IMG/VR virus record: IMGVR_UViG_3300030329_003188
Span: 1 to 37,234 of that record
Source of the DNA: a virus
Strand: one strand, 5' to 3'
Length of the DNA: 37,234 bases
Below are positions 1-37,234 of this stretch, in pieces. A program made the translations under genes and the position numbers. The notes beneath the pieces were generated by a model. It had not been told where the DNA came from and did not search any database. It saw nothing but the letters and a program-made list of their open reading frames with translations. Every line of letters starts with the position of its first letter. Positions within the stretch are counted from its first letter, which is position 1.

Positions 1-1
1 T

Positions 2-99
2 AGGGCACTGGCCAGCGATACTCTCTCCCGATATACGACTCACGATGCGACGTGACCGACTGACGGTCTGTGTTGCAGAGAGGTTGATGTATTAGCCTC
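2..99. repeat. 98-bp terminal direct repeat, left copy
   Basis: Bases 2-99 are identical to 37137-37234. Base 1 (T) differs from 37136 (C), so the match stops at exactly 98 bp. The simplest reading is that the contig closes into a circle of 37,135 bp. A 98-bp overlap is what a 99-mer assembly graph would leave (k-1), so I read it as assembly closure of a circularly permuted or redundant genome. A true short terminal repeat is less likely but not excluded. Confidence 0.9.
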
Positions 100-424
100 T
101 CTCTGCTCGGCTCTCTCCCTCGGGTCTGTGCGAATTGGTCCTCTCTGACCATAGTTGATTCAGTTGCCTTTCCATCCTACGGACTTGGTGGGCCAATTCA
201 TCGATCCTCCTATCTGGAAGACCTTCTTGTGTTACCCTATGGGCATCCAGTAGGCGACGGGCCTCATCGTATTCCTTGGCATAGTTGTTCAAGCCGAACT
301 TACAGTCGTTGATGAATCTATCTAATAGGTCGAAAGCCTCATTCCGCTCCTTCTCGATAGCCTCACAGAGGGGCCGTGTGTCCCCCTGTTCGTATCGATC
401 CTGCCATCTCTTCCATTTGGCCAT
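92..424 (-). CDS. Hypothetical protein, coiled-coil, 110 aa
   Basis: The start is ATG at 424, sharing one base with the RusA stop (TAATG arrangement), so translation is coupled. The product (MAKWKRWQDRYEQ...) is highly charged and almost entirely helical in character, with probable coiled coil around residues 60-100 (heptad-like L/V spacing among R, E and Q). The C-terminus is polar. I recognise no family or catalytic motif. It is the last gene of the leftward recombination group before the closure point. A weak hairpin (7-bp stem 77-83/96-102) straddles its stop codon and lacks a T tract. A longer reading from 514 would run back through rusA and is unlikely. Confidence 0.75.
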   Translation of the reverse strand: MAKWKRWQDRYEQGDTRPLCEAIEKERNEAFDLLDRFINDCKFGLNNYAKEYDEARRLLDAHRVTQEGLPDRRIDELAHQVRRMERQLNQLWSERTNSHRPEGESRAERG

Positions 425-795
425 TAGGTTGTCTCCTCGATGATCTCGACCTCGATGCGAGGTCGCTGTTTGTCCACCAGGAACCTGTCCTCGAGTCCCG
501 TGATCACCCGCCATCCGTCGTCAGGCAGGATCTTCGCCCACACCAAACCATCGAGGATGAACTTTGCCCCGGCACGGATGTTGTCCATGTCCCGCCTGCG
601 GTTTGGCTCATGCCACAGGAAGCGAATCCGGCACTTTCCCTCCACGGGCTTCAGGCTGGCCCCCATGGCCATCCAAGCCACAGAGTGCGTCATCTGTTTC
701 TTCATCCTTGATCCAGCATGACGGTGGCTGTTGGACGCCTTGTCCATCTCGTTCTTCCCCGGCAGGCGACCCTCAACAATGAACCGCTGCATCAT
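424..795 (-). CDS. rusA: RusA-family Holliday junction resolvase
   Basis: The 123-aa product matches RusA in length and motif order. RRRDMDN at residues 66-72 supplies Asp69 and Asp71, and KILPDDGW supplies Asp92; these correspond to the three catalytic acidic residues known in E. coli RusA. LDGL between them and the C-terminal RPRIEVEI strand also fit. RusA dimers cut Holliday junctions symmetrically with Mg2+. In phages this resolves branched recombination or replication intermediates before packaging. I chose ATG at 795 because it overlaps the upstream stop (ATGA) and gives the normal N-terminus (RFIVEGRLPGKN). It sits with SSB-like and SWIM genes, consistent with recombination-based replication. 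Confidence 0.9.
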   Translation of the reverse strand: MMQRFIVEGRLPGKNEMDKASNSHRHAGSRMKKQMTHSVAWMAMGASLKPVEGKCRIRFLWHEPNRRRDMDNIRAGAKFILDGLVWAKILPDDGWRVITGLEDRFLVDKQRPRIEVEIIEETT

Positions 796-1247
796 TCTGC
801 GGCCTCGCTCATTGTCAGACCCCTCCACCGGACCTTGTTGTCGGTGGGGTTTACGTCTTTTCGTGGCCGCGACGGACAATTCCACGATCTGCCCTTTATC
901 TGTCCGTCTATCTGCCACCCCGACGCTTTTAAGCTGGTCCCTGGTTCAGATGCAAGGGTGTAGGTGATGATCTGCTGGAAACCCATCTCCCGGCAGACCC
1001 TCCTACAGGCTCCGTAGAGCATCGAGCAAACGTTCTTTGTTCCGTCAGTGCAGACCCGCGTCACTTCAGCCACCTCTTCAGGGTCGAACCCCCTCGCCAC
1101 GGGCCTGCCGACGATTGCCACGCCCACGACCTTGCCATCCTCTACCACAGACAGGCTGAACCTATGCCCCCTGGAGGGTTTATGGTGCCGATGACGCGCC
1201 GCCACATAGGCATTGGCTGCGCGTAGGCTGATCGGGCGGACCCTCAT
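792..1247 (-). CDS. XF1762-family protein, acetyltransferase-like
   Basis: The product begins MRVRPISLRAANAYVA, followed by a basic HRHHKPSRGHRF segment, a beta-hairpin VVEDGKVVGVAIVGRP, the conserved EVTRVCTDGTKNVCSMLYGA and a C-terminal YTLASEPGTSLKASGW. This order is typical of the XF1762-type phage/plasmid family, which looks GNAT-like in fold; substrate and role are unknown. ATG at 1247 has a good ribosome site (GAGGAGG about 10 nt upstream). An in-frame ATG at 1295 overlaps the previous stop as ATGA and would add 16 residues of poor family fit. Its stop overlaps the rusA start. The family often sits in phage replication or recombination operons. Confidence 0.8.
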   Translation of the reverse strand: MRVRPISLRAANAYVAARHRHHKPSRGHRFSLSVVEDGKVVGVAIVGRPVARGFDPEEVAEVTRVCTDGTKNVCSMLYGACRRVCREMGFQQIITYTLASEPGTSLKASGWQIDGQIKGRSWNCPSRPRKDVNPTDNKVRWRGLTMSEAAE

Positions 1248-1291
1248 CACGCCCAAGCCTCCTCCAGCACAACCGCCATGCCTTGTTACTC

Positions 1292-1594
1292 TCATTCGGG
1301 ATCTCCTGGATCATCCCAATCCTCTGGAGGGGGCATCTCCTTCTCCAGTTCCCTCAAGAGCAGGAACATCATCTCCCTCTCTGCCTGTGGAGAGTGCTTC
1401 CAAAGAAACTGCACCATCCTCGCTATCAAAGGCGACGGCGCGTTGACCGCCCCGCCGATCTCATACAAAACCCCACCCTCTGCATCGACCTCGCCCGTGG
1501 ACTTACAGGCGATCACCACAAAGTGTTCGGCCTGAGACAGCATCCCGCTTGCGTTCAGCTTGGCGGTGCGAAACTCTTTCTCGTCATCCGTCAT
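1292..1594 (-). CDS. Hypothetical acidic protein, 100 aa
   Basis: The start is ATG at 1594 (MTDDEKEFRTAKL), overlapping the SWIM gene end by 11 nt. The product has a mixed central part (AEHFVVIACKSTGEVDAEGG), a helical section rich in Met and Leu (EREMMFLLLRELEKEM) and a very acidic Pro-rich tail (EDWDDPGDPE). I recognise no family. Its position between an SSB-like/SWIM pair and XF1762/RusA suggests a small accessory of DNA metabolism. In-frame sequence upstream to 1711 lies inside the SWIM gene in another frame and is not likely to be translated. Confidence 0.7.
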   Translation of the reverse strand: MTDDEKEFRTAKLNASGMLSQAEHFVVIACKSTGEVDAEGGVLYEIGGAVNAPSPLIARMVQFLWKHSPQAEREMMFLLLRELEKEMPPPEDWDDPGDPE

Positions 1595-1775
1595 TGTTTG
1601 TTTCAACTGAAAAGACCCCCCGTACGTAGTCCCGCACAGACTTGACGTGCCAGCACTCCTTGTGCGCGGGACAGGTGCAATCGTAGTAACACTCTCCGTC
1701 GTGCATACCAAAAGTCACCACATAAACTTGGTCCGACTGCTTCGAGTAGATCGGGAAATACCACTCACCGTTCAG
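1584..1775 (-). CDS. SWIM zinc-finger protein, about 63 aa
   Basis: The motif CTCPAHKECWHVKSV is a textbook SWIM finger (CxC...CxH), preceded by the usual beta-strands with aromatic residues (EWYFPIYSK, QVYVVTFG). SWIM fingers bind DNA or protein and occur in recombination accessory proteins. The start is uncertain. There is no ATG before the domain, but a CTG at 1775 overlaps the SSB-like stop as CTGA, copying the ATGA coupling used through this operon, and yields a 63-aa protein that begins just before the domain. GTG codons near 1720 are alternatives but would remove the first strand. The stop overlaps the next start. Confidence 0.7.
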   Translation of the reverse strand: MNGEWYFPIYSKQSDQVYVVTFGMHDGECYYDCTCPAHKECWHVKSVRDYVRGVFSVETNNDG

Positions 1776-2386
1776 AACGGGAGATCGTCGCCACTGGTCG
1801 AGGGCGTATCGTGGGTCAAGCCCATCTTCCTCGCGTCCATATAGATCGTCACCGCCGCTCTTTCCATCGCCCCAGCTTGGTCCCCCTGCAGCTTGTCCAT
1901 CCCCCCGGCCCCGGCCCACGCCATCGCCCAACACCGCGCCCACAACTCCCCCATCTGATCCAGCGTGATCGTGCTTTGGGTAGGGTTTGCGCGTGGAGCC
2001 GCGCCTCCCTGCGGCGGCGCATCCGACTGAGCAGGACCGGCAAGATCCAAGCTTTGCCCCGGTGCCCACGCCGTAGGCTGGAACGAGTTGGTGTTCTGGT
2101 TCCACTCCGTCATCTGTAATGGATACTGCTGGTCACCCTGCTGGACGTTGTCCACCGACCACTGTGTCTCCGCGTGGCGAGTCAGCGTCAGGCTACCACC
2201 CTTGCCGGGGAAACTGTCGATCACCGCCTGAATGCCGTGAGCATTCATGTTGTAGCGCATCTGGCCCTCGCCGGACACGGTGTAGTAATAATCGCCGCCC
2301 TTCTTTGGCCGAGAGCGGGAGAAGTTGGCGTAGGCGAACACGATGCTGGCAGAAGCGCCGTCGTTGAAATTGATTACTCCGGGCAT
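1772..2386 (-). CDS. Single-stranded DNA-binding-like protein with SSB-type tail
   Basis: The 204-aa product ends in SGDDLPF, almost identical to the acidic DDIPF tip with which bacterial and phage SSBs recruit partner proteins. The N-terminal half (residues 1-95) is beta-rich with aromatic residues (VFAYANFSRSR, DYYYTVSG) and could be an OB-like ssDNA-binding domain, although I do not recognise the standard SSB signature. Residues 95-140 are a Gln/Pro/Ala-rich linker as in SSBs. Residues 140-190 are helical, with Trp and Met (MGELWARCWAMAWAG). A good ribosome site (GGAG) precedes ATG 2386. The tail is strong evidence; the fold assignment is inference. Confidence 0.65.
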   Translation of the reverse strand: MPGVINFNDGASASIVFAYANFSRSRPKKGGDYYYTVSGEGQMRYNMNAHGIQAVIDSFPGKGGSLTLTRHAETQWSVDNVQQGDQQYPLQMTEWNQNTNSFQPTAWAPGQSLDLAGPAQSDAPPQGGAAPRANPTQSTITLDQMGELWARCWAMAWAGAGGMDKLQGDQAGAMERAAVTIYMDARKMGLTHDTPSTSGDDLPF

Positions 2387-2441
2387 GTCTCATTCTCCAT
2401 AGTAGTTGTGAAAGTGCCAAAAATTGACCTGCACGGTGCCT

Positions 2442-2714
2442 TCATTCTACATCCTCATCGCGTGATAGATGAACAGCAAAAACCCTGCGAGGATCAGCAT
2501 CCAGATTGCTACGGAGAATCTCTGATCGGGTCTTTTTCGATTTCCACTCATCGGGCAGATCCTCCGCAGAAAGGCCCTGCGCCGCTCGATACTTCAGGCG
2601 CAACGCCTTGAGCTTCTCGAAATCATCGATGTGGGTATACCTGGAGCGGCGCTCTTCTAAAGACGGCACGGGGTCGCTGGTGATAAACGCCATAGCCTGC
2701 GATGCTCGTCCCAT
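2442..2714 (-). CDS. Hypothetical protein, first gene of the leftward operon
   Basis: The ATG at 2714 follows a strong ribosome site (AAGGAG), which is the main evidence for the gene. The 90-aa product is charged: ITSDPVPSLEERRSRYTHIDDFEKLKALRLKYRAA followed by AEDLPDEWKSKKTRSEILR. It looks like a small two- or three-helix protein, possibly nucleic-acid-associated. I recognise no family. It lies 55 nt upstream of the SSB-like gene and starts beside a region with inverted repeats and a divergent promoter, so it is probably an early gene. Confidence 0.65.
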   Translation of the reverse strand: MGRASQAMAFITSDPVPSLEERRSRYTHIDDFEKLKALRLKYRAAQGLSAEDLPDEWKSKKTRSEILRSNLDADPRRVFAVHLSRDEDVE

Positions 2715-2739
2715 ATCTCTCCTTCCGCAAAGAGAAGAA

Positions 2740-2826
2740 GGGCAGAAGCCTTGCGGTCACCAAGTGGCGGCTCCTACGGCCTCTGCCCTACGATTCTACA
2801 CCTTAATCGCCGTTCGGGGTGACCCC
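2740..2826. promoter_or_regulatory. Inverted repeats in the divergent control region
   Basis: Between the leftward gene starting at 2714 and the rightward HTH gene at 2904, two symmetric elements stand out. One is an 11-bp inverted repeat with one mismatch (GGGCAGAAGCC at 2740-2750 and GGCCTCTGCCC at 2778-2788). The other is a palindrome GGGGT-G-ACCCC at 2816-2826, 24 bp upstream of the rightward -35 box. They could be operators for the HTH protein encoded next door, or a leader hairpin in the leftward transcript. Confidence 0.4.
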
Positions 2827-2849
2827 AACCGACATAACAAATATAGCAT

Positions 2850-2878
2850 TTGACCTCGAGATGCACAATGTTTATCTA
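2850..2878 (+). promoter_or_regulatory. Sigma70-type promoter for the HTH operon
   Basis: TTGACC at 2850-2855 is followed, after exactly 17 bases, by TATCTA at 2873-2878. Both boxes are close to consensus and the spacing is ideal. Transcription would start near 2885, just upstream of the ribosome site (GGAGGAGGAGG, 2884-2894) of the HTH gene at 2904. Confidence 0.6.
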
Positions 2879-2903
2879 CCATGGGAGGAGGAGGATTCAT
2901 CTC

Positions 2904-3128
2904 ATGGCAAAACACCGCAGACTCATTATCGATCGAGAGGAAGTCGAGCGACTCATGCTGGACCAATCAATTCCATCAATCGTAGAACTGGCCCACCACG
3001 CCAATCTCGCCTACTTCGGCCTGGTGCGAACCCTCAACGGTTCAGGGTGGTCCCACAAGACCCTCGGGCGTCTGGCTCATGTGCTGAAGCCGGACGAGAT
3101 CGGAAGTTTGCTCAAATGGGCAAACTGA
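2904..3128 (+). CDS. HTH regulator, Cro/CI-like, 74 aa
   Basis: The product MAKHRRLIIDREEVERLMLDQ... has an all-helical region with an HTH-like pattern: VELAHHANLAYFGLVRTLNG (helices 2-3), a turn, then SHKTLGRLAHVLKPDEIGSLL. This order matches XRE/Cro-type phage repressors. ATG 2904 lies about 10 nt after a strong GGAGGAGG site. It is the first gene of a three-gene rightward operon behind a good promoter and divergent from the recombination operon, the usual place for a Cro- or CI-like switch protein. Without an integrase nearby I cannot say the phage is temperate. Confidence 0.7.
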   Translation: MAKHRRLIIDREEVERLMLDQSIPSIVELAHHANLAYFGLVRTLNGSGWSHKTLGRLAHVLKPDEIGSLLKWAN

Positions 3129-3283
3129 ACAAACAACCCCACCCAATCGGCGTGACCCTCGACCGAGCCGAGGCAGAGATCACCCTCGAGGCGCTGAAGG
3201 AAAACGAACAACCAGCTGCAGAGTATCTGATCACCCGAATCGAACGATTTCTCCGAACCATCAATGCGAAAGAGGACCAGTGA
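3116..3283 (+). CDS. Hypothetical protein, 55 aa
   Basis: ATG at 3116 overlaps the end of the HTH gene by 13 nt, and its stop overlaps the next GTG start (GTGA). The product (MGKLNKQPHPIGVTLDRAE...) has a short basic N-terminus, a beta-strand-like PIGVTLDRAE and then two amphipathic helices (ITLEALKENEQPAAEYLITRIERFLRTI). The pattern of one strand followed by two helices is vaguely like a ribbon-helix-helix or antitoxin-like protein, but the match is weak. Coding is supported mainly by the double coupling. Confidence 0.65.
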   Translation: MGKLNKQPHPIGVTLDRAEAEITLEALKENEQPAAEYLITRIERFLRTINAKEDQ

Positions 3284-3825
3284 CGGACATAATGACAGGC
3301 CAACCGGCCTCGACCGAACTGACCCAAAGTGAGCGATACGAATACCTGCTCCAGGAACTCCACGCCATTGGAGTCGAGGCAGGATTCAACATGAGGATGA
3401 CCCTCATCGAGGCCAAGTATCATCTCGGCGAGGCAATCACCACGGGAGGATGGTATCAGAGGGGTGCCCACGGCCAATCAAAATCCATCATCGACCGAAT
3501 CGCCCGTGACATCGGCTCCAGCGCCCGTGACATCTACTACTGCCTGCAATGCTACGCCGTCGCTCAAGACCATGGAGGGCTGGAGGAGTGGCTTTCGACA
3601 ATGGATGTCGGGAAGGAGATTTCGTGGAGCAAATGCAAGGCGCTGCTCCCCGGCAAGGAGGAGGCTCCTCCTGACGATGGAGAGGAAGAGAAGCGCAACA
3701 AGACCGGTCGGATCTCCCGTCGATCTGCGGCCATGATGGCGTCCCGCATGGTGGGGGAGATCTGGACGGCAGATCACCAGACGGAACTGGAGGGGATGCT
3801 CGGCGTCCGTCTGGCGAAGGCATAA
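3280..3825 (+). CDS. DUF1016 N-terminal-like protein, 181 aa
   Basis: GTG at 3280 overlaps the previous stop as GTGA. Residues 20-125 have the arrangement seen in DUF1016/YhcG N-terminal domains: a helix around LIEAKYHLGEAI, an IIDRIARDIGSSARDIYYCLQCY segment resembling an HTH, then a Trp-containing ISWSKCKALLPG motif corresponding to the 'LSWSHY..LLP' signature of that family. The PD-(D/E)xK nuclease half of full-length YhcG proteins is absent; instead a charged linker (GEEEKRNK) leads to a 40-residue helical tail. A DNA-binding or plasmid-maintenance-like role is plausible. It is the last gene before a terminator and faces the next leftward operon. Confidence 0.6.
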   Translation: MTDIMTGQPASTELTQSERYEYLLQELHAIGVEAGFNMRMTLIEAKYHLGEAITTGGWYQRGAHGQSKSIIDRIARDIGSSARDIYYCLQCYAVAQDHGGLEEWLSTMDVGKEISWSKCKALLPGKEEAPPDDGEEEKRNKTGRISRRSAAMMASRMVGEIWTADHQTELEGMLGVRLAKA

Positions 3826-3862
3826 AAAACCCCGGCAACGAGCGCAAGATCGTCACCGGGGT
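3824..3862 (-). terminator. Rho-independent terminator of the leftward operon
   Basis: Read leftward, ACCCCGG (3856-3862) pairs with CCGGGGT (3829-3835), with an additional inner ACGA/TCGT pairing, and is followed by a run of six T (complement of 3824-3829). This is a good intrinsic terminator for the 5818-3890 transcript. On the + strand there is no T run after the stem. Confidence 0.75.
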
Positions 3863-3889
3863 CCGGGGGAACATCAATGGGAATCTAAT

Positions 3890-4096
3890 CTAACCTTCGT
3901 GGCACCACTTCCGCAAGCGGTCAATCCCAACTAAAAGCCTGGCCAGCTTCACCATCGCCGGGGGCGCTTCAGTCGCCTCCCACCGCCGCAGGGACGACTC
4001 CCCCACGTCCATCTCACGGGCCATCCGCTCCTGCGTCCAGCCCAACTCTCGTCGCGCTTCTCTGATTGTCATGCCCACTGCTCTGCAATCTCTCAT
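3890..4096 (-). CDS. XRE-family HTH protein, 68 aa
   Basis: ATG at 4096 overlaps the upstream stop (ATGA). The core MTIREARRELGWTQERMAREMDVGESSLRRWE is a clear XRE/Cro HTH: helix 1, the GWTQERMA helix 2, the recognition helix GESSLRRWE, then a closing helix APPAMVKLARLLVG. An internal ATG at 4072 starts exactly at this core and could be used. It is the last gene of the leftward seven-gene operon, immediately before its terminator, and may regulate the operon's promoter at 5840-5868. Confidence 0.8.
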   Translation of the reverse strand: MRDCRAVGMTIREARRELGWTQERMAREMDVGESSLRRWEATEAPPAMVKLARLLVGIDRLRKWCHEG

Positions 4097-4383
4097 TCTG
4101 ACGCCCACCCGAAAAAGACATGCTCTCCATCGACCTCGACGTGTCCTGCTGGACCAAACTTGTCGTCGATCCAGTGATCCCCATCGTCCAGCAATTCGCG
4201 GATCAGCAGAGCGACGTCTTGCCCCTCGGGCACCGTGATCGTCCTGAACGAACTCTTCTCCGCGATAGAGCCAGTGTATCCATCGTGCCCGAACTCATGC
4301 TGGGCACCCTCTACAAGCGCCTCAAACGCCGTCTGAGGCGTGTCGCCCTTGTGGCTGACCACAAACGTTGTCGCACCCATCAT
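4093..4383 (-). CDS. Hypothetical protein, 96 aa
   Basis: It starts at ATG 4383 or the adjacent ATG 4380 (ATGATG overlapping the previous stop). It begins MMGATTFVVSHKGDTPQTAFEALVEGAQHEFGHDGYTGSIAEK, a pattern I associate with small phage/plasmid alpha/beta proteins annotated only as hypothetical. HEFGHDG superficially resembles a zinc-protease HExxH motif but lacks the correct spacing, so no protease call is made. The remainder alternates strands and helices (FRTITVPEGQDVALLIRELLDDG) and ends in FFGWASE. Confidence 0.7.
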   Translation of the reverse strand: MMGATTFVVSHKGDTPQTAFEALVEGAQHEFGHDGYTGSIAEKSSFRTITVPEGQDVALLIRELLDDGDHWIDDKFGPAGHVEVDGEHVFFGWASE

Positions 4384-4574
4384 TCGTCCTCGATTTCGGG
4401 TTCGTCTTCTTCGATCTCGATCATACCATCAGATCCCTTGAAAGCCGCCCACAACCTGCCCTCGACCCCAATGAGCATCGCCCCGGCCTCAAGCTCTGCC
4501 TCAGTCACGTCAGCCGCATCGACGCTGACTTCGTGCGTCACAGTCCAAGTGCGAACAACCCTATACTGTGGCAT
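4380..4574 (-). CDS. Hypothetical acidic protein, 64 aa
   Basis: ATG at 4574 lies 14 nt inside the end of the previous gene. The product MPQYRVVRTWTVTHEVSVDAADV... has two beta-strands, a helix (TEAELEAGAMLIG) and a very acidic tail (IEIEEDEPEIEDE). The first part resembles many small phage proteins that start with a YxVxRTWTVTHEVxVDA strand pair; their function is unknown. The acidic tail could mimic DNA or bind a basic partner, but this is inference. Confidence 0.7.
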   Translation of the reverse strand: MPQYRVVRTWTVTHEVSVDAADVTEAELEAGAMLIGVEGRLWAAFKGSDGMIEIEEDEPEIEDE

Positions 4575-4758
4575 CCTTCTTCCTTTCCGCGAGTTGGCGC
4601 TTCCGGCGCTCCTCGACCATTGCATCCGCATACTGATAGGAGATCCGCGCCAGCCGCGCCTCAAGCTCTGCCTCAGTCTCGTCGGTCCCTCTCTCCCCGA
4701 GAGCCAGCAATCCGTTCAGCGCGACCATGGCAAACTCATCCTTCAGCGTCTTGGCCAT
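4561..4758 (-). CDS. Hypothetical helical protein, 65 aa
   Basis: The product MAKTLKDEFAMVALNGLLALGERGTDETEAELEARLARISYQYADAMVEERRKRQL... is almost wholly helical and amphipathic, with a basic C-terminus. Proteins beginning LRDEFAMAALTGLLA are frequent in phage early operons and have no assigned function; this one has that look. The start is ATG 4758, 18 nt after the upstream gene ends, and the stop overlaps the next gene's start. Confidence 0.7.
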   Translation of the reverse strand: MAKTLKDEFAMVALNGLLALGERGTDETEAELEARLARISYQYADAMVEERRKRQLAERKKDATV

Positions 4759-4776
4759 CTCATCCTCTCGTCTTCC

Positions 4777-5019
4777 TCAATCTTTTGTGTATACCGATAG
4801 GGTTACGTTTGCGCCGGTCAGACCGCCGCCGCCCTCGTAGCCGATGAAGGCACCGTGATTCCAAACGCCGCCACCGGCTTGGTAGGAGGTCATGTTGACT
4901 GGCCCCACCCGCCCCGCTCGGCCATGCTTCCTGCGAGCCAGCCTCGCGGCGAAGATTCCAGCGGCCTCGCTGGGGTCGTCCGCTTCCACGCTCTTGAACC
5001 CGTTGCAATGGTATCTCAT
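4777..5019 (-). CDS. Hypothetical protein, 80 aa
   Basis: ATG at 5019 overlaps the previous stop (ATGA). The product MRYHCNGFKSVEADDPSEAAGIFAARLARRKHGRAGRVGPVN... has an N-terminal strand and helix with a basic KHGRAGR stretch, then a Gly- and aromatic-rich C-terminal half (GGGVWNHGAFIGYEGGGG) ending in a strand (ANVTLSVYTKD). The organisation suggests a small beta-fold. I do not recognise it. Confidence 0.7.
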   Translation of the reverse strand: MRYHCNGFKSVEADDPSEAAGIFAARLARRKHGRAGRVGPVNMTSYQAGGGVWNHGAFIGYEGGGGLTGANVTLSVYTKD

Positions 5020-5180
5020 TCCTCGTCTCCGCTGTTCTCCTGGGCGTTGAAAGCAAACCACTGCTTAGAGATGAAGAGGCGTTGCGTCTTGCCGCATCCG
5101 CATTCGCACATGAGGTTGTCGCCATCTTCCCACAGAATGGCGTAGGACCAGGGGCGGCACTTGCATAGGGATTTACTCAT
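5016..5180 (-). CDS. Small zinc-ribbon-like protein, 54 aa
   Basis: ATG 5180 overlaps the preceding stop. Two Cys clusters, CKC near the N-terminus and CECGCG around residues 25-30, are separated by about 17 residues including WSYAILWEDGDNL, and are followed by KTQRLFISKQWF. This is typical of a single zinc ribbon. Such mini-proteins in phage early operons may bind host polymerase or nucleic acid, but no target can be named. In-frame sequence upstream to 5267 lies in the neighbouring gene and lacks a ribosome site. Confidence 0.7.
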   Translation of the reverse strand: MSKSLCKCRPWSYAILWEDGDNLMCECGCGKTQRLFISKQWFAFNAQENSGDEE

Positions 5181-5818
5181 TCCTCGTCCTCTTGATACAG
5201 TTCTTGACGAATTGACTCGAGATCCGACTGGTCCCTGTTCCTGAATGGGATAGGCTCTGCAAGCCACTCGGTCTGCTTCTGCTCCGTGTCTGCATCGAGG
5301 TCAGCATGTTCCAGCGCCGACTGAAACTGGATCACCAGCGCCCCAACACCGTCGCCGGTGTCGAAATGCTCCTGCGCCTCTGCGGGATCTTCTGCGGCCT
5401 CGTAGGCGGCGAGACACTCCATCTCCATCTGCTGGAGCGCCCCGAGAATGAACCTCTGCTGGCCCCGGCAGAACTCGAATTGCCGGATGCCTTGGCCCAT
5501 CCGCTTCATGGCCTCGGCATGTTCATCCTTCGCATCGGCCTGAAACTCCTCGATCATCCCGAGTGCCTTGTGCAGGATGGCCCTCAGATTCCGCTCGATG
5601 CCCGACGTGGGCATTGCGTGGACCGCCCACAGTGCAATGTCACGCACCACTTCATCGCACTCTGGCCAATCATCCACCTCGCTGATCGTGTGCTCAGCAA
5701 CGGTGTAGTCTCCGTAGGACACGTCCCGCTCCGAACCCTGACCGATAGCGTTGCATCGATCACAGATGTAGAGATCCTGAATCGTGTCCGTCCACTCATG
5801 TTCACTGCATGTTGGCAT
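5177..5818 (-). CDS. Hypothetical protein with N-terminal zinc motif, 213 aa
   Basis: This is the first gene of the leftward operon; a GGGGG-rich ribosome site precedes ATG 5818. Residues 1-25 carry CSEHEWTDTIQDLYICDRCNAIG, a CxxH...CxxC zinc-ribbon pattern. The middle (60-140) is helical with Met and Gln (GMIEEFQADAKDEHAEAMKRMGQGIRQFEFCRGQQRFILGALQQM), and the last 70 residues are very acidic, ending QELYQEDEE. Homologues of this layout appear in phages as hypothetical proteins. A role in nucleic-acid handling is possible but not shown. Confidence 0.75.
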   Translation of the reverse strand: MPTCSEHEWTDTIQDLYICDRCNAIGQGSERDVSYGDYTVAEHTISEVDDWPECDEVVRDIALWAVHAMPTSGIERNLRAILHKALGMIEEFQADAKDEHAEAMKRMGQGIRQFEFCRGQQRFILGALQQMEMECLAAYEAAEDPAEAQEHFDTGDGVGALVIQFQSALEHADLDADTEQKQTEWLAEPIPFRNRDQSDLESIRQELYQEDEE

Positions 5819-5839
5819 GTGTGCCCCCTTTCACCATAG

Positions 5840-5868
5840 AAGATACACACCGCTCAGATTGATCGCAA
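5840..5868 (-). promoter_or_regulatory. Sigma70-type promoter for the leftward small-gene operon
   Basis: Read leftward, TTGCGA (5863-5868) is followed by a 17-base spacer and TATCTT (5840-5845). The start would fall a few bases downstream, about 15 nt before the first ATG region at 5818. The iteron-like repeats at 5884-5965 lie just upstream of the -35 box and could bind an activator or repressor. Confidence 0.6.
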
Positions 5869-5883
5869 GTAATTCTTTTCAAA

Positions 5884-5965
5884 ACCATTCTGAACCACAA
5901 TCGAAAACCAATCGAAACCAATCCAAAACATTCTGAACCACCAATCGAAACCAATCGAAACCAAC
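5884..5965. repeat. Iteron-like repeats, candidate origin or control site
   Basis: The decamer CCAATCGAAA occurs exactly at 5908-5917, 5941-5950 and 5951-5960, with close variants at 5898 and 5918 and a partial copy at 5961. ATTCTGAACCA occurs at 5887-5897 and 5930-5940, so the whole block is two imperfect copies of a 43-bp unit. The 10-bp phasing, the AT-richness and a palindrome 30 bp downstream resemble plasmid-type iterons, though the site also abuts a promoter. The stretch 5819-6151 holds no convincing gene. Confidence 0.65.
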
Positions 5966-5995
5966 CCACGATTTAGTCAGAGGAAAACCCATCCG

Positions 5996-6017
5996 GGATA
6001 AAAAGATCTTTTTATCC
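5996..6017. promoter_or_regulatory. Perfect 22-bp palindrome centred on AGATCT
   Basis: Bases 5996-6017 form a perfect inverted repeat with 11-bp arms (GGATAAAAAGA and its complement) and no spacer, followed by more T residues on the + strand. It may be an operator for a dimeric regulator, a cruciform or an origin element, or a weak bidirectional terminator insulating the island from the leftward operon. Confidence 0.6.
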
Positions 6018-6029
6018 TTTTATGGTTCG

Positions 6030-6067
6030 GGAACGTTGACGTTAACGTCAACCTTGCTATCTATAAT
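6030..6067 (+). promoter_or_regulatory. Hexamer operator array and TATAAT box, left border of island
   Basis: Four phased hexamers (GGAACG, TTGACG, TTAACG, TCAACC) fill 6030-6053 and include the 18-bp perfect palindrome GTTGACGTTAACGTCAAC at 6035-6052. A consensus -10 box TATAAT lies at 6062-6067. The array covers the region where the -35 would sit (TTGACG 6036-6041 is 20 bases away, longer than ideal). A protein bound to the hexamers would block or control rightward transcription into the island. Confidence 0.55.
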
Positions 6068-6151
6068 GTACCTTGCGCGCGCTCGTTTCTTGCGCTTATA
6101 TTGAGCACGTCCCCAGCAATAGTGCTGGGGCAACACACGGGAGCGCAAGCC

Positions 6152-6310
6152 GTGGAAAGTTACGAGGTAGTACTCGGCAACGGGGACGTCGTCGCCATTG
6201 CCGAAACAGACGCGCAATCCGCTATAGACTGCGCGATATTTTTGTTCGGATCTACCGTCGTGTCTGTTACACGTCTAACCGATACGGAGCCAGTTAATGC
6301 TGACGCCTAA
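6152..6310 (+). CDS. Hypothetical protein, first gene of island, 52 aa
   Basis: GTG at 6152 has a good ribosome site (GGGAG about 8 nt upstream), and the stop overlaps the next ATG by 14 nt. The product MESYEVVLGNGDVVAIAETDAQSAIDCAIFLFG... has a beta-hairpin (YEVVLGNGDVVAIAE), a helix (DAQSAIDCAIFLF) and a final strand (TVVSVTRL). It is a compact alpha/beta mini-protein; I recognise no family. Codon use (GAC, GTC, ACG) matches the rest of the island rather than the phage core. Confidence 0.65.
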   Translation: MESYEVVLGNGDVVAIAETDAQSAIDCAIFLFGSTVVSVTRLTDTEPVNADA

Positions 6311-7043
6311 CGATATCCGAAAGGGGGACACGATAGCGACGCGGGACGGGGAAGTGCTTACCGTCGTCGATAACGGCCGCGGTATCCGTCGTCGTGTTAC
6401 TATCGACGGGGACACGGGATCTACCTACGTGTTCGACTGGTATCGACGCTTTAACCCGGACGGGACCACGGACGGGATAGAGATACCGTCCGCGTATCTG
6501 AAAAAAGCGGAAACTATAGCCGGGGACGGCGTCCGTGTTTCTGTCCCAAAAAAGAAACAGCCCCTTGCTACGTTCCGGTCGTGGGGGGGACAGCGTCCCA
6601 CGGATAGTGACGACGCAATTACAGACGGGAATACGATGTTTTCCGTATCGGCGTTGACGCCGTCCACGTTGAAACGTCTAAGCCGTGTCAGCCGGGACTA
6701 CAAGCGCCTCGAGAAAGGCCACGGCGTCCGTCCCGTCCCCACAGATACAGTTAACACGATATGGACGGACGCCGTCGTCAACGCGCGCCGTCCTGCTACT
6801 ATTGCGGAAACGTCGGATATATCGACGACGGACGCGATAGGACAGACGGTAGACGACGTCCCCGTGTCCCGGTTGTTGTTGGATAACGGGGAAAGCGTCC
6901 ACGTAGACGCGCGCAAGCTTGCGCTTGCTCAAAAGCTTACCAAGTCCACAGAGATACGCGCGCGCGACAGTAGACACCCTATCGTCGGATATATCGACAA
7001 CGTCCCCGTGTATATCATCATGCCAGTTGCGCGCGTACGATGA
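6297..7043 (+). CDS. Island protein, unknown, 248 aa
   Basis: ATG 6297 overlaps the preceding gene, and the stop overlaps the next start (ATGA). Residues 1-50 (KGDTIATRDGEVLTVVDNGRGIRRRVTIDG) look like a small SH3/KOW-type beta barrel. The middle is polar with basic helices (TPSTLKRLSRVSRDYKRLEKG). The C-terminal 60 residues (VSRLLLDNGESVHVDARKLALAQKL...HPIVGYIDNVPVYIIMPV) form a second alpha/beta segment ending in hydrophobic strands. There is no Cys motif, membrane segment or nuclease signature. It is probably the partner of the Cys-rich protein encoded next. GGGGAC/GTCCCC hexamers are very frequent in the coding DNA. Confidence 0.7.
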   Translation: MLTPNDIRKGDTIATRDGEVLTVVDNGRGIRRRVTIDGDTGSTYVFDWYRRFNPDGTTDGIEIPSAYLKKAETIAGDGVRVSVPKKKQPLATFRSWGGQRPTDSDDAITDGNTMFSVSALTPSTLKRLSRVSRDYKRLEKGHGVRPVPTDTVNTIWTDAVVNARRPATIAETSDISTTDAIGQTVDDVPVSRLLLDNGESVHVDARKLALAQKLTKSTEIRARDSRHPIVGYIDNVPVYIIMPVARVR

Positions 7044-7741
7044 AAAAAAACACGCGCGTGATATGGAAAGATAGCTTGCGACAGTTGACAGTTACAGGCT
7101 TTTTGACGCCGTCCGTCAATCGTAAAACGGGGGACATGCTACAGGCTATGATATCCCCGGTGGACGTTTCTCCGATTGACGGGATAGCTACGGGGACGTC
7201 GCGCAACGGTTGTGACACGTGTCCTGTTAAGTCGGCTTGCTATGTAAACCCGCGAATGCCACAAGCCGTATGGAAAGCCAGCCGGGGACAGGCGCCGGTC
7301 AATTTTCTGGACGCCGTCCAGGACGCCACCAGGACGGCCGCAGCTGAGGCACCTATCCGGTTAGGTAGTTGGGGAGATATCGCAACCGTCCCCGTAGACG
7401 TGACAGAGACACTGTTGACGACGACGACGGGGACGCGTCGCGCGTGGACAGGATACACTCATATGTGGGCTTCCCCGTCCGTCGAGCGGGACTATCGGCG
7501 TCTGTTAATGGCGAGCGTCGAGTCTTCCGACGGACGCCAGCAAGCTAAAGAGAAAGGATTTCGGACGTTTAGAATATTGCACGACGGGGCAAAGCTTGAA
7601 ACGGGAGAAACGCTGTGTCCGTACTACAGCCACGGGGCACAGTGCCGAACCTGTCGCCTATGCGACGGCGCGCGTCCAAACGATAAGCGGTCGGATATAG
7701 CCGTACACGTCCACGGATCGCGAAAGGCTAACCTATCATAG
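7040..7741 (+). CDS. Cys-rich DUF7227-like phage/plasmid protein, 233 aa
   Basis: ATG 7040 overlaps the previous stop. Two metal-type clusters are visible: C58xxC61x5C67 (GCDTCPVKSACY) and C193x8C202xxC205xxC208 (CPYYSHGAQCRTCRLCDG). Between them are GSWGDIATVP (109-118) and WTGYTHMW (136-143). This order (CPxxCxxxxxCY; GDIA/AGDLP; GYTH; CPxxxxxxxxCxxCxLC; then a VHVHGS tail) matches a family of phage and plasmid proteins that I recall as DUF7227; no function is established. Eight Cys including one outside the clusters suggest zinc or an Fe-S cluster. No radical-SAM CxxxCxxC is present. Confidence 0.65.
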   Translation: MKKNTRVIWKDSLRQLTVTGFLTPSVNRKTGDMLQAMISPVDVSPIDGIATGTSRNGCDTCPVKSACYVNPRMPQAVWKASRGQAPVNFLDAVQDATRTAAAEAPIRLGSWGDIATVPVDVTETLLTTTTGTRRAWTGYTHMWASPSVERDYRRLLMASVESSDGRQQAKEKGFRTFRILHDGAKLETGETLCPYYSHGAQCRTCRLCDGARPNDKRSDIAVHVHGSRKANLS

Positions 7742-7749
7742 ATCTACTC

Positions 7750-7803
7750 GTGCTGGCTGTTGCGCTTGCGTACGCTGTAACACGATACAAGCGAAAGGGA
7801 TAA
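7750..7803 (+). CDS. Candidate membrane mini-peptide, 17-21 aa
   Basis: Directly after the Cys-rich gene, GTG 7750 opens MLAVALAYAVTRYKRKG and stops at 7801-7803. An ATA at 7738, overlapping the previous TAG, would lengthen it to 21 residues. A short hydrophobic stretch is followed by a positive tail, as in single-pass mini-proteins. The segment AYAVTR also ends the opposing leftward mini-protein at 7862-7966. The gene is very short and its start is uncertain. Confidence 0.3.
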   Translation: MLAVALAYAVTRYKRKG

Positions 7804-7808
7804 AAAAA

Positions 7809-7842
7809 GCGCGCCGTGTCAACCTGACACGGCGCGCTTTTT
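7809..7842. terminator. Strong bidirectional terminator between convergent operons
   Basis: GCGCGCCGTGTCA (7809-7821) pairs perfectly with TGACACGGCGCGC (7825-7837) across a 3-base loop. A run of seven A precedes the stem and five T follow it, so it works for both strands. It separates the rightward (6152-7803) and leftward (8655-7862) island operons. Confidence 0.95.
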
Positions 7843-7861
7843 CTTTGTGGTGCCCGGAAGC

Positions 7862-7966
7862 CTACCGTGTGACGGCGTAAGCCACATGGCCGAGTATGTA
7901 GGCAACCACGACGCCGGGGACGCTCAACAGCAAGCCAGCAAGCGCCGAACGAATTGCGTTTCTCAC
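7862..7966 (-). CDS. Single-pass membrane mini-protein, 34 aa
   Basis: GTG at 7966 overlaps the stop of the RHH gene (GTGA). The product starts MRNAIRSALAGLLLSVPGVV and ends AYILGHVAYAVTR: a basic N-terminus and one long hydrophobic helix (residues 8-31), a classical single-pass inner-membrane mini-protein. It is the last gene of the leftward island operon and ends just before the shared terminator. It is coupled to a DNA-binding RHH gene, an arrangement reminiscent of small toxin or membrane effectors behind their regulator, but no toxin activity can be inferred from sequence alone. Confidence 0.6.
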   Translation of the reverse strand: MRNAIRSALAGLLLSVPGVVVAYILGHVAYAVTR

Positions 7967-8124
7967 TTGGTCCTTCGCTTTCTTTTTAGGATTCGCACTG
8001 CAGCGTCCGTCCAGGTTTCCCCGTCCCGTTGAGCGTCAGCGACGGTGTCATATACTGACACGGGGACGCGCAAACTAACGGCGCGCGTCTTCTCCCCGTG
8101 TTTCTGTGGTCGTCCCCGTGTCAC
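7963..8124 (-). CDS. Ribbon-helix-helix DNA-binding protein, 53 aa
   Basis: GTG at 8124 overlaps the upstream stop (GTGA). The product opens with a basic AT-hook-like MTRGRPQKHGEKTR, then a hydrophobic/basic strand AVSLRVPVSVYDTV and two helices with the turn DGETWTDAAVRILKRKRR. This is the normal order of RHH (CopG/Arc/ParG/omega-type) repressors, which bind tandem short repeats as dimers through the strand. The GTTAAC-containing hexamer arrays at the island's promoters (6030-6053, 8675-8691, 8946-8999) are natural candidate targets. Autoregulation is an inference. Confidence 0.75.
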   Translation of the reverse strand: MTRGRPQKHGEKTRAVSLRVPVSVYDTVADAQRDGETWTDAAVRILKRKRRTK

Positions 8125-8420
8125 GCTTTCTCCCCCCGTACGGCGTGGTCGATAACGTCGTCGATGTCGTTAGACTCGATGATAAGTTTAGGATTGACTG
8201 TTCCGTCGTCTTTGTACAGATAGAAACGAAAGCCGAACCCACCAAAGTCTCGAGCTTGCGGATCCGCGGCGTCCACAGATACCTTGTAGCGTCCCCATTG
8301 CCACGACGGGCAAGAGTCGTTCCCGTATGACACGTCCGTCCAGCCGTTATCCTGCAAGGCGTCTACCACGGCCTTCTCTGGCCAGAAGTCCTCGTTGAAT
8401 TGTTCCTTGTAGAGAGTCAT
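8121..8420 (-). CDS. Island protein, unknown, 99 aa
   Basis: ATG 8420 overlaps the previous stop (ATGA) and the stop overlaps the RHH start. The product MTLYKEQFNEDFWPEKAVVDALQDNGWTDVSYGNDSCPSW... combines a helix (PEKAVVDALQDNGW), strands rich in aromatics (WGRYKVSVDA, FGFRFYLYKDD) and an acidic C-terminal helix (ESNDIDDVIDHAVRG). It looks like a compact alpha/beta domain. I recognise no family. The composition matches the island. Confidence 0.7.
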   Translation of the reverse strand: MTLYKEQFNEDFWPEKAVVDALQDNGWTDVSYGNDSCPSWQWGRYKVSVDAADPQARDFGGFGFRFYLYKDDGTVNPKLIIESNDIDDVIDHAVRGEKA

Positions 8421-8590
8421 GACGCTTTCCTTTCGGTGTAATAGTGTCGGTAGTTTCCGTCCCGCTCGATCGACAGCGTCCGGGATCCCGTCGTGCTTAC
8501 AGTGTAGTAAGCGTCTTCGCTGGTTCGGTACGTCCTCAGTTTCTCGGCCATGTCGGTACGAGATATTGAGCTATGCTTGCGTGTCCTCAT
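8417..8590 (-). CDS. Island mini-protein, basic, 57 aa
   Basis: ATG 8590 shares a base with the stop of the 21-aa leader (TAATG), and the stop overlaps the next ATG (ATGA). The product MRTRKHSSISRTDMAEKLR...EDAYYTVSTTGSRTLSIERDGNYRHYYTERKAS has a basic start, one helix and three short strands, with net positive charge. A small nucleic-acid-binding protein is plausible. Supported by double coupling and a G-rich ribosome site. Confidence 0.65.
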   Translation of the reverse strand: MRTRKHSSISRTDMAEKLRTYRTSEDAYYTVSTTGSRTLSIERDGNYRHYYTERKAS

Positions 8591-8655
8591 TACGTCCCCC
8601 TACTGGTAAGTGTGTAACACGGGGCGCTTGCGCTTTGGTGACGATACGTCGTCAT
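8590..8655 (-). CDS. Candidate 21-aa leader peptide of leftward island operon
   Basis: ATG 8655 has a G-rich ribosome site (GGGGG, about 6 nt upstream) and the frame (MTTYRHQSASAPCYTLTSRGT) ends exactly at the next gene's ATG (TAATG). It is the first open frame after the promoter at 8701-8729. It could be a translational leader that opens the downstream ribosome site, or a real mini-protein. Confidence 0.35.
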   Translation of the reverse strand: MTTYRHQSASAPCYTLTSRGT

Positions 8656-8674
8656 GTTGTGCCCCCGTTGACAC

Positions 8675-8691
8675 GTTAACCGATTGTTAAC
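8675..8691. promoter_or_regulatory. Paired GTTAAC operator at leftward start site
   Basis: GTTAAC occurs at 8675-8680 and again at 8686-8691, 11 bp apart, i.e. on one face of the helix. They lie just downstream of the leftward -10 box, over the expected transcription start. They share the GTTAAC core with the border arrays, so the same regulator may bind all three. Confidence 0.5.
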
Positions 8692-8700
8692 GTATTACAG

Positions 8701-8729
8701 AATATAGGGGCGCCTCTGCATTAACGCAA
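8701..8729 (-). promoter_or_regulatory. Sigma70-type promoter of leftward island operon
   Basis: Read leftward, TTGCGT (8724-8729) is followed by a 17-base spacer and TATATT (8701-8706). The spacing is ideal and the first ATG is about 45 nt downstream. The GTTAAC pair covers the start region. Confidence 0.6.
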
Positions 8730-9128
8730 CACGTAAACAGGGGGAGCGTAATAATAAAGTTATCCCCGGCTTCCGGGTTCGCTTGCGCGTAGCGTCCCGT
8801 CTGTAGCCGTTAAGGGGTATAGAGAGAAGACACCGGGGATTGTCGATACCGAACCCCGTCCTCTATTGTGTGCCCCTATACGGACGTCTATCACCCCGCC
8901 TTCAAGCCTATCCCTCACTTGAGGCACAAGGGGGGGCGGTTGACCTTAACGTTAACGTCAACGTCAACTTTAAACTTAACGTTAACGTCAACGTTAATTG
9001 AAGGTGAAGCCGAACCAGGGGGACTACGGGGGCTATTGCACGTCAGTGTCTATATCATTACCACTTCCGCATGGTTGTGTAATCTGATGTGGGGTGTTAT
9101 TGTTTGGGATGGAGGAAATGATGAATCA
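8730..9128. other. Intergenic region with hexamer array, right border of island
   Basis: No convincing gene lies in these 399 bases. An open frame from 8868 exists only because the array happens to be open (it would read as alternating Leu/Thr/Ser). Nine contiguous, phase-locked hexamers fill 8946-8999: TTAACG, TTAACG, TCAACG, TCAACT, TTAAAC, TTAACG, TTAACG, TCAACG, TTAATT. TTGACC at 8940-8945 may be a tenth. The 17 bases 8979-8995 occur inverted at 6032-6048. I see no good promoter between here and the gene at 9129. Confidence 0.65.
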
Positions 9129-9365
9129 ATGTTGATTAGACAGAATGTGATGTTGGAGGAGGGCCATGTGGCTTGGTTGCGTGGTCAGGGTCCATCGATG
9201 AGTGAGGTTGTGCGGGAGTTGATTAACGTGGCGATGGACAAGCCTTCGTTCGACGATGATGTGCGTGAGCAGTTGGCTCAGTTGCGTCGGGAGGTGGATC
9301 ATTTGAAGGAGCGTTCAAGTGGCTTGACTGGTTTACTCGACAAGGGTGTGATGTTTGTTGGATGA
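9129..9365 (+). CDS. Ribbon-helix-helix-like protein with coiled-coil tail, 78 aa
   Basis: ATG 9129 follows GGAGGAAATG; upstream in-frame sequence runs into the hexamer array and is unlikely to be coded. Residues 1-38 (MLIRQNVMLEEGHVAWLRG, then PSMSEVVRELINVAM) fit the RHH pattern: a strand with alternating residues, helix 1, a G-containing turn and an S-EVVRE helix 2. The rest is a charged coiled coil (DDDVREQLAQLRREVDHLKER), as in regulators that oligomerise. It is the first gene of the rightward late region and sits right behind the hexamer array, so it is a second candidate binder of those sites. Confidence 0.65.
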   Translation: MLIRQNVMLEEGHVAWLRGQGPSMSEVVRELINVAMDKPSFDDDVREQLAQLRREVDHLKERSSGLTGLLDKGVMFVG

Positions 9366-9374
9366 GAGTTTTGT

Positions 9375-9608
9375 ATGTTTGCAGTGAAGGAGTGTCCGGC
9401 GGCGGTGGGTCAGTGTCATGCACTGACGGTGGACAGTTGTTTGCGTGAGTTTCTGCGGATGAAGGCATTGTCGCGCAAGACGGGGCATATGCTTTTGATG
9501 AAGCCTGGCAAATTTTCTGGAACGCGGATTACTTGCGGAATGGATTCCACATGGCTCAATGTTCACCATTCACGGGTTGAGGCTTGGATGGATCGCTATG
9601 GAACGTAG
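9375..9608 (+). CDS. Hypothetical protein, 77 aa
   Basis: The product MFAVKECPAAVGQCHALTVDSCLREFLRMKALSRKTGHM... has three Cys in the first 22 residues and a basic helical part, then TWLNVHHSRVEAWMDRYGT. No family is recognised. It starts 9 nt after the RHH gene stops and its stop overlaps the next start by 11 nt, which supports coding. T/G-rich codon use (TTG, GTG) resembles the neighbouring RHH gene and differs from both the island and the structural genes. Confidence 0.55.
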   Translation: MFAVKECPAAVGQCHALTVDSCLREFLRMKALSRKTGHMLLMKPGKFSGTRITCGMDSTWLNVHHSRVEAWMDRYGT

Positions 9609-9870
9609 TCAGGTGCTGGCTTTGGATGATGCCGCGCCTTATGATGATGTTGTGCGCGCGATGATTTTTGATTCGGGCATGGAGTCTACGCTGGTGGATA
9701 TTTCTTGTGGCACTTTGGATGACATCCACAGCCTCCGTACTTCTCTTAATTTGCTTCAGGATCGTCAGGCGCTCCATGAGAAGATGATGTCGCAGCGGCT
9801 TTCCAATCTTGAATCTGATATGCAAAACATCATTGCGACTCTGCAGCATATAGCGAGGAATCTTGGCTAA
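9598..9870 (+). CDS. Hypothetical coiled-coil protein, 90 aa
   Basis: ATG 9598 lies inside the last codons of the previous gene. The product MERSQVLALDDAAPYDDVVRAMIFDSGM... has an acidic N-terminal half (DISCGTLDDIHSLRTSLNLLQD) and a C-terminal helix with heptads (MMSQRLSNLESDMQNIIATLQHIARNL). It stops at 9870, overlapping the TTG start of the terminase small subunit-like gene. Small helical proteins are common just before terS, sometimes as packaging helpers; that role here is guesswork. Confidence 0.6.
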   Translation: MERSQVLALDDAAPYDDVVRAMIFDSGMESTLVDISCGTLDDIHSLRTSLNLLQDRQALHEKMMSQRLSNLESDMQNIIATLQHIARNLG

Positions 9871-10438
9871 GTCTCTGTCAGAGCAGCAAAAGCAGGCGAT
9901 TCACTATTTGGTGATGGATCGCTGGACCAAGGGAGATCTCAACGCTGCGGTTGCCGCCAACGTGGGTGTTTTGCCGGTAACCATTACGAAATGGCGTAAG
10001 TCTTCTCTGTTCAGAGAGGAATACGACCGTCAGGTCAAATTATATCGGGCAAACTTCGATGACGTACAGCTGGCAGACCGCAAGGAGCGGGTCAAGAAGC
10101 TGGAGGCTATCTACGAGAATCTGACGGATTCCCAGACTGCCATGAAGATCAAAATCCTTTCTGCCATCCGTGCCGAGGTTGGAGATGATAAAATCGAGGT
10201 AGAAGTTACACACCAGGGTGCAGTGGGCGTGAATCTACCGCCTCGAGCTTCAACTTACGAGGAATGGAACAAGCAGAATGCCATCATGGATAAAGATCGC
10301 ATCGTAGATGCAGAAGTTGTCGAGGAACCGCCTGTCGAACCCCCTGAAAAGGTGATTTCGGAACTTCCTGCCGGTTTTTCGACCACAAAAAATGCTATTT
10401 CTCGAGTAAATGACCAATTTCCAGTGGGAACCCCATGA
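9863..10438 (+). CDS. terS: Terminase small subunit-like protein
   Basis: TTG 9863 with a GAGGAA ribosome site overlaps the previous stop. Residues 1-55 form an HTH like that of many small terminases: LSEQQKQAIHYLVMD, then a second helix with NAAVAANVGVLPVTITKWRKSSLFREEYDRQ, matching the usual 'AA..vGvs..ti..W.k...F' pattern. Residues 60-110 are a helical oligomerisation-type region with KERVKKLEAIYENL, and the C-terminal 80 residues are acidic and Pro-rich (VVEEPPVEPPEK). It would recognise the packaging site and load TerL. It lies two genes upstream of terL, as expected; a pac site may be within or near this gene. Confidence 0.7.
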   Translation: MAKSLSEQQKQAIHYLVMDRWTKGDLNAAVAANVGVLPVTITKWRKSSLFREEYDRQVKLYRANFDDVQLADRKERVKKLEAIYENLTDSQTAMKIKILSAIRAEVGDDKIEVEVTHQGAVGVNLPPRASTYEEWNKQNAIMDKDRIVDAEVVEEPPVEPPEKVISELPAGFSTTKNAISRVNDQFPVGTP

Positions 10439-10683
10439 ATCAAGACGGTCCAAACATCCCGATTCTCGGCATTCCCAAGATGCGCCAGTATGAACTCCAA
10501 ATCCCCAAAAACTGCACGGCGGAACAACTTGGTATCTTTTTGCAGGGGTTTGTAAAATCTCTTGGTATGGGGTTCGCCTTTACCGATGACGATTTTTCCC
10601 AAATAAATCCAAAGATACGAGCCTGGTTTGTACCAGAAGAGGAACAGGATGGCACAGAAGAACCAAGCAGCCTTGTTGACTAA
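10435..10683 (+). CDS. Hypothetical protein, 82 aa
   Basis: ATG 10435 overlaps the previous stop (ATGA). The product MNQDGPNIPILGIPKMRQYELQIPKNCTAEQLGIFLQGFVKSLGMGFAFTDDDF... has a beta-strand (QYELQIPKN), an amphipathic helix (TAEQLGIFLQGFVKSLG), an acidic loop and a strand at KIRAWFVPEEE, ending with an acidic tail. It looks like a small globular alpha/beta protein. I recognise no family; the location between terS and terL suggests packaging or virion assembly. Its end overlaps the next gene by 35 nt. Confidence 0.65.
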   Translation: MNQDGPNIPILGIPKMRQYELQIPKNCTAEQLGIFLQGFVKSLGMGFAFTDDDFSQINPKIRAWFVPEEEQDGTEEPSSLVD

Positions 10684-11611
10684 CCTGGCGCGGATTGCGC
10701 CTTACGTCGCCATCGCTGCAACTTCGGGCCGCAAAGGACAGAACCAGTTACCGCCGGTAGATGATACCTTCACCAAGTCCTCTACGGGCCGCGCCCATCG
10801 GTTGCCCTCCACAGACTATCCGCAACGAACTCGTATGGATGTGGCCCTCGGCGGTGATCTGCCGCCAGAGCCGACCTTTGCTGAAATGCCTCTCACTCCA
10901 GCCGATATTTTGGGGCTGATGCGGATGAGCGCCAAGGGGGTGAGAACCCTCGCCAAGGAGCTTGAAACCGGAAGGGGTGGGTTGGCACAAATGGTTAAGC
11001 AATCACCAGACCTCCAAAAAGCCTCTCAGCAAGCGGCCAGAGTGCAATTTGGCGAAACGATCCCTTCGTTTAGAGCAATCTCTCCAACAGGGGCTTTGCG
11101 ACCCGATAAAGTGGCAAGCACAACAACGGACCCAAAAGTTGCCTTACAGATTGCCCGAGATTTTCCGGTGCTGATGGCGAAGGATGACTTCATTGCGCCC
11201 AAGCCAATTCTGCGACGATACGACGTTTCTCCTGACCGAGTGCAAGCCCATGTTCCTGCGCTAATTGACGCCGCACGGGCACAGCAACCTCACACGGTTA
11301 GAACAGGAAAGATTGATACTCGTCTTGGTGATCGGATGTCCATTGATGAGGTCTTTGAGCAAGCAAGGGCTGAAGACGAGCTGCTCTCAGATTTGCTCGG
11401 CCTCAACCCCCAAGAAGTTGCCTTTCAAACAGGAGCAGGCCAACCTCGGAGGGCGAGCAGGGCGCTCGATGTCGCAACAGGAAAATTTACAACCGGTGCG
11501 GACGAAGTTCAAAAAGCCAAAAAGTCATCGTCATTTTTTGAAGATGAGGGCCTTGCCGCGCAAGAATTTGATGCTTTCGCGCAAGAAATACTCAAGCTTT
11601 TGGCTCCTTAA
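10649..11611 (+). CDS. Possible ADP-ribosyltransferase-fold protein, 320 aa
   Basis: ATG 10649 has a GAGGAACAGG ribosome site. Residues 1-130 are low-complexity and helical, including a hydrophobic LARIAPYVAIAAT. Residues 138-265 follow the order of R-S-E type ADP-ribosyltransferases: IPSFRAIS (Arg142), VASTTTDPKVALQIA (Ser157-Thr-Thr, then DP..A), a middle part ending in strands and helices (ILRRYDVSPDRVQAH, DEVFEQ), then NPQEVAFQTG (Glu256 before a hydrophobic strand and Gly). The residue two before the Glu is Pro, not Gln or Glu, so activity may be altered or absent. It could equally be a structural protein with a degenerate ART fold. The C-terminus is helical and acidic. It sits between terS and terL. 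Confidence 0.45.
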   Translation: MAQKNQAALLTNLARIAPYVAIAATSGRKGQNQLPPVDDTFTKSSTGRAHRLPSTDYPQRTRMDVALGGDLPPEPTFAEMPLTPADILGLMRMSAKGVRTLAKELETGRGGLAQMVKQSPDLQKASQQAARVQFGETIPSFRAISPTGALRPDKVASTTTDPKVALQIARDFPVLMAKDDFIAPKPILRRYDVSPDRVQAHVPALIDAARAQQPHTVRTGKIDTRLGDRMSIDEVFEQARAEDELLSDLLGLNPQEVAFQTGAGQPRRASRALDVATGKFTTGADEVQKAKKSSSFFEDEGLAAQEFDAFAQEILKLLAP

Positions 11612-11627
11612 ACCTGGATAAATAGCC

Positions 11628-11662
11628 GCCGATGTGAGGTCCAGGCTTGAACCCCCATCGGC
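11628..11662. other. Hairpin between the ART-like gene and terL
   Basis: GCCGATG (11628-11634) pairs with CATCGGC (11656-11662) over a 21-base loop. There is no T run, so termination is unlikely. It may tune expression of the short frame and terL downstream. Confidence 0.4.
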
Positions 11663-11681
11663 AACAAAAGAACAGATTAAG

Positions 11682-11741
11682 ATGGCAGAGAAAAAAGCAG
11701 CCTACCGACGCATAGAAGAAATTTTGAGTAATCTTGCCTGA
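11682..11741 (+). CDS. Candidate 19-aa leader overlapping terL start
   Basis: ATG 11682 opens MAEKKAAYRRIEEILSNLA, which stops at 11739-11741 just after the TTG start of terL at 11734. The peptide is helical and reads like a genuine protein start. It may be a coupling leader for terL, which has a poor ribosome site of its own, or the real N-terminus of TerL reached by a +1 frameshift or hidden by an assembly indel. Confidence 0.35.
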   Translation: MAEKKAAYRRIEEILSNLA

Positions 11742-13110
11742 CGAAGTCTGGAAACCCCAACTCGGACCCCAGGAAAAGGCGATCCGGGCGGCGTTCATCG
11801 AAGAGTTGTTTTTCGGTGGAGCCAGAGGAGGAGGCAAGACCTCTTTCCTTATGGGAGACTTTGCAGCCGATGTGCAAGAAAACGGCTCCGCATGGAGAGG
11901 GATCGTCTTCCGGCGAACCTATCCCGAACTCGATGAAGTCGTCGAAGAAGGCAAGCGGGTACTCTACAAAGCCTTCCCCGGAACTGAATACAAAGTAGGC
12001 GTCCACGAATTTCGCATACCACATGCAACCGGTGATGTGGTGCTTCGCCTGCGACACATGGAGAACGTCGGGGATGCAGACCATTACATGGGGCACCAGT
12101 ATACCTGGATCTCGTTCGACGAGTTGCCCAACTGGCCCTCCCTCGAAGCCTACAAGAAACTTAAAGCCTGCCTCCGCTCCACCGCGGGTGTGCCGAACAT
12201 GCGGATTCGGTCTACAGGAAACCCCGGTGGAGTGGGGCACCAGGCTGTCAAGGAATACTTCATCGATCCTGCCCCCGAGGGCGAAGTCGTCATCCAGGAC
12301 GATCAGTCCATTAACCCTCGGATGTTTATCAAATCCCTTGTCACAGACAACCGAATCCTGCTCGCTGCCGACCCCGGATACATCGACCGACTCAAAGGCG
12401 TCGGAGATGAGCATCTGGTTAAAGCGTGGCTCGAAGGAGATTGGGATTCCTTTGTCGGACAGTATTTCACGTCATGGAGCAACGAGTGCGTCATCCCCTC
12501 GTTTCCCGTCCCCGACTCATGGCCCCTGTTCGGGGGGCTTGACTACGGCGAAGCTTCGCCTACCTCTTTTGGACTCTACACTATAGACTTTGACGGCAAC
12601 ATCTATCGTATCGGTGAGTACTATCAAGCAGGCGCTGCTGCATCGACCCATGCGTACGAGATCGACAAGATGATCCAGTCGAATCCTTTTACGGGTGGGC
12701 GACCGCCTGCTCAGATTTATGCAGATCCATCGATGTGGGCCAAGCGGAGGCTCACGGAAGCGGTGACGCACTCGCCCTACGATATTTTCTCCGAGCAGGG
12801 ATTGCATCTCACCAAGGGGAACAACGACCGCATCACAGGATGGAGAGTCATCAACGATGCGCTGACCAAGAAGAAGTTTTATGTGTTTGGAGGATGGAAC
12901 GACAACCTTACTCGAACACTACCCGCTCTACCAAGATCGACATCGAACCCAGAAGATGTGGACACGCATTCGGACGACCATGCAGCCGATGAACTCCGAT
13001 ACGCGATGATGCACATCTATCGACCATCACTGCCCAAACATGACGCCGTGCGGAACCCGTTCTACGGAGGCAACGTGTTGGATAGTCTGCCAGCAAGGAA
13101 AACCGCATGA
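11734..13110 (+). CDS. terL: Terminase large subunit (TerL)
   Basis: The 458-aa product carries the full packaging-motor signature. WKPQLGPQEKA is the usual entry. FFGGARGGGKTSFL (26-39) is Walker A. YTWISFDELPNW (123-134) is Walker B with Asp129 and catalytic Glu130, and RSTGNPGGVGH (159-169) is the coupling motif. The C-terminal RNase H-like nuclease shows FGGLDYGE (Asp270), IYADPSMW (Asp331) and a DTHSDDHAADELRYAM motif near residues 415-435. It pumps DNA into the prohead and cuts the concatemer. The start is TTG 11734 with a weak ribosome site. The end overlaps the portal gene (ATGA). Confidence 0.95.
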   Translation: MPDEVWKPQLGPQEKAIRAAFIEELFFGGARGGGKTSFLMGDFAADVQENGSAWRGIVFRRTYPELDEVVEEGKRVLYKAFPGTEYKVGVHEFRIPHATGDVVLRLRHMENVGDADHYMGHQYTWISFDELPNWPSLEAYKKLKACLRSTAGVPNMRIRSTGNPGGVGHQAVKEYFIDPAPEGEVVIQDDQSINPRMFIKSLVTDNRILLAADPGYIDRLKGVGDEHLVKAWLEGDWDSFVGQYFTSWSNECVIPSFPVPDSWPLFGGLDYGEASPTSFGLYTIDFDGNIYRIGEYYQAGAAASTHAYEIDKMIQSNPFTGGRPPAQIYADPSMWAKRRLTEAVTHSPYDIFSEQGLHLTKGNNDRITGWRVINDALTKKKFYVFGGWNDNLTRTLPALPRSTSNPEDVDTHSDDHAADELRYAMMHIYRPSLPKHDAVRNPFYGGNVLDSLPARKTA

Positions 13111-15170
13111 CGCCCAAGCAACTGCAGTTTTGGACCAAGACCTTTGAAACGACCGAGAAGTATATGGTCAAGCACCACGCAATGTGGCGTAGACTCATCA
13201 AACTGTATGAACTGGACTTTGATGATCTCGGCATCGATGATGGCGACCAGAAAAAAATCTCACGGTTCTATCCGCTTACGCGCCAGATCATCGCCTCAGT
13301 GGTGTTTCAGAACCCCCGCGTTTTCATGCGCGTCGAAGACAACAATAGTCAATTCCAGACAGAGATTCTTGAGCGCGTTGTGAACGATGGCTTGGGATTG
13401 ATTCACGCCAAGCGCCACGTCCAGCAGATGACCTTCGACTCCCTCTATTGCTACAAGGGCATCCTCAAGTGCGGCGTTAATCCTATCGGGGACAATGATA
13501 TTGTCGCCCCCTACGTAGCGAATGACGTGATGCAGAACGGCATGTTCTATGTCGCCCGAGTGAGTCCATTCAACTTCTACACTGATGTAATGACTCCGCC
13601 CCACGACCCCGGCCAAGCGCGCTTTGATTACGAGAAAATGCTGGTGCCGAACGAGTTCGTGCAGAAGGACAAGCGGTTTAAGCACAAGAACGAGATCAAG
13701 CCGCTGACGACGGAAGATCTCGACGAGATGCTTTCTGACTGGGAAGACTCCAATGGAGATGAGGGCGACGAGCAGCAGCAGATGATCGAGAGAGCCAAGC
13801 AGGAAGGTGGCTACGTCCAGTTGCGCGAGGTCCACGACCGCCTGCACAAAAAGAGGATCACCTTCGCCCAGGGCGTTGAGCAACCCATCGAAGAGATCCC
13901 GCATCCCTTCCTTGCTGGTGAGTCACAAATCGCCATCGACCCCATTGATGGAGAGGAAAGAGTGACCGGTCAGTTCCAACCCACCGGCGGGTATCTGGTA
14001 TCGGGCGGGACGCCCTATATCAAACTGACGCTCGACATGACTCACGAAGGCCCTTACGGTGTGCCGATGATGGCCTACGCCGAGGACACACAGAAAGGGA
14101 TCGTGGAGTCACTCTCCCGTCGATCCGCAGGAACAAAGAGAAACGCCCGTGTCATTCTCGGCCAGAAGGCAGAGCAGACAGAGAACCCCACTGTGGGCGA
14201 CGACATCGAGCAGGGCAAGGACGGCAAGATCGTTTGGGTGAATGACGTGAACAACGCATTCGCAGAAATGTCTCAAGCCACTCCGCCTGCAGATCAGTTG
14301 GGCCTCGAGTCCGACCTTCGCGCCTACGAGGAACAAATCCTCGCCGTCAGCCAGATGGCTATGGGAGGAGGAAGCAGGGTTACGGCCACGCAAGCGGCTC
14401 TCACTGCATCCTTTGGACAGCTAAACCGAGACTGGATGCAGAACCAGGTTGCACAGGTCTTCGAGGACATCTCCTACAACATGGTTCGTATCATGGGGGA
14501 CAAGCGGTACGAGCCAAAGTCCTTCCTCGTCAATACAGCACAAGGTGAAGATGACCCTGTGTTCCAAGTGGTTCGGTCTGATATGCTCCAGGCAAGATTC
14601 CGGGTCCACGTAGAGGCAGGCTCAATGAAGCCGATGTTCGAGGAGCTTGAAAGGGAGGACGCTCTTGCGCTGTTCGGGCACATGATACAGCTGCCTGAGA
14701 TCCCTCGCATCGAGTCGATCAAACATCTACTCAGAGCTTTCCGTGTTCCCAACCAGGACAAGCTGATCGGCGGTGCCGCAAACCTCGACGCCAAGCGCAC
14801 TGCGGAATACGAGAACATGCTCTTTCTGTCGGGACAGAATGTTCAGGTTCACCCACAGGAGAACCACAGGGCGCATATGGAGGTTCATCGGCAGGTGCCA
14901 CAGACACCGCAGTGGCAGCAGTTGGTTCAGCAGAATCCTCTACTGGCACAGCAAATTGCTCCCGCCCTCGATCAGCACATGCAGCAGCACCAACAGGCCC
15001 TGCAGCAGATGGCAGGCGGCGGGGCGGCTCCTGCTCGAGTAGGCAACCTGTCAGACGCGGGTGGCCTGGATACGGTTCGGAAGCAGTTGGGCAAGGTAGA
15101 CTCTGCTGTCAGAAGTTCGGCCCAGGAGACATCGCAAGCAGTTGCCGCTATTGACAGGAATCAGAATTGA
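13107..15170 (+). CDS. Portal protein
   Basis: The 687-aa product directly follows terL with an ATGA overlap, the standard place for a portal. The N-terminus (YMVKHHAMWRRLIKLYELD, then FYPLTRQIIASVVFQNPRVFM) has the helical plus 'NP.vf' pattern typical of podovirus and P22-like portals. The middle contains FNFYTDVMTPPHDPGQARF and PYGVPMMAYAEDTQKGI. The C-terminal part includes a Gln-rich tail (QHMQQHQQALQQMAGGG) like the barrel or disordered tail of other portals. It forms the dodecameric ring at the packaging vertex and docks TerL and later the connector. Confidence 0.85.
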   Translation: MTPKQLQFWTKTFETTEKYMVKHHAMWRRLIKLYELDFDDLGIDDGDQKKISRFYPLTRQIIASVVFQNPRVFMRVEDNNSQFQTEILERVVNDGLGLIHAKRHVQQMTFDSLYCYKGILKCGVNPIGDNDIVAPYVANDVMQNGMFYVARVSPFNFYTDVMTPPHDPGQARFDYEKMLVPNEFVQKDKRFKHKNEIKPLTTEDLDEMLSDWEDSNGDEGDEQQQMIERAKQEGGYVQLREVHDRLHKKRITFAQGVEQPIEEIPHPFLAGESQIAIDPIDGEERVTGQFQPTGGYLVSGGTPYIKLTLDMTHEGPYGVPMMAYAEDTQKGIVESLSRRSAGTKRNARVILGQKAEQTENPTVGDDIEQGKDGKIVWVNDVNNAFAEMSQATPPADQLGLESDLRAYEEQILAVSQMAMGGGSRVTATQAALTASFGQLNRDWMQNQVAQVFEDISYNMVRIMGDKRYEPKSFLVNTAQGEDDPVFQVVRSDMLQARFRVHVEAGSMKPMFEELEREDALALFGHMIQLPEIPRIESIKHLLRAFRVPNQDKLIGGAANLDAKRTAEYENMLFLSGQNVQVHPQENHRAHMEVHRQVPQTPQWQQLVQQNPLLAQQIAPALDQHMQQHQQALQQMAGGGAAPARVGNLSDAGGLDTVRKQLGKVDSAVRSSAQETSQAVAAIDRNQN

Positions 15171-15218
15171 AATGCTCGCATCTGGACAACGCCCGTAACC
15201 TGAAAGGAACTTTTCTGG

Positions 15219-15605
15219 ATGGCATACAAAATCAACATGAGAGGCGGGTCACATCCCCGCCTTGAGGATTATCACTGCGAATCTTGCGGAAAAGACGAAA
15301 TCGATGTATTCTTCGAGAAGAAGGAGTCTGTAACTCCGACGAGAGCTTGTCCGCATTGCGGTGAAACTTCTGATCATGTGTTGATCGGGCGACGGCAGAA
15401 CCACATTCATTCTGACCATAGCAGTATGTATGGGAAGTATGAGCCGGGACTTGGAGTGGTCGTAAAGGATTACGCCCACAAACAGCGCGTGATGAAGGAG
15501 TTAGGGGTCATGGAAGGTGCTGACCCTGTCGGCGGGAGCCGGTGTCATATTAAAGATGACCCCGGTCCCCGGAAACCCCATGCGGATAGTGGCTGGTCAG
15601 ATTGA
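15219..15605 (+). CDS. Zinc-ribbon protein, FmdB-like, 128 aa
   Basis: ATG 15219 has an AAAGGAAC ribosome site. C20xxC23 (YHCESCGKDEIDVFFEKKE) and C44xxC47 (RACPHCGETSDHVL) form a zinc ribbon with the strand spacing of FmdB-type ribbons. The remainder is His-, Gly- and Asp-rich (NHIHSDHSSMYGKYEPGLGVVVKDYAHKQRVMKELGVMEG). Proteins with an N-terminal ribbon and this 'P..G..V.s...k...m.e.G' tail are found between portal and scaffold genes in many tailed phages, presumed to help assembly or bind nucleic acid. The exact role is unknown. Confidence 0.75.
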   Translation: MAYKINMRGGSHPRLEDYHCESCGKDEIDVFFEKKESVTPTRACPHCGETSDHVLIGRRQNHIHSDHSSMYGKYEPGLGVVVKDYAHKQRVMKELGVMEGADPVGGSRCHIKDDPGPRKPHADSGWSD

Positions 15606-15631
15606 CCAACCACCTCGAATAGGAGTATCAG

Positions 15632-16516
15632 ATGACTGAACTTGTCCAGACGGACTCGAGCCAAGAGGTTGCGGCAGAAGAGACTACGAACGACGGACTG
15701 ATCGACTTGGGTGCCGATTTAGACGCCCCAGCAGTCGAAGCAGCGCCCGTCGATGATGAGTCTTTGCCTGCCGGTGCCACGGAAGCGAGAACGACCGATA
15801 AGGACGCCCCGGAGCGACCCGCCGAGATCCCCAATAATATCGGGGACGTGGACGTGGACTCCCTTCCTGCACAATTACAGCCACTGGCCAAGCAACTCAA
15901 GGGTAGGTTTACCCAAGGGATGCAGGCTTTGGCAGGTCACCGCCGTGAGTTAGAGGCGCAGCAGCAAGAGCGCCTTGAGGAGCGTGTGAATCGGTTGGAG
16001 ACTCCTCCACAAGAGGAGCCTGACCCCTTAAGTTCTTTGAGATCGACACTGGACCAAGACGAACAGCGTTCGTTGGACGTGATCAGTGAAGTCTCGAAAA
16101 TGACGGTTGGAAAGGAACTGGAGGCACAGACGGAGAAGGTCGCGCAACTCACTGAGTTTGTTCGGCGTATTGCTCTCCACCTGGCCAACGGAGCAACCCA
16201 GACCGCCAATACAGCAGCCAGTCAAGCTCGGGAGAAGTATCCCGATATTGACAATTTTGCTGACCAGGTGAATGCGTTAACTGGTGTGCAGAACAGGGTT
16301 ACGGGACTCAACTATACGCCGACTGAGGCGTACGAGTTGATCCACGGGATCTCCGCACAGCAAAGCGCACAGCTGAAAGAGCAAGAGGACAATGTTCGCC
16401 GCACCGCCACAGGGTCGTTGACCCCGCCGTCGCCAGTGTCTGCTGATTCGGAGCAGGGAGCTTTATCTGAGGAACAACTTGCTTCCGAGTTGAGAAAACT
16501 TGGATTAACTCCATGA
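15632..16516 (+). CDS. Scaffolding protein
   Basis: The 294-aa product lies just before the major capsid gene and has the low-complexity, acidic, Ala/Glu/Gln-rich composition of scaffolds. Residues 1-75 are acidic and disordered (TNDGLIDLGADLD). Residues 80-135 form a coiled coil (LAGHRRELEAQQQERLEERVNRLE). Residues 150-210 are helical, and the C-terminus ends in a small helix LSEEQLASELRKLGL that may bind the capsid protein. Scaffolds guide prohead assembly and are released or degraded before packaging. The ribosome site is AGGAG before ATG 15632. No protease domain is visible. Confidence 0.8.
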   Translation: MTELVQTDSSQEVAAEETTNDGLIDLGADLDAPAVEAAPVDDESLPAGATEARTTDKDAPERPAEIPNNIGDVDVDSLPAQLQPLAKQLKGRFTQGMQALAGHRRELEAQQQERLEERVNRLETPPQEEPDPLSSLRSTLDQDEQRSLDVISEVSKMTVGKELEAQTEKVAQLTEFVRRIALHLANGATQTANTAASQAREKYPDIDNFADQVNALTGVQNRVTGLNYTPTEAYELIHGISAQQSAQLKEQEDNVRRTATGSLTPPSPVSADSEQGALSEEQLASELRKLGLTP

Positions 16517-16542
16517 AGTAGACAACAAAGGCACAATAAGCC

Positions 16543-17556
16543 ATGGTTGCTGCAACTACCAGTGAAACCTGGGATGCGGCGTGGACACTGACGATGAGGG
16601 CGCATCGCAAGCGTCTCACCGACAATATCAGTGACTCCTACCCGACTCTTGGGAGATTCCGCAAAGCCGGAGTCATGGAAGTCGAGACAGGCGGTAAGGA
16701 GATCCAGGAAGACTTGATGTATGGTCTTGGTTCTTCTGAGTGGTTCGATGGATTCGACGTGCTTTCGACCAACGCGGTCGATGGGATCACGGCGGCTTTC
16801 TATCAGTTCCGCTACAACGCCACTTCTGTTGTCATATCCGACACAGAGGACGCCGAATCCCGCAAGGTTGGTTCGACGAAGCTAATTACCGCCAAGAGCA
16901 AGCAGGCGATGACCAAGTCCTTCGACACGGTCAACTCTGCAATCTTCGCCTCGCAGTCTGGCAAGTCCATGTTGGGCCTGCAGGACATCTGTGCTGAGTC
17001 CACGGGAACCACGCTTGGCGGCATCTCGCAGTCCACCAATACATGGTGGGACAACAAGCGGGGCGACTTTAACAATGGCACCGGTGAGCTTTCCGCGTCC
17101 AGCACATCGTTTCTGACCAAGCAAACCGACCAGTTTGAAGGTATCACTGCCATGGGCATCATGTGGAATGCTTGCTCCGAGGGCAATGATAAGCCGGACT
17201 TGATTGTCACATCTTTCACCCACTACGGGAACTTCGAGGCTGTTTTTGAAGGTTCCGGCATGACGCGATTTGTGGCAAAGGGTGATCGGTCTGGTCCCAA
17301 TTTCGGAATCGGCGCTGAAGGCGACGTAACGTACCGAGGCGCTCCGGTCATTGCTGACCGCGACTGCACTGCGGACAACATGTACTTCCTGAACACGAAG
17401 TATCTCAAGCTCAAGGTGCAGGCTGGCAAGAACTTCGCCAAGACCCCGTTCCGTGAGCCGTCCAACCAGTTGGCCCGTGTTGCGTTCGTCGTATTCGGCG
17501 CACAGTTGGTCACCAACAACAGACGCCGTCAGGGCGTGCTGTACGATCTGGCCTAA
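16543..17556 (+). CDS. Major capsid protein
   Basis: The 337-aa product is in the canonical position after the scaffold. It begins MVAATTSETWDAAWTLTMRAHRKRLTDNISDSYPTLGRFR and contains an E-loop-like TGGKEIQEDLMYGLGSSEWFDGFD. MLGLQDICAESTGTTLGGISQSTNTWWDNKR is a signature I associate with HK97-fold capsid proteins of many environmental phages; then DLIVTSFTHYGNFEAVFEGSG and the C-terminal FREPSNQLARVAFVVFGAQLV follow. No protease or delta-domain is fused. It forms the icosahedral shell. Confidence 0.9.
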   Translation: MVAATTSETWDAAWTLTMRAHRKRLTDNISDSYPTLGRFRKAGVMEVETGGKEIQEDLMYGLGSSEWFDGFDVLSTNAVDGITAAFYQFRYNATSVVISDTEDAESRKVGSTKLITAKSKQAMTKSFDTVNSAIFASQSGKSMLGLQDICAESTGTTLGGISQSTNTWWDNKRGDFNNGTGELSASSTSFLTKQTDQFEGITAMGIMWNACSEGNDKPDLIVTSFTHYGNFEAVFEGSGMTRFVAKGDRSGPNFGIGAEGDVTYRGAPVIADRDCTADNMYFLNTKYLKLKVQAGKNFAKTPFREPSNQLARVAFVVFGAQLVTNNRRRQGVLYDLA

Positions 17557-17564
17557 TAACCTTG

Positions 17565-17582
17565 CCCCCAAGCCAATGGGGG
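17565..17582. other. Short hairpin after capsid gene
   Basis: CCCCCA (17565-17570) pairs with TGGGGG (17577-17582) over a 6-base loop, 9 nt after the capsid stop. There is no T tract, so it is more likely an mRNA-stabilising or attenuating stem than a full terminator. Confidence 0.45.
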
Positions 17583-17617
17583 TTCATACCCTGCTCACAG
17601 GGGAGAGGATGTAAGAA

Positions 17618-18424
17618 ATGAGTTACTTAAATCGCAACCATATTACCAATCGCATTGGCGGTGACGGAGACGGGGCAAGAACCGGCCAAGGGATTTACGA
17701 GGAGTCTTCTACTCCCAAGGCTGCCATTGGCGATAAGTTGGAGTTTGCAGATGGCAGGGTCTTCCGTTACGGGTATACCGCTGCGGCTATCAACGCTGCT
17801 GAATTAGTTTCCCAGGATGTTTCGGCTACCTGTCTGGTCGAAACAGATAATATCGTAATCGCTGCCGCTAACGGATTCTCTCCTGCGGCTGGTTCGACGA
17901 AGCTCCAGATTACCCTCGCAAGCAAAACGAAGGACCAGTATGCCGGGGCATATCTGCAAATCGCCAATGATGGAGGAGATGGCACTGGCGAGGGGATTCA
18001 GTATCGAATCAAAAGCAACAGTGCGACGGGGTTTACGACCGCTGGTAAGGTAGACATTGAGCTGTATGATCCGATCAAAGTCGCCTTGACGACTGCGTCT
18101 GATATCGCAATCACTGGTGGGCTGTGGTATAACGTGCGAGGTGCCCTGGGCGGTGCATCGGATGCAACAGTGGATTATATCATTTCTGGGGTTAGTCCCA
18201 TTGCATTTACCGCCAATTACTACGGGTGGTTTCAGACGGCTGGGATTGCTTTGATTTCATGCGATGGCGCTCTTGCCGTTGGAGTGAATTGCACGCTGTC
18301 CGACACTGACGTTGGGCATGTTCAGTTGAAGGATGCTGAAACTGAGCCTTTGGTGGGTTACACTACGTTTGCATCGGATGACAATGCTCATGTGGGCGTT
18401 GTCCTGCAAGGCTTAGTGCCGTAG
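17618..18424 (+). CDS. Capsid decoration-like protein, 268 aa
   Basis: ATG 17618 follows a GAGAGG site. The product is beta-rich, with many Ala, Thr, Gly and Asp and almost no Cys, as expected for a virion surface protein. It has a Gly-rich N-terminus (RIGGDGDGARTGQGIYEES), a central jelly-like region (KTKDQYAGAYLQIANDGGDGTGEGIQY), and GWFQTAGIALISCDGALAVGVNCTLSDTDVG plus PLVGYTTFASDDNAHVGVVLQGLVP at the end. This 'YGWFQ..G.a...' plus 'vG......' ending occurs in phage head decoration or head-fibre proteins encoded after the capsid gene. The assignment is from position and composition. Confidence 0.6.
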   Translation: MSYLNRNHITNRIGGDGDGARTGQGIYEESSTPKAAIGDKLEFADGRVFRYGYTAAAINAAELVSQDVSATCLVETDNIVIAAANGFSPAAGSTKLQITLASKTKDQYAGAYLQIANDGGDGTGEGIQYRIKSNSATGFTTAGKVDIELYDPIKVALTTASDIAITGGLWYNVRGALGGASDATVDYIISGVSPIAFTANYYGWFQTAGIALISCDGALAVGVNCTLSDTDVGHVQLKDAETEPLVGYTTFASDDNAHVGVVLQGLVP

Positions 18425-18432
18425 CAAACAAC

Positions 18433-18463
18433 GAAGGCGGACACATTTTTTGTGTCCGCCTTC
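18433..18463. other. Strong hairpin between virion genes
   Basis: A perfect 13-bp stem (GAAGGCGGACACA 18433-18445 with TGTGTCCGCCTTC 18451-18463) closes a loop of five T. No T run follows, so it may be a partial terminator or an mRNA 3' end stabiliser that boosts the capsid/decoration message over the genes downstream. Confidence 0.7.
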
Positions 18464-18487
18464 ATCAACCAACACAACGGAGATATT

Positions 18488-18895
18488 ATGGCCGAGCAAG
18501 CAAAGACTGATACAAAGACCCAGCTTAACAGCCTTCTGGAACTTGTTAAGCAGGCCCCTGCAGATTACAAGTCGGCGATGCGTGACGCGCTCGGCACAGG
18601 AAGTGTGATCCAGAAGAATAAGCCGCCCCAGAACAATGCCGATGCCAAGCGAATTGCCTTTACGGTAGGAGAGATCCTGCATCCCGAAGGGTTTGAGCCA
18701 AAGCCTTCTGAGGGCCTTGTAGCGGCTCTTGGCAAGGAAGAGGCCCAGCGGGTCACCACAGAGCGTTACCTGCGGAACCAGGGCATCACAGGCGCTTCCA
18801 GCACGATCACGGGGCGTGACGCTGATCAAATGCATATCGCATCTGGAGAGATGACGATGTCTCCTGAAGAAGCAGCGGATCTGGCCGTAGAATAA
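18488..18895 (+). CDS. Hypothetical virion-region protein, 135 aa
   Basis: ATG 18488 has a good ribosome site (CGGAG, 5-6 nt); in-frame sequence before it lies in the hairpin and is excluded. The product MAEQAKTDTKTQLNSLLELVKQAPADYKSAMRDALGTGS... is helical, with QKNKPPQNNADAKRIAFTVGEILHPEGFEPKPSEGLVAALGKEEAQR in the middle and an acidic C-terminus (MTMSPEEAADLAVE). No known family. It may be a small structural or assembly factor. Its stop overlaps the next ATG (TAATG). Confidence 0.65.
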   Translation: MAEQAKTDTKTQLNSLLELVKQAPADYKSAMRDALGTGSVIQKNKPPQNNADAKRIAFTVGEILHPEGFEPKPSEGLVAALGKEEAQRVTTERYLRNQGITGASSTITGRDADQMHIASGEMTMSPEEAADLAVE

Positions 18896-19200
18896 TGCCT
18901 GCCAGACCTCGGTCTGAGCGGAAGCAGGCGTCCCCACGGCTCGGACAGCCGGTGCGGAGGAGATCCGCAGCCAACCCTGTTGTGTCCGGGCAGCAGAACC
19001 AGGCCACCTCCTTCGGGGAGGTTGGTCTATTCGGAGTTATTACAGCGCAGACAGTCACCCTGTCGTCCTTCTTAAAGCTGGCGAACCTCACGACCACGCA
19101 GAGGGATGCGCTCACTGCCTCCAACGGCATGATCATTTACAACAGTAGCACCAACAAATTTCAAGGCTACGAAAACGGAGCCTGGGCGAATCTGATATGA
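18895..19200 (+). CDS. Small neck or head-fibre protein, 101 aa
   Basis: ATG 18895 shares its A with the preceding stop. The first 40 residues are basic and disordered (MPARPRSERKQASPRLGQPVRRRS). The C-terminal part is a typical phage fibre end: TLSSFLKLANLTTTQRDALTAS followed by GMIIYNSSTNKFQGYENGAWANLI. The 'LTT.qRdaL.a..GmiiYNs..nkfQgyenG.W..l' motif is common in trimeric head, neck or tail fibres and presumably nucleates trimerisation. Placed between capsid and connector genes, it is more likely a neck or head fibre than a tail fibre. Confidence 0.7.
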   Translation: MPARPRSERKQASPRLGQPVRRRSAANPVVSGQQNQATSFGEVGLFGVITAQTVTLSSFLKLANLTTTQRDALTASNGMIIYNSSTNKFQGYENGAWANLI

Positions 19201-20120
19201 CACTGGCTACTGCAATTTCGATGGTGCTGTCTCGGGCGGGTTTGGATACGACCAACGCGACATACAAGGACCAAGCGCGGATCTACCTGAATACTGCGGC
19301 CACGGGGATCGTCAACTTACTCGGCGGTAAGTGGTGGTTTTTGCACAAAAGTGCAACTTTCAATATCACGGAAACGATAACGGTGTCAGGCATCTCTGGC
19401 ACCTTCGCCGCGGGGAACACGGTCACTGGCAACAGCACAGGAGCCACGGGGGTGATCGATACCGCCTACGACGCAACCAACTACCCCACGGCAATCCTGC
19501 TCAACACGCGGACGGGGACGTTTACCACCGCCGACACTGCCCTGACCAACGGCAGTGGTGCCACCGCGGCTTTTGTGTCCATCGCCGGTACGCAAACCTA
19601 CGCTCTTGGTTCGGATGTGATTACCCCACATTCGTTTGTAGACGTGACGAACGACAGACCTCTGGGTGCTACCGGCATGGACTTCATTGACGCGGCTGAC
19701 GTGGATAGGGACTACAACGCTGACGGTCGCCTGTGGACCCACGAGGGACTCGACTCAATTACTGGCAAGATTTTGATCCGCTTCCATCCGATCAGCGAGA
19801 CGGCTGGCGACGACATTCGCTACCGCTACCTCGGGCGCATCACAGATTGGACTTCTTCAGACGACTCTACCGACATGGCTCGGTGGTTTCCCGAGGAGCT
19901 ACAGCCTGCGCTGTGGATGGGTGCTGCTGAGTTGTACCTGCAGGAAAAAGGCGACGAGGAAGCCGCTGCCTCCAACCGGTATGAGCATGATCGGATCGTA
20001 AAAGCAGCCAAGGAAACCAACAGAACCATTTGGGGTAACAGAATATGGCGCAGGCAGTCCCTGCCCTCGTCCGGCGGGTTTAACTACATTCCTGCAGCTG
20101 GAAGCCTAACGGCGGCATAA
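19197..20120 (+). CDS. Head-tail connector (adaptor) protein with beta insertion
   Basis: ATG 19197 overlaps the previous stop (ATGA). Residues 1-50 (ATAISMVLSRAGLDTTNATYKDQARIYLNTAATGIVNLLGGKWWF) and residues 210-295 (RWFPEELQPALWMGAAELYLQEKGDEEAAASNRYEHDRIVKAAKE) are the helical elements typical of gp6/T7 gp11-like adaptors, which form the ring below the portal. Between them, residues 55-125 are a Thr/Gly-rich beta domain (ISGTFAAGNTVTGNSTGATG) that looks inserted, Ig-like or similar, probably exposed. The position directly before the nozzle-like gene supports the call. Confidence 0.65.
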   Translation: MTLATAISMVLSRAGLDTTNATYKDQARIYLNTAATGIVNLLGGKWWFLHKSATFNITETITVSGISGTFAAGNTVTGNSTGATGVIDTAYDATNYPTAILLNTRTGTFTTADTALTNGSGATAAFVSIAGTQTYALGSDVITPHSFVDVTNDRPLGATGMDFIDAADVDRDYNADGRLWTHEGLDSITGKILIRFHPISETAGDDIRYRYLGRITDWTSSDDSTDMARWFPEELQPALWMGAAELYLQEKGDEEAAASNRYEHDRIVKAAKETNRTIWGNRIWRRQSLPSSGGFNYIPAAGSLTAA

Positions 20121-21710
20121 ATGGCTATTGACGGCGAAGACATTCAATTAGGCCCCTGGACCGGCGGAGTGTGGTATTCCCGCCCTGAAGAGGATGTGGC
20201 TGAAGACGAGATTTCCGCCATGGAAAATGTTCGTATTCAGCCTGCAGGAGCCTGCGAGAAGCGTCCGGGGACTGTGTCCTATAAGTCCGCTGCCGCCTAC
20301 ACCTCCAATCCTACCTGTACAATGATCGCAGAGTTTACTGTGCCGCCCTCTACGACCCACGTCGTGGCGGTATTTGGCACAGCGATCTACCAATACTCGG
20401 CAGCATCCTCCCCCGTATGGCAGGCTATTACAGGAAGCCTGACGATTACTGCGGCAGACGATAATACGTTTGAATGGGCAGTGGACGAGGCGACCGGAAC
20501 TTTGCTGGCAACCAACGGCGTAAACCCCCCTTGGAAGTGGACGGGGTCAAGCACCGCCGCCGCGGCTGACGTGGACTCGAGGTTTACCACTGCGGAGCAT
20601 GTCGCCTTTTGGGACAACCGCGTTTGGTGGGGCAATGTTGATACGTCATATGATCGGCTATGGTATTCCGACATCGCAGACATTGACACTGTCGGAGCAA
20701 CGTCGTTCTACCAGTTCGGCCACCCCATCACGGCATTGGTCCCGACCCGCAATGCGCTGACCGTGCATACAACGGGTGGCATCTATACGCTGGTGCCGAC
20801 AGGCAATGCCGACATCCCCTATCAGCAGCAGCAGAAGACCGGAAGAGAGAACTCCGGTGGTGTAAGAGCAGGGCGCGCGGCTTTGAATGGCCGTGCAATA
20901 GTTGTGCTTCCGGGCGACAGGCAGCTTTTCCTGCGCGCAGACGGGATTTACCTGTGGGACGGGGAAGACGAGGTCGAGAAAAAGTCTTTTCAGCTTGACC
21001 TGGGCTACTGGCCCGAGTTGGTCACCAGCCGCCTGACGCAAGCGTTTGCCGTCTATTATCCCAAGGAAGCCGAGGCGTGGTTTTGGGTTCCTTATGGGAC
21101 TGGCCAGACGGCAATGAATCACATCATCGTCTATTCGGATCGGCACGATTGTTGGTTTGGCCCGATGACCGGATCGGGTTCCTACTTCTACCGCAACTGT
21201 GCGGCCTCTATCGACGGAAAACCCCATGCGGGGACTCTTAATTCGTCGGGGTCGATTGGCGGTAAAGTCATGGACCATGAGCCTAACGACACCTACAAGG
21301 ACGACGACGCATCTGCCAGCGGAATCGCTATCCGTGCCTACTTCCGCACAGGTGCCCCGGCTCCTGAAGGTTCTGGAGTGCGGCTCCGCTGGCTCTATAC
21401 TCGGACCTACTACGACGCCACAGGGAACTACAATATCACGGTCAACCAGGAGTCTTCTGGCGTCACCGGAACAACAAAGACTTTGAATGTGTCTGGCGGT
21501 GGATTCGATTTGGACGAGGACAATCTTGACGAGGCCGAACTTGGCACCGTAAGAATGCTGGCCTACGACACAGATCTCAGTGAGTATGACCCGCACTCGA
21601 GCATCAAATTCACAAACAACACTATCAATGAGTTTTTCCGTATTCGTAGAACACATCCGACGTACAAGAACATTGGCCGCAAGCGCCGTATCGGCGCAGG
21701 AGTTTCATAA
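20121..21710 (+). CDS. Tail nozzle/stabilisation-type protein, 529 aa
   Basis: The gene begins immediately after the connector stop. The product is beta-rich throughout, with repeated strand motifs (HVVAVFGTAIYQYSA, TTGGIYTLVPTG, DRQLFLRADGIYLWDGED) resembling a beta-propeller, and opens with LGPWTGGVWYSRPEEDVAEDEISAMENVRIQPAGACEKRPG. This 'G..W..G...s.p...a.d.is..eNv.i...G..ekRpG' entry is common in tail tubular protein B, P22 gp10-like and other nozzle proteins of short-tailed phages. It would form the tube or nozzle end of the tail. The end overlaps the next ATG. Confidence 0.65.
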   Translation: MAIDGEDIQLGPWTGGVWYSRPEEDVAEDEISAMENVRIQPAGACEKRPGTVSYKSAAAYTSNPTCTMIAEFTVPPSTTHVVAVFGTAIYQYSAASSPVWQAITGSLTITAADDNTFEWAVDEATGTLLATNGVNPPWKWTGSSTAAAADVDSRFTTAEHVAFWDNRVWWGNVDTSYDRLWYSDIADIDTVGATSFYQFGHPITALVPTRNALTVHTTGGIYTLVPTGNADIPYQQQQKTGRENSGGVRAGRAALNGRAIVVLPGDRQLFLRADGIYLWDGEDEVEKKSFQLDLGYWPELVTSRLTQAFAVYYPKEAEAWFWVPYGTGQTAMNHIIVYSDRHDCWFGPMTGSGSYFYRNCAASIDGKPHAGTLNSSGSIGGKVMDHEPNDTYKDDDASASGIAIRAYFRTGAPAPEGSGVRLRWLYTRTYYDATGNYNITVNQESSGVTGTTKTLNVSGGGFDLDEDNLDEAELGTVRMLAYDTDLSEYDPHSSIKFTNNTINEFFRIRRTHPTYKNIGRKRRIGAGVS

Positions 21711-24457
21711 TGGCAGAAGGTTCATTCAGCGTCTTCAAAAACCCAGACCTTGTCAACATTACTGGCAAGGGCTTCGACAAGAAACGTCTTCGCCGCGGTA
21801 ACCAGGGGTTTGATCCCGGCATTCAGATCGGAGATCTGGACACGCAAGGCAACCGCAGCATCTTTGCGGACGGGACTCTTGTCGGCGCGACTTCGGGCCG
21901 AAATGTCATGGGGCACTCGCAGGGGTTCGGCAGCTTCATGCCCACGACAACGTCCTCCTCTGTCGGCGCAAATAATGCAGTAGCAGGCGGCGGGGCGGCT
22001 CCTCCCGGCGGAGGCGGTTCGGGCCAAGGGTCTGTCAACCCCATAGCCGACGTAGAGCCTCTTCCGCCCTTAGATCCCCTTTCGACCCACGTCTCCGACG
22101 CTGACCCGCCGCGTGGCTCGAATCAATTTGAACTTGACGAAGATCTGTTTCCCGAGAAGCCTATTGAGGTCACCACTGAATCTGATCCGTACGTCAACCC
22201 CCAAGAATTTCGGACAGACCGAGGGGGTGGGGCCTTCGATACTGCTGACCAAAGGCTTGCGGCATTAAACGACCTTCGGTCCCTGCCTCCGATGCTGCAG
22301 GCACTCCAACAGATCGGGCTGGACCCAAGCTCTCCGTTGGCGCAGATGCTCAACAGCATCCAAACCGGGGGCACGACAAGTGAACGGTTTCGTAATTGGG
22401 ATACGCCGGATCGGTTCTCTGCATTCCTTGACAGGCTCGAGGGAACCGGGGGCATTCTTGACGATATCTCTGCGTTTGAAACGCCCTCATCGATAGACAA
22501 AATCAGAAATTCTCTCTTAGAATCTCAAGGCTTTTTAAGGGATATCGCAGGCGGCTCATTTGGCGGTGGCCCCGGAGATTTCTTTCCTCGTGGGGGGCAG
22601 TTGGCTGATGCCTTGGAGCAAACGGGGCTATTGCGCGACAAAGTTACGAGTTTGGCAGAAACCGATATACCCGACCTGCGGACGGAAATTGGACAGTTGC
22701 CTACCGCGTTTAACATTAACCCCATCAGTGAGGCGATTGGTGGTGCGCGGACGGATATCTTGGCCTTGGCCAACTTGCTGGGCGTGGACGACATTCTACC
22801 ACTGATCGAACGCCAGAATCTACTGGATGCCTTGCCTGGAGCAGGTTTGGTTGCAAGTGACATCTTGCCGAGGGTTCGCAAAGCGGATCTGACCGATGCG
22901 CTGGGGAGCCAGCGACTTACTCCTGACCAGTTTTTGGGACAGGTTGGCCAGAAGGATCTGGCCAAGGCGCTCGGAAGCCAGCGACTCTCCCCCGATCAGT
23001 TTCTGGGGCCGGTTTTGCCCCAGCACTTAGCCAGTGCGCTGGGAGATCAACGGATTACTCCCGAGCAGATCCTGCCGCGACTAAGGCCAGAAGACTTAGC
23101 CAGCGCCTTGGGAAGTCAGCAGCTTACTCCTGACCAGTTCTTAGGGCGGGTCGGAGAAGAGGATCTGGTACAAGCCTTGGGTAGCACACGACTGAGGCCC
23201 GACCGGTTCTTAGGACAGGTCGGAGAGGAAGATCTGGCCCGAGCTTTGGGCAGTACGCGCCTCGGTGCGGACCGGTTTTTAGGACAGGTTGAAGAAGAGG
23301 ATCTGTTACAAGCCTTGGGCAGTACGAGACTCACTCCCGATCAGTTTTTGCCGGACATCAACGTAAGAGATTTGGGTTTACCAGATGTTGGTGTAAGAGA
23401 TTTGGGTTTACCGGATGTTGGCGTGAGTGATTTGGGCCTGCCAGATGTTGGCATTGGCGATCTGGGTCTGCCCAGCCTTGGTGTAAGCGATTTGGGCCTG
23501 CCTGACATCGGCATTGGCGATTTGGGCTTTCCAAGCATCACCGTAAACGATCTGCTCGACAGGGTATCGGGTGATGTAAATATCACTGGAGAGCCGTTTG
23601 ACGATTCTGGAATACGTAGTATGATCGGCGACCTCCGCACAGGTCTTTCCGGGGACATTCGCAGTCAACTCGCAGACCTTGGCCTGCCTCAATTCTTTGG
23701 AGACGTAGGCGCAGGCGGCGTTGGCGGACAACTGGCTGATCTTCGCACGGCAGTGGAAGGTATAACGCCAGAATATGGTGGGGTCGGCGGCGGTGAAGGT
23801 GGCGAGGGCGGCGAAATGGACTTGAGTGAGATTCTAAAGCGCCTTGACGCCCTTCAGGGCCAAATAGGTGGTTTGACGCCTACCGTACCTGGTGCGGGTG
23901 GAATCTTCGGTGATGTGCAGGACGCGATTCGCGCAGACCTTGCAGGACCGCAGACAGCTGCAGAACTCAGAGAAGACCCGCTTACAAAATCTATCCTGGA
24001 AGATCTGCAAGCGAAGTTCGCGCGCCGAGCGGAGGCTGACCGAGAGCAACTGAGTCGCTTTGGTGTCATTCGAGGCGGTGACACTATCGACTTGGCCAAC
24101 CTCCGGGCAGACGACCAGGCTCGCGCAGAACTTTCCGCACTTGCAGATGCGGCAGAAAGAGCAAGGCTCTTGAGAACTGCAGGCATTACCGCAGGCACAG
24201 ACCTCGGTCGAACCCTTTCCGACAGAGAAATCGCTCGAGCCGAACTGACAGGCGTACTTGGCGACCAACAGACGCTTGACTCACGCCAAGCTGACATGGA
24301 CGTGATTGCTTCGATCATTGCGGCGCTCGATCCTGCCGTAGAATTTGATACGGGAGATGAGTTGCAGAAAGGGTTTGGAGCGGCAATGCTCGAACTGCTG
24401 AACCTGCCGCCCTGGATAGTGGAAAACCTCAGAACGAAACTTGATCTTCCGAGATAG
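21710..24457 (+). CDS. Repeat-rich virion protein, 915 aa
   Basis: ATG 21710 overlaps the nozzle stop. Residues 1-170 are Gly/Pro-rich and disordered. Residues 384-544 are seven tandem 23-residue repeats (consensus begins QFLGQVGEEDL and continues with an ALGSTRLTPD-type half), with a diverged eighth copy just before. Residues 550-609 are six tandem decapeptides (VGVRDLGLPD type), with a decayed seventh to 619. The remaining 300 residues include a Gly-rich linker and a helical C-terminus (ARRAEADREQLSRFGVIRGGDTIDLANLRADDQARAELSALADAAERA). Length, position and composition suggest an internal/ejection or tail-tip protein. I know no family with these repeats. No lytic-transglycosylase motif is seen. 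Confidence 0.7.
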   Translation: MAEGSFSVFKNPDLVNITGKGFDKKRLRRGNQGFDPGIQIGDLDTQGNRSIFADGTLVGATSGRNVMGHSQGFGSFMPTTTSSSVGANNAVAGGGAAPPGGGGSGQGSVNPIADVEPLPPLDPLSTHVSDADPPRGSNQFELDEDLFPEKPIEVTTESDPYVNPQEFRTDRGGGAFDTADQRLAALNDLRSLPPMLQALQQIGLDPSSPLAQMLNSIQTGGTTSERFRNWDTPDRFSAFLDRLEGTGGILDDISAFETPSSIDKIRNSLLESQGFLRDIAGGSFGGGPGDFFPRGGQLADALEQTGLLRDKVTSLAETDIPDLRTEIGQLPTAFNINPISEAIGGARTDILALANLLGVDDILPLIERQNLLDALPGAGLVASDILPRVRKADLTDALGSQRLTPDQFLGQVGQKDLAKALGSQRLSPDQFLGPVLPQHLASALGDQRITPEQILPRLRPEDLASALGSQQLTPDQFLGRVGEEDLVQALGSTRLRPDRFLGQVGEEDLARALGSTRLGADRFLGQVEEEDLLQALGSTRLTPDQFLPDINVRDLGLPDVGVRDLGLPDVGVSDLGLPDVGIGDLGLPSLGVSDLGLPDIGIGDLGFPSITVNDLLDRVSGDVNITGEPFDDSGIRSMIGDLRTGLSGDIRSQLADLGLPQFFGDVGAGGVGGQLADLRTAVEGITPEYGGVGGGEGGEGGEMDLSEILKRLDALQGQIGGLTPTVPGAGGIFGDVQDAIRADLAGPQTAAELREDPLTKSILEDLQAKFARRAEADREQLSRFGVIRGGDTIDLANLRADDQARAELSALADAAERARLLRTAGITAGTDLGRTLSDREIARAELTGVLGDQQTLDSRQADMDVIASIIAALDPAVEFDTGDELQKGFGAAMLELLNLPPWIVENLRTKLDLPR
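22859..23341 (+). repeat. Seven tandem 69-bp coding repeats
   Basis: The DNA encodes seven in-frame 23-residue units. Later copies are closest to each other (for example GAGGAAGATCTGGCCCGAGC and its neighbours), which suggests recent expansion at the 3' side. A diverged unit precedes the block. Confidence 0.9.
23357..23536 (+). repeat. Six tandem 30-bp coding repeats
   Basis: GATTTGGGTTTACCAGATGT-type units recur every 30 bases and encode DLGLPDVGV-type decapeptides. Alternate copies carry GVSD or GIGD, so the block may have grown by doubling of a 60-bp pair. It abuts the 69-bp repeat block. Confidence 0.9.
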
Positions 24458-24466
24458 GAGCCTCCC

Positions 24467-24925
24467 ATGGGATTTCCAGCACTTGCCGTCCCCGCCGCGC
24501 TAAAAGGCGCAGAATTGTTTATGGCCCACCGCGCACAGAAAGCGGCCAATCGTAAACGCGACCGAGCCGCGGCGATGGACAGAGTTCTACAAGGCCTTAG
24601 CCAACAGGGAAGCCGGGGTACCGCAGGCGCAGCAGCAAGTCCGAGCTTTGCCCAACAGATGGTGAGCGACCCTCTTGTGCAGAACCAAATCACCGGCCTT
24701 GTTAACAAACTTTTTTCAGGAAATGACGCCGCGAACGCCGTCGCTAACGCAGGGAAAGTAGGCACTTTGGGTGCTATCGCAGGGGAGGCCGCACAGCAGG
24801 CAACGGCGTGGTCGTGGCCCGATGGACGACCGGTAACGGCACAGGAAGCGAACGATCCATCTATTTCAATGGCACAGCGCCAAACGTGGATCAGAACCAC
24901 TCCGTTCGATGGTCGGAGACGATAG
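24467..24925 (+). CDS. Small virion/ejection-type protein, 152 aa
   Basis: ATG 24467 has an AGGAG ribosome site. The product MGFPALAVPAALKGAELFMAHRAQKAANRKRDRAAAMDRVLQGLSQQGSRG... has an amphipathic hydrophobic N-terminus, a basic helix and an Ala/Gly/Gln-rich body (ANAVANAGKVGTLGAIAGEAAQQATAWSW). The composition resembles the small internal core or ejection proteins of podoviruses (e.g. the T7 gp14 or P22 gp7/gp20 type), which enter the host envelope with the DNA. This rests on composition and on its place between two large virion proteins. The next gene starts right at its stop. Confidence 0.55.
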   Translation: MGFPALAVPAALKGAELFMAHRAQKAANRKRDRAAAMDRVLQGLSQQGSRGTAGAAASPSFAQQMVSDPLVQNQITGLVNKLFSGNDAANAVANAGKVGTLGAIAGEAAQQATAWSWPDGRPVTAQEANDPSISMAQRQTWIRTTPFDGRRR

Positions 24926-27298
24926 ATGGCCAAAGGAATAGGTAGTCTCTTAGACGTGGCAGAAGGGACCAATGGTGCGAGTCCCGACCGCCAGACTTAT
25001 CGTCATCTGTTGAAAAAACTCTACAGCGATTTGTCGGATGACGAGATCGAGGAAATAATGCGGTCCACGGATTTCTCGGCAATTCCTTTGCCGAGAGATG
25101 TGGACCTCATGGGCGTCACGCCCACAAGCCCCCCTCCGGGCGTGACGACAGCAGCCACCTTTGGTGGGGCCTCTGCAGACGCTTTGGCGGGACCATCTCC
25201 CCAGTTGGGTGAGGACACTGAGGTTCAATCTGACTCTGACTGGTTGGAAAACCGGCGTCAGGGTCGAGCCAAGCGACGTGGTCCGTTTGATCGTTACCTG
25301 GACCAACTGCTTGGTTCAAGCTCCAAAGGCTTGCTCGTGCAGCCGAGCGCGGACCCTGTTGTTGCAGAAGACCCGACTGAAACCTTAGACGACCGTGTCC
25401 AGGCCACGGCCCCTGCGCTGAAAGAGTTGCACCAAAAATATGGAACGCCCACGGACGCGGACCCTGTTGTTGCAGAAGACCCACAAGAAGACCCGCCGCC
25501 ACCCTCTGCTTCCGGTGACTGGTGGCAACGCTACCTGACTCAAGCTCAGTCGATGATCTCTGGTCGAGGGGACGAACGGGGCATCGGGGTCACTGACGAA
25601 ACTCCATCGACACAAGGTGACCCCACCGCAGAAGCAGATCTGACTGGCCAGCCAGTAGTATCGACCCCGGAGACATCGGCCACTGGGCAAATTACAGACA
25701 CTGGCGAGACTGAAGCAGTTAAGGAACGAGCGAGACAACTCATCGGTCTGGGCATGGACCCAAAACAGGCTATGGACCTTGCGCGGCGCATGGCAGGTTT
25801 CGGATCTCCCCCAGGCCAGCAGGGAATCCCTCTTCCTAAACAGGACAAGCCGCAGACCGGCTTGCGACTGCTCGAAGCCGCCGCAAACATTGGCCAGTCT
25901 TTATTTGCCAACAGGGCCATAAGGAAGGCTCAAAAGCAGGACCGTGCTTCGCAGGCCCGTGCAAACCTTATCAACGCCTTGTCTTCGAGGGGTGGCGCAA
26001 GGGGAACCCAAACGACTCCGTCAGAGGGACGCCTCGGCGCTCTTCTTGGTGGCGTAAAGGGAATCTCTGAGGCCATTCGAGGAGGCAGGCAGGCAGAGAC
26101 AAAGGCATCACAGGACCAGTTCGCTAATCGACTGAAACTTAGAGAATTGGGCGATTTGCAACTCCGTAGACATCTCGACATGGGCAAACTCGGCCTCCGC
26201 GAGCGGGAACTTATTCTTAAAGAAGAGCGCGAGCAGCGCATTGCGCGAGAAGGGCGCATTCATAAATCGGGTAGCCAGCTTGTTCGGGAGAATGACGACG
26301 GGTCTGTTAGCGTAATCTTCGACGGACGAGACGCCAAGACCCCGCACACAATGGAGACAGCCGACAAATCGATCTGGCAGTGGATGCCAGACTCTAAAAA
26401 TAAAAACGCAGGCGAATGGGTAAAAATCTTTGACGGCAAAGACGTAGCCGCTGGTGAGGTTCATGGTGACTTTATCAAAAGAGTGGAAGAGATGGGGCGC
26501 AGTGCCCCCGACTTCGACGAAATCCTTATGGTGGACCGAGGTTTTGCGGCGGTCTACAACAGTAAATCCGAGGAAATCCAGGAAGCAATTCGCGGCGCTC
26601 ACCAACGAGGAGCGCGTCTGCAAGCCGCAGACGTGGCCAAGAAGCTGGAAGCGCAGGCAAAGAAGTACAACATGGTCACTTCGGCCACCGAGCGCCTGCA
26701 GATCGCCGACGCCAATACCTTCCAAAGCGAGTTGGACCGGATCTACAAAGAAGTACCGATCCTCGACGAAGACGGGAACCAGGTAGGCACCAGGGTCACG
26801 GGTCTATGGCAGGAAGCTGGGATGCGAGGCGCTTGGTACGGCATAATGCACAACTGGGTGGGCATGGGATTCGATGCAGATGGAGAGAATCCGAAGTCTG
26901 GCTTTATCGCAAGGCGTATCTTCGAGTCTGGGGGAAATCTCAACGACGCCCTTGCGGGATTTGGCCTCAAAATCGCCCGAATCCTCAATGGAGGTCGTCC
27001 AAGCGACCGAGATCTCGTCGCAGCCGCAAGGCTGTTGCCGCTCCAGAGCGACAGCGACAGCCTTGCACAGAAGAAGATGCGCTTTCTGCAAGCCCTTTTC
27101 TCTGAACGCATTGTGGCAATAAAGGAAGAGCAGAGTCGAGTGCAGGAGGGTGGCGGCGAATACGTCCCCAGAACTCTGGTCGATATGGCCGAAAAGTTCA
27201 TTCAGGACAACAGACTAACCGCCGATGGGCAGGAAATGGAAAGAGATTTGGGTACTACCGGAGGAACCGTCGAAGGCTCCGAAAGCGACTTTGAGTGA
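24926..27298 (+). CDS. Large internal virion-like protein, 790 aa
   Basis: ATG 24926 directly follows the preceding TAG. Residues 1-240 are low-complexity, acidic and Pro-rich, with two copies of DPVVAEDP encoded by an exact 27-bp DNA repeat (25348-25374 and 25456-25482). Residues 250-360 are basic and helical (GMDPKQAMDLARRMAGFG, NIGQSLFANRAIRKAQKQDRASQARANLINALSSRGG), similar in layout to the N-terminus of the 152-aa neighbour. The C-terminal 350 residues are helical with WQEAGMRGAWYGIMHNWVG and end acidic. No enzyme signature is seen. Probably an ejection or internal core protein. Confidence 0.6.
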   Translation: MAKGIGSLLDVAEGTNGASPDRQTYRHLLKKLYSDLSDDEIEEIMRSTDFSAIPLPRDVDLMGVTPTSPPPGVTTAATFGGASADALAGPSPQLGEDTEVQSDSDWLENRRQGRAKRRGPFDRYLDQLLGSSSKGLLVQPSADPVVAEDPTETLDDRVQATAPALKELHQKYGTPTDADPVVAEDPQEDPPPPSASGDWWQRYLTQAQSMISGRGDERGIGVTDETPSTQGDPTAEADLTGQPVVSTPETSATGQITDTGETEAVKERARQLIGLGMDPKQAMDLARRMAGFGSPPGQQGIPLPKQDKPQTGLRLLEAAANIGQSLFANRAIRKAQKQDRASQARANLINALSSRGGARGTQTTPSEGRLGALLGGVKGISEAIRGGRQAETKASQDQFANRLKLRELGDLQLRRHLDMGKLGLRERELILKEEREQRIAREGRIHKSGSQLVRENDDGSVSVIFDGRDAKTPHTMETADKSIWQWMPDSKNKNAGEWVKIFDGKDVAAGEVHGDFIKRVEEMGRSAPDFDEILMVDRGFAAVYNSKSEEIQEAIRGAHQRGARLQAADVAKKLEAQAKKYNMVTSATERLQIADANTFQSELDRIYKEVPILDEDGNQVGTRVTGLWQEAGMRGAWYGIMHNWVGMGFDADGENPKSGFIARRIFESGGNLNDALAGFGLKIARILNGGRPSDRDLVAAARLLPLQSDSDSLAQKKMRFLQALFSERIVAIKEEQSRVQEGGGEYVPRTLVDMAEKFIQDNRLTADGQEMERDLGTTGGTVEGSESDFE
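25348..25482 (+). repeat. 27-bp exact direct repeat, 108 bp apart
   Basis: Bases 25348-25374 and 25456-25482 are identical and in the same frame, 36 codons apart, both encoding ADPVVAEDP. The sequence between is not obviously duplicated, so this is either the remnant of a tandem duplication or a conserved linear peptide motif. Confidence 0.85.
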
Positions 27299-27308
27299 GA
27301 GATAACTA

Positions 27309-29531
27309 ATGGCAAGAATAAGAGGCGGCACCTTCACCAATATCGAAGACCTTGGCCAGGCTGTGATCGATCAACTTCCCGGCCTGCAGGGAAGGGATCG
27401 TGAAGAGATTGGGGAGATGGCTCTGTCCAACCCCAAGTACGCCGCAATCTTTCGCCTGAAGCCTGAGAGCTATGGCGACATCGACGTATCCACTGCCGCC
27501 AAGAGGTTCATCCCCGATGTCGGGGAAACCGCAGGAGAGTCAGTAGAGGGCTTTGGCCAGATGGCGTGGAGTCCCTGGGATACCGGGAAAGAGATGGTGA
27601 AGATGGCCGGTGCTGGCCTTCAAAACCTGGAAAGGAAGATTCCTGGTACAGAAGGGCGACAGCGTAGCCCTGTGCCGAGTCTTCTCAACACCATTGCCCA
27701 GATGGATTTTTCGCCAGAGACAACGCAGGCCGCATCGGACTTTGCTGACGAGATGGTCCATTCGGTCAGCCCTGCAGGTATACAGAAACGTCCGGCGCTG
27801 GCCCTCTCCAACGCACTGATACCCGTCCCCGGTGGCGCAGGGGTAAACGTCGCACAGAAATTAGGCAAAGCGGGCAAGTTTTCTCGCGCCCTCAACATAG
27901 CTCGGAAGGCCAGGAACATTATCGACCCCGCGGAACTGCCCTTCACCGCGTTCCGCGCAGCTGGGCGCGGTGTGAAGAAAGGGGCAGATTTAGCTTTGGG
28001 CCTCACTGGCAGGGCCGCTGGCGAAACACTTAAGTCGGCAAAGAGCTTTGCACGGGCGCTGCAAAAATCTGACGGGACTGGCGTAGGCCATCAGCTTGTT
28101 ACTTCCATAGTCGGACTATCCACAGGCAGTGGCCCTCGGTTTGTTCGTGAAATGTTTCGCACAGGAACAGACGAACCCGTTTTTACTCGCCCAGGCATGG
28201 AGCCGGGGTCGGGCGTACAAATCCAGCGCGAGTTTAGAGCGATGGATCAAGGTGACGCCGAAAAGATTATTGTCACCCGCGGCCTTGAGTCGGTAGATCG
28301 CATCAAGAAAGAGATGGGGGAGGAATACGCGAAAGCACTGTCGGAACTTCCCTTGAATGAGCCGATTGAGATTGATCTGGCTATGCGTCGTCAAGCTCGC
28401 GCCGCGCTCAACGATATGAACGTGGCGACAGAGGGCGCGGAACGCCTTCAAGTGGACGAGGTTCCGCTCGAGGCAATTCCTTCCCAGCGTGAGATACTTC
28501 CTTCAGGCGTTTTCCCCGGTGGCCAGAAGGAAACTCGGAAGATGGTGCCGACGGGAGAGACATCGCTGCGCTTTCCTGACTTTGGGGACGAGCCAGGCCG
28601 CACGACAACGATTTCTTCATTTGGGAGCGGGAGAGCCTTAGTGGATGAGGCTTTTACGCGCTTAATCGACGCCCCGTCAGCGGTGACGATGGAGGATTTA
28701 CTCAATTTTCGCAGGGCGATTGACGACGCGCTTAAGGCCGCAGGAGCGGACGTGTCAGGCGAGGCAAGAGTGGCCCTCGGGGGCCTTCGGGAGATCGTGG
28801 CTAACAAACTGCACGAGGTTCCGGGCTACACAGAAACAATGGCGAAGTATGAGCAATCCTCCGCTGACCTGTTCACCTACGCAGGTGAATTGGGTTTATC
28901 CCCAGGCCACCTGAACGAAGCCGGGGAGATTCGTGACCTCGTTGTTTCCGATACAGCAAAAAAGATGATCAATACGCTGACAGGGAAAGTCGAAACGCCC
29001 CTGTCTGCCTTGCGCGATCTTGAGAAAAAGGGCGGGGACACCACGATCACCCCTGCCCTTGTGGGCGCAGGGTCGTCAGAACTGTTTGGCTCTGGACTGG
29101 TAGGCCGGTCAGAAATATCTCAGATTTTACGAGGAGTGGTCGCAATGGCCGTGGGGGGCGGATCAGCTGGCCTCGGCGCAATCCCTGCAGTAATAGCTTT
29201 CTCTCCAGCGGGAGCAAACGAACTGTTCTTGCGGCTCGTGGAATCGGACGCTCCGGGCAAAGGAGTGAGAGCCTATACGCGCGGGACCGAGAAAATCAGT
29301 AAAGCACAACAAGGCTGGATCGACATGGTAGATGCCTTGCAGAAGGCCAATCGGAGTACGGGCGGAGAATTAGCAAAGGCTATGGCCCGTGAAGGGATTA
29401 CATTAGGACAGCTTTCTGAAAGACTACAGATCAGCACAGGGGTCGAGGGAGAAGGGGGCGACTTCGCTCCTCGTCCTCGGGTAGATTTGTCCACCATCGG
29501 CGGCATTGGCATTTCGCCGCCACAAAGGTAA
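27309..29531 (+). CDS. Large virion protein, 740 aa
   Basis: ATG 27309 lies 10 nt after the previous stop. The product begins MARIRGGTFTNIEDLGQAVIDQLPGLQGRDREEIGEMALSNPKY, followed by a long mostly helical body with Lys/Ala/Gly-rich stretches (AGKFSRALNIARKARN, KKGADLALGLTGRAAGETLKSAKS) and coiled-coil-like segments (RIKKEMGEEYAKALSELP). A hydrophobic Gly/Ala stretch at about residues 605-635 (ILRGVVAMAVGGGSAGLGAIPAVIAFSPAG) could insert into a membrane, a feature of phage ejection proteins. No catalytic motif recognised. With the 915-, 152- and 790-aa genes it forms the internal/ejection set. Confidence 0.6.
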   Translation: MARIRGGTFTNIEDLGQAVIDQLPGLQGRDREEIGEMALSNPKYAAIFRLKPESYGDIDVSTAAKRFIPDVGETAGESVEGFGQMAWSPWDTGKEMVKMAGAGLQNLERKIPGTEGRQRSPVPSLLNTIAQMDFSPETTQAASDFADEMVHSVSPAGIQKRPALALSNALIPVPGGAGVNVAQKLGKAGKFSRALNIARKARNIIDPAELPFTAFRAAGRGVKKGADLALGLTGRAAGETLKSAKSFARALQKSDGTGVGHQLVTSIVGLSTGSGPRFVREMFRTGTDEPVFTRPGMEPGSGVQIQREFRAMDQGDAEKIIVTRGLESVDRIKKEMGEEYAKALSELPLNEPIEIDLAMRRQARAALNDMNVATEGAERLQVDEVPLEAIPSQREILPSGVFPGGQKETRKMVPTGETSLRFPDFGDEPGRTTTISSFGSGRALVDEAFTRLIDAPSAVTMEDLLNFRRAIDDALKAAGADVSGEARVALGGLREIVANKLHEVPGYTETMAKYEQSSADLFTYAGELGLSPGHLNEAGEIRDLVVSDTAKKMINTLTGKVETPLSALRDLEKKGGDTTITPALVGAGSSELFGSGLVGRSEISQILRGVVAMAVGGGSAGLGAIPAVIAFSPAGANELFLRLVESDAPGKGVRAYTRGTEKISKAQQGWIDMVDALQKANRSTGGELAKAMAREGITLGQLSERLQISTGVEGEGGDFAPRPRVDLSTIGGIGISPPQR

Positions 29532-29535
29532 CCCA

Positions 29536-32500
29536 ATGCCCAACATTAGCAGAACAAAGACGTGGAACGCCAACGAGACTCTCACGGCAGCTAACCTGAA
29601 CGCAGAGTTCGACGGCATCCTGACGGGCGTCAATGACAACGCTCTAAACAACGACAACTTATCCCAGACCGATGACTACCTATTCGGATCGTTGGTGCTG
29701 GGGGCCGGGGTTGCCGCAGGCAGCGGGGACGGCAAGCTGCATGTTCATGTGTCCTCTGCTGGAAGTGTAGCAGCTCATGCCGATGCCAATGACCTGGTGT
29801 TGGAATCCTCCGCCAATACCGGCATGACCATCTTTGCAGGAACCAGTTCCACCGCGTCGATCCACTTTGGCGATTCGGGTGACAACGACATTGGCAAGAT
29901 CGTTTACGATCACAATGCCAATGATATGGCCTTCACTGTGGGAACGACGGCGGATCTGCTGCTGCTCACCTCATCAGCGGCCACCTTCCTATCTACGCTC
30001 ACTGTAGGAGTGAATGACACTGGCCATGACGTGCAGTTCTTTGGCGCAACTGCTGGGAGCCATTTGCTGTGGGATGAATCGGCAGATTCGCTACTGCTGA
30101 CAGATAGCACTCCGCTGAAAATCGGTGACAGCCAGGATCTGACCTTATATCACGACGGCTCTAACTCCTATATAACTAATGCCGTTGGTGCGCTGAAGAT
30201 AGCAACAGAGACATCGGGGATAGCTGTTACAATCGGCCATACCACATCTGAAGTAACTGTGGCTGATAACCTGACAGTCACAGGAACATTGACCCTGGGA
30301 TCTGGTGCTGAATTAACAGAGGCAGAGTTGGAGTATCTGGATGGCATCACAGCAGGCACCGTTGCTGCATCTAAAGCCGTGGTTGTGGACAGTAATAAAG
30401 ATGCTGCGAGCTTTCGGAATGTCACCCTGACGGGCGAACTGGACGCTGCCACACTGGATATCTCTGGCAATGCAGATATTGATGGCACTACTAATCTGGA
30501 TGCCGTTGATATTGACGGGGCGGTTCAGATCGACGCTACTGTCAGTGTCGGCGTGGATGACCAAGGGTATGACGTAAAGTTCTTTGGCGATACTGCTTCA
30601 GCCTACCTGCTATGGGATACTTCAGCGGATAAGCTCCTGACGGCAGGAGGCGCGTCAGTAGACATCGTAAAGGACAAACTACTTATAGGCGGCACGGCAG
30701 TAACTACGACAGCGGCTGAGTTGAATGTTTTGGACGCGGTTACTGCCGGTACTGTCAGTGCCTCTTTGGGCGTTGTTGTAGACAGCAATAAGGACATCGG
30801 GTCGTTTAGAAACATCACCTTGACAGGTGAGTTGGACGCCGGATCTCTTGATGTTAGCGGAGATGTAGATATCGACGGCACTACGAATCTGGATGCTGTA
30901 GATATCGACGGAACGGTTCAGATTGACGGCACCGTCACCGTAGGCGCGAATACTGACGGTTATGACGTAAAGTTCTTCGGAAATTCCAGCGGCTCATCCT
31001 TGCTCTGGGATGAGTCAGCAGACGATCTGATATTCACCAATGCTGGCATCGCTGTGGGGTCCGATGCTACTGGTGACGTGTATTACAGAAACTCCAGCGG
31101 CTTCCTTACCAGACTGGCAGCAGGGTCAGACGCAGATGTATTGACGCTTGCGTCTGGAGTCCCTTCGTGGGCGACTCCATCGACAGGTGACATTACAGGC
31201 GTAACGGCAGGCAACGGACTGTCGGGTGGTGGAACCAGTGGGGGCGTTACTCTTGCTCTTGATCTCTCGGAGCTTACCGATACAGCGATTGCTAACGGTG
31301 ACTATATCGTATTCACGGATACTACCGACAGCAATGCAACCGTAAAAGGCGATCTGGCAGACGTAGCTACGCTATTTGCTGGGACAGGGCTTACTGCTTC
31401 GAGTTCGGTGATAAGCATTGATGCAGCACAGACTGGCATCGATTCACTTCTTGCTACCGACATTAAAATCGGTGAAGATGACCAGACTAAAATAGACTTC
31501 GAGACAGCCAACCAGATTAACTTGTACAGTAATAATTCTGTGGCTATGGAAATTGACTCGTCGCAGAATACGATCCTGAAACCCGGCGACGGTGGTGGGC
31601 TGAAATTTTACGCAGGGGGCACCGGACACGGAAACTATATCCGCTGGTCGGATGACAGCGGCTCGAACAATCAAGGAAGTCTTGGGTACGATCACAGCGC
31701 GAACGCGATGGTTTTCTATACATCTGCCGCAGAGGCCATGCGGATTGACTCGTCGAACCATGTGAGCATTGGCAACCTTGCCTCGCCTGACGGTACCCTG
31801 CATGTGCATTCAGCGACCGCTGGGTCTGTCACAGCACATGCGGATCACGATGATCTTATTGTTGAAAATAGCGACGATGTAGGAATAACCATGCTATGCC
31901 CTGCGGCTTATCATGGAGGCATTGCTGTTGGTGACGCTGACCAAAATCGTCGCGGCTGGCTCATTTATGACAACGGAACCTCGTTGAATGGGGTCTCAGA
32001 TTCTTGGTCTTTTGGGACTGCGGCTACTGAGCGAATGGTGATCGGAAATGGGGGCACAATAGGCATTGGCGGGGATGTCTCTTCGCCCTACGACACTATC
32101 GGTTTGCATATCAATCAGGCTGGCAATGATGATACGACTCTTCAAATTGTGTCCACTGACATATCACATGGCCTCAATTCTGCCTACTATGGTGCTTATG
32201 ACTCTGACGCTTACATGGCAATCAGAAAGCAACATGCGTCACAGGGTGGGCTTACCCTCACTGCCCTTGGCACTGATTCAGCCCTAACAAACCCTATGGT
32301 GATTCAGGTTTTGGGTGGGACTGCACAAACATCAAAGAATACATCAGGTATCGGCCTAATGGATATTGTTTGCGCCGAACACAATGGGTCTGGCGCACTG
32401 TCTGACATTACAGCCGATGGAAATATCTTCAGCGTAAGATGCAGAGTCTCTACCTCTTTGGCTGCCAAATTCCTTGTCGATGAAGACGGAGACATTTATT

Positions 32501-32850
32501 ACGATGGATCAGCCGCCGCTTATGACTCTATGGCTGACGCTGAACTGGTGAGAACCTTCGATACCGTCATGGCTCCGAAGGAAATCATTCAAAGCAAGTG
32601 GGACGAGGACGTTCGCTACAACGAGCAGAGTCTTATCGACGCCGGGATCTTAGGTGGCCCTGTTATTGGAGTGCCCCACGACGAACGGGGCATGGTCTGC
32701 ATGACCCAACTCCAACGCTTGCACAATGGTGCGATCTGGCAGACCCATACTGAGGTCCAGCAGATGAAGGAAGACTTCGCGTTAAAATTGGACGAAAAAG
32801 AGGCGCGGATCTCAGCCCTCGAAACACAAATCCAAGGATTGTTAAACTAA
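29536..32850 (+). CDS. Tail fibre protein, 1104 aa
   Basis: I chose ATG 29536 (MPNISRTKTWNANETLTAANLNAEFDGIL), a standard start for podovirus-type fibres; in-frame sequence from 29506 overlaps the previous gene. The body is Thr/Ser/Asp/Gly-rich beta-repeats: YDVKFFG...LLWD...AD recurs three times, DGTTNLDAVDIDG twice (about 30478 and 30870), and a LHVHxxxAGSVxAHADxxDL block twice (near 29740 and 31800). The last 100 residues (ELVRTFDTVMAPKEIIQSKW, then GMVCMTQLQRLHNGAIWQT) end in a coiled coil (KLDEKEARISALETQIQGLL), likely a trimerisation or self-cleaving chaperone-type end. It determines host recognition. Confidence 0.85.
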   Translation: MPNISRTKTWNANETLTAANLNAEFDGILTGVNDNALNNDNLSQTDDYLFGSLVLGAGVAAGSGDGKLHVHVSSAGSVAAHADANDLVLESSANTGMTIFAGTSSTASIHFGDSGDNDIGKIVYDHNANDMAFTVGTTADLLLLTSSAATFLSTLTVGVNDTGHDVQFFGATAGSHLLWDESADSLLLTDSTPLKIGDSQDLTLYHDGSNSYITNAVGALKIATETSGIAVTIGHTTSEVTVADNLTVTGTLTLGSGAELTEAELEYLDGITAGTVAASKAVVVDSNKDAASFRNVTLTGELDAATLDISGNADIDGTTNLDAVDIDGAVQIDATVSVGVDDQGYDVKFFGDTASAYLLWDTSADKLLTAGGASVDIVKDKLLIGGTAVTTTAAELNVLDAVTAGTVSASLGVVVDSNKDIGSFRNITLTGELDAGSLDVSGDVDIDGTTNLDAVDIDGTVQIDGTVTVGANTDGYDVKFFGNSSGSSLLWDESADDLIFTNAGIAVGSDATGDVYYRNSSGFLTRLAAGSDADVLTLASGVPSWATPSTGDITGVTAGNGLSGGGTSGGVTLALDLSELTDTAIANGDYIVFTDTTDSNATVKGDLADVATLFAGTGLTASSSVISIDAAQTGIDSLLATDIKIGEDDQTKIDFETANQINLYSNNSVAMEIDSSQNTILKPGDGGGLKFYAGGTGHGNYIRWSDDSGSNNQGSLGYDHSANAMVFYTSAAEAMRIDSSNHVSIGNLASPDGTLHVHSATAGSVTAHADHDDLIVENSDDVGITMLCPAAYHGGIAVGDADQNRRGWLIYDNGTSLNGVSDSWSFGTAATERMVIGNGGTIGIGGDVSSPYDTIGLHINQAGNDDTTLQIVSTDISHGLNSAYYGAYDSDAYMAIRKQHASQGGLTLTALGTDSALTNPMVIQVLGGTAQTSKNTSGIGLMDIVCAEHNGSGALSDITADGNIFSVRCRVSTSLAAKFLVDEDGDIYYDGSAAAYDSMADAELVRTFDTVMAPKEIIQSKWDEDVRYNEQSLIDAGILGGPVIGVPHDERGMVCMTQLQRLHNGAIWQTHTEVQQMKEDFALKLDEKEARISALETQIQGLLN

Positions 32851-33173
32851 TGGCACTCATTATCACTGCCCCCCTTCACGGGGGAATTGAAGTTCCGAAC
32901 TGTTATGCTCGTATCGCTAACATCGACGTAGTGAAGAAAGATCGTAGCGACGGCAGTTTTTATACCACTGCTCGCATTGATGTTTACAAGGACGCTGACT
33001 CTGCCGCAAGCGTGGACGAACAAGGAAACCTTCTGGGCGAAACCCTACAGGTTCCTCAGATCAAACGCGTCAAGGTGACGAACGCTGACATTACATCAAA
33101 TCTACATGAGCAACTCTATACCCAACTTAAAGAAGATCTCACAGCACGTAGCATAACCTGGAAGGAAGAGTGA
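32850..33173 (+). CDS. Hypothetical tail-associated protein, 107 aa
   Basis: ATG 32850 shares its A with the fibre stop (TAATG), so it is coupled to the fibre gene. The product MALIITAPLHGGIEVPNCYARIANIDVVKKDRSDGSFYTTARIDVYKDADSA... is beta-rich with paired strands, then a helical end (ADITSNLHEQLYTQLKEDLTA). Small proteins of this type after tail fibre genes are frequent in environmental phages; they may be fibre chaperones or minor virion parts. No known family. Confidence 0.7.
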   Translation: MALIITAPLHGGIEVPNCYARIANIDVVKKDRSDGSFYTTARIDVYKDADSAASVDEQGNLLGETLQVPQIKRVKVTNADITSNLHEQLYTQLKEDLTARSITWKEE

Positions 33174-33289
33174 TGCCCAAGGTAGGCGGTAAGAGTTATT
33201 CGTATACGAAGGCAGGAAAGGCTGCGGCGAAGTCAGCAGCCAAGCGGTCGGGTCGTAAAATGACCAACACACGTAAGCCGAAGAAATAA
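33173..33289 (+). CDS. Highly basic mini-protein, 38 aa
   Basis: ATG 33173 shares its A with the preceding stop (TGATG). The peptide starts MPKVGGKSYSYTKAGKAAAK and ends KMTNTRKPKK, with 13 Lys or Arg among 38 residues and no acidic residues. The 'MPxVGGKxYxYTxxGxAAAK' start recurs in small proteins of many phages next to virion genes; I recall it but cannot cite a family. It could bind packaged DNA or RNA. Coding is supported by coupling to the gene upstream. Confidence 0.7.
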   Translation: MPKVGGKSYSYTKAGKAAAKSAAKRSGRKMTNTRKPKK

Positions 33290-33322
33290 CCAACTTCAGT
33301 AAACAGCGAAAGGAACAGATCC

Positions 33323-33694
33323 ATGAGTAAGTCTGCGGAAACCCAAGTAGTTCCCCTGGAAGAGGGAATTGATTTCAATGCACCTGTTCTGGACATGAAT
33401 GACAATCCCATCTCGGCGGGAGAAAACGAGGATTTGCGCCTTGGCAACCTGTGCGTGAATGCCCTCATGGTTTCATTTGACGATGATAAGGCTGATGGTA
33501 CACAGAAGCTGAAGCGATTCAATTTGGCGAAGAAGATCCAAGGGTCTGCCATCGATAACGACTTCCCGACTCTTCGACTCAACTCGAAAAACAAAAAGAT
33601 GATTCTGGATTTGGCCGAGCAGGCATACCAAACGCTGATGTATGCTCGGATATATGAGGCGCTCGAAGGGTTTACTGAAGGGGATGACGATTGA
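33323..33694 (+). CDS. Hypothetical protein, 123 aa
   Basis: ATG 33323 has an AAAGGAAC ribosome site. The product begins MSKSAETQVVPLEEGIDFNAPVLDMNDNPI and includes DLRLGNLCVNALMVSFDDDKADGTQKLKRFNLAKKIQGS and a C-terminal helix MILDLAEQAYQTLMYARIYEALEGFTEGDDD. The 'd..G.p......l.Lg...vnAL......k..g..K..r..La.ki' pattern is found in a broad phage family of unclear role encoded near tail and lysis genes. I cannot be more specific. Confidence 0.65.
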   Translation: MSKSAETQVVPLEEGIDFNAPVLDMNDNPISAGENEDLRLGNLCVNALMVSFDDDKADGTQKLKRFNLAKKIQGSAIDNDFPTLRLNSKNKKMILDLAEQAYQTLMYARIYEALEGFTEGDDD

Positions 33695-33765
33695 TGCACC
33701 AACCCAGGATGGGGAAATCGCAGGAGCGGCCATCAAATGGCTGGTCTATTTCAAGTTACAGGTAG
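33694..33765 (+). CDS. Candidate 23-aa peptide
   Basis: ATG 33694 overlaps the previous stop (TGATG) and opens MHQPRMGKSQERPSNGWSIS before stopping at 33763-33765, just ahead of the strong ribosome site of the next gene. An alternative frame from ATG 33684 (MTIDAPTQDGEIAGAAIKWL) is also open and runs into the following gene. Neither can be preferred; one may be a leader for the gene at 33775. Confidence 0.25.
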   Translation: MHQPRMGKSQERPSNGWSISSYR

Positions 33766-33774
33766 GAGGAGTAC

Positions 33775-33960
33775 ATGGGTGGTCTACTGAGTTTTGCACA
33801 AGAACGAGTTGGAAGTCTGGTTTCTAAAAAGCTTGGCGCTGCGGTGGTCGCTGAAGCATCGGCAGTGGGAACTCCTTTGCAGGGTTATCCGCTGATGGTG
33901 TACATCGTCATCCAGGGCCTGAGTGAAGCGTTCAAGTACTGGGTAGACGCACAGGAGTAG
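33775..33960 (+). CDS. Small hydrophobic protein, possible holin or lysis helper, 61 aa
   Basis: ATG 33775 has a strong AGGAGGAG site. The product starts MGGLLSFAQERVGSLVSKKL, continues with AAVVAEASAVGTPLQGYPLMVYIVIQGLSEA and ends FKYWVDAQE: an amphipathic helix, a hydrophobic Ala/Val stretch and a second hydrophobic helix around YPLMVYIVIQGL. Small proteins with this 'GxP..g.p....iiQG.seA..' layout lie beside lysis genes in several phages. It could be a pinholin-like or membrane accessory protein; two weak helices make this uncertain. Confidence 0.55.
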   Translation: MGGLLSFAQERVGSLVSKKLGAAVVAEASAVGTPLQGYPLMVYIVIQGLSEAFKYWVDAQE

Positions 33961-34163
33961 GTGGTGTTTGAGCAGGGCGCGAGCCAGGGCTTGGCAGTCT
34001 GCCACACGTCGAGCATTCCACGTTGTCCGACGAGAGGGGGTTATACCGCCTGTCGTGGTGGACCCGTGTGCGGAATTGGCTACGGCGCAGGCAGCGCCCT
34101 AATCGGCGCACCATGCAACGACTGTTGCGGCAAGGCAGGTTTCGTCTGACGCGAAGGAAATAG
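33961..34163 (+). other. Region with three competing overlapping frames, probable lysis genes
   Basis: Three frames are open. GTG 33961, directly after the previous stop, gives a 62-aa Cys-rich product (to 34149). TTG 33968, behind AGGTGG, gives about 43 aa (MSRARARAWQSATRR..., ending near 34099). TTG 34023 gives a 46-aa Arg/Trp-rich peptide (LSDERGLYRLSWWTRVRNWL, then many Arg) that stops at 34161-34163, two bases before the next ATG. Embedded small genes at this place recall Rz/Rz1 pairs, but none has a lipobox. I cannot choose. Confidence 0.35.
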
Positions 34164-34165
34164 AA

Positions 34166-34597
34166 ATGTCTCCTCACTACCCAGACAGCAAAAATATCGC
34201 CTCATTCGGGGATTTACGTAGGCACTACGATGCGTTAAAAAAGGAACTGGAACAGACCCAGTCGGCTGTCCAGGCGGAGAGATGGACCGCAAAAAAAGCC
34301 GCCAAAGGCAAGCGAGAAACCGCCGCAGAATTAGCAAAATCCAAGGGAAAAACTGCCAAACTCGAGAAGGTGATTTCCGCTCAAGAGAGAGCAAAACAGG
34401 ACAGCAATCGTGCGGCAGCGTGGTCAGCAAGCGCGGCCACAGCTGTGACGATCTTCTATCAGATCTGCCGCTCGACGGGCCAGTGGCCGGGGGGATACAA
34501 ATGGGAATCGGTCTGGACGCATGAGGCCACAACCGCCGCACTGGTCACATTTATCACGTGGGTGCTCTCACAAGCCTACGCCTCGACCCAGGATTGA
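34166..34597 (+). CDS. Holin-like membrane protein with coiled-coil N-terminus, 143 aa
   Basis: The ATG has a GAAGG site about 8 nt upstream. Residues 20-82 are a long charged coiled coil (LRRHYDALKKELEQTQSAVQ; AKSKGKTAKLEKVISAQERAKQ). Then come two hydrophobic helices: roughly 83-103 (AAAWSASAATAVTIFYQICR) and 119-139 (EATTAALVTFITWVLSQAYA), separated by GQWPGGYKWESVW. Two transmembrane segments next to an endolysin gene fit a class II-type holin; the N-terminal coiled coil is unusual and might instead make it an inner-membrane spanin-like protein. Endolysin follows 64 nt downstream. Confidence 0.6.
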   Translation: MSPHYPDSKNIASFGDLRRHYDALKKELEQTQSAVQAERWTAKKAAKGKRETAAELAKSKGKTAKLEKVISAQERAKQDSNRAAAWSASAATAVTIFYQICRSTGQWPGGYKWESVWTHEATTAALVTFITWVLSQAYASTQD

Positions 34598-34661
34598 GTT
34601 GAAATCAGACCAGCCATATAGGCGTTTAATCAGCAGCAGCAAAAACGGAGCAGACTAAAGT

Positions 34662-35045
34662 TTGCACACATCGAGCAATTCTCTCGTCACCCCGAACTTC
34701 ACATTCCATGAGGTTTCCTGCAGGCACTGCGGGGAGATGTACGCAGACGACTTGTTCTGGTATCACATGAACAAGCTGCAGGCTCTACGGGGCGAGGTTG
34801 GCCCCCTGACCAAGACGAGCGGCCACCGCTGCGTAGAACACAACGCCGCGCAGGGCGGAGCCAAGAACAGTATGCATTTGAAGATTGCCTCGGATCTGCA
34901 ACCGGCCAGTGTTTCTCTGGACGAGCTATACGAAGCGGCCAAGGCCGCTGGATTCACGGGCCTTGGCCGCTATAACACCTTCCTTCATGTAGACTGCCGG
35001 GACTTTATTGATCGCCCTCCTGCGGAGTGGGATCGTCGTCGGTAG
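34662..35045 (+). CDS. Endolysin, peptidase M15-type
   Basis: The product is 127 aa from TTG 34662. It shows the M15_3/VanY-like zinc peptidase core: TSGHRCVEHNAAQGG, then SMHLKIASDLQ (His72, Asp78 in SxHxxxxAxD-type spacing) and FLHVDCRD (His109, Asp111). CRHC at residues 20-23 is a small Cys pair seen in some phage members. M15 enzymes cut the peptide cross-links of peptidoglycan (L-alanyl-D-glutamate or D-Ala bonds). There is no signal peptide, so it needs the holin. Its last 41 nt overlap the opposing HNH gene. Confidence 0.8.
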   Translation: MHTSSNSLVTPNFTFHEVSCRHCGEMYADDLFWYHMNKLQALRGEVGPLTKTSGHRCVEHNAAQGGAKNSMHLKIASDLQPASVSLDELYEAAKAAGFTGLGRYNTFLHVDCRDFIDRPPAEWDRRR

Positions 35046-35421
35046 CCAAGAGGCACGTCTCCCTCATCATTTGAAAAGTGTCAAGGGTGAGCAATTCGGC
35101 TTGTCGTTCTGCTGTCTGCTCGTTGAAATATCTGAGGTGGATCTGCGGCAGGCGGTAATACCACAGCGACATCTCTTCCCGCAGGCGTGACTCCTTTACG
35201 CCGTGCGACGGCCCTCTCGGAGAGTGATCGAGGGCCATGTGAAGTTCGTGCTTCAGGGGGAAGATCCAGTAATCCGACCCTCCTGCCCCACGGGATCTAA
35301 GATGGCACCCGTCGATGTCGTCGCCCCGCATCCCCGTAGCCAGGCACTCCCACTCTGGTTGCTGGCGTATCCACTTCTTCCAGTAGTAGTCATCTTCTTC
35401 CCTGCGCGTCCTGGGTAGCAA
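35005..35421 (-). CDS. HNH-type nuclease or NinG/DUF968-like protein, 138 aa
   Basis: TTG 35421 has a GGAGGG ribosome site; the preceding gene ends 3 nt upstream. ECLATGMRGDDIDGCHLRSRGAGGSDYWIFPLKHELHMALDH (25-66) has the spacing of small HNH-like phage proteins: Cys26, His40, then a GxGGxD loop and His61 (in known relatives 'CEAHHIRTRGAGGSD...PLC..HH...H'). The second Cys pair is reduced to one Cys, so zinc binding is uncertain. The rest is helical. Such proteins act in recombination (NinG, Rap) or as nicking nucleases. It converges on the endolysin gene, overlapping its end. Confidence 0.65.
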   Translation of the reverse strand: MLPRTRREEDDYYWKKWIRQQPEWECLATGMRGDDIDGCHLRSRGAGGSDYWIFPLKHELHMALDHSPRGPSHGVKESRLREEMSLWYYRLPQIHLRYFNEQTAERQAELLTLDTFQMMRETCLLATDDDPTPQEGDQ

Positions 35422-35423
35422 TC

Positions 35424-35588
35424 TTATCTGCCCTCCTGCAGATCAGCACCTTGCTTGCCGCTCCAATCGATTTGCAACTGGCATCGACGACATTTGTCCT
35501 CTTTGTATCTGCGCTTACGGACCCCGGTCAGGAGAATAGACTTGACCATGGGCGTGGGACACGAACACCTCTCGACTTTCTGAATCAT
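35424..35588 (-). CDS. Small zinc-finger protein, 54 aa
   Basis: ATG 35588 overlaps the previous stop (ATGA). The product begins MIQKVERCSCPTPMVKSILL and has a CSC pair and a CRRC pair about 30 residues apart, with a basic KRRYKEDK stretch. This fits a zinc-ribbon nucleic-acid-binding mini-protein. The C-terminus is polar. No known family. In-frame sequence to 35630 lies inside the neighbour and is ignored. Confidence 0.65.
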   Translation of the reverse strand: MIQKVERCSCPTPMVKSILLTGVRKRRYKEDKCRRCQLQIDWSGKQGADLQEGR

Positions 35589-35893
35589 GAAGAGAACTCC
35601 ATCGTGAATGTCGGTCGCTTGAGCCGCCACACCTTGGCCCGTTTCCCAGTGTCATTCCGCCGCCTTTCCCCTGTGTCCTCTATAACCCCGAGCAGCTTGA
35701 GTTCAGTGAACCGGGGCCGGATGCTCTGCCAATGGATGCCAAGGCACTTGGCGCACTCGTCAGGCGTCATAGCCTTCTCTCGAAGCAGAGTCAGGCACTT
35801 GCCACGCAGGGTGGTCGCATCGATATCCTGCGCCGCTTCCCTTCCAGTCTCGCTGTCGGTCCATCCTGCGTCTGTGGGATAGTTCCTCTCCAC
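35585..35893 (-). CDS. Winged-helix DNA-binding protein, 102 aa
   Basis: GTG 35893 has AAGGAG 6 nt upstream. After a polar start (MERNYPTDAGWTDSETGREAA), residues 26-95 read LRGKCLTLLREKAMTPDECAKCLGIHWQSIRPRFTELKLLGVIEDTGERRRNDTGKRAKVWRL, the winged-helix pattern found in many phage proteins: a 'T.dE.a..lg....siRPR.tEL...G.i.dsGe.R....Gr.a.vW' motif. It should bind double-stranded DNA. It is in the leftward operon with zinc and HNH genes, so a recombination or replication accessory role or regulation of the operon is likely. Confidence 0.8.
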   Translation of the reverse strand: MERNYPTDAGWTDSETGREAAQDIDATTLRGKCLTLLREKAMTPDECAKCLGIHWQSIRPRFTELKLLGVIEDTGERRRNDTGKRAKVWRLKRPTFTMEFSS

Positions 35894-36100
35894 ATATTCT
35901 CCTTATCGCCTTTTGTGAGGCCGGGACAGCCCCCGTCAGCAACAACATTTGCGGTCGATCCGCAGGAACCCTAACCCCTTAAGGCTCCCCAGTAGCTGCC
36001 CCGGCCTTTCCTCGATCAGCTTCCGATCTCCTGCTTTTTGAAAACCACGACAACTGCCAATCCTTCACCCTTGAAAAAAAACGGGTGTTTGGCATATCCC

Positions 36101-36349
36101 CTATGTGCGTTCCTCCCACACATCGAAATCGATCTCCGCTCTCATTTTATCCGCACAGTCCCAGCATAGATCTCGCGGGATGGTATGCTCCGAGTCTCCC
36201 ACAGTCTTTTTGGCCGATGGAATGATAGTCCAGCCGCTTCTCACGATGGGGACCACATCTTCACCACATCGGTCGCACAAGATCTTAGTGGCCATCTGTT
36301 CCCTCCTGTTATATTCCTGTACCGCGCAAAACGCCTCTTCGAGTGTCAT
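36101..36349 (-). CDS. Zinc-ribbon protein, 64 or 82 aa
   Basis: Two starts are possible. ATG 36349 overlaps the previous stop (ATGA) and gives MTLEEAFCAVQEYNRREQ before the core. ATG 36295 follows a strong AGGAGG site and gives MATKILCDRCGEDVVPI directly. The core has CDRC and CWDC pairs about 35 residues apart with a beta-rich segment between (IVRSGWTIIPSAKKTVGDSEHTIPRDL), a single zinc ribbon, and ends with an acidic helix. Function unknown. I report the longer form. Confidence 0.65.
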   Translation of the reverse strand: MTLEEAFCAVQEYNRREQMATKILCDRCGEDVVPIVRSGWTIIPSAKKTVGDSEHTIPRDLCWDCADKMRAEIDFDVWEERT

Positions 36350-36699
36350 TGTTCTCCCATGATACTTGAGAGGCTCTCAGGCCCCTTGTGGTGGCCTTTG
36401 GGGGGCCAGTTCATCTTCTTCTGCGCCTTACCCGCCCTGACCTCACCTTGGATGGTATCCGGCGTCGAGGCGACGTTGGCCTGTCGCTCCTGCATAATGA
36501 GGATAATGGCGTAACGGGCCAAGGCTCTTTGTACGACTCTGGCAGGAGAGTCGATGCTGGGCGAGGGGTTGACCCCGCTATCCCACTCGAGCGCCTGCAG
36601 GTGCTTCTTCATGGCGGCGGTGTTGTCGAAGGGGCGCAGTTGTTCCACCAGCCCCTGGAACAGGTTTTCGATCCCGGTAGTGTGCTTGTCAGTCCACAC
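36346..36699 (-). CDS. Hypothetical protein, 117 aa
   Basis: GTG 36699 lies 11 nt inside the end of the previous gene. The product MWTDKHTTGIENLFQGLVEQLRPFDNTAAMKKHLQALEWDSG... has helical segments (IENLFQGLVEQL; AAMKKHLQALEW; PARVVQRALARYAIILIMQERQ) and a basic, Pro/Lys-rich end (KAQKKMNWPPKGHHKGPESLSS). No family recognised. The position between an HTH and a zinc-ribbon protein suggests a DNA-metabolism accessory. Confidence 0.65.
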   Translation of the reverse strand: MWTDKHTTGIENLFQGLVEQLRPFDNTAAMKKHLQALEWDSGVNPSPSIDSPARVVQRALARYAIILIMQERQANVASTPDTIQGEVRAGKAQKKMNWPPKGHHKGPESLSSIMGEQ

Positions 36700-36871
36700 G
36701 GGCCTTGGCCTTCTTCATAGAGGAGCGGAACTCAACGCCGTGTAACTGTGCGTTGCGCCAGATCGTATTGGAAGCGCACCCGCAGGACCGTGCCGCATCG
36801 GCGTGGCTGTGGTATCTGCGCGCGAGATCCTGCAGATATTTCTTGGTGTAGATTGATTTAGGACTTGACAC
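36689..36871 (-). CDS. HTH protein, 60 aa
   Basis: GTG 36871 has a perfect AAGGAGG site. The product is MSSPKSIYTKKYLQDLARRYHSHADAARSCGCASNTIWRNAQLHGVEFRSSMKKAKARVD: the section LQDLARRYHSHADAARSCGCASNTIWRNAQLHGV is a psq/resolvase-type HTH, with recognition helix CASNTIWRNAQLHG. This is the first gene of the leftward operon after the 355-nt closure gap, so it may regulate the group. The nested inverted repeats at 36902-37011 are immediately upstream. Confidence 0.7.
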   Translation of the reverse strand: MSSPKSIYTKKYLQDLARRYHSHADAARSCGCASNTIWRNAQLHGVEFRSSMKKAKARVD

Positions 36872-36889
36872 TGTAAAACCTCCTTGTGT

Positions 36890-36917
36890 AGAATGTTGGT
36901 TGCCTGATCTACCGCAA
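36890..36917 (-). promoter_or_regulatory. Weak promoter candidate before the HTH gene
   Basis: Read leftward, TTGCGG (36912-36917) is separated by 16 bases from CATTCT (36890-36895). The -35 resembles the TTGCGA and TTGCGT boxes of the two better leftward promoters; the -10 is poor. It lies inside the arm of the inverted repeat, which argues against both functions acting together. Confidence 0.25.
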
Positions 36918-37011
36918 AAACCTTACTTTGATCTTACAAGGGCTTGACCTCAATCCAGCCCTCATTAGAGTAAGCCTCATAGGGACATCGGTTTTTGCGA
37001 ACCGGTCAGGC
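36902..37011 (-). ncRNA. Nested stem structure, possible structured RNA or DNA element
   Basis: Four pairings are nested in order: GCCTGA (36902-36907) with TCAGGC (37006-37011); CGCAAAAACC (36913-36922) with GGTTTTTGCG (36990-36999); CTTACT (36922-36927) with AGTAAG (36969-36974); AGGGCT (36939-36944) with AGCCCT (36957-36962). That is about 27 base pairs over 110 bases, with a 12-base apical loop. It sits 31 nt upstream of the HTH gene, so it could be a leader RNA, an independent small RNA, or a DNA element such as an origin or packaging site. The 36872-37135 plus 1-91 gap holds no convincing gene. Confidence 0.5.
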
Positions 37012-37069
37012 ACCCTGTGGGGCTTTCTCTTTGGTCCCCAAACCTGCCATCGTAGGGATCTGGCCACCC

Positions 37070-37086
37070 CCGGTAGGTATAACCGG
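37070..37086. other. Hairpin near the closure point
   Basis: CCGGT (37070-37074) pairs with ACCGG (37082-37086) around a 7-base loop. A second small stem-loop (CCCT-TCGT-AGGG) follows at about 37100-37112. These add to the structured look of the non-coding closure region; no function is assigned. Confidence 0.35.
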
Positions 37087-37136
37087 ATCCAGGATCTTGC
37101 GCCCTTCGTAGGGTGAGAGTGCTGGGGCATGGTGGC

Positions 37137-37234
37137 AGGGCACTGGCCAGCGATACTCTCTCCCGATATACGACTCACGATGCGACGTGACCGACTGACG
37201 GTCTGTGTTGCAGAGAGGTTGATGTATTAGCCTC
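37137..37234. repeat. 98-bp terminal direct repeat, right copy
   Basis: Identical to bases 2-99. Gene content reads continuously across the junction: the leftward group ending at 92 and the one beginning at 36871 are separated by 355 non-coding bases once the repeat is collapsed. Confidence 0.9.

Follow-up and report, generated by a model that had tools for sequence, protein, structure and literature searches.

The DNA analyzed here, hereafter the window, is the whole 37,234-nt stretch of IMG/VR virus record IMGVR_UViG_3300030329_003188 (positions 1-37,234), from an uncultivated marine phage. Directly ahead of its packaging genes, the window carries an array of phased hexamers that uses a lineage-specific word, occurs across relatives together with an RHH-like gene, and belongs to a set of constrained sites (Table 1). 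From these sequence comparisons we propose, giving the idea about even weight, that the array is a candidate cooperative multi-dimer site of the RHH-like protein encoded at 9129-9365 (RHH1), which would thereby control its own packaging/late operon. Along 8940-8999, RHH1 dimers would bind side by side to the palindromic repeats, and array-bound RHH1 would set expression of the operon in which it is encoded. If each dimer covered two hexamers, about five would span the array; this 12-bp footprint is more plausible than a 6-bp step, which would be tight for adjacent RHH dimers. The same word is contained in two isolated palindromes, 8674-8692 and 6036-6051. Each would be a single site of lower strength, through which RHH1, or a regulator related to it, would act on leftward genes and on early rightward ones. 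If true, this would provide a small, testable pair of protein and array that exists in at least two natural classes of specificity and would help to read how RHH strands choose DNA words. The pair would also serve as a lineage marker of a group of uncultivated marine phages.

Table 1. Coordinates of the array and associated features in the window
Feature	Position	Strand	Remarks
Isolated perfect palindrome TTGACGTTAACGTCAA	6036-6051		Just upstream of TATAAT (6062-6067), ahead of rightward genes
RHH2, second RHH-like ORF	7963-8124	-	In leftward genes behind the 8674-8692 palindrome
Isolated palindrome CGTTAAC-N5-GTTAACG	8674-8692		Presumed start of leftward genes, including RHH2
Main array	8940-8999		TTGACC, then nine TYAACG-type hexamers in phase; candidate multi-dimer site
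Conserved noncoding core GAAGGTGAAGCCGAACC	9000-9016	+	Candidate pac/cos core or leader signal
RHH1, RHH-like protein	9129-9365	+	First gene of packaging/late operon and first gene after the array
TerS, terminase small subunit (HTH)	9863-10438	+	phrog_2538, E = 1.8e-7
TerL, terminase large subunit	11734-13110	+	phrog_2, E = 3e-34; query for finding relatives

A phased hexamer array precedes the packaging operon

The packaging operon that follows the array runs in the order RHH1, TerS, TerL. Between 8946 and 8999, the window reads TTAACG, TTAACG, TCAACG, TCAACT, TTAAAC, TTAACG, TTAACG, TCAACG, and TTAATT. A sequence-only reading had described nine phase-locked TYAACG hexamers in this interval, and they are indeed present, far above what simulations produce: six of the nine units are exact, one has a single mismatch, two have two mismatches, and the phase is unbroken. 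The array starts one unit further left than that reading saw, with TTGACC at 8940. TRF reports a period of 6 with 8.7 copies over 8946-8997, and a 24-bp higher-order period scores better. CGTTAACG, GTTAAC, and AACGTT are palindromic, which makes the array a series of overlapping inverted repeats as well. When up to two mismatches are allowed, TYAACGTYAACG has 28 matches in the window, versus 6.65 ± 2.96 expected and a maximum of 15 in 100 shuffles.

Since expansion of simple repeats is easy, the array might be a chance or neutral tandem repeat. We consider this extremely improbable: the phased-array score is 25, whereas 200 second-order Markov simulations reach 8 at most, and the array is kept in the close relative L010 (TerL 99% identical) while the upstream flank has diverged by 20%. 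The array of L010 differs at 8984, where the change from TTAACG to TTGACG yields another word of the set, and at the last base, 8999; it also has extra repeat units at its left edge. Identity between the window and L010 is 80% over the 245 bp upstream (8694-8938), 96.3% over 8946-8999, 96.1% over the leader (9000-9128), and 89.5% over the RHH1 gene, while 8665-8693, around the isolated palindrome, is identical at 29 of 29 positions. By these values, constraint is stronger on the array, on the leader, and at the 8674-8692 site than on the intervening DNA, and it is at least as strong on the leader as on the RHH1 gene.

In the window, TTAACG or CGTTAA occurs 18 times: 13 times in 6040-8997, once inside the RHH1 gene (9223), and at four scattered positions. 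This concentration in the intergenic stretches of 6.0-9.0 kb counts in favor of the RHH1-site reading. A consensus promoter scan called no promoter at the array. The reading frame of RHH1 stays open through the array (8868-9365; LTLTLTSTST...); it is also open in L010 and closed in L015, and this is probably incidental.

Two isolated palindromes share the word of the array

The palindromes at 6036-6051 and 8674-8692 had been missed by the sequence-only reading. The second covers roughly +2 to +20 relative to a weak, left-facing candidate promoter that we read by eye (-35 TTGCGT at 8729-8724, -10 TATATT at 8706-8701). We infer promoters at both palindromes, and the consensus scan called neither by-eye candidate. 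An exact 16-mer scan of viral contigs found the 16-bp palindrome in 49 contigs, none of which has a phased array. An exact 18-mer scan of viral contigs returned, besides L010 (the same contig as L089), L090 and L091, whose matches are in apparently coding DNA with no relation to the array region and were discarded.

Three intergenic sites with a common word would also suit operators of a different phage regulator, such as RHH2, in a circuit of three sites whose strong one is the array, the others being 8674-8692 and 6036-6051. In favor of this, the 8674-8692 palindrome precedes the leftward genes, RHH2 among them, and shows no change in L010. L015, however, has an array, yet no RHH2 homologue was found in its corresponding region, and we regard such a circuit as unlikely.

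As for the surrounding leftward genes, a strong, bidirectional terminator-like hairpin (18 bp, perfect) at 7804-7842 separates them from the rightward genes. A 99-aa ORF at 8121-8420 (-) is apparently missing in L010, in which RHH2 comes directly after the gene at 8417-8590. The leftward early genes include a Mom-like DNA modification gene (792-1295, -; phrog_1384, E = 5e-40), which is adjoined by a RusA-like resolvase gene (424-918, -).

RHH1 and RHH2 are RHH-like proteins

The two RHH-like ORFs reported near the array (7963-8124 and 9129-9365) exist as described, and both are kept in L010. RHH1 matches the Pfam RHH_1 profile with E = 0.11 and 12.9 bits, below the curated cut-off of 20.5, and RHH2 gives no match to this profile. 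RHH1 displays a CopG-like pattern, with an N-terminal strand (RQNVML) and two helices after it, and its structure model (pLDDT 64, low confidence) has an extended N-terminus and helices at 11-17, 24-36, and 43-71, an order that suits an RHH fold. A Foldseek search with this low-confidence model found no PDB match at E ≤ 0.001 and no RHH relative. In comparison with L010, pN/pS is 0.41 for RHH1, C-terminal indel included, and 0.19 for RHH2, which indicates purifying selection on RHH2. We count against the RHH1-site reading that the RHH identity comes from a sequence pattern and a low-confidence model.

The array and the RHH-like gene occur together in relatives

The wider TerL relatives, 60-72% identical, are uncultivated phages represented by IMG/VR contigs, and the TerL proteins of cultured or named phages are at most 36% identical to that of the window. 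Viral-contig queries with DUF7227 and TerS returned nothing, or L010 only, and a phage and plasmid nucleotide search with the sequence gave no matches. A TerL search of bacterial genomes for the host found only relatives of 24-45% identity from mixed phyla, and an Rfam search gave sub-threshold chance matches only.

To measure repeat content beside each core, shared 6-mers were compared with those of shuffles in the 130 bp 5' of it. This self-similarity reaches z = 19.8 in the window, 22.3 in L010, 20.0 in L014, and 18.2 in L015, while all other assessable cores, which have no RHH-like gene seen beside them, show z ≤ 3.3. In L218, the 160 bp 5' of the core contain 198 shared 6-mer pairs versus 29 ± 10. 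L221, the one additional contig covering the site that a search with the RHH protein brought up, has an array (by eye) and the core, and carries little independent weight since it is near-identical to L015. A dense array thus lies directly 5' of the core in six of the six contigs with both an RHH-like gene and the site (window, L010, L014, L015, L218, and L221), and the RHH1-type gene is at the same position in L010, L014, L015, and L218. Conservation of the array in relatives with the RHH gene, on which the sequence-only reading had made its claim depend, is found in all those seen that cover the site. The L031/L222 contig has an RHH-like gene and ends before the core, which places it outside this count.

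To judge absence of RHH, ORF lists were read for some of the other contigs, and 25 records were searched with the RHH_1 profile; small divergent RHH genes may exist elsewhere, since the profile also missed the L015-type RHH-like proteins. The RHH-positive contigs are probably one clade and their co-occurrence one event, so the association is suggestive rather than decisive. This probable single clade counts against the RHH1-site reading. So does the promoter scan, which called none at the array, and so does L015, where ~400 bp separate the array from the start of the RHH-like gene and the array is not seen simply to overlap the promoter of that gene.

The repeat word changes together with the RHH strand

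Two word classes are found among the contigs with the array. The window and L010 have TYAACG words and the N-terminal RHH strand IRQNVML, while L014, L015, L218, and L221 have CC(A/T)ATGGCC-type (CCWATGGCC-type) words and the strand EQIHILC. Identity between the classes is 28% for RHH1, 53% for TerS, and 72% for TerL. Over the aligned parts of L218 and L015, RHH is 74%, TerS 59%, and TerL 81% identical, and the TerS recognition helix reads TTTVRRW in L218 versus PVTVSRW in L015, although the word is the same. The helix of the window, PVTITKW, is about as different from that of L015, with a wholly different word. In this three-way comparison, the word follows the N-terminal strand of RHH1 and not the TerS helix, a concordance that, in a sample of only two classes, is a lead and not proof.

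A conserved core adjoins the array

The sequence directly 3' of the array, GAAGGTGAA(G/C)C..., is a core also found in ~20 relatives, where it lies 1.2-3.2 kb upstream of TerL. We read it as a DNA or RNA signal because third codon positions do not vary; a coding explanation (EGEP...) was rejected since the third-position variation is unlike that of coding DNA. A match to GAAGGTGAACC in L104, an unrelated contig, is apparently coding sequence and was set aside.

This core brings in the main rival to the RHH1-site reading, a packaging initiation site (pac or cosB) at which TerS would bind the repeats and the concatemer would be cut at 9000-9016. In favor of this, ~20 relatives keep the core just before their packaging operon, TerS is present in every relative examined whereas RHH is not, and repeats of other sequence lie near the core in relatives without a neighboring RHH-like gene. 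The location beside the terminase genes, with array and core preceding TerS and TerL, is that expected of such a site, and a packaging function is still conceivable because the array abuts the conserved core there. In this uncultivated marine phage group, the core may serve as the packaging site. On the other hand, the word is the same in L015 and L218 despite the changed TerS helix, most core-bearing relatives have no array beside the core, words recur at 6036 and 8674, and contig ends are not piled up at the core. Overall, we find this packaging-site reading possible but fairly doubtful.

Contig starts ≤150 bp upstream of the core are seen only in L040, L019, L029, L076, and L026, each at its own position; being scattered rather than flush, they were rejected as cos evidence. 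The L015 and L042 records have terminal overlaps of 103 and 131 bp, which indicate circular assembly and settle neither cos nor headful packaging.

Other repeats are found near the core in relatives. In L024, L025, L028, L035, and L036, an inverted repeat, ATACTAACGATAA...TTATAGTGAGTATGG, was seen by eye ~50-100 bp 5' of the core, the position of the array in the window. L080 (3212-3384), L084, L085, L087, and L088 carry another array, (GGGTACACT)n, which contains GTACAC/GTGTAC palindromes; it is 3' of the core position, none of these contigs has an RHH-like gene seen next to the core, and almost all GTACAC words of the L080 record lie within its array. These other arrays in relatives without a neighboring RHH-like gene count against the RHH1-site reading.

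It is also conceivable, though quite unlikely, that the RHH-like protein assists packaging as an accessory factor and, bound to the array beside the core, marks phage DNA for the terminase. Packaging specificity in the clade would then come from the fast-changing RHH/array pair, and not from TerS alone.

The array resembles known repeat sites only in part

The hexamers recall the pac site of phage P1, whose repeated hexamers are methylation sites, and the repeated hexamers of P1 speak for a packaging site. Both lie near packaging functions and the window phage has its Mom-like modification gene, but the array of the window has no GATC and its word does not track the TerS helix. As in lambda cosB, repeats adjoin a conserved core that precedes the terminase genes; the R sites of cosB, however, are 16 bp long and present in three copies, whereas the array consists of hexamers. 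The MetJ protein of Escherichia coli binds the met boxes as cooperative RHH dimers on tandem palindromic 8-bp boxes. Tandem palindromic words and the proposed cooperative RHH dimers are common to both systems, while MetJ differs by its 8-bp boxes, its SAM co-repressor, and its chromosomal metabolic regulon.

RHH regulators such as omega are known to bind uninterrupted short repeats (PMC9499535). Omega (ParB) of plasmid pSM19035 is an RHH-type protein that binds 7-10 consecutive WATCACW heptads, requires at least two adjacent repeats for high-affinity binding, and works with ParA (PMC9499535). The window likewise combines an RHH-like protein, an uninterrupted short-repeat array, and several intergenic sites. 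The proposal that the array is an omega-repressor-like operator is partly supported, since the array is kept with the RHH-like gene and word and strand change together; a strict likeness to omega is not supported, because the unit of the window is 6 bp rather than 7, TYAACG with internal dyads versus the non-palindromic WATCACW. Moreover, the array lies in a phage packaging region, in contrast to the copy-number and partition genes of pSM19035, and the ParA partner found in pSM19035 was not found in the phage record, which may be incomplete (no PF13614 match at E ≤ 1, controls positive). With ParA not found, the RHH_1 match sub-threshold, and the low-confidence RHH1 model without an RHH relative, we do not file the system as an omega member, although it may function like omega as a transcriptional regulator.

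RHH proteins are also centromere binders of some plasmids (PMC9499535), and the repeat array sits in a noncoding stretch, as would a replication origin or partition site. We hold this to be very improbable, since ParA was not found in the record and the window has a better candidate for an origin at 5880-6020, where AATC-type repeats adjoin an A+T-rich stretch. A temperate attachment site was rejected, as no tyrosine integrase was found in the record.

The 5880-6030 region, a candidate replication origin, consists of iteron-like (AACCAATCGAA)n repeats followed by the A+T-rich stretch, and lies at the cumulative GC-skew minimum. AATC-type repeats are also found upstream in the relatives L015, L037, L070, L078, and L080. 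Elsewhere in the window, tandem repeats of 69, 60, and 30 bp occur at 22885-23527, within a long ORF (21710-24457) of the structural region.

What the first reader, a model, noticed from the sequence alone, without database searches (positions are those of the whole stretch)
11058..11440. ADP-ribosyltransferase-like R-S-E pattern between terS and terL
Arg142 (SFRAIS), Ser157 (ASTTTDPKVAL) and Glu256 (PQEVAFQTG) occur in the order and approximate spacing of R-S-E ADP-ribosyltransferases. Some phages package such enzymes to modify host proteins (T4 Alt, ModA, ModB are known). The position in the packaging cluster suggests a virion-associated protein. The missing Gln/Glu two residues before the Glu is a caution.
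Basis: partly seen in the sequence, partly recalled or inferred. Interest (0 to 1): 0.6.

Follow-up and report, generated by a model that had tools for sequence, protein, structure and literature searches.

The report
Swappable effector gene beside phage terminase
Between its two DNA-packaging genes this uncultured phage carries a gene with a fixed front half and a tail domain that related phages swap for unrelated ones; here the tail looks like, but is not proven to be, an enzyme that tags proteins with ADP-ribose.

Summary
The protein is real: window 10649-11611 (+), 320 aa, between terS and terL. A better ART reading is FR142 - S157-T-T-D-P-x-V-A - E242-D-E244. Support comes from a MuF-phage C-terminal domain (L081) with the same order. 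Against: no Pfam, PHROGs, NCBIfam or PDB-sequence match, and two structure models too poor to use (pLDDT 41 and 39).

The stronger result is the locus. Relatives keep the leader and the sequence just after the stop codon and exchange the C-terminal domain. Phages 99% identical to the window in terL carry unrelated C-termini (ParB-like in L002; unknown in L006/L008). A lineage only ~65% identical in flanking DNA (L001) carries the window's domain with 1 mismatch in 761 bp. A sister clade does the same upstream of terS. I read this as a polymorphic, probably virion-delivered effector gene, a MuF-free relative in kind of MuF toxins. Delivery and enzymology are inferred.

The parts
9863..10438 (+). 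terS, terminase small subunit
   Evidence: PHROG terminase small subunit E 1.8e-7; aligned with 7 relatives
10435..10683 (+). 82-aa ORF that overlaps the end of terS and the start of the effector gene
   Evidence: no PHROGs match better than E 0.12
10649..11611 (+). the gene of the finding: leader + exchangeable C-terminal domain, 320 aa
   Evidence: no Pfam, PHROGs, NCBIfam or PADLOC match
10649..10738 (+). leader part 1 (residues 1-30), lineage-specific; kept in L002, and its end (10686-10738) 100% identical in L006
10747..10898 (+). leader part 2 / anchor (residues ~33-83), 'PPVDDTFTKSSTGRAHRLPSTDYPQRTRMDVALGGDLPPEPTF', shared by window, L001, L002 and L003 although flanks of L001/L003 are only ~65% identical DNA; followed by the motif AEMPLTPADI
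10899..11608 (+). exchangeable C-terminal domain (residues 84-320), putative R-S-E ADP-ribosyltransferase
   Evidence: replaced by unrelated sequence in L002, L003, L006/L008; last 761 bp of the gene have 1 mismatch with L001
11072..11074 (+). Arg142, putative first ART residue (FRAI)
   Evidence: aligned with YRGI of L081 and YRAA of L094
11117..11143 (+). S157-T-T-T-D-P-K-V-A, putative STS strand
   Evidence: same TTDPxVA motif in L081 and inside the PF18760 ART-PolyVal match of L052
11372..11380 (+). E242-D-E244, putative ExE; E244 the likely catalytic Glu
   Evidence: aligned with EQSEW of L081 and QEDEF of L094
11414..11416 (+).
   Evidence: residue checked; not the Glu aligned with those of L081/L094
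11603..11671 (+). 3' border: conserved non-coding stretch around and after the stop codon, with stops in all three frames (TAA 11609, TAA 11619, TAG 11623) and inverted repeats
   Evidence: 94-98% identical in L001, L002 and L003; stops; repeats
11734..13110 (+). terL, terminase large subunit
   Evidence: PHROG terminase large subunit E 3e-34
13107..15170 (+). putative portal protein (by position and size; no convincing library match)

Best explanation
The gene encodes a two-part, probably virion-delivered effector. A leader of about 83 residues (a lineage-specific start, then a shared anchor that runs into the EMPLTPxD motif) is kept, while the C-terminal domain behind it is exchanged between phages by recombination in the anchor and in a conserved border at the stop codon (exchange shown by sequence; recombination mechanism inferred). 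In this phage the C-terminal domain is most likely a divergent R-S-E ADP-ribosyltransferase with R142, S157-T-T and E242-x-E244 (inferred, about 0.6). The leader would attach the protein to the head or packaging machinery made from the neighbouring genes, the protein would enter the host with the DNA, and the enzyme would ADP-ribosylate a host or defence target early in infection (inferred). No immunity gene travels with the domain, which argues against a classical toxin-immunity pair.
For: Exchange: window v L002: flanks 94.6% (8416-10899) and 99.1% (from 11609) identical, middle replaced by a domain with a PHROG ParB-like match, E 1.4e-6. Window v L001: flanks 64-66%, but 10747-11671 98.3% and the last 761 bp of the gene 1 mismatch. 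L001 v L003: 98% identical on both sides of an unrelated C-terminus. L006 and L008, 99.6% identical to each other, carry a fourth C-terminus with terL onward 99.2-99.3% identical to the window. Sister clade: leader 'MAGTLQSLGRIGQDPQMANRIVQALIEST' in all 5 loci found (L096 from the L028 contig, L029, L097 from the L031 contig, L027, L009) with 4 different C-termini; L028 v L027 and L028 v L031 lose identity after the leader and regain it 5 bases after L028's stop codon. The L031 C-terminal domain recurs in L014 behind another leader, E 8e-13. ART: motif order; L081, a MuF protein (PF04233 E 6e-16, TIGR01641 E 1.5e-16), matches the domain, 7 of 2000 shuffles reaching its score with the selected motif held fixed (11 of 2000 with soft gaps); TTDPEVA lies inside a PF18760 ART-PolyVal match, E 6.1e-16, in L052. 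Literature: phage ARTs near terminase/portal genes or fused to MuF (PMC9503650, passages).
Against: No profile library recognises the domain and no PDB sequence does. Both structure models are unusable; the beta-alpha pattern of the first appears only when the relatives are in the alignment and vanishes without them. L094 is not a significant match (1208 of 2000 shuffles reach its score; 66 of 2000 with soft gaps), and its S falls on W/T. L081 was found by a motif taken from the window. Nothing shows that the protein is in the virion. The gene is missing from the interval in several relatives (L013/L037, L019, L039-L044), so it is accessory.
Confidence: 0.55

Rival explanations
1. The exchangeable C-terminal domain is not an ADP-ribosyltransferase but some other accessory domain, and the ART-like residues are coincidence.
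For: No library or PDB-sequence match; structure models of no value; the loose R-S-E pattern is in nearly every shuffle; L094 match not significant.
Against: Ordered FR...STTTDPxVA...VSPDRVxAH...[EQ]xE shared with the MuF-fused L081 domain; the TTDPEVA motif sits in a Pfam ART-PolyVal match.
Confidence: 0.35
2. The protein is a cell-expressed late or early phage enzyme (host takeover, anti-defence or superinfection exclusion) that never enters the virion; its place beside terminase is only an insertion site that tolerates accessory genes.
For: The terS-terL interval is variable in other relatives too: L045, L046 and L047 share terS and terL at 84-95% DNA identity but have two unrelated inserts or none between them; no library virion domain in the protein.
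Against: The leader is kept while the C-terminus changes, and a version of the sister-clade leader is also found on a second, larger gene in L028 and L031, as expected of a targeting tag; the exchanged domain types (ART-like, ParB-like) are those that PMC5512222 lists in proteins predicted to be injected (passages).
Confidence: 0.3
3. A polymorphic toxin with a cognate immunity protein used in competition between lysogens, as proposed for MuF toxins.
For: Constant N-terminus and variable C-terminus; ART domains are common among MuF toxins (PMC5576092, passages).
Against: The exchanged segment ends at the stop codon in both clades, so no downstream gene travels with it; no MuF domain; terL of the group gave no match in the bacterial genome scan, so no prophage was seen (that scan needs exact short peptides).
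Confidence: 0.08
4. Part of the mosaic is an assembly chimera between co-occurring phages joined at the conserved anchor and border.
For: L001 is a 6220-base metagenome contig whose domain is nearly identical to the window's; anchor runs of 49-79 identical bases are shared across lineages.
Against: The same arrangement was assembled twice from different datasets (L006 and L008; L028 and L029). In L001 the right-hand switch from window-like to L003-like bases lies inside a run of only 15 shared bases, too short for usual assembly words, unless L001's own lineage already had the window base.
Confidence: 0.07

Closest known systems
MuF polymorphic toxins of temperate phages (PMC5576092, BMC Biol 2017)
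   Same: Phage packaging-module gene with a constant N-terminal part and exchangeable C-terminal effector domains, ARTs among them; near terminase/portal genes.
   Different: No MuF domain; a short unrecognised leader instead; exchange ends at the stop codon with no small downstream gene exchanged; no prophage seen.
Phage R-S-E ARTs near terminase/portal genes and T4 Alt/ModA/ModB (PMC9503650; T4 facts as told there and in PMC5512222)
   Same: Putative R, S-T-T and ExE residues; location in the packaging cluster.
   Different: No detectable match to any ART profile; fold unproven; leader and exchange of the domain not described in the passages read.
Polyvalent proteins of phages and conjugative elements, with ART and ParB/Srx domains (PMC5512222)
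   Same: Same kinds of domains (ART-like, ParB-like) on proteins predicted to be delivered with the DNA.
   Different: One effector domain per protein here (238-381 aa in L002, window and L003), exchanged between phages rather than strung together.

Membership tests
R-S-E ADP-ribosyltransferases | Arg on the first core strand | tested here: inconclusive
   R142 aligns with R of L081 and L094 (trimming tuned); strand not established
R-S-E ADP-ribosyltransferases | S-x-S/T motif on the second core strand | tested here: inconclusive
   S157-T158-T159 present; S kept in L081, not clearly in L094
R-S-E ADP-ribosyltransferases | [EQ]-x-E with the catalytic Glu | tested here: inconclusive
R-S-E ADP-ribosyltransferases | ART fold | tested here: inconclusive
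   models of pLDDT 40.6 and 38.7; searches with the first gave nothing usable
R-S-E ADP-ribosyltransferases | match to a curated ART profile | tested here: not met
   0 families at E<=1 in Pfam, PHROGs and PADLOC and at E<=10 in NCBIfam for the whole protein; 0 in Pfam and PHROGs at E<=10 for the C-terminal part
R-S-E ADP-ribosyltransferases | NAD+-dependent ADP-ribosyl transfer | not testable with these tools
   needs biochemistry
MuF polymorphic toxins | MuF domain in the N-terminal region | tested here: not met
   no Pfam family at E<=1; the same library finds MuF in L081 at 6e-16
MuF polymorphic toxins | constant N-terminus with exchangeable C-terminal effector domains | tested here: met
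MuF polymorphic toxins | small downstream immunity-like ORF | tested here: not met
   exchanged segment ends at the stop codon; downstream DNA is shared by phages with different domains
MuF polymorphic toxins | carried by temperate phages | tested here: inconclusive
   no match of terL in genome contigs, a scan limited to exact short peptides; lifestyle genes not surveyed
Virion-packaged (injected) effectors | presence in the virion | not testable with these tools
   needs virion proteomics

The most novel reading that the evidence does not exclude
A MuF-independent polymorphic effector locus of an uncultured phage group: a short leader packages whichever C-terminal effector is recombined behind it (two kinds of ART-like domain, a ParB-like nuclease, unknown helical domains), with a conserved border at the stop codon, carrying stops in three frames, serving as the exchange site, so that phages only about 65% alike trade intact effectors.
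Probability: 0.4. Interest if true: 0.7.

Novelty: new variant of a known kind. Interest (0 to 1): 0.52.

Why it matters
If true, injected phage effectors need no MuF or giant polyvalent protein: a short leader would do, and its exchange locus would be a ready source of new host-takeover and anti-defence domains. The leader could be tested directly as a virion-packaging tag, and the terS-terL interval searched for unknown effectors in other phages. Phage ARTs beside packaging genes are already known; the new part is the domain exchange behind a new leader.

Tried and rejected
Library look-ups of the whole protein and of the C-terminal part gave nothing. tblastn of it in phages found no match at E<=1 or, C-terminal part, E<=10; in plasmids 3 matches with E 3-6, taken as chance. 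The genome-contig scans with the domain and with terL found nothing. AlphaFold models: pLDDT 40.6 with two distant relatives in the alignment, 38.7 without; Foldseek and VIA-align 2 on the first listed no convincing match (a KptA chain at Z 2.7, rank 11, is not evidence, and families not listed are not excluded). Profile A8 against PDB sequences gave 2 matches, E 0.59 and 3, taken as chance; L094 and L081 alone gave 3 and 1, E 0.5-1.2, likewise. Rfam: one chance match; ARAGORN: no tRNA in the window, so the 3' border is not a tRNA found by that program. A scan for the border's core found only the three contigs already known. Plain MAFFT alignments of the domain with L081 and L094 put motifs out of register; I then searched over trimmings for one in which the motifs align and used it, so that alignment is not independent evidence. 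Of the 36 stretches with TTDP[KE]VAxxxA (one is the contig of L001) I read as ART-like, by eye, the contexts of L052 and its copies L057, L066, L068, L069 and L084, of L055, of L062/L063/L075, of L077 and of L081; the rest look like chance or are unclear. Of 11 stretches with the V-S/T-like-P-D-R-V-x-A-H pattern only L081 and L094, besides L051 (the contig of L001), had such a context. L003's C-terminus as ART-PolyVal-like rests on BLASTP E 0.014 to L052; that of L028 is by eye only, with no Pfam match. Three-frame stops at the border may be chance.

Papers: PMC9503650, PMC5512222, PMC5576092, PMC11654794: passages only. Searches in which I saw no report of a domain-exchange locus between terS and terL, listings only apart from those passages; subscription papers and preprints are not covered.

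Full report
What is there. The finding falls in an open frame at 10649-11611 (+), 320 aa from ATG 10649. It follows terS (9863-10438) and an 82-aa ORF and precedes terL (11734-13110); both terminase calls rest on PHROGs matches. The 337-aa ORF at 16543-17556 matches a PHROG major head protein, E 1.4e-40. The window is a 37,234-base virus record. Its terL is under 60% identical to everything it matched in the phage collection (649 records; best row listed 35.5%), and 8000-15200 has no DNA match there.

Is the R-S-E pattern more than chance? The loose pattern is not: 19794 of 20000 shuffles have it. A stricter ART pattern that ends in E242-D-E244-L-L rather than E256 occurs in 34 of 20000, and in 3 of 20000 if a following [VIL]A is required, but I wrote both after reading the sequence, and a first form with one more condition was not matched at all.

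Relatives of the C-terminal domain. Only L001 is close. To reach further I scanned IMG/VR for two short DNA-level motifs of the domain. TTDP[KE]VAxxxA gave 36 stretches. Among them, by eye, L081 reads LYRGI...SWTTDPEVAKKFA...VSPDRVLAH...EQSEWMVL, which matches the window along its length; with the selected motif held fixed, 7 of 2000 shuffles of L081 reach its score. L081 belongs to a MuF head protein. In L052 the same TTDPEVA lies in a Pfam ART-PolyVal match, E 6.1e-16. VxPDRVxAH gave 11 stretches; L094 (YRAA...TPDRVLAHITDRQEDEFIVD) looks alike but its similarity is not significant (1208 of 2000 shuffles). In the alignment used for modelling, whose trimming I tuned, R142, T159, V164, VxPDRVxAH and E244 are shared by all four rows. 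So E244 with E242 two residues before it is the likelier catalytic Glu.

What fails. No profile library or PDB sequence recognises the domain. Both structure models are of very low confidence. I therefore put the ART reading at about 0.6 and do not file the protein as a member.

The locus. Aligned with its relatives the gene is a mosaic. Against L002, DNA identity is 94.6% up to 10899 and 99.1% from 11609, and in between L002 has an unrelated sequence whose end matches ParB-like PHROGs (E 1.4e-6). Against L001, flanking genes are 64-66% identical but 10747-11671 is 98.3% identical, and the last 761 bp of the gene, through the stop codon, have one mismatch. L001 and L003 are strains of one phage (98% on both sides) with different C-termini. 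Against L003, only the anchor (10747-10890, 89.8%) and the border (11603-11671, 94.2%) are well conserved, around a C-terminus that reads YHGT...GPGIYLTDN, perhaps a second ART type (BLASTP E 0.014 to L052). L006 and L008 share everything from 11715 on (99.2-99.3%), and L006 also the end of leader part 1 (10686-10738, 100%); they have a fourth C-terminus and neither anchor nor border.

The same in a sister clade. With terS as query, 26 loci were found. In L027, L028/L029, L031 and L009 a gene upstream of terS starts with a shared leader. A scan with that leader found 5 loci, all of this set, with four C-termini; identity between L028 and L027 or L031 stops after the leader and returns 5 bases after L028's stop codon. 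L031's C-terminal domain recurs in L014 (E 8e-13). In a third set, L045 and L046 have unrelated inserts between terS and terL, and L047 has none. Other relatives have only a small lysine-rich ORF there, or that and one other small ORF (L013/L037, L019, L039-L044). A short motif, E-M/V-P-L-T/S-P-x-D, ends the leader in window, L002, L003 and L009, with looser forms in L014 and L021 (L001 shares the window's).

How it probably works. The constant leader, the place in the packaging cluster, and exchange of one enzyme-like domain for another all suggest a tag that brings varied effectors into the virion. ARTs and ParB-like domains are hubs of proteins predicted to be delivered with phage DNA (PMC5512222), and about 44% of phage ARTs in one survey sit in contexts suggestive of head packaging (PMC9503650). 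The exchange is shown. Homologous recombination at anchor and border is inferred from where identity begins and ends. Packaging, injection and ADP-ribosylation are inferred.

Compared with what is known. In kind this is nearest to MuF toxins (PMC5576092), but there is no MuF domain, and no small gene is exchanged with the domain. It is a new variant of a known kind. Chimeric assembly is the chief technical worry for L001; it is weak for the pairs L006/L008 and L028/L029, each assembled twice from different datasets.

Noticed in passing
window 11609-11662: The border after the stop codon has stop codons in all three frames (TAA 11609, TAA 11619, TAG 11623) and two interleaved inverted repeats (CCTGGA/TCCAGG and GCCGATG/CATCGGC) that could form a pseudoknot; one pair is broken in L002 and one in L003.
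   Followed up: partly
L045, L046, L047 (terS to terL): Three related phages with terS and terL 84-95% identical have a 159-aa ORF, a different 176-aa ORF, or nothing between the two genes: a general insertion site.
   Followed up: partly
L028 3082-4956 and L031 1585-3897: A second, larger gene upstream of terS carries a version of the same leader (GTLSSLGRVGQDSEMSNRV) and repeats of ELGQDLE; function unknown.
   Followed up: no
window 11681-11739: Short reading frame MAEKKAAYRRIEEILSNLA before terL; by eye a remnant of the lysine-rich small ORF found before terL in L001 and others. Its start repeats the start of the effector gene (10648-10673).
   Followed up: no
window 21710-24457: 915-aa ORF of a putative virion protein with a run of repeats of the type ALGSxRLTPDQFLGxVxxxDL; no PHROGs match.
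   Followed up: no
L062, L063, L075: Very long reading frames (2,453-3,900 aa) with an ART-like segment (LYRGD...GLTTDPKVAQKFA), by eye followed by a ParB-like segment: candidate polyvalent proteins.
   Followed up: no
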